In this document: positions 1 to 64,000 of the stretch, piece after piece | How the letters are laid out: each line of letters starts with the position of its first letter | Position numbering within the stretch: the stretch's first letter is position 1 | Assembly (NCBI GenBank): GCA_021737145.1 | Contig: JAIPEN010000007.1 | Location: 62,001-126,000 of the forward strand | From: Desulfarculaceae bacterium | Lineage (GTDB): Bacteria; Desulfobacterota; Desulfarculia; Desulfarculales; Desulfarculaceae | Reading direction: 5' to 3' | DNA length: 64,000 nucleotides | Notes under the pieces: generated by a model | Databases searched by the model: none | The model's input: only the letters and a program-made list of their open reading frames with translations | Told to the model about the DNA's origin: nothing | Made by a program: the position numbers and the translations under genes

Positions 1-629
1 CCGATGACCTTGGCCTTGCCGCCGGTGCCCACGATACCCACGGTGAACTCTCGGCCCGGCAAAAAGCTCTCCACCAGCACCGGCTGGTCGTAGCGGGCGA
101 TGAGCTCGGCGCATACGGCGGCCAGCTCCTCGCGGCTGGTCACCTTGGAGGCGGTGTCCACCCCGCGCCCGGTGCCCTCGGCCACCGGCTTGACGAACAG
201 GGGCCATCCCAGGCCGATGGACCCGGCCTGCCCCGCCTCGGCCACCACCGCGAAATCCGGCGTGGCCAGTCCCAGGTCGCGCACCACCCGCTTGGCCATG
301 CCCTTGTGCAGGGTGAGGCCCAGGGTCATGGGGTCGGAGAAGGTGTAAGGCACGCCGTAGTATTCCAGCAGGGCCGGCACCAGGGCCTCTCGGCCGTAGC
401 GCCCCAGGCCCTCGGCGATGTTAAATACCATTTCCCAGCGCTCGCCCCGGCTCAGGGCCGCCACCAGGTTAGGCAGCGAGCCGATGCGCACCGGGTCGTG
501 GCCCAGCGAGGCCAGGGCCTGCTCAATGCCCTCGATGGTGCGGGGGCTGTCGAATTCGGCCACCTGCTCCTCGCTGTAGCCGCGCTCCAGGTATTCCGCG
601 CGCAGATCGTAAGTCAGGCCAATACGCAT
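1..629 (-). CDS. ATP-grasp ligase, D-alanine--D-alanine ligase-like (partial)
   Basis: This gene runs off the left edge, so only about the first 209 residues are present. The visible protein starts MRIGLTYDLR. It carries the usual N-terminal lobe of D-Ala-D-Ala ligases, including FNIAEGLGR and PALLEYYGVPYTFSDP, then LHKGMAKR and PLFVKPVAEGTGRGV, where the ATP-grasp domain begins. The start ATG lies 25 bases after the stop of the KamA-like gene on the same strand, so the two are probably one transcription unit. Inference: a stand-alone ligase next to a beta-lysine-type aminomutase may join an unusual amino acid to another substrate rather than make cell-wall D-Ala-D-Ala. The catalytic C-terminal part is outside the window. 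Confidence 0.85.
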   Translation of the reverse strand, partial: MRIGLTYDLRAEYLERGYSEEQVAEFDSPRTIEGIEQALASLGHDPVRIGSLPNLVAALSRGERWEMVFNIAEGLGRYGREALVPALLEYYGVPYTFSDPMTLGLTLHKGMAKRVVRDLGLATPDFAVVAEAGQAGSIGLGWPLFVKPVAEGTGRGVDTASKVTSREELAAVCAELIARYDQPVLVESFLPGREFTVGIVGTGGKAKVI

Positions 630-654
630 GGCCCTATTCCTTTCCTGGCCGCCC

Positions 655-1932
655 TCAGCAGGCGGCCGGGCCCAGGTCGCCGCAGCGGTCGGGGTAGGTG
701 TAAGTGCCGCCCGTGTAGTTGGTCAACACCAGGTCGTTGCCGTTTTTCCCCACCACCGCATCGGGGTACAGGGCCACCTTGCCGCCGCCGCCGGGAGCAT
801 CGATGACAAAGGTGGGCACCGCGTAGCCGCTGGTGTGGCCCCGGAGGCCCGCGATGATCTCCAGGCCCTTGCTCACCGGGGTGCGGAAATGGGCCGAGCC
901 GGTGATAGGGTCGCACTGGTACAGGTAGTAGGGCCGCACCCGCATCTTCATCAGGCCCTGCATGAGCCGGCGCATCACCTCCACCGAGTCGTTTATCCCG
1001 GCCAGGAGCACCGTCTGGCTGCCCAGGGGGATGCCCGCGTCGGCCAGGCGGGCGCAGGCCCGCGCCGTCTCCGGGGTCAGCTCCGCCGGGTGGGTGAAGT
1101 GCAGGCTCATGAACAACGGATGGTAACGCTTGAGCCGCTTGACCAGTTCGGGGGTGATGCGCTGGGGCAGCACCGCCGGGGTCTTGGTGCCCAGGCGCAA
1201 CACCTCCACGTGGGGTATGCGCCTCAGGCGGCTCAGCAGCCACTCCAGGCGGTCGTCGGCCATGGTCAGCGGGTCGCCGCCGGAGATGAGCACGTCGCGC
1301 ACCGAGGGCGTGGCCTCGATGTAGGCGATGGCCCGTTCCATGGCTTCGCGGCTGTGCACCGGCCCGTGGCTGGCGTGGCCCACCATGCGCGAGCGGGTGC
1401 AATAGCGGCAGTAGGCCGCGCAAAAGCCGGTGGACAAAAACAGCACCCGGTCGGGGTAGCGGTGCACCAGACCCGGCGCGGCCATGTCGTGGTCCTCGCC
1501 CAGGGGGTCGGAGCTCTCACCGGGGCCGGTCACCGCCTCGAACCAGGTGGGCACCATGGTGCGGCGCAGGGGGTCCGCCGAGTCCAGGGGGTCCATCAGG
1601 GACAGATAATAGGGCGTGATGGCCAAGGGCAGCTTGCCGGGGCAGGTGGCAAAGGCACGCTCCTCGGACGGGGACAGCTTCAAATAGCGGGACAGGCCCG
1701 CCAGGCTGGTGACCCGGTTGCGCACCTGCCAGTGCCAATCGTTCCACAGGCTGACAGGCAGGCCCGGGAAATGGCTCAGCCGGAAGGACGCCGTGCTCCG
1801 CCCCGTGGGGGCCGGAACTTTCTCCAGGGCATAGGGCTGGATTGCCGGAACCGTCTGAAGGGACGGGCCGGTTTCAGGCCAGCCTTGGTGGGGAGGCTCC
1901 AGGGCGTGGGCGCTGTTCTCGCTGCTTTTCAT
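655..1932 (-). CDS. KamA-family radical SAM aminomutase (lysine 2,3-aminomutase-like)
   Basis: A 425-residue radical SAM protein. The [4Fe-4S] motif CAAYCRYC uses Cys171, Cys175 and Cys178. It is followed by the SAM-binding ISGGDPL segment and by a glycine-rich PGGGGK motif whose Lys385 matches the PLP-anchoring lysine of lysine 2,3-aminomutases. The length fits the KamA family (about 340-430). Known members interconvert alpha- and beta-amino acids, for example L-lysine to beta-lysine. The exact substrate here is not shown. The ATP-grasp ligase follows 25 bases downstream on the same strand, which suggests the product is ligated onward. The ATG at 1932 was chosen as the longest plausible start; the first 45 or so residues are poorly conserved in appearance. 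Confidence 0.88.
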   Translation of the reverse strand: MKSSENSAHALEPPHQGWPETGPSLQTVPAIQPYALEKVPAPTGRSTASFRLSHFPGLPVSLWNDWHWQVRNRVTSLAGLSRYLKLSPSEERAFATCPGKLPLAITPYYLSLMDPLDSADPLRRTMVPTWFEAVTGPGESSDPLGEDHDMAAPGLVHRYPDRVLFLSTGFCAAYCRYCTRSRMVGHASHGPVHSREAMERAIAYIEATPSVRDVLISGGDPLTMADDRLEWLLSRLRRIPHVEVLRLGTKTPAVLPQRITPELVKRLKRYHPLFMSLHFTHPAELTPETARACARLADAGIPLGSQTVLLAGINDSVEVMRRLMQGLMKMRVRPYYLYQCDPITGSAHFRTPVSKGLEIIAGLRGHTSGYAVPTFVIDAPGGGGKVALYPDAVVGKNGNDLVLTNYTGGTYTYPDRCGDLGPAAC

Positions 1933-2036
1933 CTGTCACCCTCGTCTAAATTTTAAGAAGTCGTTAGCAGTGCGATGCGTTTTGCCGGGGCTTTAGCCCC
2001 CTGCCCGGGCCGGGCCCGGGCAGGGAAGCGCCGCAA

Positions 2037-2381
2037 CTATTTGAGACCCAGAGCCGCCTTGGTGGCTTTGTCCACCTTGCCGGTGACCTTCAGGCCCTTG
2101 GCCTCCTGGAACTGCTTGAGGGCCATCTTGGTCTTTTTGCCCCAGATGCCGTCCACCTTCAACTTGGCGCCGTTCTTGTTCAGGGTGTCCTGCAACACGC
2201 GCACCTTGGGGTTGACCTTCACCGCTTTCATAGGCTTGGCCTTCATGGGTTTGGCCATGGCCGGTTTGTCGGCCGCGGCCGGCTGGTCGGCGGCCAGGGC
2301 CATGGGGGCCGCGCACAGGGCCATGCTCACAACCGTGGCCAGGGCCAGGCCAGTGATCTTGCCTTTACTGCTTTTGCTCAT
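2037..2381 (-). CDS. Small secreted peptidoglycan-binding-domain protein
   Basis: A 114-residue product starting MSKSSKGKITGLALATVV. Residues 1-32 form a signal peptide ending near ALAAD. A short Lys/Met/Pro/Ala-rich linker (KPMKAKPMKA) follows, then one peptidoglycan-binding type-1 domain: VRVLQDTLNKNGAKLKVDG, then TKMALKQFQEAKGLKVTGKV. The ATG at 2381 has a clear GAGAGG ribosome site six to seven bases upstream. The same frame stays open further upstream to a GTG at 2615, adding 78 residues of a different domain (separate entry). The internal start is preferred because it puts the signal peptide at the N-terminus. It probably acts in the periplasm or cell wall; it carries no catalytic domain. 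Confidence 0.72.
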   Translation of the reverse strand: MSKSSKGKITGLALATVVSMALCAAPMALAADQPAAADKPAMAKPMKAKPMKAVKVNPKVRVLQDTLNKNGAKLKVDGIWGKKTKMALKQFQEAKGLKVTGKVDKATKAALGLK

Positions 2382-2615
2382 CTCAAACCTCTCGATCAAA
2401 ATTGTTGTTCCTTCAGCCAGGCACTCCACCCGGCCCCAAACCGTCACCTCGCGCTTGAGGCGGCCCAGAAGCTCCTCACTCCGGCCACCGGACGCCACCC
2501 GGTAGGTGGACTCATCAAAGGCGGCGATGGCCACGGCCTTCACCTTGCCTTGCTGGTCCCACTCCACCGGAATAACCAATCCCGTGATTTTGACGGTTTC
2601 GGCCCTGGCGCCCAC
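2382..2615 (-). other. In-frame N-terminal extension encoding an OB-like small domain
   Basis: From the GTG at 2615 the frame runs without a stop into the peptidoglycan-binding gene. The 78 residues include KITGLVIPVEWDQQG, KAVAIAAFDESTYRV and REVTVWGRV, then TTILIERFE. They look like the small stand-alone OB-like proteins (about 70 residues) common in Desulfobacterota. No stop separates them from the secreted protein. Either this is a fusion protein with a buried signal peptide, or an ancestral small gene lost its stop codon and the downstream gene is translated from its own site. GAGAG-type sequence also precedes the GTG. Family membership is from memory of similar sequences, so confidence is moderate. 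Confidence 0.5.
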
Positions 2616-2750
2616 CTCTCTCCCTTTCCCAAATCGGTGCGGTTCTGCCCGAGGAAAAGCAAACGCCGTGCCAGAAGGTATCTATTGGAATATTAAAGAT
2701 TAATTGTGGTGCGCTTTAGGAGGGGGGAAATGGGGTTTCCGGTATGCAGG

Positions 2751-4157
<1,407 letters not shown>

Positions 4158-4435
4158 CTACCTCGTTAGGGGAGGTCGCTTCTGTAGCGGATTTTAGCGC
4201 CGTGTGGATAATTTTCCCACCACAAAACGATTCCAGCCATGGGCTGTTATGGCGGAATAGGAAACTGAATTTCACAGCTACGTCCGCAGCGAACTCAAAA
4301 GGGGAAACCGCGCTTCCCTTTCACCCGGCGGTTCAAAAGAGAGATGTGTGATTACGATCAGTTATCTGTTTTGCACCATTCTTGCTAATCCCCTGGCTGG
4401 GGCGGATAAGCCCCGTAACACGCAGGAGGTGAGTC
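4158..4435. other. Divergent intergenic region between regulator and small gene
   Basis: This 278-base stretch holds the leader regions of the sigma-54 regulator (minus) and the small hypothetical gene (plus). It is less GC-rich than its flanks. A short GC-rich dyad (GGCTGGGGC...AGCCCC, about 4395-4414) lies just before the plus-strand ribosome site AGGAGGT. I found no convincing sigma-54 -24/-12 pair with the required 10-base spacing between GG and GC. Confidence 0.4.
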
Positions 4436-4804
4436 ATGTTTGGCAAGATGTTCAAACGCGAGGGGCACAAGGAAGAGGCCTCGGCTCCGGCCGCCGCGCC
4501 CAAGGGGCAGAAGCCCCGCGAGATCCACGCATCGGTGGGCCGGGATCTGGTGGTCAAATACCGCGAAGACCCCGACTGGGTATGGAAGCTCAAGCAGGTG
4601 CAGAAACCATCCGAACAGGGCGAGCACATTCGCGACTTCCGGGTTTACGATGCCGCCACGGCCGGTAGCCGTGGGATCGCGGTGCGCGAATATGCCAGCC
4701 TGGACGAACATCCAGACCTGATCCTGTACCACGGTTGGCTCAACGTGAAGAACAACGAAGTACAGGTGTTGGGCGGCGTGGCCTATCAGCAGAAGGCCAG
4801 CTAG
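4436..4804 (+). CDS. Hypothetical protein, 122 residues
   Basis: The gene has a strong ribosome site (CAGGAGGTGAGTC then ATG). The product has no signal peptide or membrane segment. It starts with a charged, Ala/Pro-rich tail (residues 1-30), then a compact region with RDLVVKYREDPDWVWKLKQV and DFRVYDAATA, and ends ILYHGWLNVKNNEVQVLGG. I do not recognise the family. Codon use matches the GC-rich neighbours, which supports a real gene. It is transcribed away from the sigma-54 regulator at 2751-4157, and a functional link is possible but unproven. Confidence 0.7.
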   Translation: MFGKMFKREGHKEEASAPAAAPKGQKPREIHASVGRDLVVKYREDPDWVWKLKQVQKPSEQGEHIRDFRVYDAATAGSRGIAVREYASLDEHPDLILYHGWLNVKNNEVQVLGGVAYQQKAS

Positions 4805-5814
4805 GCAGGTGTTATTAACAGACCGTGCTTCACGTAGGGATTTTGGTACAACGCACGCCGACTACCAGATTTGAAATATAGACACTACCGCTCGCACCTC
4901 ACCTCACTTCGCAACGAGTGCGGAGGGACAACTAAATGGTGACCTGCGCCCCTAAACCTCCTCCAGATTTTAAGTTGAGATTTTGGGCCGAAGAAGAATG
5001 GTGGCGATGACCAATAGGCGCTATTAAGCTGAGCAGAGCATCTGCAAGCTTTGTGATACAGGGATCCTTTGGACCAATGGCCTGATGGTGTGGGTCAGGG
5101 TAGCGTGCTCTGAAGAGATACTTGTATCGCCACCAGTTAAGATTCATGGCAGCTTGCTTATTTAATAATCGGCTACCAGTTGCAGGCCGGTGGCCGTGCT
5201 GAAATTAAACAGAGTATTTACAATCCTAACTCAATCCCACCAGGTAGACGAATAATGCCGCAGGAAGGGGCGAACGGCCCGCCCCCCGTGTATGGGTCGG
5301 GGCGACTTAAGCGATTCTAAGAGATCATTCGGTCCTTGAGACCGGGGGAGGTTGAATGACAACAGGGCCCCGTTAGGAGCTTTTCTTTGAGCATGTATAA
5401 GTTGAACATTGGTGTTCGGCCTTGGGCCATTGCCCTGGGTGACCATCCCAAGGCTGCCCGTTGCGGATGCCCAGGGCGATCCCCTCTGGTTTGCGGCCAA
5501 TGGGCAAGCAGCTGAACTGCTGCCACCTTTGCCCTTTGGGGGTACCATGCTTGCCTCCGCGACAAAGACAGGTCAGCCGGGTGAGGTCTTGCTCAATGGT
5601 AAAGACCACGTTGCCGCCTTCGTGTCCGACGCTCAAGTGGTGCTAGCCCCGCACCCCGAAGCCATGGTACAAAAGAATTGTGGGCATGTTGGGGGGGCTT
5701 CTTGACAAAACTAGCTAGCATCAAAGAGAAAAGCCTGACTGTCCACTTCATTGCGACTCTCCCGGGCGCCACAATTCCGGATGAACCTTAAATAATGCGA
5801 GGGGCCGGAAATTA
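4805..5814. other. Gene-poor kilobase with no recognisable gene
   Basis: About 1 kb without a supported gene. The left half (4805-5230) is AT-richer and has no long open frame. The right half (5231-5710) has short overlapping open frames on both strands, none with a ribosome site or recognisable domain. The longest forward one, 5409-5705, encodes PLPFGGTMLASATKTGQPG and similar segments but matches nothing I know. It looks like decayed DNA, perhaps an old mobile element, between two differently composed regions. No terminal inverted repeats were found. Confidence 0.4.
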
Positions 5815-7785
5815 ATGGAACAAAGTGATGTCAACTTGAAGCGCGACACCTCGGATCGTTTGCGCTTTGAGATTTTGTTGGCTGATATCTCCGCTCGATT
5901 CGTTAACCTACCAGCCCATAAAATAGATAGCATCATTGAAGAATCCCAGCGTCAAATCTGCGAATGCCTTTCACTGGAACTGTCGGCGTTATGGCAGTGG
6001 ACTGAGGACACGCCCTCTTTTGTAACGTTGACGCATATCGTCAGTCCGCCGTGGGGACCGGAGTTTCAGGCTGGCCTTAATGCAGAAGAAACTTTCCCCT
6101 GGGTATTTGGGAAATTATTCGCCGGCGAAACACTCGCCTTCTCTACCGACGAACTTCCTGCCGAAGCGGAAAAAGATCGTGAGGCCTTCAATCATTTCGG
6201 TATCAAATCAACTGTAGTCATCCCGTTCCGTGCCGGACAGGGGCCGTTTTTGGGAACGATGTCTTTTAATACCCTTAGGCACAAACGGGTTTGGGAAAAA
6301 GACATCGTGAATCGCCTTGTATTGGTGGCGCAGGTTATCATCAATGCACTGGCGAGAAAGCGCTTTGAACAGGCCCTGATACTGAGCGAAGAACGTCTAC
6401 GTCTGGCAGCGGACTCCGCCCGGGCTGGCCTTTGGGAGATTGACTGCTCCACGCGCAATATTTGGGTGACCAAACGAGCTCGAATGATCTTCGGCGCCAA
6501 ATCTGGCTATCCCATCACCATGGATCGTTTTGAAACCTCGGTTCATCCGGATGACCGTTCCCTTGTCCGGCGATCCATGGAACTGGCATTGAAGGAAAGC
6601 GAACCAATCAAGGTTGATTATCGCCAGAAGAACGAAGATGGAACTCACAGGTGGATCGGGCTCCGTGGCAGGCTCCATTGCACGGCCACAGGCGAACCGG
6701 ACCGTATATTGGGCGTCTCGTATGACATAACCGAGTGGAAAAATGCAGAAAAACAACTTTGTGCCCACATTAAGGAAATCGAGGACCTAAAGGGAAAGTT
6801 GGAAAATGAAAATACGGTTCTAAAAAAAGAAATTGGAATGAGAAATGTTCACAAAAATATCGTGGGACGAAGTCCTGCGATGGCTGAGGTCCTTGGACAG
6901 GTGGAGCAAGTGGCCTCCACGAACAGCACCGTCCTAATTGAAGGCGAAACCGGCGTTGGCAAGGAATTGATTGCCAACGCGGTGCACCGGCTTAGTGAAC
7001 GTAATAAAGAACCTCTTTTCGTGGTCAACTGTGCATCGTTACCTCCCATGCTGGTTGAATCAGAGCTATTCGGTCGTGAAAAGGGTGCTTACACTGGTGC
7101 GATGACGCGTATGATCGGTCGTTTCGAGGCTGCCGATAAAGCCACGCTTTTCCTGGATGAGATCGCTGAATTATCACTTGAAATCCAAGCCAAGCTGCTT
7201 AGGGTGCTCGAACAAGGATGCTTTGAACGCTTGGGTTCCACTAAAACTATCAATGTGGACGTTCGCATGATAGCGGCATCAAATCAGAGCCTGGAAGGTC
7301 TTGCAAAGAAAGGAAAATTTAGACCTGACCTGTATTACAGATTAAATGTGTTTTCCATCAGAATACCTCCCTTGAGGGAGCACTCCGAAGACATACCTGC
7401 TCTCGTTTGGGCGTTTGTGAGACAATTCGAAGGGCAAATGGGTAAACGTATTAGCCATATCCCGCAAAAATCCATGGACCTCCTGCAACAGTATCATTGG
7501 CCCGGCAACGTCAGAGAGCTTAGAAACACCGTTGAACGCGCCATGATTGTTTGTGGTGACAAAACCTTGGGAATCAACCCCCCTTTGAAATACGAGGAAG
7601 AGGAAGATCCAAGCCCTTCCAAGCTGCTAGATGCCGAGCGAAACCATATCCTCAAGGTGCTGAATAAGACCGGTTGGCGCATATCGGGCCAGGGTGGTGC
7701 GGCTGAAATCCTCGGACTTAAGCGGACCACCTTGCAGTCCAAAATGAAAAAACTTGGCATTCAACGCCCCCCAATTAAAGCCTAA
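5815..7785 (+). CDS. Sigma-54-dependent regulator with GAF and PAS domains
   Basis: A 656-residue enhancer-binding protein. A GAF-like domain (about 20-180; [12 protein letters not shown] and [13 protein letters not shown]) is followed by a PAS/PAC domain (about 195-315; GLWEIDC and [10 protein letters not shown]), a coiled-coil linker ([20 protein letters not shown]), the AAA+ core (about 345-575; Walker A GETGVGKE) and a C-terminal Fis-type HTH ([20 protein letters not shown]). The sigma-54 loop is GAYTGA, a known conservative variant of GAFTGA. Base composition is clearly less GC-rich than flanking genes, which suggests acquisition. A possible sigma-54 promoter lies downstream before the gene at 7959, so it may control the 7.9-15.6 kb envelope cluster. 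Confidence 0.93.
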
Positions 7786-7881
7786 ATTTCGGCACTAAAG
7801 ACTATATTCGGGCAGAAGGCGCGTCCCGAGCCTAACTCTCCTTAACTTATAAAAATCAAATAACCCCTTAAATCTAAACAG

Positions 7882-7927
7882 TTGCCTGCTTAAAGCACGG
7901 CAATGGCAGTTCGGTATGCTTCCTGCA
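7882..7927 (+). promoter_or_regulatory. Possible sigma-54 promoter with adjacent dyad
   Basis: CGGTATGCTTCCTGCA has GG (7913-7914) and GC (7925-7926) separated by the required 10 bases. It departs from the TGGCAC-N5-TTGCA consensus at several positions. Just upstream is a dyad, TTGCCTGCT (7882-7890) against AGCACGGCAA (7894-7903), with one bulged base, which could bind an activator. The start codon of the next gene is 33 bases beyond the GC, and a sigma-54 activator gene ends immediately upstream. The assignment is tentative. Confidence 0.35.
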
Positions 7928-7958
7928 AAGTATAGCGTAACTGTAAGGGGATACATTC

Positions 7959-8330
7959 ATGCGCGAACAGCAGAATAAGTCCTGCCCCGAAGAAACGATT
8001 CGCTCCTCCATAAGGATGTTGATTCCTTTGGGTCGACATCGCGAGGCGCTTGAAATACTCAAATCGGTCCACGCGCGGGTCAAGGCCGAGAGCAATTGTA
8101 TCAGTGCGAGGATATATCGCGGCTTGGACGATGATTCCACCATAATGATCGAAGAACTTTGGAAGAGCCAAGAAGACATCCTACATCATCTGCGATCAGA
8201 CGATTATCGCCAGGTTCTACTCGTATTGGAGATGGCCGAAGAACCGCCCGACATACGGTTTGACACAATCGCACACTCCGGCGGGGTAGACATCATCAGA
8301 AACGCCAGAGTTGCAGATCCGGAACCATAA
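7959..8330 (+). CDS. Antibiotic-biosynthesis-monooxygenase (ABM)-like small protein
   Basis: A 123-residue protein with the pattern of a dimeric alpha/beta-barrel ABM domain: IRMLIPLGRHREALEILKSV, then ARIYRGLDDDSTIMIEELW and DILHHLRSDDYRQVL. Such domains act as small oxygenases or ligand-binding folds; no specific reaction can be assigned. There is no signal peptide, so it should be cytoplasmic. It is preceded by AAGGGGATACATTC and followed 36 bases later by an outer-membrane protein gene, and is probably the first gene of that unit. Its lower GC content resembles the upstream sigma-54 regulator. Confidence 0.65.
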   Translation: MREQQNKSCPEETIRSSIRMLIPLGRHREALEILKSVHARVKAESNCISARIYRGLDDDSTIMIEELWKSQEDILHHLRSDDYRQVLLVLEMAEEPPDIRFDTIAHSGGVDIIRNARVADPEP

Positions 8331-8365
8331 AAAGACGCCAACTTATCCGCAAAGAGGAATAAGCC

Positions 8366-9169
8366 GTGGGAAAAAAGATAAGACTTAACGTATTGGTTCT
8401 TCTGCTTATATTTACATTCTTGACCGCGATGCCAGCCGTGGCCAGCGAGGAATCTGGTTGGCGTTTCGAGTTTACCCCTTATGTCTGGCTTACCGGCATT
8501 GACACCGACATAACCGTCGGCCGCTTGAGTGCCGACGTGGACGTCTCGTTCAGCGACATCTGGGACAATTTCGACCAAGTGGTGGCCCTATCGGGGCGTT
8601 TCGAGGCCTGGCACGGCGACTGGGGCCTCATCGCGGACGGCACCTACTCCAAAATATCCACCGACCAGACCGTCCAGACCAAAGGAGGGGGCGACATAAC
8701 CGCCAAGCCCGACTTTAAAATTAGCTTCGTTGAAATGGCGGTGGCCTACGAAGCTTATCGGAGCAGGGGCGAAGGCCACCCCCAGGTGGTCATCCAGCCC
8801 TATCTGGGTGGGCGTTACAATTATTTCAACCAAGAGTTGGAACTACAGTTTCCCTCTCAGGGCACGACCCGGGGAACCAGTGACTCTTGGATTGATCCCA
8901 TGGTCGGGGGCAGGCTGGAGGTTCTGTTGAGCCATGCCTGGCGGCTGGGGGTGCGCGGCGATATCGGTGGCTTTGGCATCAGTAATTGCGCGGATCTCAG
9001 TTGGCAGTTGGCCGTGGGGGTGGACTGGCGCTTTGTCGATTGGGCTTCTCTTAAGCTCGGCTACCAATGGTACTACACCGACTACAAGAACGACTCGTCC
9101 GGCAGTGATGCTTTTAGTTTCGATGGAACGCTACAGGGACCCTGGCTTGGGATGACCTTTTATTTTTAA
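8366..9169 (+). CDS. Outer-membrane beta-barrel protein
   Basis: A 267-residue protein starting at GTG (8366) after a GAGGAAT ribosome site. A signal peptide with a long hydrophobic core (VLVLLLIFTFLTAMPAVAS) is cleaved near residue 27. The mature part alternates aromatic and polar residues typical of beta-strands (WRFEFTPYVWLTGID, WGLIADGTYSKIS, LKLGYQWYYTDY) and ends in aromatic LGMTFYF, the usual C-terminal outer-membrane insertion signal. No substrate can be assigned. It stands in an apparent operon with the DUF2092-like gene 39 bases downstream. Confidence 0.8.
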   Translation: MGKKIRLNVLVLLLIFTFLTAMPAVASEESGWRFEFTPYVWLTGIDTDITVGRLSADVDVSFSDIWDNFDQVVALSGRFEAWHGDWGLIADGTYSKISTDQTVQTKGGGDITAKPDFKISFVEMAVAYEAYRSRGEGHPQVVIQPYLGGRYNYFNQELELQFPSQGTTRGTSDSWIDPMVGGRLEVLLSHAWRLGVRGDIGGFGISNCADLSWQLAVGVDWRFVDWASLKLGYQWYYTDYKNDSSGSDAFSFDGTLQGPWLGMTFYF

Positions 9170-9208
9170 TCATTGCCGAGATATCGTCATCCAGAAGGAG
9201 GTATCGGG

Positions 9209-9994
9209 ATGAAGCTAATGAAGGGGGCGATGGGCGCAACGATCATCGCGCTGGCGGCGCTGGTGTTGGTGTCGTTCACCGACGCCCAAGCGGCGCCGTT
9301 CAACGCACAGATGAATCCCGTCGCGATACAAAAGCTGAAAAAGCTTACTGATTATTTGAACCATTTGCAGGCGTTCAGCGTGCGCGCCCAAAGCACCATG
9401 GAGGACCTGCTGGTCTCCGGCCACAAGGTCGATATCGACGTTTCGGCCGACGTGATCATCAAGCGGCCCAACATGCTCAGGGCCGAGCGCAAGGGCAGCC
9501 GCCGCACGGACCAGGTCTTCACCTACAACGGCAAGGCGCTGAGCATCTACAATCCCGCCGACAAGGTCTACGCGGTGGAAGCCCTGCCGGGCACCATCGA
9601 GACCGCGCTGGGTTTCGCGCAGCAAACCTTGGGGATCATCATCCCCGCCTCCGACCTGATCTACCCAAACAACTTCAATCTGCTGATGCAGGGCGTAACC
9701 ATGGCCGTGGACGTCGGCAAGACAAACATCAACGGCGTCAGTTGCGACCATCTGCTTTTCAGCCGCCCAGGGGTGGACTTCCAGGTGTGGATCGCCGACA
9801 AGGGCGCCCCGCTTCCCTACAAGTATGTGGTGACCGACACCAGCACTCCCGCGCTGATGAGTTTCACCACCTACATGACCGGGTGGAACACCAAGCCGGT
9901 CCTAAACAAGGTCCGGTTCGGCTTCAGCCCGCCCAAGGGCGTAAAGAAGATCGATTTCATGCCCGTCAACACCACCGGCGGGGCCGGCCGCTGA
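9209..9994 (+). CDS. DUF2092-like secreted protein
   Basis: A 261-residue exported protein with a signal peptide (residues 1-28, ending AQAAP). The mature part has the lipoprotein-carrier-like pattern of DUF2092 proteins: LKKLTDYLNHLQAFSVRAQS, RPNMLRAERKG, VFTYNGKALSIYNPADKVYA, then GVSCDHLLFSRPGVDFQVW. The ATG at 9209 was chosen over an earlier in-frame start because AAGGAGGTATCGGG precedes it. It is followed 19 bases later by an Ala/Pro-rich secreted protein. DUF2092 genes are often found with outer-membrane proteins and sulfatase/DUF1254 genes, as here; the role is unknown and periplasmic lipid or ligand binding is an inference. Confidence 0.8.
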   Translation: MKLMKGAMGATIIALAALVLVSFTDAQAAPFNAQMNPVAIQKLKKLTDYLNHLQAFSVRAQSTMEDLLVSGHKVDIDVSADVIIKRPNMLRAERKGSRRTDQVFTYNGKALSIYNPADKVYAVEALPGTIETALGFAQQTLGIIIPASDLIYPNNFNLLMQGVTMAVDVGKTNINGVSCDHLLFSRPGVDFQVWIADKGAPLPYKYVVTDTSTPALMSFTTYMTGWNTKPVLNKVRFGFSPPKGVKKIDFMPVNTTGGAGR

Positions 9995-10013
9995 GGACGA
10001 AAGGAAGCAGGCC

Positions 10014-10538
10014 ATGAAAGCGACGATAAAAATTGTTTCAATAAGCGCGGCCCTGCTGGCGATGCTGCTGGCCGACATACCGCTTTTGCCCATGCAACTG
10101 GTGCCCGATGCCCAGGCCATCCTCGGCGTCCGGCGTCGGACCGCCTTTAGAACCGCGGTCATAGTGGGAGGCGCGGCCTCCGCCCAGGTGGCGGCGGCCA
10201 ACAACCGGGCGGCGACGGCCGAACAACAGGCCGCGGCGGCCAAGCAACAGGCGGCGGCGGCCGAACAACAGGCGGCGGCGGCCGAACAAAAGGCGGCTCC
10301 TGCTCCTGCTCCGGCGCCAGCCCCGGCCCCGGCTCCAGCTCCGGCCCCGGCTCCGGCCCGCACGCCGCCTCCGCCCTCCGCGGGCGGAACCTTGCCGCTG
10401 GGATCGGTGGTATCGACGCTTCCCTCGGGATGCGCCTCCCAGGCGATCAACGGCATCGAATACTACCGCTGTGGCAACAACTATTTCCGGGCGGTGTTCC
10501 AGGGGAACAGCTTGGTTTACGTGACCACGAAGCCTTAA
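10014..10538 (+). CDS. Secreted Ala/Gln- and Pro/Ala-repeat protein
   Basis: A 174-residue exported protein. Residues 1-36 are a signal peptide, followed by a short segment with ILGVRRRTAFRTAVIVGGAA. Residues 66-94 are four seven-residue repeats of the type AAAAEQQ, expected to be a helical stalk, and residues 96-113 are a Pro-Ala rod. The C-terminal domain contains GCASQAINGIEYYRCGNNYF, with Cys138 and Cys151 possibly forming a disulfide. This resembles small periplasmic or surface domains with a YYxCGxxY motif. Function is unknown. It lies between the DUF2092-like gene and the sulfatase in the same orientation. Confidence 0.7.
   Translation: MKATIKIVSISAALLAMLLADIPLLPMQLVPDAQAILGVRRRTAFRTAVIVGGAASAQVAAANNRAATAEQQAAAAKQQAAAAEQQAAAAEQKAAPAPAPAPAPAPAPAPAPAPARTPPPPSAGGTLPLGSVVSTLPSGCASQAINGIEYYRCGNNYFRAVFQGNSLVYVTTKP
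10209..10352 (+). repeat. In-frame tandem repeats (AEQQAAA and PA) within the secreted protein
   Basis: Four consecutive 21-base units encode AAAAEQQ-like heptads. About nine 6-base units encoding Pro-Ala follow (alternating gctccg/gccccg codons). Such tracts change length readily by slippage in multiples of three bases without breaking the frame. Confidence 0.8.
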
Positions 10539-10707
10539 AAGGGCCCGTCCTGACGACATAAAAACATAAGCCCTTTTTGCCCCAGCCCGCCCCGGGTGAA
10601 AAGAGCCGGCGCCGAGCAGGCGAGAACCACAAAACGAACTCGCGCCGACACGACTCGCACGTGTCTTTGGTGTTCGCACTTTAAAAAATGGCGCAAGGAG
10701 AAGAGAG

Positions 10708-13248
10708 ATGGGTTTGGTTAAGAAATCATTTGTTTATCTGGCGCTGATCGCCATGAGTTTGGCGGGTTCCTCGGCCATGGCCCTGGAGACCACCGGCACC
10801 CCCGGAGCGCCGAATTCGACCACCACCATCAGCGGCAAACAACTGCCGGCGCCCGCCCCCAAGTTTGGCGGGGAAATCAAGGATGAGGCGCTCAAATCCA
10901 AGGACTGGTGGGCGCCGCGCATAGTGCCGCCCAAAAAAGCGCCCAACATCCTGCTGATCATCACCGACGACGCGGGCTTCGGGGTTCCCAGCACTTTTGG
11001 CGGGGTTATCCCTACGCCGACCATGGACAGCATCGCCAATGGAGGCCTGCGCTACAATCGCGTGTTCTCCACCGCCTTGTGTTCCCCAACCCGGTCGGCG
11101 CTGATCACCGGGCGCAACCACCACTCGGTGGGTTTCGGGGTCATCGCCGAGCAGTCCACCGGTTTCCCCGGCTACAACAGCATCATCCCCAAGGACAAGG
11201 CCACCATCGGCCGCATCCTGTTGGACAACGGCTACTGCACCTCCTGGTTCGGCAAGGACCACAACACCCCCGCCTTTGCCGCCAGCCAGGTCGGACCCTT
11301 TGACCAGTGGCCCACCGGCATGGGTTTCGAGTATTTCTACGGCTTCGTGGGCGGCGACTCCAACCAGTGGCAGCCCAACCTGTTCCGCAACACCACCCAG
11401 ATCTATCCCTTCCGGGGTAAGCCGGGCTGGAACCTCGTCACGGGCATGGCCGATGACGCCATCTCCTACATCAACCGCATGCACCAGACCGACCCCCGCA
11501 AGCCCATCTTCATCAAGTACGCTCCCGGTGCAACCCACGCGCCCCATCACCCGACCAAGGAATGGGTGGACAAGATCCACGCCATGCATTTATTCGACGA
11601 TGGTTACAACAAGCTGCGTGAGCGCATTTTTGAAAACCAAAAGCGCCTCGGGGTGATCGACAAGGACGCCGATCTGACCCCCTGGCCCAAGGAACTCCTG
11701 AAGCCCTGGGACGAGCTGAGCCCGGAGGCCAAGAAGCTCTTTATCCGCCAGGTTGAGGTGTTCGCCGCCTACGCCGCCTACAGCGACCACGAGATCGGCC
11801 GCGTGATCAAGGCCTTCGAGGACCTGGGCCGGCTGGACAACACCCTGATCATCTACATCAACGGCGACAACGGCACCAGCGCCGAGGGCGGCCCCCTGGG
11901 CACCCCCAACGAGGTGGCCTTCTTCAACGGCGTCAACGAGATCCCCGTGGACGTGCAGATGAAGTGGTACGACGTCTGGGGCACCGAGCAGACCTACAAC
12001 CACATGTCGGCCGGCTGGTCCTGGGCCTTTGACACGCCCTTTGACTGGTTCAAGCAAAACGCCTCCCGCCTGGGCGGCGTCAACCAGAACATGGTGGTGT
12101 CCTGGCCGGCGCGCATCAAGGACAAGGGTGCCCTGCGCGAGCAGTTCATCCACGTGATCGACGTGGTGCCCACCATCCTGGAGGCCACCGGCATCTCCGC
12201 GCCCGAGGTGGTCGACGGCATCAAGCAGAAGCCCATCGAGGGCACCAGCTTCCTCTATACCTTTGACCCCAAGAACGCCAAGGCCGCCTCTCGCCACAAG
12301 ACCCAGTACTTCGAGATGATGGGCCAGTGGGCCCTGTACGATAATGGCTGGTTGCTCAGCACCAAGGTGAACCGGGCTCCCTGGCAGGCCTTCGGCGTGG
12401 CCAACCCCGACCCCCTGAACAACCAGGTATTCCAGCTCTACGACCTGACCAAGGACTTCAGCCAAGCCCACGACATCGCGGCCCAGCACCCGGAAAAGGT
12501 CAAAGAGTTGCGCAAGAAGTTCGTCGAGGAAGCCAAGAAGTACCAGGTGTTCCCGATGAACGCCTCGGTGGCCGCCCGCGTCGTGGCCCCGCGGCCCAAC
12601 ATCACCGCCGGCCGCACCGAGTTTGTCTACACCCAACCCATGGTGGGCCTGCCCCAGGGCGACTCGCCTTTCCTGCTCGACAGCTCTTACACCATCACCG
12701 CGGAGGTGACGGTGCCCAAGGGCGGGGGCGAGGGCATGATCCTTACCTCCGGCGGTCGCTTCGGTGGCTACGGCTTCTACCTGCTCAAGGGCAAGCCGGT
12801 GTTCCTGTGGAACCTGGTGGACCTCAAGCGCATCAAGTGGGAAGGACCCGAGGTCTTGTCCCCCGGCAAGCACACCCTGGAGTTTGACTTCAAGTACGAC
12901 GGCCTGGGATTGGGCACGCTGGCCTTTAACAACATGAGCGGCCTGGGCCGCAGCGGCGTCGGCACCCTCAAGGTGGACGGCAAGGCGGTGCAGACCATCA
13001 CCATGAAGCGCACCCTGCCCATCATCCTGCAATGGGATGAAAGCTTTGACATCGGCTCCGACACGCTGACCGGGGTCAACGACGCCGACTATAAGCCACC
13101 GTTCGCCCTGACCGCCAAGCTCGACAAGCTGACAATCAAGGTGAATAGGCCCCAGCTTTCACCCGAAGACATAAAAAACCTGGAAAAGAGCGAAGCGGAA
13201 GCGCTTGATGGCGCTCCCCTGCGCCGCGTGCAGGCCGGGCCGCATTAA
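10708..13248 (+). CDS. Arylsulfatase, formylglycine-dependent, periplasmic
   Basis: An 846-residue sulfatase with a signal peptide (about 1-26, ending SSAMA). NILLIITDDAGFG carries the metal-binding Asp pair. The signature STALCSPTRSALITGRN holds Cys125 in CSPTR, which is converted to formylglycine in family members and hydrolyses sulfate esters. The length is above the usual 500-600 because of a C-terminal beta-rich domain (about 640-820) typical of the large AtsA-type bacterial arylsulfatases. AAGGAGAAGAGAG precedes the ATG. No formylglycine-generating enzyme lies in the window. The following DUF1254/DUF1214 gene is separated by a strong hairpin. Confidence 0.93.
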   Translation: MGLVKKSFVYLALIAMSLAGSSAMALETTGTPGAPNSTTTISGKQLPAPAPKFGGEIKDEALKSKDWWAPRIVPPKKAPNILLIITDDAGFGVPSTFGGVIPTPTMDSIANGGLRYNRVFSTALCSPTRSALITGRNHHSVGFGVIAEQSTGFPGYNSIIPKDKATIGRILLDNGYCTSWFGKDHNTPAFAASQVGPFDQWPTGMGFEYFYGFVGGDSNQWQPNLFRNTTQIYPFRGKPGWNLVTGMADDAISYINRMHQTDPRKPIFIKYAPGATHAPHHPTKEWVDKIHAMHLFDDGYNKLRERIFENQKRLGVIDKDADLTPWPKELLKPWDELSPEAKKLFIRQVEVFAAYAAYSDHEIGRVIKAFEDLGRLDNTLIIYINGDNGTSAEGGPLGTPNEVAFFNGVNEIPVDVQMKWYDVWGTEQTYNHMSAGWSWAFDTPFDWFKQNASRLGGVNQNMVVSWPARIKDKGALREQFIHVIDVVPTILEATGISAPEVVDGIKQKPIEGTSFLYTFDPKNAKAASRHKTQYFEMMGQWALYDNGWLLSTKVNRAPWQAFGVANPDPLNNQVFQLYDLTKDFSQAHDIAAQHPEKVKELRKKFVEEAKKYQVFPMNASVAARVVAPRPNITAGRTEFVYTQPMVGLPQGDSPFLLDSSYTITAEVTVPKGGGEGMILTSGGRFGGYGFYLLKGKPVFLWNLVDLKRIKWEGPEVLSPGKHTLEFDFKYDGLGLGTLAFNNMSGLGRSGVGTLKVDGKAVQTITMKRTLPIILQWDESFDIGSDTLTGVNDADYKPPFALTAKLDKLTIKVNRPQLSPEDIKNLEKSEAEALDGAPLRRVQAGPH

Positions 13249-13270
13249 AGGTCCACCAGCGCGACGACCA

Positions 13271-13318
13271 GCTAGAGCCAGGCCGCATTCCTTGTTACGG
13301 GAGCGGCCTGGCTCTAGC
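13271..13318. repeat. Perfect 16-bp inverted repeat between sulfatase and DUF1254 gene
   Basis: GCTAGAGCCAGGCCGC (13271-13286) is the exact reverse complement of 13303-13318, with a 16-base loop. No T-run follows on either strand, so it is not a classical intrinsic terminator. It may stabilise the upstream mRNA, attenuate read-through or bind a protein. Confidence 0.8.
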
Positions 13319-13358
13319 GACCGATAGCTACAATCTCTCTTCAGAGGTGCAGATAACT

Positions 13359-14867
13359 ATGAGCAAGACAATTTTTAAAAAATTGGTTCTTGCGGCCGTG
13401 TTGATCGTTATTATGGCGCTGCCCGCGTGGGCTGATTCCTTGAAGATGACCACGCCAATCGCACCCGGCGTCATGGTGCCGGACAAGCTCGAGACTTCCA
13501 TCGGCAACCTGACGCTCAACTACGGCTACCCCGACGACGCCACCACCCAGAAGGTCTACGACAACCTGGACGCCTCCCGCGCGCTGCAGGCCTACCTGCT
13601 GGCCATTCCCATCGTCAACCAGGTGGGCATGCGCGACACGCTGCGCAAATTCGGGCCGGTGAACCAGACCGACGTAATCTGGGAAGACCTGGTGGACTCC
13701 AAGACCGTGGAACTGACCGCCAATGACAACACCGTCTACAGTTTTATTTGGCTCGACACCAAGAAGGGCCCGCTGGTGGTGGAGGTGCCGCCCATGGTCC
13801 TGGGTCTGATCGACGACTTCTGGTACAAGTGGGTTACCGACGTGGGCATTACCGGCCCGGACCACGGCAAGGGCGGTAAGTATCTGATCCTGCCTCCGGG
13901 CTACAAGGGTGAGATACCCAAGGGCTATTTCGTGGTGCGTCCCAGCACCTACGGCACATGGCTGCCCTTCCGGTCCTTCTTGGTCAAGGGCTCCACCAAG
14001 CCGGGCGTAGAGTCGGTCAAGAAACACCTGAAGATATATCACCTCTCCGACGCGGCAAACCCTCCGAAGATGAAGTTCGCCAATGCCTCCGGCATTCCCG
14101 CGAGCTTTGTCCCGCCCAGCGACTACGCCTTCTGGGGCATGCTCAACCAGGCCATCCAGGAGGAGCCCAGCGCGGGTAGCGACCCCACCACCCTGGGCCT
14201 GTTCGCCTCCATCGGCATCGTCAAGGGCAAGCCCTTCAATCCCGACGAGCGGATGAAAAAGATCCTGACCGACGCCGCCAAGATCGGCAGCGTGACCGCC
14301 CGGGCCGTCGCCTTCCGGATGCGCGACAAGAACGCCTTCTTCTACCCCAACAGCCCCTGGCGCCTGCCCTTCTTCGGAGGCTACAAGTTCGAGGTCGCTC
14401 CCGGCGTGTCCAACCTGGACGGGGCTATCTTCTTCTATTACATCGCCACCGGCGTGACTCCGGCCATGGCGGAGAAAATGGTGGGCAAGGGCTCGCAGTA
14501 TCCCTGGTGCGCCCAGGACGCCAACGGCCAACCCTTTGAGGGCGCCAAGAACTACAAGCTCCATTTGCCGCCCAACGTTCCGGTGAAGGACTTCTGGTCG
14601 GTCATCGTCTATGACAACCAGACGCGCTCCATGATCCAGACCGACCAGCGTTTCCCCAGCGTTAGCAGCCAGAACAAGGATGTGCTGGTCAACAAGGACG
14701 GCTCGGTCGATGTGTATTTTGGACCCAAGCCTCCGCGAGGCAAGCAAAACAATTGGATTCAGACGATTCCCGGCAAAGGCTGGTTCATGATTCTGAGACT
14801 ATACGGACCACTGGAGCCATGGTTCAACAAGACTTGGAAGCCCGGGGAAATCCAATTGCAACCGTAA
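13359..14867 (+). CDS. DUF1254/DUF1214 domain protein, exported
   Basis: A 502-residue exported protein with a signal peptide (residues 1-25, ending ALPAWA). The N-terminal DUF1254 part includes ASRALQAYLLAIPIVNQVGM and VYSFIWLDTKKGPLVVEVPP. The C-terminal DUF1214 part includes NYKLHLPPNVPVKDFWSVIV, RFPSVSSQNKDVLVNKDGSV and KGWFMILRLYGPLEPWFNKT, a highly typical ending. The ATG at 13359 is preferred because CAGAGGTG ten bases upstream is the ribosome site; a GTG inside that site is a poor alternative. Biochemistry of the family is poorly known. Co-location with a sulfatase, a DUF2092-like protein and an outer-membrane protein suggests one envelope pathway. Confidence 0.9.
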   Translation: MSKTIFKKLVLAAVLIVIMALPAWADSLKMTTPIAPGVMVPDKLETSIGNLTLNYGYPDDATTQKVYDNLDASRALQAYLLAIPIVNQVGMRDTLRKFGPVNQTDVIWEDLVDSKTVELTANDNTVYSFIWLDTKKGPLVVEVPPMVLGLIDDFWYKWVTDVGITGPDHGKGGKYLILPPGYKGEIPKGYFVVRPSTYGTWLPFRSFLVKGSTKPGVESVKKHLKIYHLSDAANPPKMKFANASGIPASFVPPSDYAFWGMLNQAIQEEPSAGSDPTTLGLFASIGIVKGKPFNPDERMKKILTDAAKIGSVTARAVAFRMRDKNAFFYPNSPWRLPFFGGYKFEVAPGVSNLDGAIFFYYIATGVTPAMAEKMVGKGSQYPWCAQDANGQPFEGAKNYKLHLPPNVPVKDFWSVIVYDNQTRSMIQTDQRFPSVSSQNKDVLVNKDGSVDVYFGPKPPRGKQNNWIQTIPGKGWFMILRLYGPLEPWFNKTWKPGEIQLQP

Positions 14868-15010
14868 CTAACCTGTGCAGTTTACTGTTTGGGGCCACGA
14901 GCGTTAAGCGACAAATAGCCCCCGCAGGCACTCGAAGTTGGGGTTGTTGGTTTAAAGAACAACCCTACTGTAAGCGACAAGACTCGGATTAATAACAAAG
15001 GAGTTAACTC

Positions 15011-15577
15011 ATGAAGAGATTGATCTTGGTGGCCCTGGCCGTAGCCCTGGTCCTGGGTGCGGCGCCATTGGCCCTGGCCGCTGATAGCGGCATAGTTGGA
15101 GGAGTTGTGGCCGTTGACGTGTTACAGCTGAGCGGCACCGTCACCGCCCTGGATCTCAAGGCGCGCACGGTGACTATCAAGGGCGATGGCGGGAGGACCA
15201 TTCAACTCAACGCCAAGCAGGCCCGTAATCTGGAACAAGTCAAAGTGGGCGACCGGGTTGTCGCGGACTTTATCGAATCCGTGGCCCTGTACGTGACCAA
15301 GCCCGAGGGCGCCCCCGCGGCTGGTGTCGCCCGTATGGTCAAGCTGGCGCCCAAGGGCCAAATGCCCGGTGGCTTGGTGGCCGAGGTGGTGGAGATGCGG
15401 GCCCAGGTGGTGGCCATTGACTATAAAGCTCGCACCGTTTCGCTCAAAGGCCCCGAAGGCGCAGTGCGCACCTTGAAGATCGGCCCCGAGGCCAAGAACT
15501 TTGACAAGGTGAAAAAGGGTGACGATGTGGTGCTGCGCGTCAGCGAGGCTTTCGCTCTCACGGTTAAAAGACCTTAG
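15011..15577 (+). CDS. Secreted protein with two related OB-like repeats
   Basis: A 188-residue exported protein with a clear signal peptide (residues 1-23, ending PLALA). It contains two similar halves: SGTVTALDLKARTVTIKGD (about 39-57) and AQVVAIDYKARTVSLKG (about 131-147). Each is followed by a segment ending near V(K)KGDxV (VKVGDRVVADF and VKKGDDVVLRV). This is an internal duplication of a small beta-barrel fold. Function is unknown. AAAGGAGTTAACTC precedes the ATG, and an intrinsic terminator follows at 15601, so it ends the plus-strand envelope cluster. Confidence 0.75.
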   Translation: MKRLILVALAVALVLGAAPLALAADSGIVGGVVAVDVLQLSGTVTALDLKARTVTIKGDGGRTIQLNAKQARNLEQVKVGDRVVADFIESVALYVTKPEGAPAAGVARMVKLAPKGQMPGGLVAEVVEMRAQVVAIDYKARTVSLKGPEGAVRTLKIGPEAKNFDKVKKGDDVVLRVSEAFALTVKRP

Positions 15578-15600
15578 GCGCTTTTATTAATTGGGATCTA

Positions 15601-15632
15601 ATACCCCGCTGCCCACGGCGGGGTATTTTTTT
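15601..15632 (+). terminator. Intrinsic terminator
   Basis: ATACCCCGC (15601-15609) pairs perfectly with 15618-15626 around an 8-base loop and is followed by seven T residues. It lies 24 bases after the stop of the secreted OB-like protein. Confidence 0.92.
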
Positions 15633-15709
15633 GCACCATCGGCAAGGATTGTGCTGGATGGTCAGATGCCGCGTTTCTCACCCTGCCAGGCGCACCTAAG
15701 GAAACGGTC

Positions 15710-15823
15710 ATGGCGGACTTTATGCGTACAAACGAGTACACCATTCCACAATTTCAAAAGGCAATCGACGCCTTTTTCGCAACCGGCGGTGCCTGTTCCA
15801 CTCCACTCGCCGTTTTTAGGTGA
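15710..15823 (+). CDS. Possible 37-residue small protein
   Basis: A short open frame starting ATG after TAAGGAAACGGTC, a reasonable ribosome site. It encodes MADFMRTNEYTIPQFQKA and ends TPLAVFR. It has no signal peptide or recognisable domain and lies between the terminator and the SYLF gene. The clean ribosome site is the only positive evidence; it could be chance or a gene remnant. Confidence 0.25.
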   Translation: MADFMRTNEYTIPQFQKAIDAFFATGGACSTPLAVFR

Positions 15824-15866
15824 AGGCTGAGTACCTCGAGGCATCCTTCGACGAAAGGACTTGTAC

Positions 15867-16595
15867 ATGCTCTTACGAAAAAAGCCGCTAGCGGCGAACA
15901 TAATAATGACCATCTCTTTGGCCTGTTTTTGCCTGCTACTCAACAGTTTGCCTGTTATGGCCAAGTCGCAGGCAGAAGAACCCTATGCAAAGCTCACCGA
16001 GCAGTGCACCAAAATGCTGGAAGGTTTCGTGGCCCAAAAGCAGGCTAAGGCCATCCGCAATATGCTGGGCGGAGCCCGTGCCATATTCCTAGTGCCCAGC
16101 GAAAAAATGGGCGGCTTAATTGTGGGCTATGAGCGGGGGCAAGGCGCCCTTCTCAGGCGCCATGGAAAGTTGTGGAGCGACCCGGTGTTTTTACAGGCAA
16201 GCCAAGTCACCGTGGGCTTGCAGGCTGGGGCTACCGATTCCCAGGTGACCATGCTTATCATGACTGATCAGGCGGTGGAGGATCTCATTAAGGGAGTGAG
16301 CCAGTTCGGCGGCTCCGGCGGTTTCGCCCTTGGGGACATGGGTTTGGGCACTTCTGGCAGCGGCAGTGTAGGCGGAGGTCTGGAGGTTTTGACCATCTCC
16401 ACCTCCAGCGGAGCTTATCTGGGCACCACCTTTAAGAACATGTCTTTGAGCCCGGCCCAAGCCATGAATCAGGCTGCCTATGGCAATGGCATGAAAATGG
16501 GTTCTGTTCTGGCCCAGCCTGGTGGCAAGCTGGCCGCGGCAGCCAAATTACGCAAGATTTTGGAAGAGGCCGTGATCAAAGCCTGGGGCAAGTAA
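15867..16595 (+). CDS. SYLF/YSC84-type lipid-binding domain protein, secreted
   Basis: A 242-residue exported protein. The ATG at 15867 follows GAAAGGAC at good spacing. A signal peptide (about 1-33, ending LPVMA) leads into a SYLF domain with KAIRNMLGGARAIFLVPSEK, then GGLIVGYERGQGALLRRHG and ASQVTVGLQAGATDSQVTML, ending with YLGTTFKNMSLSPAQAMNQA. SYLF domains bind phospholipids, and many bacterial versions are periplasmic. A Gly/Ser-rich insertion (GGSGGFALGDMGLGTSGSGS) sits mid-domain. It appears monocistronic, and a stem (CATACCCC/GGGGTATG, 16611-16648) follows the stop without a T-run. Confidence 0.85.
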   Translation: MLLRKKPLAANIIMTISLACFCLLLNSLPVMAKSQAEEPYAKLTEQCTKMLEGFVAQKQAKAIRNMLGGARAIFLVPSEKMGGLIVGYERGQGALLRRHGKLWSDPVFLQASQVTVGLQAGATDSQVTMLIMTDQAVEDLIKGVSQFGGSGGFALGDMGLGTSGSGSVGGGLEVLTISTSSGAYLGTTFKNMSLSPAQAMNQAAYGNGMKMGSVLAQPGGKLAAAAKLRKILEEAVIKAWGK

Positions 16596-16766
16596 AGAAA
16601 AGACTTGCCTCATACCCCTGTACACCGGCATGCCACAGATGGGGTATGGCTGGGCAGCCATCCACTTGCAGGTAAAGATTCGTGCTGGCCTCTCAACAAC
16701 CAGGGCCGAACTCTAGAGAAAGTGCGGTGCACGTCAGAGTTTATGATGAAGGGAGAAGTTATTTAA

Positions 16767-17866
16767 ATGTGTAAAAAATATAAAAAACAAGATGGCTTTT
16801 ACTGCCAGTCGCTATCTGTTTGGCCTTAATAAACTTGTCAGGATGCATGGCGGTGGGCCCCCGCACCATTAGTGCGGGTCGGGCGGCTTATAATGAAGCA
16901 ATCAACAGAACCGGCGATGAGCAACTACTGCTTGCAATCATACAACACCGATATGGTGAGACATCCTCTCTGATGGCGGTAAAACACGTTGCCGCCAATG
17001 TCCGTTTCAGAGCTCAAGCAGGTACGGATTTGGGTTTCGGCCCAAGCGTTACCTACGAAGGCAATCTGGTTCCCTTTAGTGGAGGACTGGTATACGAAGA
17101 AAATCCCACCATTTTATATACTCCAGTTATGGGTGAAAAGTATCTTCGGTCCCTGGTTTCACCTATTCCTTTGGGGCTGGCATTGATGACCCTGCGGTCC
17201 ATGTCATTTAGGAGCAAGGCGTTTATCCTGTTGGTGAATAGGGTGAATAGGTTGCAAAATCCCGATTTTTTAGAGGAGCCGAATTCCAATCAAAATATGC
17301 GATTTAAACGCTTTGCCAGTTTATTTTCACAGCTAAGCCTGGCTGGCGTTCTGGAAGTTGTAAGCACCACGGAAGCAGACAGTAAGTATGCAATTTTGCT
17401 GAGAGGATATGGGCCTAGACATACACAGAAGGTGTCAGAGTTGCTCTCATTGTGCGGTTTGCCCAAGTTGACGGATTCTTCCAAAGACATTATTATTCCC
17501 GTCCGTTATTCGGTAAAAATTGGCAGTATCACGGGAATCGACCTAACCACTCGTTCAACATATGATTTGATTGAGATTATGCAGGCCTCGGTTCAAGTCC
17601 CCAAAGAACACATGCGCGCAGGCCTTACGATTGCATTCCCCCCGATGGGTTTGGCGGGGAAAGATATAAAAATCATGGCATCCAAGGAAAAACCCAATAA
17701 TTTGTCATTGGCGGTACCGTATCGCGGATACTGGTTTTTCATTGATCAAAGCGACCAAAGCACTAAGGCCGCCTTCATTATGCTGAGAGCGTTTTGGTCC
17801 ATTAGCATCGCTGGTTCAAGTAAAGCAGGGAGCGCACCTGTACTGACCATCCCTGTAAGCCGGTAA
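16767..17866 (+). CDS. Uncharacterised lipoprotein with a frameshift in an A-tract near its start
   Basis: The open frame from about 16784 to 17866 encodes TRWLLLPVAICLALINLSGC, a textbook lipoprotein signal with lipobox LSGC. The frame has no usable start codon there. An ATG at 16767 with ribosome site AGGGAG lies in another frame (MCKKYKK). One extra A in the A6 run at 16782-16787 would join them as MCKKYKKTRWLLLP. So this is a single-base deletion, a sequencing error, or a slippage switch. The mature protein (about 330 residues) has GPRTISAGRAAYNEAINRTG and TILYTPVMGEKYLRSLVSPI, a pattern I recall from an uncharacterised proteobacterial lipoprotein family. Low GC content marks it as foreign to its neighbours. 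Confidence 0.7.
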
Positions 17867-17943
17867 GTGAGATTGCCTATTGGCCAGTCCACTTTAATCC
17901 GGCCCAAATTTTAAATTAGGATTTTGAGTCGAGAGATGCGGCC

Positions 17944-18483
17944 GCGGCCATGGCCTTCGCCACCTACCTGCCGCCGGTCATCGGTCTGGACAACGCCCCC
18001 GCCTTCATCTGGCGGGCCGGGGGGATCACCCTGCTGAGCCTCTCCAGCAAGGAGGGGTTGGCCATCGGGGTGATCCTGGACCTGACCCTGGTGCACTACC
18101 GGGGCCTTCGCCTTGGGGGCCGGGTGCAGAATGGCCTGACCCTCGTCAAGCTGACCATCATAGGCCTTTTCATTGCTGGCGGGTTCTGGCTGGGGCAGGG
18201 GGACTGGCGCAACTTCGCGCCTCCCGCCGGGGGAGCCAGCCTTTGGCAAGGGGAGTTCGCGGTCTCTTTGATTTTAGTGTCGTTCGCCTATTCCGGCTGG
18301 AACGAGGCCGCCTACCTGGGGCGGAGATAAAAAACCCGCCCGTAACATCCCTCTGGCCCTGGTGAGGGGCACTGTCCTGCTCTGCGCCATCCACCTGCTG
18401 ATCAAAATCCTCTACGTCTACTCTCTGCCCCCCGGGGAGATGAGTGGGGTGCTGGAGGTGGGAGGGTTGGCGGCCAAGCCGAT
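17944..18483 (+). pseudogene. Amino-acid permease (APC family) remnant
   Basis: The frame from 17944 encodes transmembrane segments typical of APC-superfamily permeases: GLAIGVILDLTLVHYRGLRL, VKLTIIGLFIAGGFWLGQG and ILVSFAYSGWNEAAYLG. It then stops at 18330. The expected continuation, NIPLALVRGTVLLCAIHLL and ILYVYSLPPGEM, lies in another frame immediately downstream, so a frameshift falls around 18323-18335. The N-terminal helices and the C-terminal third are absent. It is a truncated, frameshifted fragment left after deletion or rearrangement. Confidence 0.8.
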
Positions 18484-19057
18484 GTTGAGGCACGGCGGCC
18501 AAACAGGAAATTGACGACAGGTCCTGCCGCGCCAGGCCCGCGTTTTATGCCAGCATTACAAAGTGTTATATCTGGCAAACTATCCTCAGCCCATGGTTGG
18601 GTTTCTGATCACGAAATCGCTAATAGACCCTGTGCGACAAATTTATTTCGATCCTGGTCATGCAAGGCGCAATTGCGCGTTTCCAATGGCTGACAAAATG
18701 ATATGGATTTAAAATCAGATTCTGTAATACTATAGATAAAGGACAATATTTAGTAATAGTTATCATTTGTTAACTGGTTGCAGGCTCCCAAAATACGTAT
18801 GAGCCTAAACAGATTCAGCAGCCCTATTGGCTGGCGGCAGGAAAAGGAGCCACCGGTCAAAACAAACCGAATGATCAACTGAAGGACACGCCTGCCCATG
18901 GTTTCGGTTCTTGCAGCACCAATATCTTCTCTCCTCCCACCAAACACCATAGGCTGTTTAGCCATATATTTCAAGGCATTATCCGGTGCGGGTCCGGTCC
19001 GGCCGCTTAACCTGGAACCGCCCGCGCATCCTCGCTGGAATCACAAGATGGTAAGCC
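18484..19057. other. Intergenic region upstream of the Wsp-like operon
   Basis: This stretch has no gene I can support. The part from about 18690 to 18800 is AT-rich and probably contains promoter sequence, but no clear -35/-10 or -24/-12 pair stands out. It separates decayed accessory DNA on the left from the intact chemosensory operon on the right. Confidence 0.4.
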
Positions 19058-19615
19058 ATGGCCGCATCTGAAAGCAGCCAAGAGAACCAAGGGAGGGGCT
19101 TGCCAATCACCTCTGGCCCGGCGGCCAACCGCGATAGTTACGTCAGCTTTCGTCTGGACCGGGAGTTGTTCGCCTTGCCCCTGGATCGGGTGGAGCGGGC
19201 CCTGCGCATGGTCGCCCCGGTGCCCCTGCCCGAAGCTCCGCCCTGGATCGCCGGGGTGATCAACATGCACGGTCAGGTGTTGCCTGTATTGGACCTGGGG
19301 CAGCTGTTCGGCCGCCCGCCCCGCCCGCCCCATCCCGACCAGCGGCTTTTGGTGGTGTCCCAAGCGCCCCGCGTGGTGGCCCTGCAGGTAGACGCGGTGG
19401 AGAGCGTGGTGGAGGCCACGCCCGGAGAGTTGGAGCCGCCCTCGGGACACCTTGCCGGCTCGCGGGTGCTGGCCGGGGTTTTCGAGCACCGCGAGGAGCT
19501 GGTGCTGTTGGTGGACCCGGACCGGCTGGCCCCGGCTGATTGGCAGAACCGGGAAGACCTGTGGCAAAAGCTGGAGGAGCAGGCCGCCCGCCTGTTGGCG
19601 GAGAGCGATGAATAG
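19058..19615 (+). CDS. CheW-like coupling protein (WspB-like)
   Basis: A 185-residue CheW-domain protein. The pattern YVSFRLDRELFALPLDRVER, then PWIAGVINMHGQVLPVLDLG and RLLVVSQAPRVVALQVDAVE, is the SH3-like fold that bridges receptors and CheA. It has a 25-residue N-terminal tail and a C-terminal helical extension (REDLWQKLEEQAARLLAESD). It is the first gene of a seven-gene set whose components match the Pseudomonas Wsp system, though the gene order differs. The CheR gene overlaps its end by 8 bases, implying translational coupling. By position it matches WspB; a second CheW lies two genes downstream. Confidence 0.9.
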   Translation: MAASESSQENQGRGLPITSGPAANRDSYVSFRLDRELFALPLDRVERALRMVAPVPLPEAPPWIAGVINMHGQVLPVLDLGQLFGRPPRPPHPDQRLLVVSQAPRVVALQVDAVESVVEATPGELEPPSGHLAGSRVLAGVFEHREELVLLVDPDRLAPADWQNREDLWQKLEEQAARLLAESDE

Positions 19616-21098
19616 GTCCTCGGCAGGTGTCGCCCTTAGCCAAGGCGAGTTCGTGCTGTTCCACGACCTGGTGCTGGCGCGCACGGGCATGCACTTCTCC
19701 TCCCGCCGCCAAGGTGAGATGGCCCGCCACCTGCGCCTGGTGGCCGAGGAGGAAGGCTTCGAGAACCTGCTCCAGCTCTACCAGCGGCTGGCCGAATCCC
19801 GCACTGACAGCCCCCTGTGGGACCGCGTGATCAGCGGCCTGACCGTGGGTGAGACCTACTTCATGCGCGATAGCGCCCAGTTCGCGGCCCTGCGCCAACA
19901 CATCCTGCCCGAGATAATCCGCCGCCGCCAAAAAGAGCGCCGCTTGCGCATATGGAGCGCCGGCTGCGCTTCGGGCGAGGAGCCTTACTCCTTGGCCATG
20001 CTGCTCAGCGAGCTCATCCCCGACTGGGAACTATGGTCGGTACTCATCCTGGGAACCGACATCAACAAGCAATCTTTGGCCCGGGCCCGCCAGGGGACCT
20101 ACAAGAAATGGTCATTCCGCCAGTGCGGCCCCGAGGTGACCAGGCGCTATTTCAATTCTCAGGGCCAGCTCTTCCAGATCAAGCCCGAGGCCGCCCGCCG
20201 GGTCTCTTTCGCCTATCTCAACCTGGCCGAGGACACCTATCCCTCGCTTATGACCAACACCTGCGCCATGGACCTGATCCTGTGCCGCAACGTGGCCATC
20301 TACCTGCCCGAGGAGCAGGTGCGCAAGATGGTTAAGCGCTTCACCGGGTGCCTGGCCCAGGATGGCTGGCTGTTGGTGGCCGCCACCGAGACCGATCCCA
20401 GGGGGTTCCCCGGCTTGGCCACCCGCGCATTTGACTCGGTGACTGCCTATCAGTTGCAGGCCCCGGGCGACAAGGCCCCTGCGGAAACCGCGCTCCCGGT
20501 GTCATGCGAGCCCCCGGCCGCCGCCGTGGCCGTGTACCAAGCCCCTAGGCCGCTCCCTGCCGCGCCGCCGGCCCGGCCCCAGCCCAAGCCGACTCTTCCC
20601 ACGGGCCCCGAGCTGCTTGCCCAGGCCCGCCGCATGCTGGAGCGGGACCAGCTCCAATCGGCCCGTTGCCTACTGGAGCAGGTGCGCAGACATGGCGCAT
20701 CCACGGCCAACCTTTGGCTCAAGGGAGCCCGCCGCCTGGCCAACCAAGGCAGGTTGTCCGAGGCGAGGCACTGGTGCGACCAGGCCTTGCAGGCCGATCC
20801 CCTGCTGCCCGAGGCCCATCACTGCCGGGCGCTGATCGCCCTGGAGGAGGGCGAGGCGGAGCTGGCCGGGGACCACCTGCGCAAGGCGCTGTACCTGGAG
20901 CCTAACCACCTGGCGGCGCATTTTTCCTTGGCCACCCTCTACCGCAGGCTGGGCCAAAACCAAAAGGCCCTGCTACACGGCCGCCAGGCCATCCGCCTGG
21001 CCTCCAGCCTGCCCGCGGACCAGAAGGTGCCCGAGGCCGACGGCCTGTCCGCCGGGCGCATCGTGACCATGTTGCAGGTCCTTTTGGAAGCGGCCTGA
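19608..21098 (+). CDS. CheR methyltransferase with C-terminal TPR repeats (WspC-like)
   Basis: A 496-residue protein. Residues 1-280 are CheR: an N-terminal helical domain, then the SAM-binding core with RIWSAGCASGEEPYSLAM and ILGTDINKQSLARARQGTY, and DLILCRNVAIYLP. It methylates glutamates on the MCP of the operon. After a Pro/Ala linker (about 290-330), residues 335-480 hold TPR-like helices (ARMLERDQLQSARCLLEQV, ARHWCDQALQADPLLPEAHH, LRKALYLEPNHLAAHFSLA). The CheR-TPR architecture is the hallmark of WspC-type enzymes. The ATG at 19608 overlaps the CheW stop; a longer upstream start would overlap CheW heavily and is rejected. Confidence 0.93.
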   Translation: MNRSSAGVALSQGEFVLFHDLVLARTGMHFSSRRQGEMARHLRLVAEEEGFENLLQLYQRLAESRTDSPLWDRVISGLTVGETYFMRDSAQFAALRQHILPEIIRRRQKERRLRIWSAGCASGEEPYSLAMLLSELIPDWELWSVLILGTDINKQSLARARQGTYKKWSFRQCGPEVTRRYFNSQGQLFQIKPEAARRVSFAYLNLAEDTYPSLMTNTCAMDLILCRNVAIYLPEEQVRKMVKRFTGCLAQDGWLLVAATETDPRGFPGLATRAFDSVTAYQLQAPGDKAPAETALPVSCEPPAAAVAVYQAPRPLPAAPPARPQPKPTLPTGPELLAQARRMLERDQLQSARCLLEQVRRHGASTANLWLKGARRLANQGRLSEARHWCDQALQADPLLPEAHHCRALIALEEGEAELAGDHLRKALYLEPNHLAAHFSLATLYRRLGQNQKALLHGRQAIRLASSLPADQKVPEADGLSAGRIVTMLQVLLEAA

Positions 21099-21122
21099 GC
21101 CGAATAATGGGAGAACGCATCC

Positions 21123-21680
21123 ATGAGCCCAGAGAGCACGGCCAAACTCAACGCTAGCCAGCAGCAGATGCTGGAACGGCGGGCCCGCGAACTGGCCCGG
21201 CGCATAGGGCGCGAACAGGAGGAGGTGTGGGACCTGGCCATGGTCACCTTCGGCCAGGGTCGGGAACGCTACGGGGTGGAGTTGCCTTTCCTCAGGGAGG
21301 TGCAGCCGCTCAAGGGCCTTAACTGGTCGCCGGTGCCCTGCACCCCGCCGTTCATCGTGGGTGTGGTCAACCTGCGGGGACGCCTCTACTCGGTGATGGA
21401 CCTGTCCAGTTTTTTGGGGGCGGGAACCGCCGAGGTGGGCGAGCACGCCCACGTGCTTTTGGTGGGCGGAGGGCGCCTGCCCGGCGGCGGGCAGATGGAG
21501 CTCGGGCTGTTGTCCGAAGACCTGCCCCGAATTCGCCGCATTTCCCGCCAGAACCTGCGGGAGCCTCGGGACACGGTGTCGCCGGAGGCCGAAAAATATT
21601 TTCAGGGCGTCACCAAGGACATGGTGGCCCTTTTGGAGATAGATAGCTTGCTTTCTGACCCGGCTATCATCGTGGGTTGA
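21123..21680 (+). CDS. Second CheW-like protein (WspD-like)
   Basis: A 185-residue protein with a CheW domain from about residue 35: VTFGQGRERYGVELPFLREV, then PPFIVGVVNLRGRLYSVMDL and a C-terminal strand region ending DMVALLEIDSLLSDP. The N-terminal helix (residues 1-35) is rich in Arg/Glu (ERRARELARRIGREQEE). Two different CheW proteins in one operon match WspB and WspD. The gene starts 24 bases after the CheR-TPR stop with a GGGAG site. Confidence 0.9.
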   Translation: MSPESTAKLNASQQQMLERRARELARRIGREQEEVWDLAMVTFGQGRERYGVELPFLREVQPLKGLNWSPVPCTPPFIVGVVNLRGRLYSVMDLSSFLGAGTAEVGEHAHVLLVGGGRLPGGGQMELGLLSEDLPRIRRISRQNLREPRDTVSPEAEKYFQGVTKDMVALLEIDSLLSDPAIIVG

Positions 21681-21856
21681 GCCGACGGTGGCTGGAGTCC
21701 ACCGCGGGGAGCAGTTGAAAAAAGGGTGGATATAGAGCCATGCCCTCCACGCAGCCGCAAAAAATCACCTCCTCTCACTGGTGGAAAAGTATCGCGTCGA
21801 TTGGGACATACAAGTTTCAGGCGCATTCAATGAACGCACAATAAGGGATGTTTCCC

Positions 21857-23638
21857 ATGCTTGAAAACATCAGCCCAAAGACCAAGCTTTACGTGACTAT
21901 TTTGATCATAGCCCTGGTCATTGCCGGCCTGTTCACCATCGGCAAGGTTGGATTCGACACCTTGACGGGGCTCAGGGCCTACGTAAACGGGGAGAGCCTG
22001 TGGGCCAAGGGGCAAAGGGACGCCACTTACAATTTGCGCCGCTATGCCGTCACCAGGGAAAAAGAGTATTACACCCGGTTCCTGAAGAAACTCAACGTCA
22101 CCTTTGGGTTCAAAAAGGCCCGCCAGGAATTGGAAAAGCCCGATCCGGACATGCGGGTGGTGCGTCAGGGGTTTGCCGAAGGAGGCATTCATCCGGATGA
22201 CATGGCGGTCATGGCCTGGCTTTATAAACGATTCCGCAACCTCGATCTAATGGACAAGGCAATAAAAACCTGGGGCCACGCTGACAGTCTGATTGTGCAA
22301 TTACATAAAATGGGCGCGGGGCTGGAAAGCCGAATATCCAAGGGGGACGTAACCCCGAAATACCTGGAAAAGTTCAACGCCGCGCTCAGCACCCTGGAAA
22401 ATAAGGTCAATGTCGCCGAGGAGAGCTTTTCCTCCACAATCGGCGAGGCATGCAGGTGGGCTGCCAACCTCCTGCTGACTGTGATGATCGTTTTCACCAT
22501 CATGGGTGGCGCCATATGTCTGACTCTGCTTTTGTTCGTGGGCAGGATCATCACCAAAATGCGCCAATATGGCGAAGACCTGGCCGAGAAGGCCGCCGCC
22601 GAGAAGGCCGCCCTGGAAAAGCTGGGCCAGAAGATGGAACAGGAACAGGCCACCAAGGCGTACCTGGAAGAGACGATTCGCGAGTACGTGGCCTTTGTGG
22701 AAAAAGTGGGGGCCGGCGACCTGACCGGCCAGGTTAATCCGCCCCGGGAGGATGACGAGCTGAGCACCCTGGGCACCAACCTCAACAGCATGACCGCCAG
22801 CCTGCGGGCTCTGGCGGGCCCGATGCGCGAGGCCACGGGCAACCTGAATTCCATGTCCAGCGAGTTGGTGGCCTCGGCCTCCCAGCAGGCGGCGGTGTCC
22901 AGCGAGCAAGCCGCCGCGGTGAGCCAGACCACCACCACCGTTGCCGAGGTGCGCCAGACCGCCGAGCAGTCGGCCCGGCGGGTGGATGCGGTGGCCGAGC
23001 AGGCCCAGGAATCCATGCGCCTGGCCGGGGAGGGCCTCAAGGCGGTGGACAGCACCGTTGAGGGCATGAACCAGATCAAGGAGCAGGTGGTGGTGATCGC
23101 CGAGAGCATCCTCGGCCTGAGCGAGCAGACCCAGCAGATCGGCGAGATCATCTCCACGGTCAACGACATCGCCGACCAGAGCAACCTGCTGGCTCTCAAC
23201 GCTTCCATCGAGGCGGGCAAGGGCTTCGCGGTGGTGGCCGACGAGGTGCGGGCCCTGGCCGAGCAGTCACGCCAGGCCACCGAGCAGGTGCGCGAGATCC
23301 TGGGCGAGATCCAGAAGGCGGCCAATACCGCGGTGATGGTCACCGAGGAGGGCAGCAAGCGGGCCGAGCTGGGGGTGGAACTGACCCAGCAGACGGGCGA
23401 GACCATCGCCAACATCAACCAGCGTGCCTCCCAGGTGGCCCAGACCGCCCAGCAGATCGCCGCCTCCACCAAGGAGCAGGTGGCGGGCATGGAGCAGATG
23501 GTGTCGGCCATGGAGAGCATAGACCAGGCCACCGAGCAGAACCAGGCCGGCACCCGGCAGGTGGAGGAGGCCGCGGCCAACCTGAACGCCTTGGCCGCCC
23601 AGCTCAACTCCCTGGTGGAAAAGTACAGGGTGGGCTGA
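21857..23638 (+). CDS. Methyl-accepting chemotaxis protein (WspA-like) with shortened hairpin tip
   Basis: A 593-residue membrane chemoreceptor. TM1 lies at about 10-30, a helical periplasmic domain at 31-195, TM2 at about 196-220, a HAMP-like coil to about 290, and the cytoplasmic signalling domain to the C-terminus. The tip segment reads NLLALNASIEAGKGFAVVAD. Typical receptors have EAARAGEQGRGF between the two arms, so six residues including the hairpin turn are missing (around 23210). The ATG at 21857 has AGGG at good spacing; an in-frame ATG at 21848 is alternative. It should signal through the two CheW proteins to the hybrid CheA. Confidence 0.92.
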   Translation: MLENISPKTKLYVTILIIALVIAGLFTIGKVGFDTLTGLRAYVNGESLWAKGQRDATYNLRRYAVTREKEYYTRFLKKLNVTFGFKKARQELEKPDPDMRVVRQGFAEGGIHPDDMAVMAWLYKRFRNLDLMDKAIKTWGHADSLIVQLHKMGAGLESRISKGDVTPKYLEKFNAALSTLENKVNVAEESFSSTIGEACRWAANLLLTVMIVFTIMGGAICLTLLLFVGRIITKMRQYGEDLAEKAAAEKAALEKLGQKMEQEQATKAYLEETIREYVAFVEKVGAGDLTGQVNPPREDDELSTLGTNLNSMTASLRALAGPMREATGNLNSMSSELVASASQQAAVSSEQAAAVSQTTTTVAEVRQTAEQSARRVDAVAEQAQESMRLAGEGLKAVDSTVEGMNQIKEQVVVIAESILGLSEQTQQIGEIISTVNDIADQSNLLALNASIEAGKGFAVVADEVRALAEQSRQATEQVREILGEIQKAANTAVMVTEEGSKRAELGVELTQQTGETIANINQRASQVAQTAQQIAASTKEQVAGMEQMVSAMESIDQATEQNQAGTRQVEEAAANLNALAAQLNSLVEKYRVG

Positions 23639-23683
23639 GCCGGTGCGCATGCAACCGCATAGGACAGGGCCGGGAGGGATGAA

Positions 23684-25975
23684 ATGAGCTCCGACGACGA
23701 CTTCCGCCGCCAGCTCATGGAAACCTTCCAGGCGGAGCTTCAGGAGCACATCGGGGTGCTCACCGACGGCTGCCTGGCCCTGGAGAAGGACCCATCCTCC
23801 GAGGAGATCGGGCGCCTCATCGAGGGCATGTTCCGCGCGGCCCACAGCCTCAAGGGCGCAGCCCGGGCGGTGGAGCTGGAAGACCTTGGCTTGATGGCCC
23901 ATCGCATGGAGGACGTGTTCAGCGCCATCCGGCGGGGAGAGATGGGATTCTCCCCCGAACTGGGCGACCTCTGCCTGCATACGTTGGATTTTTTGAACCA
24001 GGCCGCCCAGGCCCACCAGAAGGGCGCTCCCCTTGCCCCCGGCGCATTGCGCGCCTTGCTCAAAGAGCTGGAGGCCGCGGCCCAGGGATCTCCCTTCACC
24101 CTGCCCGGAGGCCCGGCTCCCGCCGCCACGGAGCAACCAGAGGCCGCCAGGCCGCAGGCGCCGGAGAAGGCCCCCGGGCCGCGGACCGGAACCCCGCCGG
24201 ACGAAACCGCCTCCGAAACCACGCCCGAAGCGGCGCCCGCCGGCGGAACCATCCGGGTCAATGTGGACAAGCTCGACGCCTTGATGGATGGCATGGTGGA
24301 GTTGCTGGTGGCACGCATGCGCCCGGCCCACCGTCTCAAGGAGCTGAGCCAGATGCGCAATAAGCTGGCCGCCTGGGAAACCGGCTGGCGTCAGATGCGG
24401 GCCACGGTGAATCAAATCCGCCGCCGGGAGACCGGGGACCCCCAGTTCATGTCCCTGGTCAACTATCTTATGGAAAGCGAGCGCGACCTCCGGGAGCTAA
24501 ACGACGCGGCCGGGCGCATTGCCCGGGGCATGGCCGCCGACAATCGCCAACTGGTGCTTCTCACCGATGAGATGCAGATGGGGGTGCACCGGGTTCGCAT
24601 GCTGCCCCTGTCAAACCTCTTTTCCCTGTTCCCCCGCATGGTGCGCGACCTCGCCCGGGACGCGGGCAAGCAGGTGGAGCTGGTGGTGCGGGGCCAGGAC
24701 ACCGAGGTGGACCGGCAGGTGCTGGAGGCCATGAAGGCTCCACTGACCCACCTGCTGCGCAACGCGGTGGACCACGGCATAGAGACCCCGGCCCAGCGGG
24801 TGGCTGCGGGCAAGCCCTCGCAGGGCACGGTTATCCTCAGCGCGTCGCAGCGCGGGGGCATGGTGGTGCTGGAGGTAAGCGATGACGGAGCGGGCATAGA
24901 TCCTGACCAGGTGCGCCGGGCGGTGGCCGCGGGGGGTATTGCGCCAGAGGGCGAGGAGGACGCCCACGAAATTCACCAAGTGCTGTTCCGCTCGGGTTTC
25001 AGCACCAAGGACCAGGTGAGCCAATTGTCGGGCCGGGGGGTGGGACTGGACGTGGTCAAGGCCGAAGTGGAGAGCTTGCAGGGAAGGGTGACCGTGGACT
25101 CGACCCATGGCAAGGGCGCCAGTTTCACCATGCTCCTGCCATTGACCATGGCCACCACCAACACCCTGCTGCTCAAAGCGGCCGGCGTCACCGTGGCTGT
25201 CCCGGCCACGGCGGTGGAGCGCATACACCATATCCCCCAGGAAAAGGTGGGAAGCGTGGAGGGGCGCTCGGTGGCCGAGTTGGGCGGACGCGCGGTGCCC
25301 TTGGTCTCCCTGGCCGGGGTGCTGGGCCTGAATGGCGATGCCAGGCCGGCCGGCGACAGCCTGCTTGTGGTGGTGATGGGGCTGGCCGAGCGGCGCTGCG
25401 CCTTCATGGTGGACGCCCTCCGAGGCATCCAGGAGGTGGTGGTCAAGAACCTGGGCCGCCAGCTCAAGAGCGTGCCCAACGTGGAGGGCGCGGCGATATT
25501 GGGCAGCGGCGAGGTGATCATGGTGCTCAACGTGGTGGACCTGTTGGCCCTCTCGCGCCAGGAAGCGGCCCTCAAGGCCTCCGCCCCTGCCCGCGCCTCC
25601 CAGGCGGCCGCGTCGCTGATTCTGGTGGTGGACGATTCCATCACCACCCGCACCCTGGAAAGGAACATCCTGGAGACCGCGGGCTACCGGGTGGAGGTGG
25701 CCAGCGACGGCGAGGAAGCCTGGGCCCAGGTGCAAAGAGGCGGCTTCGACCTGGTGGTGAGCGATGTGGACATGCCCCGCTTGGACGGTTTCGGTCTCAG
25801 CGAGCGGCTCAAGGGAGACCAACGCTTCCGGGACATTCCGGTGGTGCTGGTCACCTCCCTGGACTCGGAGGAGGACAAGCTGCGAGGCATGCAGAGCGGG
25901 GCTGACGCATACATAACCAAGGGCGAGTTCGACCAAGGGCATCTGCTGGGTACCATCGAAAGGCTCATCGGGTAA
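23684..25975 (+). CDS. Hybrid CheA histidine kinase with C-terminal receiver (WspE-like)
   Basis: A 763-residue CheA-REC hybrid. The HPt domain has phospho-His54 in RAAHSLKGAARAVELE. An Ala/Pro-rich linker follows (about 130-190), then dimerisation and ATPase domains with HLLRNAVDHGIE (N box), SDDGAGID (G1) and RGVGLDVVKAEV (G2), and a CheW-like domain at about 490-620. The C-terminal receiver (about 640-763) has ILVVDDSITTRTLERN and the phospho-Asp in VVSDVDMPRLDG, with lysine in YITKGEF. No separate P2 CheY-binding domain is evident. This is the WspE architecture, expected to phosphorylate the REC-GGDEF protein two genes downstream. A GGGAGGGA site precedes the ATG. Confidence 0.95.
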   Translation: MSSDDDFRRQLMETFQAELQEHIGVLTDGCLALEKDPSSEEIGRLIEGMFRAAHSLKGAARAVELEDLGLMAHRMEDVFSAIRRGEMGFSPELGDLCLHTLDFLNQAAQAHQKGAPLAPGALRALLKELEAAAQGSPFTLPGGPAPAATEQPEAARPQAPEKAPGPRTGTPPDETASETTPEAAPAGGTIRVNVDKLDALMDGMVELLVARMRPAHRLKELSQMRNKLAAWETGWRQMRATVNQIRRRETGDPQFMSLVNYLMESERDLRELNDAAGRIARGMAADNRQLVLLTDEMQMGVHRVRMLPLSNLFSLFPRMVRDLARDAGKQVELVVRGQDTEVDRQVLEAMKAPLTHLLRNAVDHGIETPAQRVAAGKPSQGTVILSASQRGGMVVLEVSDDGAGIDPDQVRRAVAAGGIAPEGEEDAHEIHQVLFRSGFSTKDQVSQLSGRGVGLDVVKAEVESLQGRVTVDSTHGKGASFTMLLPLTMATTNTLLLKAAGVTVAVPATAVERIHHIPQEKVGSVEGRSVAELGGRAVPLVSLAGVLGLNGDARPAGDSLLVVVMGLAERRCAFMVDALRGIQEVVVKNLGRQLKSVPNVEGAAILGSGEVIMVLNVVDLLALSRQEAALKASAPARASQAAASLILVVDDSITTRTLERNILETAGYRVEVASDGEEAWAQVQRGGFDLVVSDVDMPRLDGFGLSERLKGDQRFRDIPVVLVTSLDSEEDKLRGMQSGADAYITKGEFDQGHLLGTIERLIG

Positions 25976-25982
25976 AGAAACG

Positions 25983-27050
25983 ATGATCAGAACGCTCATA
26001 GTTGACGATTCGGCCACCCAGCGCCAGCTTCTGCGCCAGGTGCTGGCCGACGAGCCGGAGTTCAAGGTGGTGGGCGAGGCGGCTGATGGCCTGGAAGCGG
26101 TGGAGATGTGCCTCAGCCTGGAGCCGGACTTGGTGACCATGGACATCCAAATGCCGCGCATGAACGGCTATGAGGCCATCCAGCGCATCATGTCCGAGTC
26201 GCCCAGGCCCATCGTTGTGCTCACCAGCTCCATGAGCGACCGCGAACTGGGCATCAGCTTCAAGGCTTTGGAGCATGGGGCCTTGATGGTCCTGGGCAAG
26301 CCCACCAACCTTTCCGGTCCGGCCGGGGAGCTACAGCGGCTGCGGGACCAGCTCAAGGCCATGGCCGGGGTGAGGGTGGTGGGCCGCCGCCGAGACCCAA
26401 ACCGGCCCCGCTCCGCTTCGCCGCCCCGCGCGCCGATCGCCACGGCACGGCCCCGCTCTCCGGTTGGGCTTATCTGCCTGGGCGCATCCACTGGCGGCCC
26501 CCCGGCCCTGCAAACCATATTGCGGGGGCTCGATCCGGAAAAAACTCCGCCCATCGCGGTGGTGCAGCACATCAATCCAGGCTTTGTGCAGAGCCTGGCC
26601 TCCTGGCTTGGCGACACCACCGGTTTCCAGGTGAAGCCGGCCACGGCCGGAGAGCGCTTGCTGCCCGGCAAGGTGCTTCTGGCCCCGGAGGGCAAGCACC
26701 TGGTGGTGGCGCGAGCGGGGAGGGCCGACCTGATGGCCGGAGCGGCGGTGAACGGCCACTGCCCGTCGGTGACCGCCCTGTTCCGCTCGGCCGCGACGGC
26801 CTATGGCCAGGCGGCTGTGGGGGTGCTGCTCACCGGCATGGGCCGCGACGGAGCTCAGGGGCTCTATGAGATGCGTCAATCCGGGGCCAGAACCATCGCC
26901 CAGGACAAGCAGAGCAGCGTGGTCTGGGGAATGCCCGGCGAGGCGGTCGCCCTGGGCGCGGCTGCCGATGTGCTGCCCCTGTCCTCGGTGGCCCCACGGC
27001 TCAGGGCGCTGTGCACACTGGGTAAAAGCGCCTTTAGGAACAAGGACTGA
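25983..27050 (+). CDS. cheB: CheB methylesterase/response regulator (WspF-like)
   Basis: A 355-residue CheB. The receiver (1-120) has VDDSATQRQL and phospho-Asp in MDIQMPRMNG. After an Arg/Pro-rich linker, the esterase domain (about 160-350) keeps the catalytic triad: Ser in GASTGGPPAL, His in QHINPGF, Asp in GMGRDGAQG. It removes methyl groups from the operon's MCP and so resets its signalling. It lies 7 bases after the CheA stop. Confidence 0.95.
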   Translation: MIRTLIVDDSATQRQLLRQVLADEPEFKVVGEAADGLEAVEMCLSLEPDLVTMDIQMPRMNGYEAIQRIMSESPRPIVVLTSSMSDRELGISFKALEHGALMVLGKPTNLSGPAGELQRLRDQLKAMAGVRVVGRRRDPNRPRSASPPRAPIATARPRSPVGLICLGASTGGPPALQTILRGLDPEKTPPIAVVQHINPGFVQSLASWLGDTTGFQVKPATAGERLLPGKVLLAPEGKHLVVARAGRADLMAGAAVNGHCPSVTALFRSAATAYGQAAVGVLLTGMGRDGAQGLYEMRQSGARTIAQDKQSSVVWGMPGEAVALGAAADVLPLSSVAPRLRALCTLGKSAFRNKD

Positions 27051-27073
27051 AACAAGTAAACGGGACTATCACC

Positions 27074-28102
27074 ATGAACACTGCCCCCAACGACAACAAC
27101 CAACAGCCGGCTGAAAAGATCCTGTGCGTGGAGGACAGCCCCACCCAGGCGGCCCAGATCAAACACATCCTGGCCAGCGAAGGCTACCGGGTCGAGGTGG
27201 CGGTCAACGGCTACGAATCGCTGTCCATGGCCCGCGAGATCAATCCTGATTTGGTGGTGCTGGACATCATGCTGCCCGACATCGACGGCTACAGCGTCTG
27301 CCGCAAGCTTCGCTCCCAATCCACGTCCTACATGCCCATTATGATGCTCAGCGCCCGCCAGGAAGTGGAGGACCGCCTTGACGGTTTGGATGTGGGTGCG
27401 GACGACTATTTGCCCAAGCCCTTCGACGCTCGTGAGTTTATAGCCCGGGTGAAGTCTTTGCTGAGAATCAAGCGGCTCAACGACGACTTGAGCGACCGGC
27501 TCAGCGAAGCCAAGGAGTCGTTCAATGTCTGGCGCCAGGTGGCGGTGACCGACCATCTGACCGGGCTTTACAACCGCTACTATCTGCAGAAGATGCTGCA
27601 AGAGGAAATATCCGTTGCCAGCCGTTACGGCACTCCCCTGGCCTGCATCATGCTGGACATCGACCACTTCCGCGACTTCAACAACACCCACGGACACCTG
27701 GTGGGCGACGAGGTGCTCAGGGGGCTGGCGCGAATCCTGGGCAAGGATTCGCGGGATTCCGACGTGATCGCCCGCTACGGCGGCGAAGAGTTCGTGCTGC
27801 TGCTGCCCATGACCGACCTGGAGGCCGCCGCCAGCAAGGCGAGCCGCCTTTGCGCCGAGGTTTGCGCCACTCCCCTGGCCAGCGAGGCGGGCAACCTTCA
27901 CGTGACCATCAGTCTGGGAGTGGCTTCGCTGCCTGACGAAGACATATCCACCCCGCTCAAGCTCATCGCCAAGGCCGACCGGGCCCTGTACCTGGCCAAG
28001 GAGGCCGGGCGAAACCGGGTGGTGATCTTGGGGGCCGGAGACAGCGAACCCCGGGAGTTCCCCTGCCAAGGGGAGGGGGGCGCATGCGCTCGGCTGAAAT
28101 GA
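27074..28102 (+). CDS. REC-GGDEF diguanylate cyclase response regulator (WspR-like)
   Basis: A 342-residue output protein. The N-terminal receiver has phospho-Asp64 in VVLDIMLPDIDG and Lys in LPKPFD. The GGDEF domain has the active-site motif GGEEF at 236-240 (an active variant in known cyclases). The inhibitory-site motif RDSD at 227-230 lies exactly five residues upstream, so product feedback by cyclic-di-GMP is expected. DHLTGLYNRYYL and LDIDHFRDFNNTHGH complete the catalytic core. Phosphorylation by the operon's CheA hybrid should switch on cyclic-di-GMP synthesis, which in Wsp systems promotes surface attachment. Confidence 0.95.
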   Translation: MNTAPNDNNQQPAEKILCVEDSPTQAAQIKHILASEGYRVEVAVNGYESLSMAREINPDLVVLDIMLPDIDGYSVCRKLRSQSTSYMPIMMLSARQEVEDRLDGLDVGADDYLPKPFDAREFIARVKSLLRIKRLNDDLSDRLSEAKESFNVWRQVAVTDHLTGLYNRYYLQKMLQEEISVASRYGTPLACIMLDIDHFRDFNNTHGHLVGDEVLRGLARILGKDSRDSDVIARYGGEEFVLLLPMTDLEAAASKASRLCAEVCATPLASEAGNLHVTISLGVASLPDEDISTPLKLIAKADRALYLAKEAGRNRVVILGAGDSEPREFPCQGEGGACARLK

Positions 28103-28115
28103 AGGGAAGCCTGCC

Positions 28116-28538
28116 ATGATAAAGGTGCTGGTGGTGGATGACTCGGTGACAACCCGGGAGTTGCTGGTCCATATCCTGGGCCAGGATCCGGAAGTGGAGG
28201 TCGTGGGGCAGGCATCGGACGGGGCCCGGGCCGTGGAAATGGCCGGGCGGCTCAAGCCCGATGTAATCACCATGGATGTGGTTATGCCGGACATGGACGG
28301 GGTGGAAGCGACCAGGCGCATTATGGCCTCTCAACCCGCGCGCATAGTGATGGTTACCGCCCACGCGGACTCCAGCGAGCCGGCGGTGGCTTTCGAGGCG
28401 CTCAAGGCTGGCGCTTTGGAGGTGGTGGCCAAGCCCGGCGAGCCCGGCCGCGACCATGATTGGGAGAGCCGCCTGGTGGATACAATAAAAGCAATAGCCG
28501 GATTGCCGATGGTCAACATGGCCGCCGGGAAGTTTTAG
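28116..28538 (+). CDS. Stand-alone receiver-domain protein
   Basis: A 140-residue single receiver with VLVVDDSVTTREL, phospho-Asp in TMDVVMPDMDG and Lys in VAKPGEPG. Its sequence resembles the N-terminal domain of CheB (ATRRIMASQPARIVMVTAHA; ALKAGALEVVAKP) but the esterase domain is absent and the protein ends just after the receiver. It starts 13 bases after the cyclase stop. It may act as a phosphate sink or as an output for the kinase encoded next. It has no counterpart in the classical Wsp operon. Confidence 0.9.
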   Translation: MIKVLVVDDSVTTRELLVHILGQDPEVEVVGQASDGARAVEMAGRLKPDVITMDVVMPDMDGVEATRRIMASQPARIVMVTAHADSSEPAVAFEALKAGALEVVAKPGEPGRDHDWESRLVDTIKAIAGLPMVNMAAGKF

Positions 28539-28546
28539 TAAAGCTG

Positions 28547-30928
28547 ATGAACCAACGGGTCCGCATACTGATTGCCGAGGATAGCCCTACCCAGGCGGTG
28601 AAGTTGGCCATGCTCCTGGAGCGGGCCGGATACCAGCCCAAGGTGGCCAATAACGGCCGCGAGGCCTTGGACAAACTACGGCAGGAGCCCGCCGCCCTGG
28701 TGATCAGCGACGTGATGATGCCCGAGATGACCGGCTACGAGCTCTGCGCCGCCCTGAAGCAGGATCCCGCCCTGGCCCCCACGCCGGTGATTTTGCTCAC
28801 TTCGCTCAACGATACCGAGGATGTGATCCGCGGGCTGGAGCACCAGGCCGACTACTACGTCACCAAGCCTTACGACGAGCAATATCTTCTGACCAAGGTG
28901 AACGCCATCGTTTCCGGCCAGGAGAAGGTGGAGCTCGAGGGCGACGAGCTTGTGGTGAGCATAGGGGGCCGCCAACATCAGGTGCCGGCCGACCGCCGCC
29001 AGATGCTCAACCTGCTTTTGTCCACCTATGAGAACGCGGTTCTGCAAAACCGGGAGCTCGGGCGCACCCGCGACCAGCTGGAAGTCACCAACGCCAGGCT
29101 GGCCGACAACCTAAGCGAGTTGGCCGCATCGGAGATGCGCTTCCGCAGCTTGGTGCAGACCGTGCCAGACATTGTCTATCGTCTGAACCCCGAGGGCGAA
29201 TTCACCTTTATCAACGAAGCCATCAGCCGCCTGGGCTATGAGCCCAGGGATCTGATAGGGCGGCATTTCAGCTGCATCATCGAACCTTCCGAGGTCAAGC
29301 AGGTGAGCCGGGACGAGGTGCTGCCCCGCTTCAGGGGGGTTGCCACCGGCAATCAGAGCGCTCCCAAGCTATTCGACGAGCGGCGTTCCGGGGAACGCAA
29401 GACCACCGGCCTCGAGGTGAAGCTGCTATGCAAGCACAGCGACGTGCCACAGCCGGGCTTGATCGAACCCCTGACCGATGATTTGCTCTATGCCGAGGTG
29501 AGCAGCGCGGGCCTGCACCAGGACGATGTGCCGTCAGCGGCCCAATTTTTCATCGGAACGGTGGGGGTCATTCGCGACATCACGGTTCGCAAGCGCATGG
29601 AAAAGGATCTGGAAAAGGCCAACCTGGAGTTGGAGCGCAAGGTGGCCGAGCGCACCAGCAGCCTGGAGGCCAGCAACCAGGCCCTGCAGGAGGAGATCGC
29701 CCAGCGCGGCAAGGCGGAGGCCGAGCTGAAGCAGTCTTTGCAGGAGATAAAAAGGGCCCAGGCCGAGACCCGCGAGATGGAGATGCAGCTTCGCCAATCC
29801 CAAAAGATGGAGGCCGTGGGGACTCTGGCCGGAGGTATTGCCCACGACTTCAACAACATCCTTTCGGTGATGATGGGCTACGCCGAACTGGCCCTGGACG
29901 ACGCCCGGAAGGGCCTGGTTAGCCCTGGAGATCTGGAAGAGGTGATCAACTCGGCAAAACGGGCCAAGGGACTGATCAAGCAGATACTGACCTTCAGCCA
30001 CCGCATGGAGCCGGAGTTCAAGCCTCTTGAGATCAACAAGGAGGTGGTGATGGTGGCCAACCTGCTGCGCAGCACCCTCCCCAAGATGATCCAGGTCCAT
30101 CTGTCGCTGTCCCCGGAGCTGCCCTTGATCAAGGGCGACCCTTACCAGATCCAGCAGATGATGATGAACCTGGGCACCAACGCCCGGGACGCCATGCCCG
30201 ACGGCGGCGAGTTGACCTTGGCCACTGCTCTGGAAGATGTGGACGGCCTGAATTGCATGGCTTGTTCCAGCAATTTTTCGGGGCGCTACATCACCTTGTC
30301 GGTGAGCGACAACGGGACCGGCATTCAAAACGATGTTCTGCACCGGATTTTCGAGCCCTTCTACACCACCAAGGAGGTTGGCAAAGGCACCGGTTTGGGG
30401 TTGGCCACGGTCTTCGGTATAGCCAAAGCCCACAGCGGACACCTGACCTGCCGTAGCCAGGCCGATCAGGGCACGGTGTTCACCGCTTACCTGCCGGCTG
30501 ACGAGAATGTCATGGCCGCGGCGCCCTTGGAGGAGCCGCAATACGGTCCCGGGCCAGGGGGCGACGAGACCGTACTGCTGGTGGATGATGAGGAACATCT
30601 GCTCAAAATAGGCCAAACCCACCTGAGCAAAGCGGGCTACCAAGTGCTGCGGGCATCCAGCGGGGAGGAGGCCCTGGAGGTGTATCGGTCTCATCGGGGC
30701 GAAGTCGATCTTGTCGTCCTGGACCTGAGCATGCCCGGCATGGGCGGTTCGAAGTGCTTGGAGCAACTGCTGGCTCTGGACCCCAACACCAGAGTGATCA
30801 TTGCCAGCGGCTACTCCCGCGGCGGCGACCTGCACCAGACCCTGTCCGACAAGGCAGTGGGCCTGTTGCCTAAGCCGTTCAGCAAGGACGAGATGCTACG
30901 CACTGTACGCATGGCCTTGGACGCCTGA
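28547..30928 (+). CDS. Hybrid sensor kinase: REC-PAS-HisKA-HATPase-REC
   Basis: A 793-residue soluble hybrid kinase. Domains in order: receiver (1-120; phospho-Asp in [12 protein letters not shown]), a PAS domain (about 190-390; [19 protein letters not shown]) with a long insertion, a coiled coil (about 380-450), a HisKA domain with [14 protein letters not shown], an ATPase domain ([28 protein letters not shown]) and a C-terminal receiver (about 675-793; [13 protein letters not shown]). There are no membrane segments. The ATG at 28547 was chosen because upstream extensions overlap the receiver gene. Eight bases separate the two, so it is probably co-transcribed and adds a second input to the cyclic-di-GMP pathway. 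Confidence 0.92.
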
Positions 30929-31127
30929 GGCCGCCGGCGAAGCCCAGGAATATGGGGCGCCGCTTGGGTAATTGCCAAAAAAATGAATTGATGGAAATTT
31001 ATATGGTCAGGGCGTCTCAAGGTCGTTAAATGCGGCGAGGGTGGTTAAGAGGTGGAGCCTAAAAAATCTGACAGTCGTGCAGGGCGGTAGGCACGACGCT
31101 GATGAAGGGACCACTGATATTAGCAGG

Positions 31128-31299
31128 AACAAACCCAGACGGTTTTCGGCTGACCACTAGACCGAGGTGGCTCTTGAGGCTTTGACGGGCGGGCAGACAC
31201 TTCCGGAGCTGGCGGCCCGTTTCGACCTTTCCCCCAACATGATCGCGCAATGGAAACGCCAGGCCACCGAGGGCATGGTCGAGGCCTTTTCCAGTTCCC
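31128..31299 (+). pseudogene. IS3-family transposase orfA remnant
   Basis: The frame reads RNKPRRFSADH, an in-frame TAG at 31158, then TEVALEALTGGQTLPELAAR and FDLSPNMIAQWKRQATEGMV. This is the HTH region of IS3-group OrfA proteins. The TAG stands where a Lys (AAG) is usual, and the sequence loses similarity after about 31299. The start and all of orfB are absent. It is a dead insertion-sequence fragment between two convergent operons. Confidence 0.8.
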
Positions 31300-31624
31300 G
31301 TGAAAATTTTCCTGCGATTGCCGGAGCTGCCTTTGGCCCATTAAACCAAAAAACGTCCGGGGTTGATAGGAGCCTCATCCCCCGACGAGGTGCCACCCGT
31401 TTCGGGGCCAGGTGGGGTGGGAGATTCCCTGGTTCGCTTCCTCGGACATGGAGCCTTGGGGGGCCATGCAGAGAGCAGGGCCTACCTGCTTGGCTTAGGC
31501 CTCCGGGGTCATGTTACCCAGGGAGCTGTGTGGCCGAAGCTGGCTGTAATCCAGCCGCCTGGTTGCATAGTTGCAAACCTACTGGCTGCTATTTGGCCCC
31601 ATGGCGGGTCGCTGTGCCGGCCGC
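31300..31624. other. Intergenic tail between convergent operons
   Basis: I see no gene here. The DNA follows the IS3 fragment and precedes the 3' end of the minus-strand sulfur operon. Short open frames show no ribosome site or domain. It may be further insertion-sequence debris. No T-run terminator was recognised on either strand. Confidence 0.35.
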
Positions 31625-32557
31625 TTACTTTTTCTCTGGAGACAAGAAGCCGTACTTGCGGTACACCGTTTGTCCTTCCGGGCTGATCAGGAAATCCAGG
31701 AAGTCCTGGGCCGCCTGGGGGTGAGGGGCATTTTTCATGGCCGCGGCGGTGTAGGTGACGTACTGGTTTTGCCCGTCCGGTATCCGGACCATGGCGATGG
31801 GGTTTTTAATCATGCCCTGAAAATAGGCTTCGGTGTACCAGACAGGCCCGGCGTCAGCCTTCTTTTGCATGATGTGCATGGGCGTCTGGCGGTGGTGCAT
31901 GCGGGTCAGCCAGGTGGTGCCGGCCTTTTTCTTGGTCTGCATGATCTGGTTCTTGAGCTTCTGGCCACCGGCGGCGACATAGGACTTTTGTATGGGGGTG
32001 GCGATGCCCTCCCACTTGGGGTTGGGCATGGACACCTTCACGTCGTCGCGGCCTAGGTCCTTGAGTCCCTTGATGTGCTTGGGGTTGCCCTTGTAAACCA
32101 TGATGGCCAGGCGGTTGCGGGCGTAATCCACGGTGCGGCCGAACCAGCCCTTTTCCTTCTGCATCTTGATGATGCGGTTGTGCCCCCGGGTATACACGTC
32201 TGGCTGAAGGTCTATGCGCAGGGTTCCCACGATCAGGGCGCCCTGTTCGATTTGTTGCGCCTCGATGCCGGGCGGCAGGGTCTGCCAGTAGATGCGCTTG
32301 TACTGGGGGTGCTTCTTCTGGAAGGCCTTCATCAGCTCGTGGGTGACCATGAACTGGTTGCCCGCGAAAAACACCACCAGCTGCGGGTCCACCACGTCGC
32401 CGTGCAAATCGGACAGGCCGTTGACGCAGCGCAGGGAGAACTGTTTGCCGTCAGTGGGCGTGCCGGCCCAGGGGGGGTAAACCTGGGTGGCCAGGGCGGA
32501 GGAGGCCGCTAGCATGACCAGGCTCAGAGTGCATAAAAAAACCAGTGTCCGCAGCAT
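31625..32557 (-). CDS. Periplasmic substrate-binding protein, ModA-like, orphan
   Basis: A 310-residue exported protein with a signal peptide (residues 1-23, ending SSALA). The mature part has the type-II binding-protein pattern: LVVFFAGNQFMVTHELMKAF, NRLAIMVYKGNPKHIKGLKD, DAGPVWYTEAYFQG and HPQAAQDFLDFLISPEGQTV, closest to molybdate/tungstate-type binding proteins. No permease or ATPase gene is adjacent. It is the last gene of the operon running from 38995, 67 bases after the peroxidase-TsdA gene. A role as a periplasmic sensor or carrier for the operon's substrate is inference. AAGGAGAGGGCGT precedes the ATG. Confidence 0.8.
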   Translation of the reverse strand: MLRTLVFLCTLSLVMLAASSALATQVYPPWAGTPTDGKQFSLRCVNGLSDLHGDVVDPQLVVFFAGNQFMVTHELMKAFQKKHPQYKRIYWQTLPPGIEAQQIEQGALIVGTLRIDLQPDVYTRGHNRIIKMQKEKGWFGRTVDYARNRLAIMVYKGNPKHIKGLKDLGRDDVKVSMPNPKWEGIATPIQKSYVAAGGQKLKNQIMQTKKKAGTTWLTRMHHRQTPMHIMQKKADAGPVWYTEAYFQGMIKNPIAMVRIPDGQNQYVTYTAAAMKNAPHPQAAQDFLDFLISPEGQTVYRKYGFLSPEKK

Positions 32558-32624
32558 ACGCCCTCTCCTTTTAGGTCAGCGGCGATCCCGGATTTGGGGC
32601 CGGGACCGCCGCTGCTTGGTTCAC

Positions 32625-34535
32625 TTACTTGGCCTTGCCCTTGTCATGGGCCTTGATGATGGGCTGGAAGGGCCCCAAACGATGCTGTTCGGCCGAGAAT
32701 CCGTCATCCCAGGGAGGATAGGGCGAATCCACCGGTTTCTGCTTCTTGTCGGGGTAGTCCTTGCTCAGCTTGGCCGGGCTCATGCGGGGCCGGGGCAGGC
32801 TGTTGAAGTAGGCGGTGATGTCATAGGCCTGGTCGGTGGTGAGCACCGCATGCCGGTAGGTGGCTCCCAGGGGCATGTTGGCCCGGATAAAAGCCGCCGC
32901 GGTCATCAGGCGGTTCATGCCCGCGCCGTTGTTAAAGGCGTCCGGCCCAGCCAGGGGCGGCACCACGTACTTGGTCTGATGGGTGTACAGTCCCTGATAG
33001 CCCATCCCCTGAACTCCATGGCAGGCCAGGCAATAGGTGGCGTAGGCTTCCTTGCCCGCGGCCAGGTTGGCCTTGCGGTCGGGGAACTTCAGCTTGGGCG
33101 TGCCCTTGCCCACCATCTTCTTGGGCGCGCCTTCGCTCAGCCAGGTCAGGTAGGCCACCATGGCCTTCATTTCCGCGCTGTCTTTGGGCAGGGGCCGGCC
33201 GTTCATGCTGCGCATGAAGCACCCGTCGATCCGGTCCTGGATGTCGCCCATGCCGCCCTTGCGGGCGCGGTAGCTGGGGTAGCGCTTGGTGACTCCCACC
33301 CAGGGGTTGCCGAAACGCTGCGTCCCCATGTTCAAGTGGCAGTTGGTGCAGTCCAGGGTGTTGCCCGAGTAGCGCTTGCCGAGGTGGGGCTGGCCCAAGC
33401 CCAGATGGAGGTTGGTGCGGTTGAGCAGCTCAAAGCCGCGGCGCACCTGCTCGCCCTCGGGGCCTTTAGGCAGATGGTTGGGGTTGCGGGGTTGCCACCA
33501 GCTGCCGGCCATGGCCACCTTCACCGGCGGAGCCTGGTAGCGGGCGGGGGCGGTGAGGCTGTTCAGGAATAGAAGCACGGCGTGGATATCGCTCCGCTGC
33601 CAACGCTGATCCAGTTGCAGCCAAGCCATCAGGTCCACTGCCTCGCCGATGGTCCCCACTCTCCCGTCGTGGAAATAGGGCCCTGTGATGGCCACGTTCC
33701 TGAGCACCGGCACCTTGAAGACGTAGCGGTCCGCCGGGTTTTTGGTGACGCTGTAGCGGCCCAGATCCTTTTGGTCGAAGTAGGGATGATAAACCCCAAT
33801 TTTCTGGAAGAGCATGCCGCCCATCACCGGCCCTCCGTGGCAGCGCACGCAACCCCGGTTCATGAACAGCCGCAGGCCCTTTTTCTGCTTGGCCGAGAGA
33901 ACCGAGGCGTCCCCGGCCAGGAAGCGGTCGAACTGGCTCTTGGTGATCAGAGTGCGCTCAAAGGCCGCCACCGCGTGGGAGAAGTTCTTGGCGTTCACGG
34001 GCTCCTTGTCCTTGGGGAAGGCCTGGGCAAAGGCCTCGCGGTAGCCCTTCATCTTTTTGAGGCGTGCCATGGCCTCCACCACGTCGGGCATACCCATCTC
34101 CATGGGGTTGAGCATGGGGCCGGTGGCCTGGGCCTCCAGGGTGGGGACCCTGCCGTCCCAGAACTGAGCGATTTGGAAGCCGGCGTTCAGGGTGCTGGGG
34201 GCGTTGCGCGGCCCGAAGTGGCCCATGGCCCCCTTGGAGGTGGGCAGATAGTCAACCCCGCCCTTGCTCTGATCCAAACGGTGGCAGGTGTTGCAACTTT
34301 CGCTACGGTTCAGGGACAGTTCGGTTTCGAAATAGAGCCGCTTGCCCAGGGCCGCCATCTCCGGAGTATCGGTATCCGCTCCGGGCATCTTGTCCGGCAG
34401 CTTGCCGAAGACTGTCCGGGCCTGTCGCAGCAAGGTCTGATCATCAGCGCCGGTGGCGGACATCACCTGGCCGGCCAACAGGGCGGTCAAGGCTACGGCC
34501 AGCAGCATCAAACAGGTTTTCCTCAATGGATTCAT
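32625..34535 (-). CDS. Four-haem fusion: di-haem cytochrome c peroxidase plus TsdA-like domain
   Basis: A 636-residue exported protein with two modules. Residues 1-340 are a bacterial di-haem cytochrome c peroxidase/MauG-like domain with haem motifs CNTCH (81-85) and CVRCH (229-233) and the peroxidase segments FWDGRVPTLEAQATGPM and TGPYFHDGRVGT. Residues 360-610 match thiosulfate dehydrogenase TsdA: CTNCH (396-400), Cys439 in IDGCFMRSMNG (the position of the TsdA cysteine haem ligand), CLACH (502-506), FNNGAGMNRLMTAAAFIRAN. The signal peptide ends near residue 28. It is 88 bases after the dsrE-like gene. The fusion suggests electrons from thiosulfate, or from tetrathionate in reverse, pass to a peroxidase site; this is inference. 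Confidence 0.88.
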   Translation of the reverse strand: MNPLRKTCLMLLAVALTALLAGQVMSATGADDQTLLRQARTVFGKLPDKMPGADTDTPEMAALGKRLYFETELSLNRSESCNTCHRLDQSKGGVDYLPTSKGAMGHFGPRNAPSTLNAGFQIAQFWDGRVPTLEAQATGPMLNPMEMGMPDVVEAMARLKKMKGYREAFAQAFPKDKEPVNAKNFSHAVAAFERTLITKSQFDRFLAGDASVLSAKQKKGLRLFMNRGCVRCHGGPVMGGMLFQKIGVYHPYFDQKDLGRYSVTKNPADRYVFKVPVLRNVAITGPYFHDGRVGTIGEAVDLMAWLQLDQRWQRSDIHAVLLFLNSLTAPARYQAPPVKVAMAGSWWQPRNPNHLPKGPEGEQVRRGFELLNRTNLHLGLGQPHLGKRYSGNTLDCTNCHLNMGTQRFGNPWVGVTKRYPSYRARKGGMGDIQDRIDGCFMRSMNGRPLPKDSAEMKAMVAYLTWLSEGAPKKMVGKGTPKLKFPDRKANLAAGKEAYATYCLACHGVQGMGYQGLYTHQTKYVVPPLAGPDAFNNGAGMNRLMTAAAFIRANMPLGATYRHAVLTTDQAYDITAYFNSLPRPRMSPAKLSKDYPDKKQKPVDSPYPPWDDGFSAEQHRLGPFQPIIKAHDKGKAK

Positions 34536-34623
34536 CTTGGGCCATCTCCTCCTCTTGGATCATTTGTTCCCCTCGGCTTGTCCGCCGCCCGAAGCCGTAT
34601 CACCGGCTGGACGGCGGCAGCGG

Positions 34624-35175
34624 CTAGAAGGGCAAAAAGGCGTATCCCCTCAACTGGTAGGTGGGCAGCACAGTCAGGGCCGACAGGGCGATCTCTATCT
34701 GCGGATTCACGTCCCGGTGGGCGATGCCGTGCTCCTTGAGCCCCTGGCCGCATACATACAGCTTGACCCCCACCTGCTTGAGCTGATCGATGAGCGCCAG
34801 GCTGGGGTTGGCAAAGCCGTGCTTCTTTTCATAGGCAGCCGGAGCCAGGGCCGCCTCGGTGGCTGGCCCGTGAATCACCAGCACCAGGGCCAGCTTGCCG
34901 GGTTTCACCCCGGCCGAGGCGAACACGTTGATCAAGCGGGCCACCTTGGCCAGGCCGGGAATCAGCTTGCCCTTGGCCGCCTTGCCCTTGGTTATGTCGA
35001 ACACGATCTTGTAGGAGATGGCCGAGTCGGGCTGCACCTCGGCCTTGGGCAAAGACACGACCTCGCCAGCCGCCTTGATCACCGGATGCTCCCAGGGCCG
35101 CTCAGCCTTGACCGCACCGGGGGCAAGAAGGACCAAACAAGCGCAGGCCGCGATGAGTAAAAATACTTTTTCCAT
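34624..35175 (-). CDS. Periplasmic DsrE-family protein
   Basis: A 183-residue exported protein with a signal peptide (1-24, ending GAVKA) and a DsrE/F-like domain. The pattern is YKIVFDITKGKAAKG, KVARLINVFASAGVKPGKLA and LVLVIHGPATEAAL, then QVGVKLYVCGQGLKEHGIAH. The Cys in YVCGQG is the usual candidate sulfur-carrying residue. Classical DsrE is cytoplasmic; this exported branch is known but poorly studied. In this operon it may hold or pass sulfane sulfur between the TsdA-type cytochromes. GGAGGGTTCC precedes the ATG. Confidence 0.85.
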   Translation of the reverse strand: MEKVFLLIAACACLVLLAPGAVKAERPWEHPVIKAAGEVVSLPKAEVQPDSAISYKIVFDITKGKAAKGKLIPGLAKVARLINVFASAGVKPGKLALVLVIHGPATEAALAPAAYEKKHGFANPSLALIDQLKQVGVKLYVCGQGLKEHGIAHRDVNPQIEIALSALTVLPTYQLRGYAFLPF

Positions 35176-35226
35176 GGAACCCTCCTCAATGTGCGTGGGT
35201 GAGTTGTAGGCAATACAGCATGTGGC

Positions 35227-36798
35227 TCAGCTCCCTCCGGGCCCGGGCTGCCACATTCCGCGCACCAGGCTCACCAGGCCCCAGCGGGTGGCCTCGGGCA
35301 GCTGGGCGAACGGCTGCATTACGGTGCCGTCGTAGCCCCGGGTGATGACCTTGAAGGCCCGGTCCGGGGTCAGGCCGTAGCGGGTGAGGTCCGGCGGGGC
35401 GGGCCGCAAGTCGGCGCCGAACCGGCTGACGCGGCCGTCCGTGCCGTGGCAGGTGGCGCAGGTGTTGGCGAAAACTTTGCGGGCCGCGGCCGCATCGCCG
35501 GCCGAGCTCGGAGCCGGAGGAGGCGAAGCGACTGCAAAACGTTGGTTCATATGCTCCAGCAGGCGCTCCAGCTTGGCCCGGTCGAAGACGGTGAAGTAGG
35601 GCATGCCCGAGCCGGGGATGCCCTTGGCCACCACCTGGTACAGGTAGGACCGTTGGGCGCGCACCGCGTCCAGGCGCTCGGGCGGGATGACCAGGGCTGC
35701 CGCCTCCGGTCCGCCGCCTCTGCCGTCGTCCCCATGGCAAAAGGCGCAGGAGTTGGCGTAGATGGTCTCGCCGTCGTCGTAAACCGTGGCCAAGTGGGCC
35801 TGGAAGCCCCGCAGGGCCGTAGCCTTCCAAGGAGCCAACAGCCCGCGCTGGGTTTGGGCCCGGGCCTCCAGGGCGGCCTGCACCGGGGCCACGGCCTCGT
35901 GCTGCAAAAATTGCCGGGCCAGGAGCATGGAAACCAGGATCACGGGCAGGAGCAACAGGGCGATTTTCATGCGGCCGGTCCGGGCCTCGGGGTTGCGGTA
36001 GAAAGCCAGGCCCACAAGGACCATGGCCGCGGCCGCTCCCACGGTCACCGCGGCGATGATGGCCGGGGTCAGCCGGTCCAGCAGGCTGCCCAGCAGCAGC
36101 ACCCCCACCACCACCTGGAACAGCACCGCCACCACCATCCAGTTGGAGAGGTGATAGTGGCGATCCTCGCTGCCCTTGGTGGAAAAGAAGAAGTGGAAAG
36201 CCCCGCCGAACAGGGCGGCTGCGCCCAGGATGTGCAAATAACGCATGAGCCAGTGGAACACCAAGCCCGGCTCCGAGCCCAGGCCCTGGGCTGCCACCCG
36301 GGCCCACTTGTCCGGGTTTTCCGCCAGGGTTAGCACCGCGGTGAACACCGCCGGGATGGCCAGCAGGGCGGTCAGGCCCAGCACCCCGAAGATAAGGTGG
36401 CGCACCGGATGCACATCCATCTTGTGGCCCAAGGTGTCCAGGGAGAGAAAAGCCGTGATCATCAGCACGATCAGGCCCAGCCAATAGGGGGCCAGCAGGG
36501 CGGCGGCGGTGAGGAAGGGCACGCTCCAAAGCACCTGGATGATCAGCAGGGGCGCCACTCCCAGCACCACGGCCAGGCTCTTTAGGGCCAGGTGTATGCG
36601 CAGCACCCGCTTGTCCCAGCGCAGCTCGAAGCTGTATCCGGTGAGCCAGGAATGGGCGAAGAAGAAAACCGCGATCATGGCGGTGCCCAGCATGAGCAGC
36701 ACGAACAGCAGGTGCAGGGCGAAGGAGCCGAACAGCAGCAGCTCCATGGCCCCGTCGCTGAAGGGCTTGGCCAATAGCAGGTCGTGCAGGTTATTCAT
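35227..36798 (-). CDS. Membrane protein with two C-terminal c-type haems, partner of CydA-like subunit
   Basis: A 523-residue protein. Residues 1-295 hold eight or nine hydrophobic helices, for example LLLFGSFALHLLFVLLMLG, SLAVVLGVAPLLIIQVLW and IALLLLPVILVSMLLARQF. The periplasmic C-terminal part has two haem c motifs, CAFCH (351-355) and CATCH (447-451), each in a cytochrome c domain (GMPYFTVFDRAKLERLLEHM; VMQPFAQLPEATRWGLVSLV). It overlaps the CydA-like gene by 8 bases and occupies the slot of a CydB subunit, but I cannot align it to CydB from memory. Conserved His residues in helices (H30, H182, H189, H202) could bind haem b. It is best seen as the second subunit of an unusual cytochrome c oxidase-like complex. 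Confidence 0.75.
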   Translation of the reverse strand: MNNLHDLLLAKPFSDGAMELLLFGSFALHLLFVLLMLGTAMIAVFFFAHSWLTGYSFELRWDKRVLRIHLALKSLAVVLGVAPLLIIQVLWSVPFLTAAALLAPYWLGLIVLMITAFLSLDTLGHKMDVHPVRHLIFGVLGLTALLAIPAVFTAVLTLAENPDKWARVAAQGLGSEPGLVFHWLMRYLHILGAAALFGGAFHFFFSTKGSEDRHYHLSNWMVVAVLFQVVVGVLLLGSLLDRLTPAIIAAVTVGAAAAMVLVGLAFYRNPEARTGRMKIALLLLPVILVSMLLARQFLQHEAVAPVQAALEARAQTQRGLLAPWKATALRGFQAHLATVYDDGETIYANSCAFCHGDDGRGGGPEAAALVIPPERLDAVRAQRSYLYQVVAKGIPGSGMPYFTVFDRAKLERLLEHMNQRFAVASPPPAPSSAGDAAAARKVFANTCATCHGTDGRVSRFGADLRPAPPDLTRYGLTPDRAFKVITRGYDGTVMQPFAQLPEATRWGLVSLVRGMWQPGPGGS

Positions 36799-38158
36799 GC
36801 CGCCCCCCCTCCCGGCCTATGGGCGGCGCCGCGTCTATGGAGCGCCGTTGGCCCGAGATCTCGTAGAGGTAGGCGGCCATGGTCAGGGCCTCGTCGGGAG
36901 TGCCCGAAAAGGCGGGCATGAAGGGAACCATCTGCTCGGTCCGGCGCACCATCACCCCCACCGAGGGTTGGGTGCGTCCCGCCAGGCGGTCGCGGATGTC
37001 GTTGAGCCCCCCGATGCTGTGGCACACCCCGCAGTTGGCCATGAACAGGGCGTGCCCGGCCGGGGCCCGAGGCTCCAGGCCCGGAGGCTGGGCCGCATAC
37101 CAGGCCGCCTGGGAGAGCATGCCCCGGCGTTTGAGCAGTTCCCCCCGGGCCAGGGGCACCTGGTTGGCGTACATGTAGCCGGGCATGAGGTAGGGCCCCC
37201 GAATGAACTCGCGGGACCGTTCGAACTCAATGACCAGGCCCACCGCCAGGATCAGGGCCGGTATGATCAGCAGCCGGGCGGCCAGCTTGAGCCGGGCCAA
37301 GGCCGCGGCGGCGGCCGCGGCGACCACCACCACGGCCAGGATGTTGCCCAGCCAGAGCAGCCAGGCCTCCTGGGACAGGCGGGAGGTGAGCACCGCGAAG
37401 ACCTTGTGCACCGAGTAGGTGCGGGGCACCGCGCTGAAATAGAACCATGCCGCCAGGGCGGCCAGCGCCCCGGCCGCCAGGACCCAGCCGCCCAGCAGGC
37501 GCATCACCTGCCCGCGTAGCTCGGCCGCGGGCTTCCGGCTGAACAGCACCATGCCCAGGCAGAACAAACCGCCCAGGGCCAGGCCGCCCAGGAAGCGCAA
37601 GGCGAGCTGGGGCCAGAAAGTGGGGTTGAAAAAGGCCGAGACCAGCCGCTGGTTCTGCACCCAGCCGTCCGGGGTGAGCATGAAGCCCAGGATGCCGGAG
37701 ATGAGAAAGGCCGAGCAGAAGGCGATGGCCACGTAGGACCAGCCCAGGGCCAGGTGCAGCCCGGCGTGCTTGGCGCGCATGCGCTCCCACAGGAAGTAGT
37801 AGGGCAGCAGCACCAGCACCTCCAGGGTGAAGGCGATCCACTCGATGAACCAGGGCCAGAAGAAGACCCGCAGCATGGAGCCGATGCCCTGGGGAGCCAA
37901 CACGCTCACCGTGAACCAGATGCCAGCCCCGGTCACCGCGCCCACCGCGGTGACGATGATCACCGCCGGCTTGAGCAGGTGCCGGGCCAGGTCTTCCAGC
38001 TCGCCGTCGCCCCGGCGCAGGGCCAGGTGCTCCATGAGCACGATGAGGGTGAGCAGGCCTATGGCGAAGCCGTGGCTGATGAGCACGTGCACCACCGCCA
38101 CCAGGGCGATGCTCATGCCTTGCCCCAATCCGGGTACGTAGAAGGTCGGGAACAGCAC
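36791..38158 (-). CDS. CydA-superfamily oxidase subunit with C-terminal haem c
   Basis: A 455-residue protein starting at GTG. Nine or so membrane helices match subunit I of cytochrome bd-type oxidases: N-terminal His residues (VVHVLISHGFAIGLL), two acidic residues in WFIEWIAFTLEVLVLLPYYF like the conserved CydA pair, and SGILGFMLTPDGW. The Q-loop is short. The C-terminus adds a cytochrome c domain with CGVCH (376-380) and MPAFSGTPDEALTMAAYLYE. CydA-like proteins carrying haem c have been described as separate families from quinol bd oxidases and are expected to take electrons from cytochromes c. The gene starts 3 bases after the tsdA stop. Oxygen reduction is inferred. Confidence 0.85.
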   Translation of the reverse strand: MLFPTFYVPGLGQGMSIALVAVVHVLISHGFAIGLLTLIVLMEHLALRRGDGELEDLARHLLKPAVIIVTAVGAVTGAGIWFTVSVLAPQGIGSMLRVFFWPWFIEWIAFTLEVLVLLPYYFLWERMRAKHAGLHLALGWSYVAIAFCSAFLISGILGFMLTPDGWVQNQRLVSAFFNPTFWPQLALRFLGGLALGGLFCLGMVLFSRKPAAELRGQVMRLLGGWVLAAGALAALAAWFYFSAVPRTYSVHKVFAVLTSRLSQEAWLLWLGNILAVVVVAAAAAAALARLKLAARLLIIPALILAVGLVIEFERSREFIRGPYLMPGYMYANQVPLARGELLKRRGMLSQAAWYAAQPPGLEPRAPAGHALFMANCGVCHSIGGLNDIRDRLAGRTQPSVGVMVRRTEQMVPFMPAFSGTPDEALTMAAYLYEISGQRRSIDAAPPIGREGGRHE

Positions 38159-38161
38159 GGC

Positions 38162-38995
38162 CTATTTCCCCGAATCGAAGTGAGGGCGCGGCTGGCTGGT
38201 GGAGTAGACGGCCACGTCCAGGGCCTGGGCCACGCTCAGGGTGGGGTTGTTCTTGGGCATGAAATGGTGGGTGAAGGCCGAGAAGTTCTTCATCTTGTGC
38301 ATGCCCGCCCCGTCGTTGAAGGAGCCCGGCCCCCACAGGGGAGGGGCGATCTCGGTGCCTTGGCCGTCCGGGCCGTGACAGCGGCTGCATACCTGGTCGA
38401 AGATTTCCCTGCCCTTGGCCTGGTCCGGCTTGTGGCCGCTCTTCAGCTTCTTCAGGCCCAGCCAGGGGATGTCGGCGTAGATGGGCAGGCCCTTGGATAT
38501 CCAGTGGTAGTAGGCCATGATGGCCTGCATATGGCGGCCCTCGGGGGGCAAGGTCTTGCCGTTCATGCTGCGCTGGAAGCAGCCCTGGGTGCGGGTTACC
38601 AGGTCGGTGACGTACTTGCGGCGCTTGCGGTACTTGGGGTATTTGGCAGCCACGCCCACCAGGGACAGGGTGTTTCGCTCCCGGCCGGCGTTAAAATGGC
38701 AGTTGCGGCAGTTGAGCTGGTTGCCCACGTACTCCTTGGCATAGGTCTGGGTGTCCATGAGAATGTTGTAGCCGAGCATGACCCCCTCCCGGATGTCCTC
38801 CGGTGCGTCCTGGGGGCGCGGCGGGGCAAAGACCACCGCCGAGGCCGTGAGGCTCCTCCCCGGGGATCCGCCGGCCATTAGCGCCCGTTGGGCCGGGGGG
38901 CTGGCCATGGTGCCCAGCATTGCGTAAAGTCCCGCGCCAGCCACGATCAGGGCCACCGATAGCATCAGCGCTAGAAAAATACCGCGTGAATTCAA
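38162..38995 (-). CDS. tsdA: TsdA-like thiosulfate dehydrogenase / tetrathionate reductase (di-haem)
   Basis: A 277-residue di-haem cytochrome with an N-terminal membrane anchor or signal (about 7-28). Haem motifs are CRNCH (96-100) and CSRCH (203-207). Cys139 in TQGCFQRSMNGKTL matches the cysteine that axially ligates the catalytic haem in TsdA. GPGSFNDGAGMHKMKNFSAF and AQALDVAVYSTSQPRPHFD are typical of the family. TsdA joins two thiosulfates to tetrathionate in the periplasm and in some species runs in reverse. The start is TTG at 38995 with GGGGGA upstream. It is the first gene of a six-gene operon with an oxidase-like complex that may accept its electrons. Confidence 0.88.
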   Translation of the reverse strand: MNSRGIFLALMLSVALIVAGAGLYAMLGTMASPPAQRALMAGGSPGRSLTASAVVFAPPRPQDAPEDIREGVMLGYNILMDTQTYAKEYVGNQLNCRNCHFNAGRERNTLSLVGVAAKYPKYRKRRKYVTDLVTRTQGCFQRSMNGKTLPPEGRHMQAIMAYYHWISKGLPIYADIPWLGLKKLKSGHKPDQAKGREIFDQVCSRCHGPDGQGTEIAPPLWGPGSFNDGAGMHKMKNFSAFTHHFMPKNNPTLSVAQALDVAVYSTSQPRPHFDSGK

Positions 38996-39468
38996 GTGCT
39001 TTCCCCCAAAATTATGATTTGCCCAAGGCGAGCCCGCCTCCTGAGGGAGGTTCGCCTTGGACTTCGTTGGCAGACATTGCCAGTATGCGCCAAAATAAAC
39101 CGGGAATAAATGATGAGTAGTTTAGTAGTTATTTTTGGTCAATCCCTTAATTACTGAATATCGTGGCGGAAGCAGGCAATAGGTCAATTGGGAAATTTTT
39201 AAGAATGTTTTAAAAGAAATCGGGATACTTCAGGCGTGCATTTCTGTGCATGAATCCGGCTGGAAGCAGTGAAGTGCCCGCCGGCCTCGGTGCTGCCCTT
39301 GCCCGGGTTGTTGATTTCAGAAGGAGCGGGCTTATCTTCAATTCCCTCCTCTTGCTTCGCCAACCTCCAATTGACTTGGCAACCAAATGGTGCTTTTGTG
39401 GAGCGCGGTTGAACGACATTCCGTGAAAGTTCCCCGCATTGTAAAAAGCGAAACTTCAGGAGGGAATC
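38996..39468. other. Divergent intergenic region, tsdA operon / VOC gene
   Basis: A 473-base region between the minus-strand tsdA operon and the plus-strand VOC gene. It contains a long hairpin at 39023-39060 (CCAAGGCGA pairs with TCGCCTTGG, with an inner CCTCC/GGAGG stem). This falls in the untranslated leader of tsdA and could be a regulatory leader structure. The part from 39090 to 39230 is AT-rich and probably holds promoters. No clear -24/-12 element was seen apart from a chance GG-N10-GC inside the hairpin. Confidence 0.5.
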
Positions 39469-39954
39469 ATGGCCAAGCTAGTTGGAATCAACCACGTGGC
39501 TTTTTGCGTGAACGACATGGAAGCGGCGATCAAAAACGCCGAGGACAACCTGGGTGGCGAGTTGATGATCCGCTTCGAGTCCATTCCCGGCAAGTACAAG
39601 GGCGCCTGCGTGGCCATGGGCAAGGACATCGTCAGTTATCTGGAAGCCACCGATGAGTCCAGCTTCGTGGCCGGCTTCATCGCCAAGCGCGGCCCCGGCG
39701 TGCAGCATATGGGCCTCACCATCGAAGACCTGCCCGGCTACGTGGCCGAGCTGGAGGCCAAGGGCGTCAAGGTCGACAAGAGCGACATGGACAACGAGCA
39801 GTTCCCCGAGGCCCTGGTGGGGCCCAAGACCGGCCAGGGAGTGGTGCTGCAACTGATGGGTTGGAAGGAGCACGCCATGGACACCACGCCCGAGGGCGCG
39901 GAGGCGCTCAAGGAAAAGTACCGCAGCGATCCCAGCCTGCGTTTGATCGAGTGA
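39469..39954 (+). CDS. VOC-family protein, methylmalonyl-CoA epimerase-like
   Basis: A 161-residue vicinal-oxygen-chelate protein with two paired beta-alpha-beta-beta-beta modules. GINHVAFCVNDMEAAIKNAE carries the first metal His, PGVQHMGLTIEDLPGYVAEL the second, and ALVGPKTGQGVVLQLMGW includes the C-terminal strand. The layout resembles methylmalonyl-CoA epimerases and glyoxalase-like lyases. The C-terminal 25 residues (PEGAEALKEKYRSDPSLRL) are extra. No mutase or acyl-CoA genes are adjacent, so substrate is uncertain. CAGGAGGGAATC precedes the ATG, a strong ribosome site. Confidence 0.82.
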   Translation: MAKLVGINHVAFCVNDMEAAIKNAEDNLGGELMIRFESIPGKYKGACVAMGKDIVSYLEATDESSFVAGFIAKRGPGVQHMGLTIEDLPGYVAELEAKGVKVDKSDMDNEQFPEALVGPKTGQGVVLQLMGWKEHAMDTTPEGAEALKEKYRSDPSLRLIE

Positions 39955-40352
39955 GCAAATAACCCAATCATCGTAAAGCCGGTCCACGCTCCTCGGCACT
40001 TGCCGGGTGCGGCGTGGCCGTCCAGGACGCTCCGTTTGCCCCGCCGCCGGGTCTCGGCCGGGTGCGTCTTGTTGCGCTCCAGCTACAGTTGGGTCATTTC
40101 TCTGCTCCGCTCGCGGGCAGGCCCAGACTTTTGGCGGCGGCCGGGTTGAGCGGTCGGAGGGGCGGTTCCGCCTGAAATACCACGACTTCTTGGTTCAGAT
40201 CGCGGATGAAGCGCGCGGAGGGACTATCGCGGACCACGATATCCCCCGTCCTGGGGAATCGGAGCTAACTATCCAAAATTAAAGGGGGCAGGGGCGGGCC
40301 TTGCCGGGATGCGGGCCCAAGGCCGGCCCTTGCCGTGCCTATTTGCACAAGG
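39955..40352. other. Intergenic region before the marR gene
   Basis: About 400 bases without a supported gene. A GC-rich dyad (GGCCTTG at 40297-40303 against CAAGGCC at 40318-40324) lies near its end with no T-run. A short frame from 40007 has no ribosome site or domain. Confidence 0.35.
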
Positions 40353-40381
40353 TTGACACTTGTTTCCTAAAATGTTATGGA
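40348..40381 (+). promoter_or_regulatory. Sigma-70-type promoter with overlapping dyad, upstream of marR
   Basis: TTGACA (40353-40358) and TATGGA (40376-40381) are 17 bases apart, with an extended -10 TG at 40373-40374. A CAAG-N7-CTTG dyad (40348-40362) overlaps the -35 box and could be an operator for autoregulation by the MarR protein encoded 83 bases downstream. Confidence 0.55.
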
Positions 40382-40463
40382 TACTAAACTTCTGTGATCA
40401 AAGCAATTTCCCGGGCAGCGACGCTCGGCGGCCCCTTGCACGCGACCGGAGCAGACAAGCCAG

Positions 40464-40976
40464 GTGAGTATTGAGGAGAACATCCTGCGTTCCATCCGGC
40501 GCATCATTCGGGCCACGGACCTCAACAGCCGGCGTCTGGCCAGTGAGCACCGCTTGACCACGCCCCAGTTGCTTTGCCTGCGCCTGGTGGCCCAGGACGG
40601 TCCTCGGACCCCCGGCGCCCTGGCCAAGGAAATGTTTTTGAGCCAGGCCACCATCACGGGAGTGCTGGACCGCTTGGAAAAACGGGGTTTGGTGGAACGG
40701 CGGCGGGACCAAAAAGACCGCCGCCGGGTCAGCATTCACCTGACAGCCCAAGGCGAGGACGCGGTGCGTCTGGCCCCGCGTCCCTTGCACGAACGCTTCG
40801 CCTCCCGCCTGGAGGCGCTAAGTCCGGACGAACGCGATGAAATCGACCGGGTGCTGTCCATGGTGGTGGAGATGATGGAGGTCGGCGAAGTGGAGGCAGC
40901 CCCGGTGATCGCCTATGGCGACCTGGAGGCATCCTGCCAGCCGGCCCTAACCCACGAAGACAAAACAAGAGGCTGA
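40464..40976 (+). CDS. MarR-family transcriptional regulator
   Basis: A 170-residue winged-helix regulator starting at GTG. The MarR core is clear: LTTPQLLCLRLVAQDGPRTP, then LAKEMFLSQATITGVLDRLE and the wing VERRRDQKDRRRVSIHLTAQ. It is followed by helices for dimerisation and a 25-residue C-terminal tail with one Cys. MarR genes commonly sit upstream of betaine/ectoine transporter genes, and here the ProV-like gene begins 324 bases downstream on the same strand. It is likely to regulate itself and the transporter. Confidence 0.9.
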   Translation: MSIEENILRSIRRIIRATDLNSRRLASEHRLTTPQLLCLRLVAQDGPRTPGALAKEMFLSQATITGVLDRLEKRGLVERRRDQKDRRRVSIHLTAQGEDAVRLAPRPLHERFASRLEALSPDERDEIDRVLSMVVEMMEVGEVEAAPVIAYGDLEASCQPALTHEDKTRG

Positions 40977-41300
40977 TACCCACTAGCGAAACATGCTCAA
41001 CGATTCCTCCCCATACCCGCACAGCGCGCATGGCCGTCCCGGGGACAAGGTGTTCAGCGGCTGCTACTCCTGGCGTCACACCTGGCTCGCCTGCACCTAT
41101 TTAAACGTCGACTGATCCCCGTCCTGTTTTCGCAGCGCCGGCCCCGTTCGGGCCGAGGCCTGATCATTTGCCGGCATACCTTAATCTGAGGGAATCTGGG
41201 CAGTGACCAGCAAACAATAACCAAGGCACATAAACAGGAACTGGGACCGCCGGCCGCGTGAACCACGAGGCCGCCATTAACCCTAACCTCAAGAGGAACC
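40977..41300. other. Intergenic leader of the betaine transporter operon
   Basis: A 324-base stretch with no gene. It should hold the promoter of the transporter operon. No convincing -35/-10 pair or T-run terminator was recognised. The only clear element is AAGAGGAACC before the ATG at 41301. Confidence 0.35.
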
Positions 41301-42509
41301 ATGACCGAAAAAATCAAAGTCGAAGGGCTCTACAAGATATTCGGGCCCGATCCCCAGGAGGGCCTGCGGCTTTGCTGCGAGGGCCAGTCCAAGGAGGAGA
41401 TACTGGAAACGACCGGTCTCACCGTGGGGGTCCACGATGCCAATTTCAGCATTGACGAGGGTGAGATTTTCGTGATCATGGGTCTTTCCGGCTCTGGCAA
41501 ATCCACCATCGTGCGCATGTTCAACCGGCTCATCGACCCCACCGCGGGCAAGGTGATCGCCGATGGCGTGGATGTGACCGCCATGCGCCCGGATGAGCTG
41601 GTGCAGTTCAGGCTGCACAACATGAGCATGGTTTTCCAGTCATTCGCTCTGTTGCCCCACCTGAGTGTGATTGATAACGCCGCCTTTGGCCTGGAACTGG
41701 CCGGGGTGGACAAGAAAAAGCGCCATGCGCGGGCCCAGCAGGCCCTGGAGCAGGTGGGTCTGGCCGGTTGGGAAGAGTCCTTCCCCAGCCAATTGAGCGG
41801 CGGCATGCAGCAGAGGGTGGGCCTGGCCCGGGGCTTGGCCGTGGACCCGGCCATCCTGCTCATGGACGAGGCCTTCAGCGCCCTGGACCCCCTGATCCGC
41901 ACCGAGATGCAAGACGAGTTGCTGCGCCTGCAGGAGCAGGACCGGCGCACCATCATCTTCATCAGCCACGACCTGGACGAGGCCTTCCGCATCGGCGACC
42001 GCATCGCCATCATGGAAAGCGGCCGGGTGATCCAGGTGGGTACGCCCGAAGAGATTCTGCAGAATCCCGCCGACGAATACGTGCGGGCCTTCTTCCGGGG
42101 GGTCGACCCCACCAACGTGATTTCGGTGGGCGATATCGTGCGCGACTCCTACCCCACCATCATCGTCACCAAGAAGGGCAGTCTGCGTACCGCCCATGAG
42201 TATCTGAGCCAGCAGGAGCGCGAATTCGGCTTCGTGCTCAACGCCGATCGTCAGTACCTGGGCATGGTGTCCACCGAATCGCTGGTCCAGGCCCTTGAGG
42301 CCGGCAGCCCCGACAGCCCTCTGAATCAAGCCTTCCTCAAGGAGGCGGAGCCGGTTAAGGAGGACACCACCATGCAGGATGTCCTGCCGGTGCTGGCTGC
42401 TCACGACTGGCCGGTGCCGGTGGTGGATGAAAACAACACCTACAAGGGTGTGGTCACCAAGTATCGATTCCTCAAGACCCTGCACCGCTCCGAAGAGGCC
42501 GCGGCCTAA
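41301..42509 (+). CDS. proV: Glycine betaine/proline ABC transporter ATP-binding subunit
   Basis: A 402-residue ATPase of the ProV/OpuAA type. Walker A GLSGSGKS is at 61-68, followed by the Q loop (MSMVFQSFALLPHLSV), signature LSGGMQQRVGLARGLA, Walker B AILLMDEAFSALDP and the H loop FISHDLDEAFRIGD. The C-terminal 120 residues form a CBS pair, which in this family senses ionic strength. The N-terminal YKIFGPDPQEGL segment is family-typical. It powers uptake of the osmoprotectant with the permease 18 bases downstream. Confidence 0.95.
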   Translation: MTEKIKVEGLYKIFGPDPQEGLRLCCEGQSKEEILETTGLTVGVHDANFSIDEGEIFVIMGLSGSGKSTIVRMFNRLIDPTAGKVIADGVDVTAMRPDELVQFRLHNMSMVFQSFALLPHLSVIDNAAFGLELAGVDKKKRHARAQQALEQVGLAGWEESFPSQLSGGMQQRVGLARGLAVDPAILLMDEAFSALDPLIRTEMQDELLRLQEQDRRTIIFISHDLDEAFRIGDRIAIMESGRVIQVGTPEEILQNPADEYVRAFFRGVDPTNVISVGDIVRDSYPTIIVTKKGSLRTAHEYLSQQEREFGFVLNADRQYLGMVSTESLVQALEAGSPDSPLNQAFLKEAEPVKEDTTMQDVLPVLAAHDWPVPVVDENNTYKGVVTKYRFLKTLHRSEEAAA

Positions 42510-42527
42510 TATTGGGAGGCGAACAAT

Positions 42528-43364
42528 ATGTTCCAAGAAGCAGTAATACCGTTGGACGCCTGGGTCTCCCAGTTGGTGGACTGGCTGGTGAACAATTACC
42601 GCGATTTCTTCCAGACCATCAAATGGCCGGTTGAGCAGACCCTGATCGGCTTTGACCAAGGCCTCAACGCCTTGCCCCCCTGGCTGGTGATAATAGTTTT
42701 TGCCTTCATCGCCTGGCGCTTCTCGGGGGTTTGGCTGGCCCTGTTCACCGCGGCCAGCATGGTTTTCATAGGCCTGCTGGGCCTCTGGGCCGACACCATG
42801 ACCACCCTGGCCATGGTGGTCTCGGCGGTCATCTTTTGTGCTGTCGTGGGCCTGCCCCTGGGCATCATGGCCGCGCGCAGCGACCGATTCGACTCATACC
42901 TGAGGCCGGTGTTGGACGCCATGCAGACCACCCCGGCCTTCGTCTATCTGGTGCCCATTGTCATGCTGTTCTCAGTGGGCAACGTGGCCGGCGTGTTGGC
43001 CACCATCATCTTTTCCCTGCCGCCCATCATCCGTCTGACCAACCTGGGCATCCGTCAGGTGCCGGGCGAATTGGTCGAGGCGGGCCAGGCCTTTGGCGGC
43101 ACCCGCTGGCAGATTCTGCGCAAGGTGCAGATCCCCATCGCCCTGCCCACCATCCTGGCCGGGCTCAACCAGACCATCATGATGGCCCTGTCCATGGTGG
43201 TCATCGCCGCGCTCATCGGGGCCGGCGGACTGGGCGCGCCGGTCATCCTGGGGCTCAACACCCTGGACATCGGCCGGGCGGTCGTCGGCGGCATAAGCAT
43301 TGTATTCATGGCCATGGTGCTGGACCGCATCACCCAGTCCATAGCCAACAAAAAACATCCTTAA
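42528..43364 (+). CDS. proW: Glycine betaine/proline ABC transporter permease
   Basis: A 278-residue inner-membrane permease. A 30-residue N-terminal segment precedes about six helices. The ProW-type core is present: GLPLGIMAARSDRFDSYLRP, DAMQTTPAFVYLVPIVMLFS, and the coupling loop VEAGQAFGGTRWQILRKVQI. QTIMMALSMVVIAALIGAGG is also conserved. GGGAGGCGAACAAT precedes the ATG. It is the channel partner of the ProV-like ATPase. Confidence 0.94.
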   Translation: MFQEAVIPLDAWVSQLVDWLVNNYRDFFQTIKWPVEQTLIGFDQGLNALPPWLVIIVFAFIAWRFSGVWLALFTAASMVFIGLLGLWADTMTTLAMVVSAVIFCAVVGLPLGIMAARSDRFDSYLRPVLDAMQTTPAFVYLVPIVMLFSVGNVAGVLATIIFSLPPIIRLTNLGIRQVPGELVEAGQAFGGTRWQILRKVQIPIALPTILAGLNQTIMMALSMVVIAALIGAGGLGAPVILGLNTLDIGRAVVGGISIVFMAMVLDRITQSIANKKHP

Positions 43365-43420
43365 ACAAAATTCGCCGGGCAGGGCGACCTGCCTGGCGGC
43401 AATAACTAAGAGGAGGATCC

Positions 43421-44452
43421 ATGCGTATCGCGAAAATACTTTTGTTCATGCTGGCGGCAGCTTCCCTGCTGGCCCCCTTGCCGGCCATGGCCAACGACAA
43501 GCCTGGCAAGGGCGTGACCGTGAAACCGGCCCGCGCCACCTGGAACACCGGCTTCTTCCAGGAAGCCCTGGTGCGCCGCGCCCTCACCGAGATGGGCTAC
43601 GACGTCAAAAAGCCCAAGGACCTGGCCAACCCTATCTTCTATAAGTCCGTGGCCCTGGGCGATGTGGACTACTGGACCAACGGCTGGTTCCCCAACCACG
43701 ACAGCCAGCTGCCCCGCAACTTCGACAAGACCGCCGGCATTTACGGCTACGTGGTCAGGGCCGGCGGCCTGCAGGGCTACCTGGTGTCCAAGCGGGACGT
43801 GGAAAAGTTCAACATCAAGTCCCTGGACGACTTCAAGCGTCCCGAGGTCATGAAGGCCTTTGACGCCAACGGCGACGGCAAGGCCGATCTGACCGCCTGC
43901 CCTCCGGGCTGGGGATGCGAAAACGTCATCGCCTGGCACATGAAGGTCTATGACCTCAAGAAGAGCATCAACCCGGTCAAGGCCTCCTACGAGGCGGGCA
44001 TGGCTTCGGCCCTGGGCCGCTACAAGAGCGGCAAGCCCATCTTCTTCTACACCTGGGCCCCCAACTGGACCATCTTCAAGCTCAAGCCCGGCAAGGACGT
44101 GATGTGGATCAACGTCCCCAAGATCATTCCCAAGAAGTCGCAGGAGTCCGCCAAGGACCGCATGACCGCCAGCGGCATCAAGGGCGCGGTCAGCGATCCC
44201 GTCAAGCTGGGCTTCGTGGTGTCGGACATCCGCGTGGTGGCCAACAAGAAGTTCGTGGACGCCAACCCGGCGGCCAAGAAGTTCTTCGAGATTTTCACCC
44301 TGCCTCTGGAAGACATCAACGAGCAGAACACCAAGATGAACGAGGGCCAGAAGTCCCAGAAGGACATCGAGCGCCACGTGGACGAGTGGATCGCCAAGAA
44401 CCAGGACAAGTGGAACAAGTGGCTGGCCGAGGCCCGCAAGGCCGCCAAGTAG
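43421..44452 (+). CDS. proX: Glycine betaine-binding periplasmic protein
   Basis: A 343-residue exported binding protein with a signal peptide (1-23, ending PAMA). The mature part has the ProX pattern: RATWNTGFFQEALVRRALTE, VDYWTNGWFPNHDSQLPRNF, and a Cys pair in ADLTACPPGWGCENVIAWHM that is typical of ProX. Trp-rich segments (FFYTWAPNWTIFKLKPGKDV) likely form the aromatic cage for the quaternary ammonium. AGGAGGATCC precedes the ATG. It completes a proVWX order. Confidence 0.94.
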   Translation: MRIAKILLFMLAAASLLAPLPAMANDKPGKGVTVKPARATWNTGFFQEALVRRALTEMGYDVKKPKDLANPIFYKSVALGDVDYWTNGWFPNHDSQLPRNFDKTAGIYGYVVRAGGLQGYLVSKRDVEKFNIKSLDDFKRPEVMKAFDANGDGKADLTACPPGWGCENVIAWHMKVYDLKKSINPVKASYEAGMASALGRYKSGKPIFFYTWAPNWTIFKLKPGKDVMWINVPKIIPKKSQESAKDRMTASGIKGAVSDPVKLGFVVSDIRVVANKKFVDANPAAKKFFEIFTLPLEDINEQNTKMNEGQKSQKDIERHVDEWIAKNQDKWNKWLAEARKAAK

Positions 44453-44503
44453 CCGGGCCACTTAGCGCATAACCATAATGTAGAAAAACAGGCGCTTGGC
44501 TAG

Positions 44504-44530
44504 GCCCGGTCCCCGAGGTGGGGACCGGGC
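44504..44530 (+). terminator. Hairpin between proX and porin gene
   Basis: GCCCGGTCCCC (44504-44514) pairs perfectly with 44520-44530 around a 5-base loop. There is no T-run, so it is more likely a partial terminator or mRNA-stability element that separates expression of the binding protein from that of the porin. Confidence 0.5.
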
Positions 44531-44575
44531 ATGCGCCCCAACCAGAACCAAGCAGGAAGGGAGAAACATCACAAC

Positions 44576-45859
44576 ATGCGAAAACTAATCATCCCCCTTT
44601 GCCTTTTGCTGAGCCTGGCCCTGATGGCGGGGCCGGCCTTGGCGGCCTCGGTATCCGACGAGGACGTGAAGATGCTCATCCAAGAGGTAAATTCCCTCAA
44701 GGCCAAGGTCGCCGACCTGGAAAAGAAGCTCCAGGACAGCGACGTCAAGCAGCAGAAGCTTGAAAAGATGACCGTGGCCACCAAGAAGGCCATCGAGCCT
44801 GGCAAGGACGAGCCCAAGATCAAGGTGGGCGGCGCCCTCAGGTTCAATTATCGCGACACCAGCTTCAACGATGCCCAAAAGGGCAAGCTGGGCGACGGCA
44901 CCTTTGACATCTTCCGCATCGATGTAAACGGCGAGTACAACGACCTGCTCATCAGCGCCCAGTACCGTTGGTACTCCTACATGAACGTGATCCACCACGG
45001 TTGGGTGGGCTACAACTTCTCCGATGTCAGCCAGGGTCAGTTGGGTATCACCCAGGTGCCCTTCGGCCTGCTGCCCTACGCCAGCCACAACTGGTGGTTC
45101 GGGGTGCCCTACTACGTGGGCCTGGCCGACGACTACGACATGGGCCTCAAGTGGCGCTACAACCCGGGCAACTGGGACCTGAATCTGGGCTTCTTCAAGA
45201 ACGCCGAGTGGGGCAACGCCGGCAAGCTGGAGCGCTACTCCTTTGACGTGGTCACCGTGGGCGACCAGCAGAACGAGGAGACCAACACGGTCAACGCGCG
45301 TCTGGCCTACACCTTCAAGCCCTGGAAGAACTCCAGCATCGAGGTGGGCGTCAGCGGTATGTTCGGCCAGTTGTACAACAACACCAGCGACGGCTTCGGC
45401 ACCCGCTGGGCGGCCGGCCCCCATGTGCGCGCCAAGTTCGGCAACTTCGGGATAGAGGCCGAGGCCCTGCGCTACGCCTTCAACCCGGACAACCCCGACG
45501 GGGTGAGCGACGACACGGTGCTCGTGGGCGCCTTTGCTACGTCCTACCCCATCGCCAGCGAGGCCACCGTGCTGGTGGGCAACCTGAGCTACGACGTGCC
45601 CGTGAGCTGGGGCCCGGTCACCGGCCTGCAGTTCTACAACGACTTCAGCGTGAGCATGAAGGAAAAGAGCAACTACAACGACTCCTACATCAACACCCTG
45701 GGTTGCCTCATTTCCTCCGGTCCCGTCTACACCTACGTGGACTTGGTGATGGGCAAGAACATGGTGTGGCTGGGCGGGCCCAACGACGCTCTGGCCGAGG
45801 GTGATCCCAACGCCGAGTGGACCGCGCTGTTCAACATCAACGTGGGCTACTACTTCTAG
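44576..45859 (+). CDS. Outer-membrane porin with N-terminal coiled coil
   Basis: A 427-residue exported porin-like protein. The signal peptide (1-23, ending PALA) is followed by a coiled coil (VSDEDVKMLIQEVNSLKAKV and DLEKKLQDSDVKQQKLEKM) of the kind that reaches into the periplasm, and then a beta-barrel with many aromatic strands (KVGGALRFNYRDTSF, LLISAQYRWYSYMN, WDLNLGFFKNAEWG), ending NINVGYYF. It probably admits small solutes such as betaine, judging by its place after proX. The ATG at 44576 is chosen because AGGAAGGGAG precedes it and the signal peptide begins there. Confidence 0.88.
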   Translation: MRKLIIPLCLLLSLALMAGPALAASVSDEDVKMLIQEVNSLKAKVADLEKKLQDSDVKQQKLEKMTVATKKAIEPGKDEPKIKVGGALRFNYRDTSFNDAQKGKLGDGTFDIFRIDVNGEYNDLLISAQYRWYSYMNVIHHGWVGYNFSDVSQGQLGITQVPFGLLPYASHNWWFGVPYYVGLADDYDMGLKWRYNPGNWDLNLGFFKNAEWGNAGKLERYSFDVVTVGDQQNEETNTVNARLAYTFKPWKNSSIEVGVSGMFGQLYNNTSDGFGTRWAAGPHVRAKFGNFGIEAEALRYAFNPDNPDGVSDDTVLVGAFATSYPIASEATVLVGNLSYDVPVSWGPVTGLQFYNDFSVSMKEKSNYNDSYINTLGCLISSGPVYTYVDLVMGKNMVWLGGPNDALAEGDPNAEWTALFNINVGYYF

Positions 45860-45880
45860 GCCCCACCTACCTGCAACCCC

Positions 45881-45915
45881 AAAGACCGGGGCCTTCGGGC
45901 TCCGGTCTTTTTTTT
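45881..45915 (+). terminator. Intrinsic terminator after porin gene
   Basis: AAAGACCGGGGCC pairs with GGCTCCGGTCTTT (one G-U) around a TTCG tetraloop, followed by a run of eight T residues. Confidence 0.95.
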
Positions 45916-45992
45916 GGCTCCCGGCCTGGGCGGGGCGGCTCGGGTAAGAATGCTTGGCTAAACCCCTGCCGCCGATATACAGTTTATGAGCC

Positions 45993-48032
45993 ATGGCCAA
46001 GCTATTACCCCAGAGGGCCTCTCTCAAGACCGCCGCCACGGTGGTGGTGGTGGCCTCTTTGCTTTTGTTCGGGCTCATCGCCGGATACAGCCTTTTCGTG
46101 CTGCATTCGGTGGTGCAGCAGGCCGAGGAGGAAAACCTGGCCGCCGACCGGGCCCAGGCCTCTCTGGGCGTGCTGTTCATCGCCGACCACCAGCACAGCC
46201 TGTTCAACCGGCTGGCCACGGTGGCCTCGCGCCCCTCCTTCAGCCGCCTGCTCAACCGCGGCGAGGCCCCGGAGTTGAGAGCCTACCTGGCCTCCCTGGC
46301 CGGGCAGTACGGCGAGTTGCAATCCGCCATGCTCACCGGCCCCCGGGGCCGCGTCCTCATAGAGGCCCCGGATTCGCGCCTCAAGGGTTCGCCCGAGGTG
46401 GTGCTGCCCGGGGGCGAGGCCCGCGACCCCATGCAGCCCTGGGTCTCCGGGGCTCAGAAAGCCCATGACGGCCGCCTGCTGGTCACCCTGGGCGTGCCCA
46501 TCCCCGGCCCCCGGGGCAAGGTGTCGGGTTATCTGGCGGTGCGCCAGAGCAACGAACCCTGGCGCAACTTCCTGTCCCACCTCTCGGCCCGGCCCGGGCG
46601 TTCCTATTATCTGTTCGACGGCCATGGGGGGCTATTGGCCTCGGGACCCCAAAGCTTCCAGCGCCTGGCCAGCCTGGCGGTGGAGCTGCGCCGCGAGCTG
46701 GGCCGCCGGCCCGGTCCCCTGTCGCGCATAGCCACCATGACCGGGGGAGGCGAGGCCTTCATCTCCGCCTCGGCCGTGGCCGGCCTGGGCTGGGTGCTGG
46801 TGGTGGCCCAGCCCTACGACCAGGCCATGGCCCAGGCCCAGGCCTTGTCCCGCCAGGTTTATCTGTTCCTGGTGCTCCTGGCCGGGGGCATCACTTTCGG
46901 CACCCTGCTGCTGCTGTCCTTGTACCGGGCCCAGCAGACCGTGCTGGAGCGCACCGGTCAGGAGGCCCGCCGCCTGGAGAGCGAGGTGGCCAAGCGCACC
47001 GCCGAGCTGCGCCTGGCCAACGACCGCCTGCGCACCCTGTTCCGCGATCTGCCGGACATGGTCTACGAGGTGGATGCCGAGGGCAAGATGACCCTGGTCA
47101 ACCGGGCGGTGACTCGCCTGTTGGGCTACGAGCCCCAGGAAATGGTGGGCCGCCTGCGCCGGGATTTCGTGTTGCACGACGACCTGGATAAGTTCGACGA
47201 GGAACGCCTGCGGGCCGAGCGCGGCGAAAAGATGAGCATCCTGGCCCTCCGGCACCTGACCAAGGACGGCCAGACCCGCTGGCTCTCGGTGCACTCGCGG
47301 GGGGTGTTCGGCCCCCAGGGGCACCTGGTGGGCCGGCGGGGGGTGGCCCGCGACGTGACCCAGCAGGTGCTGGCCGAGCGCCAGGTGCGCGAGCTCTCCC
47401 GCCGGCTCATCGGGGCCCAGGAGGACGAACGCAAGCGCCTGGCCCAGGATCTGCACGACGAGATGGGACAGTTGCTCTCGGCCCTGAAGATCGGCCTGCA
47501 GGGAGAGGCCACCCGCCGGGGGGGCGGCCCGGAGATGGAGCGCCTGATCCGCCTGACCCAAAAGGTGATGGACCGGGTGCGCGCCTTGGCCTACAATCTT
47601 CGCCCGGCCATCCTGGACAGCTTCGGCCTGGCCGCGGCGGCCCGCGACCTCTGCGAGGCCCTCAGCGAGGCCGGCCTGCTCCAGGTGGAGACCGACATCG
47701 ACGAGCTACCCCTGGACCTGGCTCCCGAGGTGAGCCTGTCCATCTACCGCTGCTTGCAGGAGGCGCTCAACAACGTGGTGCGCCATTCGCGCTCGGGCTG
47801 GGCCAAGGTGGAACTGCACATGGGGGAGGAGACCTTGCGCATGGTGGTGAGCGATCACGGCCGGGGCTTTGACGTGGAGGCGATCCTGGAGGGCGGGGGC
47901 GCCGGGCGCAGCCTGGGCCTGCTGGGCATACGCGAGCGCATGAACTTGCTGGGAGGCCGCATGGATCTGACATCGTCGGACCAGGGAACCCGCCTGGTGG
48001 TCGAGGTGCCTTTGGAGGAGGCTCATGCCTGA
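45993..48032 (+). CDS. Membrane sensor histidine kinase, NarX/HisKA_3 type
   Basis: A 679-residue kinase. TM1 lies at about 13-36, an extracytoplasmic sensor domain at 37-285, TM2 at about 288-310, then a coiled coil, a PAS domain (about 345-465; DMVYEVDAEGKMTLVNRAVT) and a HisKA_3/HATPase module. The phospho-His is in RLAQDLHDEMGQLLSALKIG. The ATPase has EALNNVVRHSRSGWAKVELH and LGLLGIRERMNLLGGRM. It overlaps the NarL-type regulator gene by 8 bases and is its cognate partner. The sensor domain appears Cache-like (SAMLTGPRGRVLIEAPDSRL; GRLLVTLGVPIPGP). The ligand is unknown. Confidence 0.92.
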   Translation: MAKLLPQRASLKTAATVVVVASLLLFGLIAGYSLFVLHSVVQQAEEENLAADRAQASLGVLFIADHQHSLFNRLATVASRPSFSRLLNRGEAPELRAYLASLAGQYGELQSAMLTGPRGRVLIEAPDSRLKGSPEVVLPGGEARDPMQPWVSGAQKAHDGRLLVTLGVPIPGPRGKVSGYLAVRQSNEPWRNFLSHLSARPGRSYYLFDGHGGLLASGPQSFQRLASLAVELRRELGRRPGPLSRIATMTGGGEAFISASAVAGLGWVLVVAQPYDQAMAQAQALSRQVYLFLVLLAGGITFGTLLLLSLYRAQQTVLERTGQEARRLESEVAKRTAELRLANDRLRTLFRDLPDMVYEVDAEGKMTLVNRAVTRLLGYEPQEMVGRLRRDFVLHDDLDKFDEERLRAERGEKMSILALRHLTKDGQTRWLSVHSRGVFGPQGHLVGRRGVARDVTQQVLAERQVRELSRRLIGAQEDERKRLAQDLHDEMGQLLSALKIGLQGEATRRGGGPEMERLIRLTQKVMDRVRALAYNLRPAILDSFGLAAAARDLCEALSEAGLLQVETDIDELPLDLAPEVSLSIYRCLQEALNNVVRHSRSGWAKVELHMGEETLRMVVSDHGRGFDVEAILEGGGAGRSLGLLGIRERMNLLGGRMDLTSSDQGTRLVVEVPLEEAHA

Positions 48033-48696
48033 GAATATCCGCGCGATCATTTGCGACGACCACGCCATCTTCCGCCAGGGCATAAAGCAGGTGCTGGCGG
48101 CCAACCCGGAACTGGAGGTGGTGGGCGAGGCCGGCGACGGCCTGGAGGCCGTGGCCCTGGTCAAGAAGCTGGCCCCCGAGGTGGTGATCATGGACATCAC
48201 CATGCCCGAGATCAGCGGCATCGAGGCCACCCGCGAGATCGTGGCTCTGCGCCCCGAGATCCGGGTGATCATCCTCAGCGTGCACTCGCGCAAGACCTTT
48301 ATCTCCGAGGCGCTCAAGGCCGGGGCCAGGGGCTACGTGCTCAAGGACTCGGCCGGCGAGAAGCTCCTGGACGCGGTGGAAGCGGTGATCAAGGGGGAGT
48401 GCTATCTGGACTCGCCGGTGGCCGGGCACATCGTGGACGAGTTTCTGGCCGTGCCCGAGGCGGCCCCCGAGGGCGAGCAGGTAGAGCGCCTCAGCGACCG
48501 CGAGCGCCAGGTGCTCAGGCTCATCGTGGAGGGCAACACCAACAAGCAGATCGCGGACAAGCTCTTCCTCAGTCCCAAGACGGTGGACAATCACCGTTCC
48601 CGCATCATGAGCAAGCTGGGCCGCCACGACCTCATCGGCTTGGTCAAGTACGCAATCGCCAGTGGCCTGGTGGACCCGGACTCCTGGAGCCGCTAG
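48025..48696 (+). CDS. NarL/FixJ-type response regulator
   Basis: A 223-residue regulator. The receiver (1-120) has AIICDDHAIFRQGIKQVL, phospho-Asp in VIMDITMPEISG and Lys in YVLKDSAGEKL. The C-terminal LuxR-type HTH is clear: LSDRERQVLRLIVEGNTNKQ, then DKLFLSPKTVDNHRSRIMSK. The ATG overlaps the kinase stop, so the pair is translationally coupled. Targets are unknown; nearest candidates are the small secreted protein at 48841 and the sulfur operon beyond. Confidence 0.94.
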   Translation: MPENIRAIICDDHAIFRQGIKQVLAANPELEVVGEAGDGLEAVALVKKLAPEVVIMDITMPEISGIEATREIVALRPEIRVIILSVHSRKTFISEALKAGARGYVLKDSAGEKLLDAVEAVIKGECYLDSPVAGHIVDEFLAVPEAAPEGEQVERLSDRERQVLRLIVEGNTNKQIADKLFLSPKTVDNHRSRIMSKLGRHDLIGLVKYAIASGLVDPDSWSR

Positions 48697-48840
48697 GCCA
48701 ATACCCACCGGTTGACTGGGCGGTTGTAACAAATAGTGGACCCCGCCTCCGCGCGAGCTTACAATTATAATAGGCGTCGGGTGACGCCTGATTTATATTT
48801 AGCCTGTCTATGTCCCACAACAATATAAGGAGATTTGGTT

Positions 48841-49278
48841 ATGATCAGGCGCTTGTTGATTCTGAGTATGATCGTTGCGCTGGTATTGGGCCTGGGCGTC
48901 ATGGCCTCAGCCGAGGAAAAACCGAGCGGGACGGTCTACTTCAAGACCCATAACGTGGCCGTGGGAATTGGGGTCACCTGGGGAGATGGCGTCCTTAAGT
49001 TCAAGGGCAAGGAATACAAGTTCTCCATCGATGGCCTGAGCCTGCTCGACCTGGGCATGGGCGACGTGGAGGCCAAGGGCAACGTCTACAACCTGAAGAA
49101 GGTGGAAGACTTCGCCGGGAACTACTCCTCGGTGCAGGCCGGAGCCGCCCTGGGCAAGGGCGTGGCCGCCGCGCAGCTGGTCAACGACGCCGGGGTCAAG
49201 ATGAACCTCAAGGCCGTGCAGCAGGCCGCGCGCCTCACCCTGGCGCCGGGCGGCATGAAGATCACGCTTAAGAAGTAG
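48841..49278 (+). CDS. Small exported protein, DUF1134/EipA-like
   Basis: A 145-residue exported protein with a signal peptide (1-24, ending VMASA). The mature part has GTVYFKTHNVAVGIGVTWGD, VLKFKGKEYKFSIDGLSLLD and MGDVEAKGNVYNLKKVEDFA, reminiscent of the DUF1134 (EipA) fold known from envelope-integrity proteins, though shorter. The assignment is from pattern memory. AAGGAGATTTGGTT precedes the ATG, so an upstream TTG is rejected. It is followed by a bidirectional hairpin. Confidence 0.65.
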   Translation: MIRRLLILSMIVALVLGLGVMASAEEKPSGTVYFKTHNVAVGIGVTWGDGVLKFKGKEYKFSIDGLSLLDLGMGDVEAKGNVYNLKKVEDFAGNYSSVQAGAALGKGVAAAQLVNDAGVKMNLKAVQQAARLTLAPGGMKITLKK

Positions 49279-49303
49279 ATCCGGCCCACCGCCCGCTTGA
49301 GGC

Positions 49304-49350
49304 ATTAAAAAAGACGCGGCCCGGTTTCCCCTGGGGAGACCGGGCCGCGT
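49304..49350 (-). terminator. Terminator hairpin between convergent genes
   Basis: ACGCGGCCCGGTTTCCCC (49314-49331) pairs with GGGGAGACCGGGCCGCGT (49333-49350) with one G-U. On the minus strand the stem is followed by CTTTTTTAAT, so it is a good intrinsic terminator for the sulfur operon ending at 49379. On the plus strand the T-run is weak. Confidence 0.85.
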
Positions 49351-49378
49351 TGTTCATGGACAGTATGGAGACGCGGGC

Positions 49379-50560
49379 TCACTTGGGCGGGGTGATCTTA
49401 TAGCCGCCCTTGTCGTCAAAGGTGATCTCCGCGTCCAGGTAGTAGACCTCTTTGAGCTCGGGGCGCTGGTCCTGCAGCATGTAGTAGGCCTCGCCGCTGC
49501 GGGCTCCGGTGGAGCAGGTGAACACCACCGGCTTGTCCGAGGGCAAGGAGGCCAGCTTTTTCTCCAGGTCGTCGGTGGGGATGTTCACCGAGCTCTTGAA
49601 GTGGCCGGCCTTGTACTCGTGGGGGTCGCGCACGTCCACCAGGTAGATGGCCTCGGGCTTGGTCTTGATGATCTCCTCGAAGACCACCAGGTCCAGGCTG
49701 CCTTCCTCCTTGCCCGCCTTGAGCGAGCGCTTGGCAGCGGTCTTGGCCTTGGCCGGGGCCATTGCCGCGGCCGCGCCCGCGCCGTAGACCTTCTTCCAGT
49801 CCGGATAGCCGGCCGGGTAGACCTTGACGTTGGCGTAGCCCAGGGCGCGGGCCTTGAAGGCCGCCTTGTGGCTCAGGGCGCAGTGCAGGCCGCCGCAGTA
49901 GAAGATGACCAAGGCGTTCTTGTCCGCGGGCAACAGGCCCTTCATCTTGTTAAAGGCGCTGGTGGGCAGGCTCAGGGCGCCGGGGATGTGGCCCTTGGCG
50001 TACTTTTTCATGTAGGGCCGCGAGTCGATGACCAGGCCCACGGTCTTGCCGGTGACCACGTCCTTTACCGCGGCCGCGTCCACCTGCACCGGGAACTGCT
50101 TAAAGGGCGTGGCCGCCCGCTCAGGGCCGCTGGGGCCGGCGCCGTAGTGCTTCTTCCAGTCCGGGTAGCCCTTGGCATAGACCTGGATGCGCTTGTAGCC
50201 CATGGCGTGGGCCTTGAAGGCCCCCTTGTGGCTGAGGGCGCACTTGAGCCCGCCGCAGTAGAAGACCAGCAGGGTGTCCTTGTCCTTGGGCAGCTTGCTG
50301 GCGGCCACCTTGTCGAACTGGCTGGTGGGCAGGCTGATGGAGCCGGGGATGTGGCCCTTGAGGTACTTGAGCTTGTAGGGCCGGGCGTCGATGATCACGC
50401 CCTTGACTTTGCCGTCGGCCACCAGCTTGACCTCGGCTGCATCCACCAGGTTGGGGTATTGCTTGAAAGCCGGGGCCTCGCCGGCCATGACCGGCAGGGC
50501 CAAGGCCAGGACCAGCAGGGCGGCCAGCACCAGGCGCGCCCCCTTGTTCAAATAGTTCAT
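49379..50560 (-). CDS. Exported protein with three rhodanese domains
   Basis: A 393-residue exported protein (signal peptide 1-26, ending PVMAG). There are three rhodanese domains at about 35-140, 150-262 and 288-388. Candidate active cysteines lie in FYCGGLKCALS, FYCGGLHCALS and FTCSTGARSG. Domains 1 and 2 are near duplicates (RPYKLKYLKGHIPGSISLP and RPYMKKYAKGHIPGALSLP), each followed by GYPDWKKxYGAG. Domain 3 is a more standard type (VDVRDPHEYKAGH). It should bind and transfer sulfane sulfur in the periplasm. It ends the minus-strand sulfur operon, 32 bases after the cytochrome c gene, with a perfect AGGAGGTAACC site. Confidence 0.9.
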   Translation of the reverse strand: MNYLNKGARLVLAALLVLALALPVMAGEAPAFKQYPNLVDAAEVKLVADGKVKGVIIDARPYKLKYLKGHIPGSISLPTSQFDKVAASKLPKDKDTLLVFYCGGLKCALSHKGAFKAHAMGYKRIQVYAKGYPDWKKHYGAGPSGPERAATPFKQFPVQVDAAAVKDVVTGKTVGLVIDSRPYMKKYAKGHIPGALSLPTSAFNKMKGLLPADKNALVIFYCGGLHCALSHKAAFKARALGYANVKVYPAGYPDWKKVYGAGAAAAMAPAKAKTAAKRSLKAGKEEGSLDLVVFEEIIKTKPEAIYLVDVRDPHEYKAGHFKSSVNIPTDDLEKKLASLPSDKPVVFTCSTGARSGEAYYMLQDQRPELKEVYYLDAEITFDDKGGYKITPPK

Positions 50561-50592
50561 GGTTACCTCCTAACGCACTAAACCGGTGCGCC

Positions 50593-50913
50593 TTATTTGC
50601 ACTTGGCCGGGCTGGGCGAGTCCGCCGCGTGGCCGTGCAGATAGGCGTAGATGTCGGCCAGATCCTTGTCGGTGATCTTGGGCCACTTGGGCTTGCAGGG
50701 AATCTTGTTCTGGTTGAACAGCTCGGCCCATTTGGCCTGCTTGTAGGTGGACGGGCTCAGGTCCTTGGCCGGGCCCTTGGCGCTGTGGCAGGTGCGGCAG
50801 TTCTTGCGGTAGAGATACTTTCCCTTGCGCCAGTTGCCCTCGGACAGGGCCGGTCCCAGGCTGGCCAGCAGCAATAGCGCCGCCAGAGCCATGGCGAAAA
50901 CCGTCTTGATCAT
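50593..50913 (-). CDS. Small monohaem cytochrome c
   Basis: A 106-residue exported protein with a signal peptide (1-24, ending GPALS) and one haem motif, CRTCH, in YRKNCRTCHSAKGPAKDLSP. A Met ligand is not obvious; TDKDLADIYAYLHGHAADSP is the C-terminal helix. It is likely a periplasmic electron carrier for the Mo/NrfD complex encoded upstream. It lies 58 bases after the ferredoxin stop, with GGAGGCAACC before the ATG. Confidence 0.88.
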   Translation of the reverse strand: MIKTVFAMALAALLLLASLGPALSEGNWRKGKYLYRKNCRTCHSAKGPAKDLSPSTYKQAKWAELFNQNKIPCKPKWPKITDKDLADIYAYLHGHAADSPSPAKCK

Positions 50914-50971
50914 GGTTGCCTCCGTAGGTTTGGTTTTTTGGGAACTGGAGCCGCTCCGGGCAGGAGGAGCC

Positions 50972-51601
50972 TCAGCTCGTTCGCCAGAAATCGGGGGGCA
51001 TGTGCATCCCGCCGGGCAGGGTGGGGGTAACCGCCCAGTCCAGCAGCAGGGTGCCCTTGGTGTAATAGATGTTGGGTTCGGTGTGCACCTGGGGCGAGTT
51101 GACCGTCACCAGCTTCTGGCCAGCGGCCAGCTTGCTCACCGCGCTTTCGGGGTCGTTCAGGTCGCCGAAGACCCGCGCCTTGGTGGGGCAGGTCTCCACG
51201 CAGGCGGGCTGCTCTCCCCGGACCAGGCGGTGCAGGCAAAAGTCGCACTTGTCGGCCACCCGGGTCTTGGGGTCGCGGAAGCGGGCGCCGTAGGGGCAGG
51301 CGGTCACGCAGTTGCCGCAGCCGATGCACTTCTTGGGGTCGATGGCCACCACCCCGTTGGGCAGGCGGTAGGTGGCGTTCACCGGGCAGGCGGCCACGCA
51401 GGAGGGCTGGGAGCACTGCATGCACTGGCCCGGCTGGAACTGGGTGCGCAGCCCCTCGGCCCCGCCGTTGTGCTTTACCCAGTTGCGCCAATAGCCGTCG
51501 GGCACCTGGTTTTCCACCTTGCAGGCGATCATGCAGGCCTTGCAGTCAAAGCACTTGTCGGTCTGCACCACGATGGCCAGGCGTTTTTCTTTCTGTTCCA
51601 T
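50972..51601 (-). CDS. Four-cluster ferredoxin subunit of Mo oxidoreductase (PsrB/PhsB-like)
   Basis: A 209-residue iron-sulfur protein with four cysteine groups: CFDCKACMIACKVENQVP, then CMQCSQPSCVAACPVNATY, CIGCGNCVTACPYGARF and CDFCLHRLVRGEQPACVETC, each suited to a [4Fe-4S] cluster. This is the electron-transfer subunit of complex iron-sulfur molybdoenzymes. It has no signal peptide and would be exported by hitch-hiking with the Tat-dependent catalytic subunit. Its ATG overlaps the stop of that subunit (TGATG). Confidence 0.93.
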   Translation of the reverse strand: MEQKEKRLAIVVQTDKCFDCKACMIACKVENQVPDGYWRNWVKHNGGAEGLRTQFQPGQCMQCSQPSCVAACPVNATYRLPNGVVAIDPKKCIGCGNCVTACPYGARFRDPKTRVADKCDFCLHRLVRGEQPACVETCPTKARVFGDLNDPESAVSKLAAGQKLVTVNSPQVHTEPNIYYTKGTLLLDWAVTPTLPGGMHMPPDFWRTS

Positions 51602-53799
51602 CAGCTTCGCACCTTTTCAACCGTGACCAGGGTTTCATGCATGGCCATGTTGCCCGAGACCTCGTCGGCCTCGTCCTTGAGCACCCGGGAAAGGCAGGCG
51701 CCCTTGCCGTAGATGTTCTTTAGCCAGGTGGACAGGGGGCCGAAGCCGGTGTCCATGTACACCGTGTCCGGCCGTATCTCCTGGGTCACCCGCGCCTTTA
51801 GCTCCACCGCGCCCGCCGGGCTGGCCACCCGCAGCATCTGGCCCGAAGTGATGCCCAGGCGCGCGGCCGGCTCGGGGTTGATCCACAGGGTGTTCTCGTC
51901 CTCCAGCTGGGCGAGCAGGGCGTTGTTGGTGCTGGAGCTCTGGGAGATGTAGGCGTTGCGTCCCACCACCATGCGGAAGCGGTCCTGGGGCACCCGGGGG
52001 CGGGCCCGGTAAACCGGCAGGGGGGACACCCCGTTTTCCTTGTAGCGGTCGTTGTAGAGCTCGACCTTGGTGGAGCGGGTGCGGAAGGGCTTGTTCTTGT
52101 GCACCCCGTGCACCGGCCCGGTGAGGTTGTAGACTCCCTGCTCCTTTAGCGCGGTGGTCACCTGGGGCAGGTCCTTGAGCTGGGCCGCCCGGAAGTCGGC
52201 GATGGTGAAGTCGAAGTGCTCCTCCAGGCCCAGGCGGCCGGCCAGCTCCTTAATGATCCAGAAAACCGGGCGGCTCTGGTACATGGCCGGCACCACCGGA
52301 TCGCGCATCACCATGCCCGAACAGGCCGAAGAGCCCTGGAAGGAGGAGACCGGGTCCTCGCGCTCCAAATAGGTGGGCGCGGGCAGCACCAGGTCGGCCA
52401 TCCAGGCGGTGTCGCTCATGGCGATGTCCACCGTGATCATGAAATCCAGCTGAGAGATCATCTCCACGGTCTTGGCCTGGTTGGCCCCGGTCTGCATGGG
52501 GTTGGTCTTGTAGGTGAAAAAGCCCTTCACCGGATAAGGCTTGCCCTCTATCACCGCGTCGCGGGTGTACTTGAATGAGCCCTCCTCGGGGAACATCATC
52601 TTGGCCCGGCCAGCGTCCACCCGGTCCTCGGGGTTGCTATCGTAAAAGGGAGCCTCATAGGGGATGGTGCCGGTTTTGATCTTCTGGGGCAGGGTCAGGC
52701 CGCCGGCTTGGTCCCAGTTGCCGATGAGGGCGTTGACAATGGCCATGGAGCGCCGGATCTGGGTGGAGTCCACGTAGTCGGAGCTGCGGCGGCCGGGGTA
52801 GACCATGGCCGCGGGCGCGGCCTGGGCCAGCTCCCGGGCGATGCGGATGATGTCAATGGCCGGGATGTCGCACTGAGCCGCGGCCCACTGGGGGGTGTAT
52901 TGCCGGACATGCTCGGCCAGCCGCTTGAAGCCGTGGGTGCGCTTGGCCACGAACTCTTTGTCATAGAGCCCCTCGGTGATGAGCACGTTGGCCACGGCCA
53001 GGAAAAAGGCCATGTCCGTGCCCGGCCGGATGGCGTGCCATTCGCTGGCCAGGGCCGCGGTCTTGGTGTAGCGCGGGTCCAGCACCACCAGCTTGGCCCC
53101 GTTTTGCAGGGCGGTGACGATGTCGATGCTGTCCGGGGTCACCAGGGCCTCGAAGCGGTTGGCTCCGGGCATGATGATGTAGCGGCAGTTCAGGGTGTCG
53201 GGGATGGGCACCACGCCGAAGGTGTCCAAAAAGGCCCGGTTGCGGCTGAGCAGGCAGTTGGACTCGTGAGAGATCACGTTGTAGGAGCCGTAGACCTCGG
53301 CGAAGCGGTGCACGAAGGTGGACTGGGTGTCCGTGCCGGCCATGAACACCGTGCCGCAGCGGGTGTACTTCTCGCCGATCTCCTTGAGTTTGGCGGCGGC
53401 CAGGTCCAGGGCCTGGTCCCAGTTTATGCGCTGCCACTTGCCTTCGCCCCGGGCGCCCTTGCGCAGCAGGGGGTACTTGAGGCGGTCAGGGTCGTAGAGC
53501 TGCATGATGCCCGCGTTGCCCCGGGCGCAGAGCATGCCCCGGGACTTGAGGAAATGCGGGTTGGGGCCCAGCTTGGCGACTTTGCCTTTTTCCACCCGGG
53601 CCACCAGACCGCACTTGTTGAAGCACATGTCGCAGGAGGAGTATTTCTTCTCCACGGCCGGTGGGGCCGGATTTTTCTGGTCAGCGGCCAGGGCCCGCCA
53701 GGCCCCGGGGCCGGTGCCGGCCAGGGCCGCGGCCGATGCCGCCGTGCTGAGCTTGAGCCAGCGGCGGCGGGTCATGCCGGTTTTCTTGGTGGTGCTCAT
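51601..53799 (-). CDS. Molybdopterin oxidoreductase catalytic subunit, Tat-exported (PsrA/PhsA-like)
   Basis: A 732-residue Mo-bisMGD enzyme. A Tat signal (TRRRWLKLSTAASAAALAG) precedes the [4Fe-4S]-binding SSCDMCFNKCGLVARVEKGK. The Mo-binding middle has SHESNCLLSRNRAF, whose Cys is the likely metal ligand. Later segments include MVYPGRRSSDYVDSTQIRRS and VGRNAYISQSSSTNNALLAQ. The length fits polysulfide/thiosulfate reductase catalytic subunits (about 750) rather than the longer TtrA. The ATG at 53799 has AGAGAGGCC. An ATG at 53835 overlapping the previous stop (TAATG) would add 12 residues. Substrate is probably a sulfur oxyanion or polysulfide, by context. Confidence 0.92.
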   Translation of the reverse strand: MSTTKKTGMTRRRWLKLSTAASAAALAGTGPGAWRALAADQKNPAPPAVEKKYSSCDMCFNKCGLVARVEKGKVAKLGPNPHFLKSRGMLCARGNAGIMQLYDPDRLKYPLLRKGARGEGKWQRINWDQALDLAAAKLKEIGEKYTRCGTVFMAGTDTQSTFVHRFAEVYGSYNVISHESNCLLSRNRAFLDTFGVVPIPDTLNCRYIIMPGANRFEALVTPDSIDIVTALQNGAKLVVLDPRYTKTAALASEWHAIRPGTDMAFFLAVANVLITEGLYDKEFVAKRTHGFKRLAEHVRQYTPQWAAAQCDIPAIDIIRIARELAQAAPAAMVYPGRRSSDYVDSTQIRRSMAIVNALIGNWDQAGGLTLPQKIKTGTIPYEAPFYDSNPEDRVDAGRAKMMFPEEGSFKYTRDAVIEGKPYPVKGFFTYKTNPMQTGANQAKTVEMISQLDFMITVDIAMSDTAWMADLVLPAPTYLEREDPVSSFQGSSACSGMVMRDPVVPAMYQSRPVFWIIKELAGRLGLEEHFDFTIADFRAAQLKDLPQVTTALKEQGVYNLTGPVHGVHKNKPFRTRSTKVELYNDRYKENGVSPLPVYRARPRVPQDRFRMVVGRNAYISQSSSTNNALLAQLEDENTLWINPEPAARLGITSGQMLRVASPAGAVELKARVTQEIRPDTVYMDTGFGPLSTWLKNIYGKGACLSRVLKDEADEVSGNMAMHETLVTVEKVRS

Positions 53800-53834
53800 G
53801 GCCTCTCTTGCCTGGTTGCGCTTGCTCCGGGCCA

Positions 53835-56800
53835 TTACTTGCCTCCCTTCACCTGCTGCAAGGGCAGGTTGCGGAAGCGGCCGCCGTCCTTGGCCGGGTC
53901 GCCCTTGTAGCCCAGGGCCTTGAAATCCACCCAGCCGCCCTTGCCGCCGTGGGAGCCGGCTCCGGCTCCGGAGAGCTTCTTGAAGTTCACCCCGGCCTTT
54001 TGTTGGTGGCAGGACCCGCAGTAGGGGGCCTTGGCCAGGGTGGTGTGGCAGTCGGCGCAGGACAGGGACTGGTTCTTGGGGGCCACCTCGTGGGTCAGGC
54101 CCCAGTACATGGCCGTGGGCACGAACTCGTACTTGCCGGAATAGGGCAGGCCGGCCTGCTTCATGCCCTCGCGGGCCGCCTTGTCCCAGTCCCAGTGCTT
54201 CCAGAAGCCGCCCCACAGCTTGGGCGCGATGAGGTAGCGGTGCACAGAGTCGGCGATCTGTTTGCCCCGGTGGATTTTAAAGGGATAGATGCGGCTTGAC
54301 GGGTCGGTGATGTAGCCCACCGGCGAGGTAAGCTCGGTGACTCCCTTGTCGTTGATGCGGTCGCCCAGCAGGTGGCGCTTGACCGTGCCGTTGTACCAGC
54401 GGTAGGAGGGCTTGACCCCCTGCTCCCACTGGAAGCTGCCCTTCTTCTTGGCATAGGTGGGCATGCCGTGGGCGTCCTTCTTGGCCTTGATCTTCTTACC
54501 GGCCGTGGACCAGTCCCAATGCACCTTGGTGGGGTTGCCCTTGGAATACACCGGCACATGGCAGGTCTGGCAGGCCACATGCCTGGTGTGCTGATTCAGG
54601 TGCCAGTCCAGCATGGGGCGGCCGATGTGGGGCTTGTCGGTGTGGCACTGCTCGCAGGTCAGGTCGCCCTCGGCCGCGGGCACCGAAATGCTGCGCCCGG
54701 AGATGAGGTGGTTGCGGGTCTTGTGGCAGTCCTGGCAGCGGAAGTTCATGCCCCCGCCGGTCACGCCCATGTGCACGTCGTGGCTCTTGTCGGGCTTGGC
54801 CATCACCGAGCTCATGTCCCCGTGCTTGACCGCGTCGCCGCCGCCGCCCACGAAGTGGCAGTTCATGCCGCAGGTGGCCCGGCTGGGACGGCCCACGTTT
54901 TTGGCCACCCTGACCAGGTTCACGTTCTTGAAGGGCATGCCCGCGCCCTTGGGATTCTTTTGGTACTCCCCGGTGGTGTCGTGGCACACCAGGCAGTCGA
55001 TGTTGGCCGGGTCCTTGAAGTCGAAGCTCTTATCCTTCCAGCCGTAGCCGATGTGGCAGGAGGTGCAGCGGGGCCAGTTGCCGGCCAGGTTGATGCAAAA
55101 GTTGTTGATGGTGTTGTGGCGCTTGCCCAGGTCCACCCGCTTCTCATGCCCCACGGTGTAGGGCGAGGGGCCCTGCCAGTTCCAGTGGGAGGTGTGCAGG
55201 ATGGCCTGGCCCGCCTCCTTGTGGCAGCTCAGGCAGTTTTTGGTCACCTCCTGGGGGGTGACCTTGCCGTCCAGCTTGACCAGGAAATTGTGGTTGGGCA
55301 CCTTCTTGGCGTGGCAGGCCAGGCAGTCGGTGGGGGCCCTGGTCTCCAGGGGGCGCACTTTGGCGCCGCGCACCATGGAGCTGTAGATGATGGGACCGCG
55401 CACATGCGGGGTCTGCTCGGACTCCTTGTGGCAGTCCATGCAAAGCTGGTGATAGGCCCCCTTGAGGCCGGGGGTGTTCAGTTGCTTGGGGTTGAAGGGA
55501 GCGCCGTGGCACACCTTGCAGGCCACGGGTTTTTCTTTTTTGGCCTGCAGCTCGGCCATGCGGATGGGCTTGCCGTAGGTGTCGCCCTTTTCGCGGGGTT
55601 GGCGGTGGTGGCAGATGGTGCAGTCGCCCAGCGCGCCGGCGTGCTTGCCGTGCATGAAGCGCACCGGCTCGTAGAGGTCGGAGTGCTTTTTGATCACCGG
55701 GTCGTCGAGCATGAACAGGCGCACCGTGTCCTTGGGGGCCGGAAATGGCTGGGCCTTGGTCTCCAGGGGGCGCATGGGGTTGGGAGTCTCGGCGGCCAGG
55801 GCGGTGTCCGGGGCGCCGGCCAGGGCCAGGAACAGGCCCGCGGCCAAAACGCTGAGCACCACCGGCGAGAGCTTCTTGGGCTTGGCGCCCAGCACCGGGA
55901 AGATGAAAACGAACACCCGGTAGAGGAACATCAGGGTGGCGATGAGGCCCACGGTGATGAATATCTCGCCCACCGCCGGGAAGTAGGACACCAGCTTGTA
56001 GGGTGGATTGTAGGCCACCAGGAAAACGTTGATGCGGTTCATCATGATGCCCAGCACGAACATGGCTGAGGCGAAGAACAGCCAGCCCGGCGAGCGCCGC
56101 ACCTTTTCGAACAACAGCAGCACAAAGGGCATGATCACCCCGAAGAGCATCTCCACGATGAAGGCGTTGGTCTGGTAGGTGCCGTCAAAGAGATAGACGT
56201 AAGTGCCCCGCCAGGCCATGTCCCCCAGCTTGACCGCCAAATAGATGCCCATGAGCACGGGCATGAAGCGGGCCAGGGGAGTGAGCACGTCCATCTCCGG
56301 CTTGCGGTCGAAGCTCTTGGCCACCAGCAGGGATTCGAAGGCCACCATGGGGTAGCCGGCCGCGAAGGCCGAGAGCAGGAACAACAGCGGCAGGATGGGG
56401 GTGTACCACAGGGGATGCACCTTGGAGGGCGCTATGAGCATCAGGGTGCCCAGGCTGGACTGGTGCAGGCAGGAGAGCACGATGCCCGCGATGATGAACA
56501 GGAACATCACCTTGCCCAGGATGCGGTCCAAAAAGTCCAGGGTGGCCTCGGCCATGTCGCCCAAAAAGACCAGGGGCCAGGCGTGATGCTTCAGGTTCAG
56601 GTTGATGCGCCCCTTGAAGCGCTCGGCCACTATGGGGAGGAACTCTATGTAGAGCACGTGCAGATAGATCATCACGCACATGGCCACCTCGAACAGCACC
56701 GAGTTGGGGTTGTGATTGAAGATGGGGCTGGTGATGTTCCAGTAGCGGCCGATGTCCACCAAGAGACCCAGCACCACGAAGGTGTAGCCCAGCATGGCCG

Positions 56801-57086
56801 TGAGCAGGGCCGGGCGGATGACCGCATGGTACTGGTCGCGGTTGAACACGTAGGCGATGAGGCCGGTGGTGAAGCCGCCCGCGGCCAGGGCCACGCCGGT
56901 GGCCACGTCCACCGCGATCCAGATGCCCCAGGGGAACTGGTTGTTGAGGTTGCTTACCTTGCCGATGCCGAAGATGAAGCGGGCGGCGATAAAGGCCCCG
57001 CCGATGGCCATCAAGGCCAGCATTACCATCACCCCGGGGGTGAGGAATTTTTCCTCGACCGGGGCCGCTGCTTCGTGCTTACTCAT
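53835..57086 (-). CDS. NrfD-type membrane protein fused to a 13-haem cytochrome (octahaem tetrathionate reductase-like)
   Basis: A 1083-residue fusion. Residues 15-430 hold about ten helices of the NrfD/HybB quinone-reactive family (NQFPWGIWIAVDVATGVALA; YNPPYKLVSYFPAVGEIFIT). Residues 480-1030 carry thirteen haem motifs: CxxCH at C489, 523, 549, 588, 618, 674, 698, 784, 811, 839, 1010 and 1023, plus a CX3CH (CGMNCH) at 739. The segment from 610 onward, with NNFCINLAGNWPRCTSCHIG, IDCLVCHDTTGEYQKNPKGA, HFVGGGGDAVKHGD and KVHWDWSTAGK, resembles octahaem tetrathionate reductases. It links the quinone pool to periplasmic sulfur chemistry. It overlaps the upstream ferredoxin gene by 8 bases. Confidence 0.9.
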   Translation of the reverse strand: MSKHEAAAPVEEKFLTPGVMVMLALMAIGGAFIAARFIFGIGKVSNLNNQFPWGIWIAVDVATGVALAAGGFTTGLIAYVFNRDQYHAVIRPALLTAMLGYTFVVLGLLVDIGRYWNITSPIFNHNPNSVLFEVAMCVMIYLHVLYIEFLPIVAERFKGRINLNLKHHAWPLVFLGDMAEATLDFLDRILGKVMFLFIIAGIVLSCLHQSSLGTLMLIAPSKVHPLWYTPILPLLFLLSAFAAGYPMVAFESLLVAKSFDRKPEMDVLTPLARFMPVLMGIYLAVKLGDMAWRGTYVYLFDGTYQTNAFIVEMLFGVIMPFVLLLFEKVRRSPGWLFFASAMFVLGIMMNRINVFLVAYNPPYKLVSYFPAVGEIFITVGLIATLMFLYRVFVFIFPVLGAKPKKLSPVVLSVLAAGLFLALAGAPDTALAAETPNPMRPLETKAQPFPAPKDTVRLFMLDDPVIKKHSDLYEPVRFMHGKHAGALGDCTICHHRQPREKGDTYGKPIRMAELQAKKEKPVACKVCHGAPFNPKQLNTPGLKGAYHQLCMDCHKESEQTPHVRGPIIYSSMVRGAKVRPLETRAPTDCLACHAKKVPNHNFLVKLDGKVTPQEVTKNCLSCHKEAGQAILHTSHWNWQGPSPYTVGHEKRVDLGKRHNTINNFCINLAGNWPRCTSCHIGYGWKDKSFDFKDPANIDCLVCHDTTGEYQKNPKGAGMPFKNVNLVRVAKNVGRPSRATCGMNCHFVGGGGDAVKHGDMSSVMAKPDKSHDVHMGVTGGGMNFRCQDCHKTRNHLISGRSISVPAAEGDLTCEQCHTDKPHIGRPMLDWHLNQHTRHVACQTCHVPVYSKGNPTKVHWDWSTAGKKIKAKKDAHGMPTYAKKKGSFQWEQGVKPSYRWYNGTVKRHLLGDRINDKGVTELTSPVGYITDPSSRIYPFKIHRGKQIADSVHRYLIAPKLWGGFWKHWDWDKAAREGMKQAGLPYSGKYEFVPTAMYWGLTHEVAPKNQSLSCADCHTTLAKAPYCGSCHQQKAGVNFKKLSGAGAGSHGGKGGWVDFKALGYKGDPAKDGGRFRNLPLQQVKGGK

Positions 57087-58029
57087 TGCCGGCCTCCTTG
57101 TCCTCTTTTTGCTCCCGGCCGCCCATCTCTGCCTCTTGGCTCTTCTTCAAGTAACCGGACAGCCACATGATGCCGCCCAGCACCCCGTAGAGCCCCAGGG
57201 GCACGGCCAGATAGCTGGTGATGGCGTGCTGGATGGACTCGGTGAGCCGGGGCGGGGGCGTGGGGCTCAGGTCGGGGAAGCCGATGTTCTCAAAGGGCTC
57301 GGAGGCCAGGTAGAGCCAGGAGGTGCCTCCCACCTCGCGCTCGCCGTAGATGCGCTCGTGGTATTTGCCCGGGTTGTTCTTCATCTTCCAGCGGGCCAGT
57401 TTGAGAAGCTGGTCGCGGGGCCCGAAGGTGATCACCTCGCGGGGACAGACCTGGGCGCAGGCGGGCAGGCCGCCGTCCTTGATCTGGGCGAAGCAGAAGG
57501 TGCACTTGCGCACCTGAGGGGTCAGGGCGTCGTGATACTCGTAGGCCGGCACCTGGAAGGGACAGGCGATCATGCAGTAGCGGCAGCCGATGCACTTGTT
57601 GGCGTCGTAGACCACCGCCCCGTTGGGCGCCTTGCTCAGGGCCCCCACGATGCAGGCCGACACGCAGGAGGGGTCGGCGCAGTGCATGCACTGGAACTTC
57701 ACATAGGTGGGGCGCTGGCGCCAGGCCAAGGTTCCGATGTTGTGGGGGTAATACTTGTTGACCACCGTGAAGCTGGTGTCGTCCATGCGCCTCAGGTTCT
57801 CCAGCACCGCCATTTCCTCGAAGGATTGCTTGGGCTGGGGAAGGTGGTTGCGCTGGTTGCAGGCTTGCTCGCATTTGCGGCAGCCCACGCACAGGGTGGT
57901 GTCCACCAGACACCCCACGGCGTTGGGAGAAGGGGCCTTTTTCTTGGCCTCGGCTGCCGTGGCCGAAGCCAAGGGCAGGGCGGCGGTGGCCCCGGCGATC
58001 TTGAAAAAGTTTCTGCGGTTAATTTGCAT
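57079..58029 (-). CDS. Tat-exported ferredoxin with C-terminal membrane anchor (HybA/HmcB-like)
   Basis: A 316-residue iron-sulfur protein. The N-terminal Tat signal NRRNFFKIAGATAAL is followed by four cluster motifs: CVGCRKCEQACNQRNH, CMHCADPSCVSACIVGAL, CIGCRYCMIACPFQVP and CTFCFAQIKDGGLPACAQVC. A C-terminal helix (AVPLGLYGVLGGIMWLSGYL) anchors it to the membrane. This matches the HybA/HmcB type that pairs with NrfD/HybB membrane proteins, as here with the next gene (8-base overlap). It should carry electrons between the membrane quinone site and periplasmic cytochromes. Confidence 0.93.
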   Translation of the reverse strand: MQINRRNFFKIAGATAALPLASATAAEAKKKAPSPNAVGCLVDTTLCVGCRKCEQACNQRNHLPQPKQSFEEMAVLENLRRMDDTSFTVVNKYYPHNIGTLAWRQRPTYVKFQCMHCADPSCVSACIVGALSKAPNGAVVYDANKCIGCRYCMIACPFQVPAYEYHDALTPQVRKCTFCFAQIKDGGLPACAQVCPREVITFGPRDQLLKLARWKMKNNPGKYHERIYGEREVGGTSWLYLASEPFENIGFPDLSPTPPPRLTESIQHAITSYLAVPLGLYGVLGGIMWLSGYLKKSQEAEMGGREQKEDKEAGNE

Positions 58030-58068
58030 GACGCCAACCAGTCCTGGGTCTGTTGAGGTTTCGCGCTT

Positions 58069-58296
58069 TCATCCCTTGCGTATGGTCAAGCTGATGCAGT
58101 CGCCCCGGGGCTCTTGATCCACGATGATGTCGGCCGAGCGGGACACGATCTGGGCGATGGACCCGACCAGGTCCTCGTCGTGCACCACCACCCGAAGCAG
58201 CTCGCCCGGGGTCAGGCGGTTCAGGGCGCTTTTCATCTGCAATAGACAGAGGGGGGCGACCACCCCGTTGAGGTCGATTTCGTGCTGCAAGCTCAT
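58069..58296 (-). CDS. TusA-like sulfur-carrier protein with displaced cysteine
   Basis: A 75-residue TusA-fold protein: HEIDLNGVVAPLCLLQMKSA, then LNRLTPGELLRVVVHDEDLV and a final ISLTIRKG. In typical TusA the motif after the first strand is CPxP, with Cys as the sulfur carrier. Here the Cys position is Ala14 and a Cys appears at position 17 (APLC), where the second Pro should be. It may carry sulfur at a shifted site or have lost the function. It is the first gene of the operon; GGAGGGCC precedes the ATG. A TTG start six codons upstream is possible. Confidence 0.78.
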   Translation of the reverse strand: MSLQHEIDLNGVVAPLCLLQMKSALNRLTPGELLRVVVHDEDLVGSIAQIVSRSADIIVDQEPRGDCISLTIRKG

Positions 58297-58328
58297 GGCC
58301 CTCCGTCGCTGCAAGTTGCAACGAAAGT

Positions 58329-58344
58329 CGCAATAAATGTGCCG
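58329..58344 (-). promoter_or_regulatory. Sigma-54 promoter of the sulfur operon
   Basis: On the minus strand the sequence is CGGCACATTTATTGCG. It matches TGGCAC-N5-TTGCW at all positions except the first and last, with GG and GC exactly 10 bases apart. Transcription would begin about 58317, giving a leader of about 20 bases before the TusA-like ATG at 58296. A sigma-54 activator gene lies divergently at 58549. Confidence 0.85.
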
Positions 58345-58390
58345 ATTTTGTTAACATTCGGCCTGGCGGGAAGTAATTCTGCATCTGTCT

Positions 58391-58410
58391 GATATTGCGG
58401 CGAAAATATC
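58391..58410 (-). promoter_or_regulatory. Dyad, candidate upstream activator site
   Basis: GATATT (58391-58396) and AATATC (58405-58410) form a perfect 6-bp inverted repeat with an 8-base spacer, centred about 85 bases upstream of the predicted sigma-54 start. That spacing is typical of enhancer sites. A second imperfect dyad, TGCCTATGCAGGCG, lies near 58461. Confidence 0.4.
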
Positions 58411-58548
58411 CAAGGCGCTCAGAGAGGCAAGTACAAGGCGGTTTTTACTATTGATAAAGTTGCCTATGCAGGCGTAAAAATAGATGATTAATAATTAAAC
58501 AGTTGTAAGAGTGCGTTTGCCCCACACGACCCCTGAGCGAGGTGAAAA

Positions 58549-59961
58549 GTGCGCCCCCAAGAGATAAATCGTCAGCTCGAAGGCATCATCAACACCATGC
58601 ACGACGGCCTGATCGTCATCTCTCCGGACGGGGCCATCGTCATGGTCAACCAGGCCTTTGAAACGCTCACCGGCTATAGCTCCGACGAGGTGATCGGCCA
58701 GCCCTGCACCCTGCTGGGTTGCGACGCCTGCGAGATGACCATCAAGAGCGGCCAGGGCCAGGTGTGGTGGTGCGCCCTGTTCGATCCGGCCCACGAGGGC
58801 ATCAAGCGCTGCCGCTGCAACTACCGCAAGAAGGACGGGTCCTACGCCCCGGTGCTCAAAAACGCCACCATGCTGCAAGACGAGGACGGGGCGCCCCTGG
58901 GCGCGGTGGAGACCCTCATCGACATCTCGGAGCTGGACCGGTTGGACCAGGAGGTGGCCCAACTGGCCGCCCAGTTGGACTCGGTGGACGGCTTCTGCGG
59001 CATCGTGGGCAACTCGCCGGCCATGCAGCGGGTATTTCAGGTGATAAAAAAGGCCGCGGCCAGCGACGCGCCGGTGATCATCACCGGCGAAAGCGGCACC
59101 GGCAAGGAGCTGGTGGCCCGGGCCATTCACCAGACCGGCAACCGGCGGGAAAAGCCCTATGTGCAGCTGTCCTGCGCGGCGCTAAACGAGTCATTGTTGG
59201 AGAGCGAGCTGTTCGGTCACACCAAGGGCGCCTTCACCGGGGCCTACCGTCACCGCATCGGCCGCTTCGAGGCGGCCAACGGGGGAGATATATTCCTGGA
59301 CGAGATCGGCGACATCCCCCTGAGCACCCAGGTCAAGCTGCTGAGGGTGCTGGAGACCAAGCAGTTCGAGCGGGTGGGGGACCACCAGCCCATTTTGGTG
59401 GACGTGCGGGTGATCACCGCCACCAACCGCAACTTGCAGGAGCTGTTGGCCAGCGGAGCCTTTAGAGAAGATCTTTACTTCCGCATCAACGTGATCCCCA
59501 TTCACCTGCCGCCCTTGCGCGAGCGCATGGGCGACGTGCCCGCCCTGGTCAACACCTTCATCGGCCGGCTGCGCCAGAAGACCGGCAAGGAGATCAACGG
59601 CCTGAGCCGCCAGGCCATGGATTGCTTCATGAACCACCCCTGGCCGGGCAACGTGCGCGAGCTCAAGGGCGCCCTGGAGTATTCCTTTGTGGTGGCCGAG
59701 GGCGGCCCGATCCAGCCGGACCACCTGCCACCCCATCTCGCCGGAGGCCACCCGGCCGCGCCCGCCTGGAGCCCGGCCGCCCCGGCCGCACCGGCCGCCG
59801 AGCCCAACGGCCTGTCGGAAAAGGACGCCCTGGTGGCGGCCCTAAAGCAGACCGAGGGCAACCAGACCCAGGCGGCCAAGCTGCTGGGGGTCAACCGGGT
59901 GACGGTCTACAACCGCATGAAGAAGTACGGCATTGAGATGAAAAAGGTGCTTCAGACCTGA
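58549..59961 (+). CDS. Sigma-54-dependent activator with Cys-rich PAS domain
   Basis: A 470-residue enhancer-binding protein starting at GTG after GAGGTGAAAA. Residues 8-130 form a PAS domain with six cysteines (53, 58, 61, 75, 88, 90; LLGCDACEMT and IKRCRCNYRKKDG). They could bind a metal or cluster or sense thiol/sulfur state. The AAA+ domain follows (about 150-390; Walker A GESGTGKE, loop in ELFGHTKGAFTGAYRHRIGR) and then a Fis-type HTH (AAKLLGVNRVTVYNRMKKYG) after an Ala/Pro linker. There is no receiver, so the PAS domain is the likely sensor. It faces the sigma-54 promoter of the sulfur operon and is the obvious regulator. Confidence 0.94.
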   Translation: MRPQEINRQLEGIINTMHDGLIVISPDGAIVMVNQAFETLTGYSSDEVIGQPCTLLGCDACEMTIKSGQGQVWWCALFDPAHEGIKRCRCNYRKKDGSYAPVLKNATMLQDEDGAPLGAVETLIDISELDRLDQEVAQLAAQLDSVDGFCGIVGNSPAMQRVFQVIKKAAASDAPVIITGESGTGKELVARAIHQTGNRREKPYVQLSCAALNESLLESELFGHTKGAFTGAYRHRIGRFEAANGGDIFLDEIGDIPLSTQVKLLRVLETKQFERVGDHQPILVDVRVITATNRNLQELLASGAFREDLYFRINVIPIHLPPLRERMGDVPALVNTFIGRLRQKTGKEINGLSRQAMDCFMNHPWPGNVRELKGALEYSFVVAEGGPIQPDHLPPHLAGGHPAAPAWSPAAPAAPAAEPNGLSEKDALVAALKQTEGNQTQAAKLLGVNRVTVYNRMKKYGIEMKKVLQT

Positions 59962-60560
59962 GAAGGCTCCGCGGCCGGAGGGCCGGGCTCCTTGCCCGGC
60001 AACACCTGGGCCGCGCCCACTCCCCATTGGGACACGCAGGTAATCACGTCCAAGGGGTTGGCTTCCAGCATGGTCAGCCGTTGGCTCTCCACCACGTAGA
60101 TGGAGCCCAGGCTCACCATGGGGGCCAAGGGCAAGAACACGGTGCAGCGCCCGCCGGGCAACTCCTCCATGACCATGCAAAAGGCCTCCGCGCCGTCGTG
60201 CAGGCGCACCAGGGCGGCGGGGTAGGCCTGGCGCATCTCCGCGAAACCGGTGAGCAGGTTCTTCAATAGCTGGTAGCCGGGTAGCTGGCGGAAGATCCTG
60301 GCCTCCAGGCGGTCAAAGGACCAGGCCCCGATACGGGTGCGCACCGCGGCCCCGATGAGGCAGCACACCACGGCCAGGACGGCCACGCCCAACACCACCG
60401 CCACAAGCACTCCCCACACCGACTGCAGGCCCAGCAGCTTTCCCAGCTTGCTCAGGACGCCGACCACCTCCACCACCAGCCAGGCTATGAGCGCGGTGGG
60501 CACCAGCACCACCAGCCCGTAGATCAGGTTCAGCTTCAGGGTCGCCTTGGGCTCTGCCAT
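59952..60560 (-). CDS. DUF502 family membrane protein
   Basis: A 202-residue protein with two N-terminal hydrophobic helices (LIYGLVVLVPTALIAWLVVE at about 13-32 and VLVAVVLGVAVLAVVCCLIG at about 51-70). They are followed by the conserved soluble part of DUF502: FDRLEARIFRQLPGYQLLKN, then GRCTVFLPLAPMVSLGSIYV and MLEANPLDVITCVSQWGVG. Function is unknown. Its 3' end overlaps the sigma-54 activator gene by 10 bases in a convergent arrangement. Confidence 0.85.
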   Translation of the reverse strand: MAEPKATLKLNLIYGLVVLVPTALIAWLVVEVVGVLSKLGKLLGLQSVWGVLVAVVLGVAVLAVVCCLIGAAVRTRIGAWSFDRLEARIFRQLPGYQLLKNLLTGFAEMRQAYPAALVRLHDGAEAFCMVMEELPGGRCTVFLPLAPMVSLGSIYVVESQRLTMLEANPLDVITCVSQWGVGAAQVLPGKEPGPPAAEPSQV

Positions 60561-60819
60561 GTGCTCTTCTCCCGGGCCGTTGAGTGCGTTGTCCGGCGGC
60601 CACGAACCGGCCGCCTGGTCATTCTAACCCATAGCGCCGGCGCCGGGTCCGCGAGGAGTTGTTTCTCCGGCCCGGAAGGGCCGTCAGGAATGAGTTGCAA
60701 AACCCTGGACAGGGTGGGGGATGAAATCCTATGATACGGGGTGTCAGGCGCTGCCCCCGTTACAGAGGCGCATATCATGGTCCGCTGGCACGGCAACCAC
60801 CGGTGACAAGGAGATGATT

Positions 60820-60975
60820 ATGAAAAAGGCCCTCTTGATGACCCTGGCCATCTTGTTTTTGTTCAGCTCCCTGGCCTTTGCCGCTGGCGGCAAGAACCAG
60901 GGCGACATCGGTCAGGGCGAACCCGATCCCAGCCGGACCCCCATGCCCATCGAGTGGCCGGGCATAGACTGGTAA
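60820..60975 (+). CDS. 51-residue secreted peptide
   Basis: The gene has an AAGGAG site six bases before the ATG. The product has a signal peptide (1-21, ending LAFAA) and a mature tail of about 30 residues rich in Gly, Asp and Pro (GDIGQGEPDPSRTPMPIEW), ending PGIDW. I do not recognise it. A clear signal peptide and ribosome site argue for a real gene. It lies alone between the divergent DUF502 gene and the convergent regulator operon. Confidence 0.6.
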   Translation: MKKALLMTLAILFLFSSLAFAAGGKNQGDIGQGEPDPSRTPMPIEWPGIDW

Positions 60976-61032
60976 AAGCTGTTCGCCAGCCGCGGACCCA
61001 GCCTCCGGGGCCCAGCCCGCTTTGGCCGGGGG

Positions 61033-61464
61033 CTACCAGCCGTACTTTTTGAGGGCCTCGCGCACCGCCTCTTCCCGGGTGGCCGCGTCCAGCTCCAAAC
61101 GGCGGGTGTGGCCCTCTCTTATCTTGGCGGCCAATAGCTCCAGGTCAGCCGGTTTTTCCATGAAGTCCAGGGCGCCCAGCTTGATGGCCTCCACCCCGGT
61201 CTCCAGGGTGGCGTGGCCGGTGAGCAGGATGATCTGCAGATCGGTCTTTTTGGCCAGGGCCTGTTTTAGGGTGGCCATGCCGTCGATGCCCGGCATCATC
61301 AAATCCAGGACAATGGCGTCGTAGATGTTGGCCTGAATCTTCTCCAGGGCCACCTCGCCGCTGCCCGCGGTGTCCACCAGGAAATCGCGGTTGCGCAGAC
61401 GCTCTCCCATGCTCTCCAGGAACTCCGGCTCATCGTCCACGATGAGCACTCTCGGCTCGGCCAT
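61033..61464 (-). CDS. Single-domain response regulator with C-terminal helix
   Basis: A 143-residue receiver with VLIVDDEPEFLESMGERLRN, phospho-Asp in IVLDLMMPGIDGM and Lys in MEKPADLELL. After the receiver there is a helical tail (GHTRRLELDAATREEAVREA). It has no DNA-binding domain. AGGAGGGACCC precedes the ATG at 61464, so longer upstream extensions are rejected. It is the last gene of the kinase/receiver/carbonic anhydrase operon and probably receives phosphate from the kinase at 62629. Confidence 0.9.
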   Translation of the reverse strand: MAEPRVLIVDDEPEFLESMGERLRNRDFLVDTAGSGEVALEKIQANIYDAIVLDLMMPGIDGMATLKQALAKKTDLQIILLTGHATLETGVEAIKLGALDFMEKPADLELLAAKIREGHTRRLELDAATREEAVREALKKYGW

Positions 61465-61504
61465 GGGTCCCTCCTTTTCGAAAACCCGGCCTTTCCGGGC
61501 CGCC

Positions 61505-62194
61505 TCAGCGGCGGCCCGCCACCATCTCGGCGGCCTTGCGCTGGTCCAGCCAGCGCACCTGGCCATACTCCAGATTATAAACCGCCCCCACCGCGGCCAC
61601 CGTGCCCTCGGCGCAGGCCTGGCGCACCAGGGGGCTCAGGCGGCCCAGGTCGCCCAGGGCCTGCCAGATGTTTTCTTCCACCGCCAGGTCCACCTGGCCG
61701 TGGCCCGGATCGCCGGCCGGGGCCGGGGGCACCCGGTCCAGGGCCGGCTCGATGTACTCCAATAGTCCCGCGATGTTGGGCTCCAACTCGCCTCCGGGCT
61801 GCTGGCGGCGGTTCCAGGCGGCGGTGACCGCCCCGCAACTGGTATGGCCCAGCACCACCAGCAGGGGGGTGTGCACGTGCAGCGCGCCGTACTCCATGGA
61901 GGCGGCGGTCACCGGAGCGACGATGTTGCCCGCCACCCGCACCACGAACAGGTCCATGATGCCGGCGTCGAATATGCGCTCCACCGGCACCCGGGAGTCG
62001 GAACACGAAAGCACCGTGGCCAGGGCGTGGTGGGCCTGGTCGCCCTGGTGGGCGGCCTCCAGGCGTTCCGGGCCGGTGTTGGGATGTATGGGGCTGTCTT
62101 GCCAGAACCGCCGGTTGCCCTCGGCCAGGATGGCCAGCACCTCCGACGGGGTGGGCTTTTTGGCATGGGGCGGGTTAGCCTGGGGATCGCTCAT
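61505..62194 (-). CDS. Beta-class carbonic anhydrase
   Basis: A 229-residue enzyme that interconverts carbon dioxide and bicarbonate. Zinc ligands are visible: Cys and the Asp-Arg dyad in LSCSDSRVPVERIFDAG, then His and Cys in VLGHTSCGAVTAAW. AGNIVAPVTAASMEYGALHV is also typical. There is no signal peptide, so it is cytoplasmic. It lies between two receiver genes with spacings of 49 and 40 bases, a surprising setting that suggests signalling control of, or feedback from, inorganic carbon. GGGAGGATACC precedes the ATG. Confidence 0.93.
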   Translation of the reverse strand: MSDPQANPPHAKKPTPSEVLAILAEGNRRFWQDSPIHPNTGPERLEAAHQGDQAHHALATVLSCSDSRVPVERIFDAGIMDLFVVRVAGNIVAPVTAASMEYGALHVHTPLLVVLGHTSCGAVTAAWNRRQQPGGELEPNIAGLLEYIEPALDRVPPAPAGDPGHGQVDLAVEENIWQALGDLGRLSPLVRQACAEGTVAAVGAVYNLEYGQVRWLDQRKAAEMVAGRR

Positions 62195-62243
62195 GGTATC
62201 CTCCCGAATCGCCTGGGCGGTTGCGCCGCTTCCTCCGGCGGCC

Positions 62244-62588
62244 TCAGGCCTGCATCAAATCCAACAGATCCTCGATGTCCACCGGCTTGACCAGATAGCG
62301 GTAGGTGCCGATGTCCATGGCGCTGTCCATGTCCTCGCCCGAGCTGTGGCCGGTGAGGATGATCACCCGGGTGTCGGGCTGCTCCTGCTTGATGGCCTTG
62401 ATGGTCTCCAGACCGCCCAGGCCGGGCATCTTCAAGTCCACCACCACGCAGTCATAGGGCTGTTGCTTGGCCAACTCCAGGCCGGACTCCCCCGAGGTGG
62501 CCCAGTCGTTGTCGATCCCCCTGATGTCCAATCGCTCGGACAAGGTGGTCACCAATTCTTTTTCATCGTCAATTAGTAGAACCCGCAT
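62244..62588 (-). CDS. Single-domain response regulator (CheY-like)
   Basis: A 114-residue stand-alone receiver with VLLIDDEKELVTTLSERLDI, phospho-Asp in VVVDLKMPGLGGL, Thr in IILTGHSSGE and Lys in YLVKPVDIEDLL. It starts 40 bases after the sensor kinase stop on the same strand. With no output domain, it must act by protein contact or as a phosphate relay to the second receiver of the operon. Confidence 0.92.
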   Translation of the reverse strand: MRVLLIDDEKELVTTLSERLDIRGIDNDWATSGESGLELAKQQPYDCVVVDLKMPGLGGLETIKAIKQEQPDTRVIILTGHSSGEDMDSAMDIGTYRYLVKPVDIEDLLDLMQA

Positions 62589-62628
62589 TCTTTCCTCCGC
62601 CCTGCTTGGGCTGGCTCGGCCTCAGAGA

Positions 62629-64000
62629 CTAGCGCGGCAGCACCACGGTAAAGGTGGTGCCTTGGCCGGGCTCGCTTTCCACGTCGATGTGTCCGCCCAT
62701 TTTCTGCACAATGCCGTAGGTGATGGACAGACCCAGGCCGGTGCCTTTTTCGCCCCGGGTCGAAAAGAAGGGCTCGAAGATGCTGTTGAGGTTTTCCTTG
62801 GGTATGCCCACTCCGTCGTCGCTGATGACAATGGACATGGTGTCTTCTTTGGGCTGCTTAACCGATATGTCCAGCAGGCCGCCGTCGTCCATGGCGGCCA
62901 TGGCATTGTTGATGATGTTCAACAACACCTGCTGCAATTGACCCTTGTCCGCCCGCAAGGTGGGCACCTCGGGAGGTATGTTCACCTTGATCTGGATGTT
63001 GCGGTACTCGGCCTCCTTGCCCAGGAAGCCCAGCACCTCGGTGACCAGGGCCTGCAAATGGATCTGCTCGTACTTCAGGGGCAGGTGGCGGGCGAAGCCC
63101 AGCAGGCGGTGGGTGATCTCGCTCACCCGCTTCACCGAGGCCTGGATGGCCAGGGTCAGCTTGATGAACTTCTCCTTGTGGCCGAAGTCGTTGCTCACGG
63201 CCAAGAGGTCGCCCATCAGGCCCACCTTTTCATTGATGATGGCCACCGGGTTGTTTATCTCGTGGGCCACGCCGGCGGCCAGGCGGCCGATGGAGGCCAG
63301 CTTGTTGGTGTATTCGGCCTCGTGCAACAGGCCCACCCGCCTGAGGTCGGCCTCGAAGACCCGGGAGACCAGGGTGGAGGTGCCCCACCAGAGCACCACC
63401 AGGATGGCCAGCACGCTGATGGCGATCATCACGATCACGTTGATGCGCAGCTGGTCCCACTTGTGCAACAGCGCCTTGGGCTGGTTGGTCAGCACCAGGG
63501 TCAGCGGGGTGTTGGCGATACGGGCCATGCCCAATAGCAGGGGATGCCCGGCCGGGTCCTTGGTCTCGATGATGCCGTGCCATTCCTGGGGCGAGGAGGG
63601 CAGCAGGGGGAAGCGGGCCAGCACCCCTCCGTAGAGCTGGGAGGGCGTCTGCAAGACCCCCTGCTGGTTGACCAGGAACAGGTCGCCCGAGGGCTGCATC
63701 TCCGCCGCCCGAAGCAGGTTGTTCAGGCGGCCGGTGTCAATGGTGGCCCTGAGCACGTAGGGCTCCTCGCCCTCCTGCTCGTGGCGCACCGCGATGACGA
63801 AGTGGGGGAAGTTGCGGTGTCCCAGGAACACGTCGCTCACGTATATGCCCCTGAGCAGCACCTCCTTGTACCAGTCCTGCTCCTTGTAGTCGCGGCCTTG
63901 CAGGTTGTAGGGGCCCATGTAGGCCCGTTGAATGCCCCGCTGGTCGATGAGCCCCAAATCCACGAAGCCGCCGAAGGCCCGCCTGAGGCGCAGGAACACG
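62629..64000 (-). CDS. Sensor histidine kinase (N-terminus beyond the window)
   Basis: The frame runs off the right edge, so at least the first membrane helix is missing. Present are the later part of an extracytoplasmic Cache-type sensor (QRAYMGPYNLQGRDYKEQDW; QPSGDLFLVNQQGVLQTPS), a membrane helix (INVIVMIAISVLAILVVLWW) and, without an obvious HAMP domain, a HisKA domain with phospho-His in GRLAAGVAHEINNPVAIINE. The ATPase domain has LLNIINNAMAAMDDGG, SDDGVGIPKENL and GTGLGLSITYGIVQKMGG. It leads an operon with two receivers and carbonic anhydrase. Confidence 0.92.
   Translation of the reverse strand, partial: VFLRLRRAFGGFVDLGLIDQRGIQRAYMGPYNLQGRDYKEQDWYKEVLLRGIYVSDVFLGHRNFPHFVIAVRHEQEGEEPYVLRATIDTGRLNNLLRAAEMQPSGDLFLVNQQGVLQTPSQLYGGVLARFPLLPSSPQEWHGIIETKDPAGHPLLLGMARIANTPLTLVLTNQPKALLHKWDQLRINVIVMIAISVLAILVVLWWGTSTLVSRVFEADLRRVGLLHEAEYTNKLASIGRLAAGVAHEINNPVAIINEKVGLMGDLLAVSNDFGHKEKFIKLTLAIQASVKRVSEITHRLLGFARHLPLKYEQIHLQALVTEVLGFLGKEAEYRNIQIKVNIPPEVPTLRADKGQLQQVLLNIINNAMAAMDDGGLLDISVKQPKEDTMSIVISDDGVGIPKENLNSIFEPFFSTRGEKGTGLGLSITYGIVQKMGGHIDVESEPGQGTTFTVVLPR

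Follow-up and report, generated by a model that had tools for sequence, protein, structure and literature searches.

The cytochrome b/c1 precursor of Bradyrhizobium, FbcH, carries a quinone-site membrane protein and a c-type cytochrome, and its internal signal peptide is cleaved. In Thermosulfurimonas dismutans, octaheme tetrathionate reductase (OTR) is encoded near a multi-helix subunit (TDIS_1882/1883), and a membrane link has been proposed (PMC4911364). The locus described here lies in a stretch of 64,000 nucleotides (the window) from a Desulfarculaceae bacterium; where T. dismutans has two genes, it has one fused gene with a Psr-like Mo enzyme alongside. A ten-helix NrfD protein with an adjacent periplasmic Fe-S protein is common to the Hmc complex, hydrogenase-2 (HybAB), and this operon, and the tetraheme segment of the fusion resembles the C terminus of HmcA. 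However, the cytochrome of the fusion has 13 hemes and is OTR-like, whereas HmcA has 16, and the NrfD part scores below the HmcC cut-off. Unlike hydrogenase-2, the operon had no hydrogenase gene among the proteins scanned, and the HybB score is also below its cut-off. With PsrABC and PhsABC the operon shares PsrA-like and PsrB-like subunits, with the Mo-ligand Cys kept, but no PsrC-type anchor was recognized among its genes. There is also an analogy to FbcH, in that a quinone-site membrane protein is joined to a c-type cytochrome by an internal signal-peptide-like segment; however, the component proteins are unrelated, and cleavage is here a prediction. The open literature searched yielded no account of such a fused precursor or of its internal signal peptide, single main origin, or OTR-less derivatives.

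The fused precursor is encoded by a single intact open reading frame of 1083 amino acids at exactly 53835 to 57086 (minus strand, as for all its parts below), as originally predicted. The gene start has a strong ribosome-binding site (pairing, −11.4 kcal/mol), and the frame shares 8 nt with the Fe-S gene upstream. The NrfD domain (residues 6 to 400; 55887 to 57071) was assigned by profiles and hydropathy to the HybB/HmcC type. Three features place it in the NrfD/PsrC family: a Pfam NrfD match at residues 44 to 358 (6.4e-24; 85.6 bits against a cut-off of 25.8), ten transmembrane helices by hydropathy, with an eleventh at the junction, and an Fe-S partner gene overlapping upstream. HybB was the best-matching type, which agrees with the original call of about ten NrfD/HybB-type helices, although both equivalog tests failed (HybB, 373.5 bits against 450; HmcC, 284.1 bits against 550). 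An AlphaFold2 model of the whole precursor, built from 28 sequences, had a mean pLDDT of 48.9 and a pTM of 0.31, and only its helix pattern matches the hydropathy.

Thirteen heme motifs, the number first counted, follow in a 4+8+1 layout, comprising 12 CXXCH motifs and one CX3CH motif. The first four form a segment of their own, as had been suggested (residues 472 to 600; 55287 to 55673), recognized from profiles, a PDB match, and heme motifs and similar to the HmcA C terminus (CHGxPFNP...PGLKGAYHxLCMDCH). The earlier-noted resemblance to OTR proved strong: residues 610 to 1016 (54039 to 55259) align end to end with Shewanella OTR (PDB 1sp3; E=4e-136), with all eight heme motifs in register, and match TIGR04315 (octaheme) at 539.7 bits, above the curated cut-off of 375. 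In contrast to Shewanella OTR, the fusion adds the tetraheme segment, a 13th heme (C1023 to H1027; 54006 to 54020), and NrfD in front, and it often has a CX3CH motif (here CGMNCH, C739 to H744; 54855 to 54872, found by motif scan, as was the 13th). This motif occurs within the OTR domain in many but not all fusions, and the aligned split and solo OTRs carry CX2CH. The sequence shows that the gene joins a HybB/HmcC-type NrfD protein to a 13-heme cytochrome built of tetraheme, OTR, and one further heme, with what was once the signal peptide of the cytochrome now forming an internal, eleventh hydrophobic helix.

The alignment to the Shewanella enzyme, proposed at the outset as a check on the catalytic heme, revealed that its lysine ligand is kept. 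K754 (54825 to 54827) aligns with position 153 of 1sp3 and C664 (55095 to 55097) with position 64. We take Lys153 to be the ligand of the active-site heme and Cys64 to sit in the active site, as in the structure of Mowat et al. (2004). In 38 OTR alignments from 37 loci, with the window sequence as the reference, the K754 position was Lys in all 38. The C664 position was Cys in 20; the remaining 18 had a TGA in frame, always at that codon. A Cys/Sec swap confined to one OTR position marks it as a likely chemical center. The selenocysteine forms, with INNF-TGA at the OTR Cys codon, are 18 of loci L054, L056, and L072 to L091. The Sec form of OTR is already known, because TIGR04315 is listed among the GenBank-annotated selenoprotein families in a 2026 review (PMC13188914).

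The neighboring genes point to sulfur-compound respiration. Upstream lie a HybA/HmcB-type Fe-S protein (Fer4) with a Tat-like signal (57079 to 58029, minus strand), whose gene adjoins the fusion in all loci with sequence there, and a TusA-like protein (58069 to 58296, minus strand) in which CPxP is changed to xPxC; the 11 operon-linked relatives that were aligned all retain this Cys at its shifted position. Downstream, as the original prediction had it, a PsrA/PhsA-like Mo-bisMGD enzyme is encoded (51601 to 53835, minus strand), with a Tat motif and a first ATG that overlaps the stop codon of the fusion. Its best PDB match was the Thermus thiosulfate/polysulfide reductase (2.6e-114), and the Cys of its HESNC motif aligns with Cys173 of 2vpw, the Mo ligand; the PhsA equivalog test failed (541.9 bits, below the 694 cut-off). 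Then follow a PsrB/TtrB-like 4Fe-4S subunit (50972 to 51601), a monoheme cytochrome c (50593 to 50913), and a triple rhodanese with CxxxxC active-site loops (49379 to 50560), all on the minus strand. The CGGLKC loops of the rhodanese resemble the UxxxxU motif reported for the selenoprotein TsoB, which was also its best NCBIfam match, below the cut-off. TusA-like, rhodanese, and PsrB genes repeatedly adjoin the fusion in relatives, and no Mo enzyme was found within roughly 9 kb downstream of the fusion in L106 and L109. A divergent PAS sigma-54-dependent activator is encoded at 58549 to 59961 (plus strand), and a possible sigma-54 promoter, CGGCAC-N5-TTGC with one mismatch to the pattern, lies at 58330 to 58344 (minus strand); six related loci have promoter-like sites that match the pattern ahead of the operon. 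The PAS domain of the activator has a Cys cluster (GCDACEM, WWCAL, RCRC).

The genome search suggested with the original prediction covered the same order and phylum plus named genomes and recovered 25 contig-complete 13-heme fusions of 1068 to 1113 amino acids (the window and the divergent L119 included), together with several more interrupted by contig ends. The fusion is genuine and widely distributed among sulfate-reducing bacteria and their relatives: independent assemblies of many genomes contain full-length copies, with about 46 to 90% identity. Most hosts belong to the Desulfobacterota (Desulfarculaceae, Desulfobacterales, Desulfococcaceae, Olavius symbionts, and Desulfocarbo indianensis, of which the named strain SCBM carries an intact fusion); one is a SAR324 and one a Myxococcales genome. 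Viral contigs were also scanned and yielded no relative. In the NrfD tree, 33 fusions form one clade (support, 100/99), and the Myxococcales L119 falls outside it on a branch of about 1.7, so that it may have arisen by a separate fusion or be placed wrongly.

Three architectures were distinguished. In architecture A, the full fusion usually has as neighbors the TusA-like protein, the HybA/HmcB-type Fe-S protein, the PsrA-like and PsrB-like subunits, the monoheme cytochrome, rhodaneses, and the divergent PAS sigma-54 activator. In architecture A' (G066/L061 and G101/L062), NrfD and the tetraheme segment form one gene with the same neighbors. In architecture B, the sister group, the operon has Fe-S, NrfD, and a separate 13-heme cytochrome with an N-terminal signal-peptide-like stretch; the Mo enzyme is absent from nearly all of these split operons, L125 being a split case with it. 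The split NrfD genes stop where the fusion junction starts. A split of all homologues at about residue 430 had been named at the outset as grounds for refuting the fusion; with 25 intact fusions this does not hold, and the sister clade alone is split, exactly there. It had also been stated that the parts are separate proteins in known systems, which holds for NrfD in the split operons, but there the tetraheme, OTR, and 13th-heme parts are already one gene.

The junction (residues 401 to 431; 55794 to 55886, minus strand) consists of a basic n-region (KPKK), a hydrophobic core, and a probable ALA-AE cleavage site after A431. All main-clade fusions have the same order: TM10, a short segment that is usually basic, then a hydrophobic core, and finally a small-x-small motif. 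Among the 33 main-clade fusions, mean pairwise identity was 26% in the junction, compared to 84% in TM10 and 66 to 67% in the heme parts. Signal peptidase sites were scored with a simple home-made −3/−1 matrix rather than a trained predictor, a short rule applied to Ala-rich segments. By this score a strict motif was present in 29 of 33 junctions, compared to 40% of shuffled segments, and these counts are not independent, because the fusion sequences are related. After other helices, the same strict score was reached in 0 of 33 sequences for TM3, TM5, and TM7, in 4 of 33 for TM9, and in 14 of 32 for TM1. The four junctions below the strict score all have a small residue at −1. The automatic scan picked an earlier tied motif within the hydrophobic stretch, between A423 and G424, in the window, and likewise in L109; when the junctions were aligned, the site common to the fusions was the one after A431 in the window and between VKA and ET in L109. 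In the window, ten helices precede the junction, and positive charge lies on what should be the cytoplasmic face. An internal signal-peptide-like segment, a conserved signal peptidase I motif, and an even number of preceding helices are the features of an FbcH-like precursor, and together they fit a former signal peptide that would be under selection for export and cleavage.

Of 31 fusions, 21 have an ATG codon precisely where the junction begins, likely a relic of the start codon of the split gene; the window has CTC there. Translation starting internally at this Met could in principle supply a separate cytochrome, but this was rejected for the window because of the CTC and the weak Shine-Dalgarno pairing (−2.4 compared to −11.4 kcal/mol).

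On this evidence, the gene probably encodes a polyprotein that signal peptidase would divide into a membrane-anchoring NrfD protein and a periplasmic cytochrome serving sulfur-compound reduction, and maturation probably leaves two chains. With ten helices inserted, the polypeptide would be back in the cytoplasm at KPKK; the internal signal peptide would then take the downstream part through the membrane, signal peptidase I would cleave after about A431, and heme attachment would take place in the periplasm. Such processing would yield membrane anchor and periplasmic cytochrome in equal amounts. NrfD and the adjoining HybA/HmcB-type Fe-S protein would trade electrons with menaquinol, and electrons would pass through the tetraheme part to the OTR active site (Lys-ligated heme and Cys664) and could also reach the PsrAB-like Mo enzyme via cytochromes. 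Rhodaneses and the TusA-like protein would process sulfane sulfur. Most likely, the system reduces sulfane-sulfur or sulfur-oxyanion compounds, with tetrathionate, thiosulfate, and polysulfide as candidate substrates.

A tentative alternative, compatible with cleavage, is that the cytochrome is mainly an electron conduit that connects NrfD and the Fe-S protein with the PsrAB-like Mo enzyme (and with further periplasmic partners), the active site of OTR being of secondary importance, or dead in some lineages. G066 and G101 retain NrfD-tetraheme and the Mo enzyme, and no OTR was found anywhere in these genomes (96 to 98% complete); because their genes nest within the fusion clade, the OTR part was probably lost. 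C664 is lost in the G306 and L113 fusions, and K754 is also lost in L113, with the hemes kept in both. From these losses, OTR catalysis may not be the role of the fusion everywhere. Moreover, the operon has no NrfD protein other than the HybB/HmcC-type one that is fused to hemes, and since no PsrC-type anchor was recognized, it may serve both enzymes. However, C664 and K754 each show conservation of 90% or more across the aligned fusions, and split operons have OTR without this Mo enzyme. The NrfD-OTR fusion of L111 (9001 to 12300) carries a TGA in frame in place of the C664 codon, and its genome encodes SelB; this Sec codon at the catalytic position argues for catalysis. The RNA fold 3' of this TGA (−9.7 kcal/mol) is too weak to count for or against a SECIS element.

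The original prediction, that a single chain wires the quinone pool to the catalyst, kept its quinone-reactive and multiheme parts, but the unbroken chain itself is weakly supported, given the internal-signal-peptide features and conserved signal peptidase I site of the junction. It would require the junction to be a stable eleventh transmembrane helix, covalently tethering the 13-heme cytochrome to the quinone site. The reading frame is uninterrupted in 25 genomes and maintained across a clade, the junction helix is hydrophobic enough to reside in the membrane, and a tether would favor fast transfer; the signal-peptide look could be an ancestral relic in what is now a plain transmembrane helix. 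Against this, the junction evolves like a signal peptide, at far lower identity than TM10 and with the cleavage motif kept, and the split sisters function without a tether. We therefore regard an uncut chain as unlikely. The fuller proposal, in which a menaquinone site and thirteen hemes would lead to a catalytic OTR as one covalent quinone-to-substrate chain, with a catalytic selenocysteine in L111, also seems unlikely.

Electrons might instead flow in reverse, the complex oxidizing a reduced sulfur compound and reducing menaquinone, a direction put forward for Qrc and HmcC-like quinone reductases. OTR and PSR are, however, known as reductases. Consistent with reverse flow, the NrfD part matches HybB and HmcC best, and these were grouped next to the quinone reductase QrcD in an analysis that suggested Hmc works preferentially toward quinone reduction (PMC6303296). 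Among 13 host and relative genomes checked, dsrA was above the cut-off in 12 and aprA in 10, which makes sulfur-compound reduction an expected use, and we consider reverse flow unlikely. The host genome of the window (G000; 94.7% complete) has dsrA but no aprA above the cut-off, which could be an assembly gap; a congener (G008) has both. Finally, the idea that two genes were joined artificially in sequencing or assembly merits practically no credence; nothing was found in its favor, although the sister group does have two genes here, and it is refuted because 25 intact fusions recur in independent assemblies, including that of D. indianensis SCBM, with a single main clade.

OTR has no agreed physiological electron donor, and the fusion connects it with a defined quinone module and a sulfur operon. 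Confirmed processing would make this another respiratory polyprotein, after the cytochrome b/c1 precursor, in which a signal peptide has been turned into an internal cleavage signal. The split, fused, and OTR-less versions in related genomes constitute a natural experiment on the role of each part. Separately, L127 (3345 to 5687) encodes another NrfD-multiheme fusion, of 780 amino acids with 13 motifs and without an OTR match; its junction is signal-peptide-like, and it is possibly an independent case.
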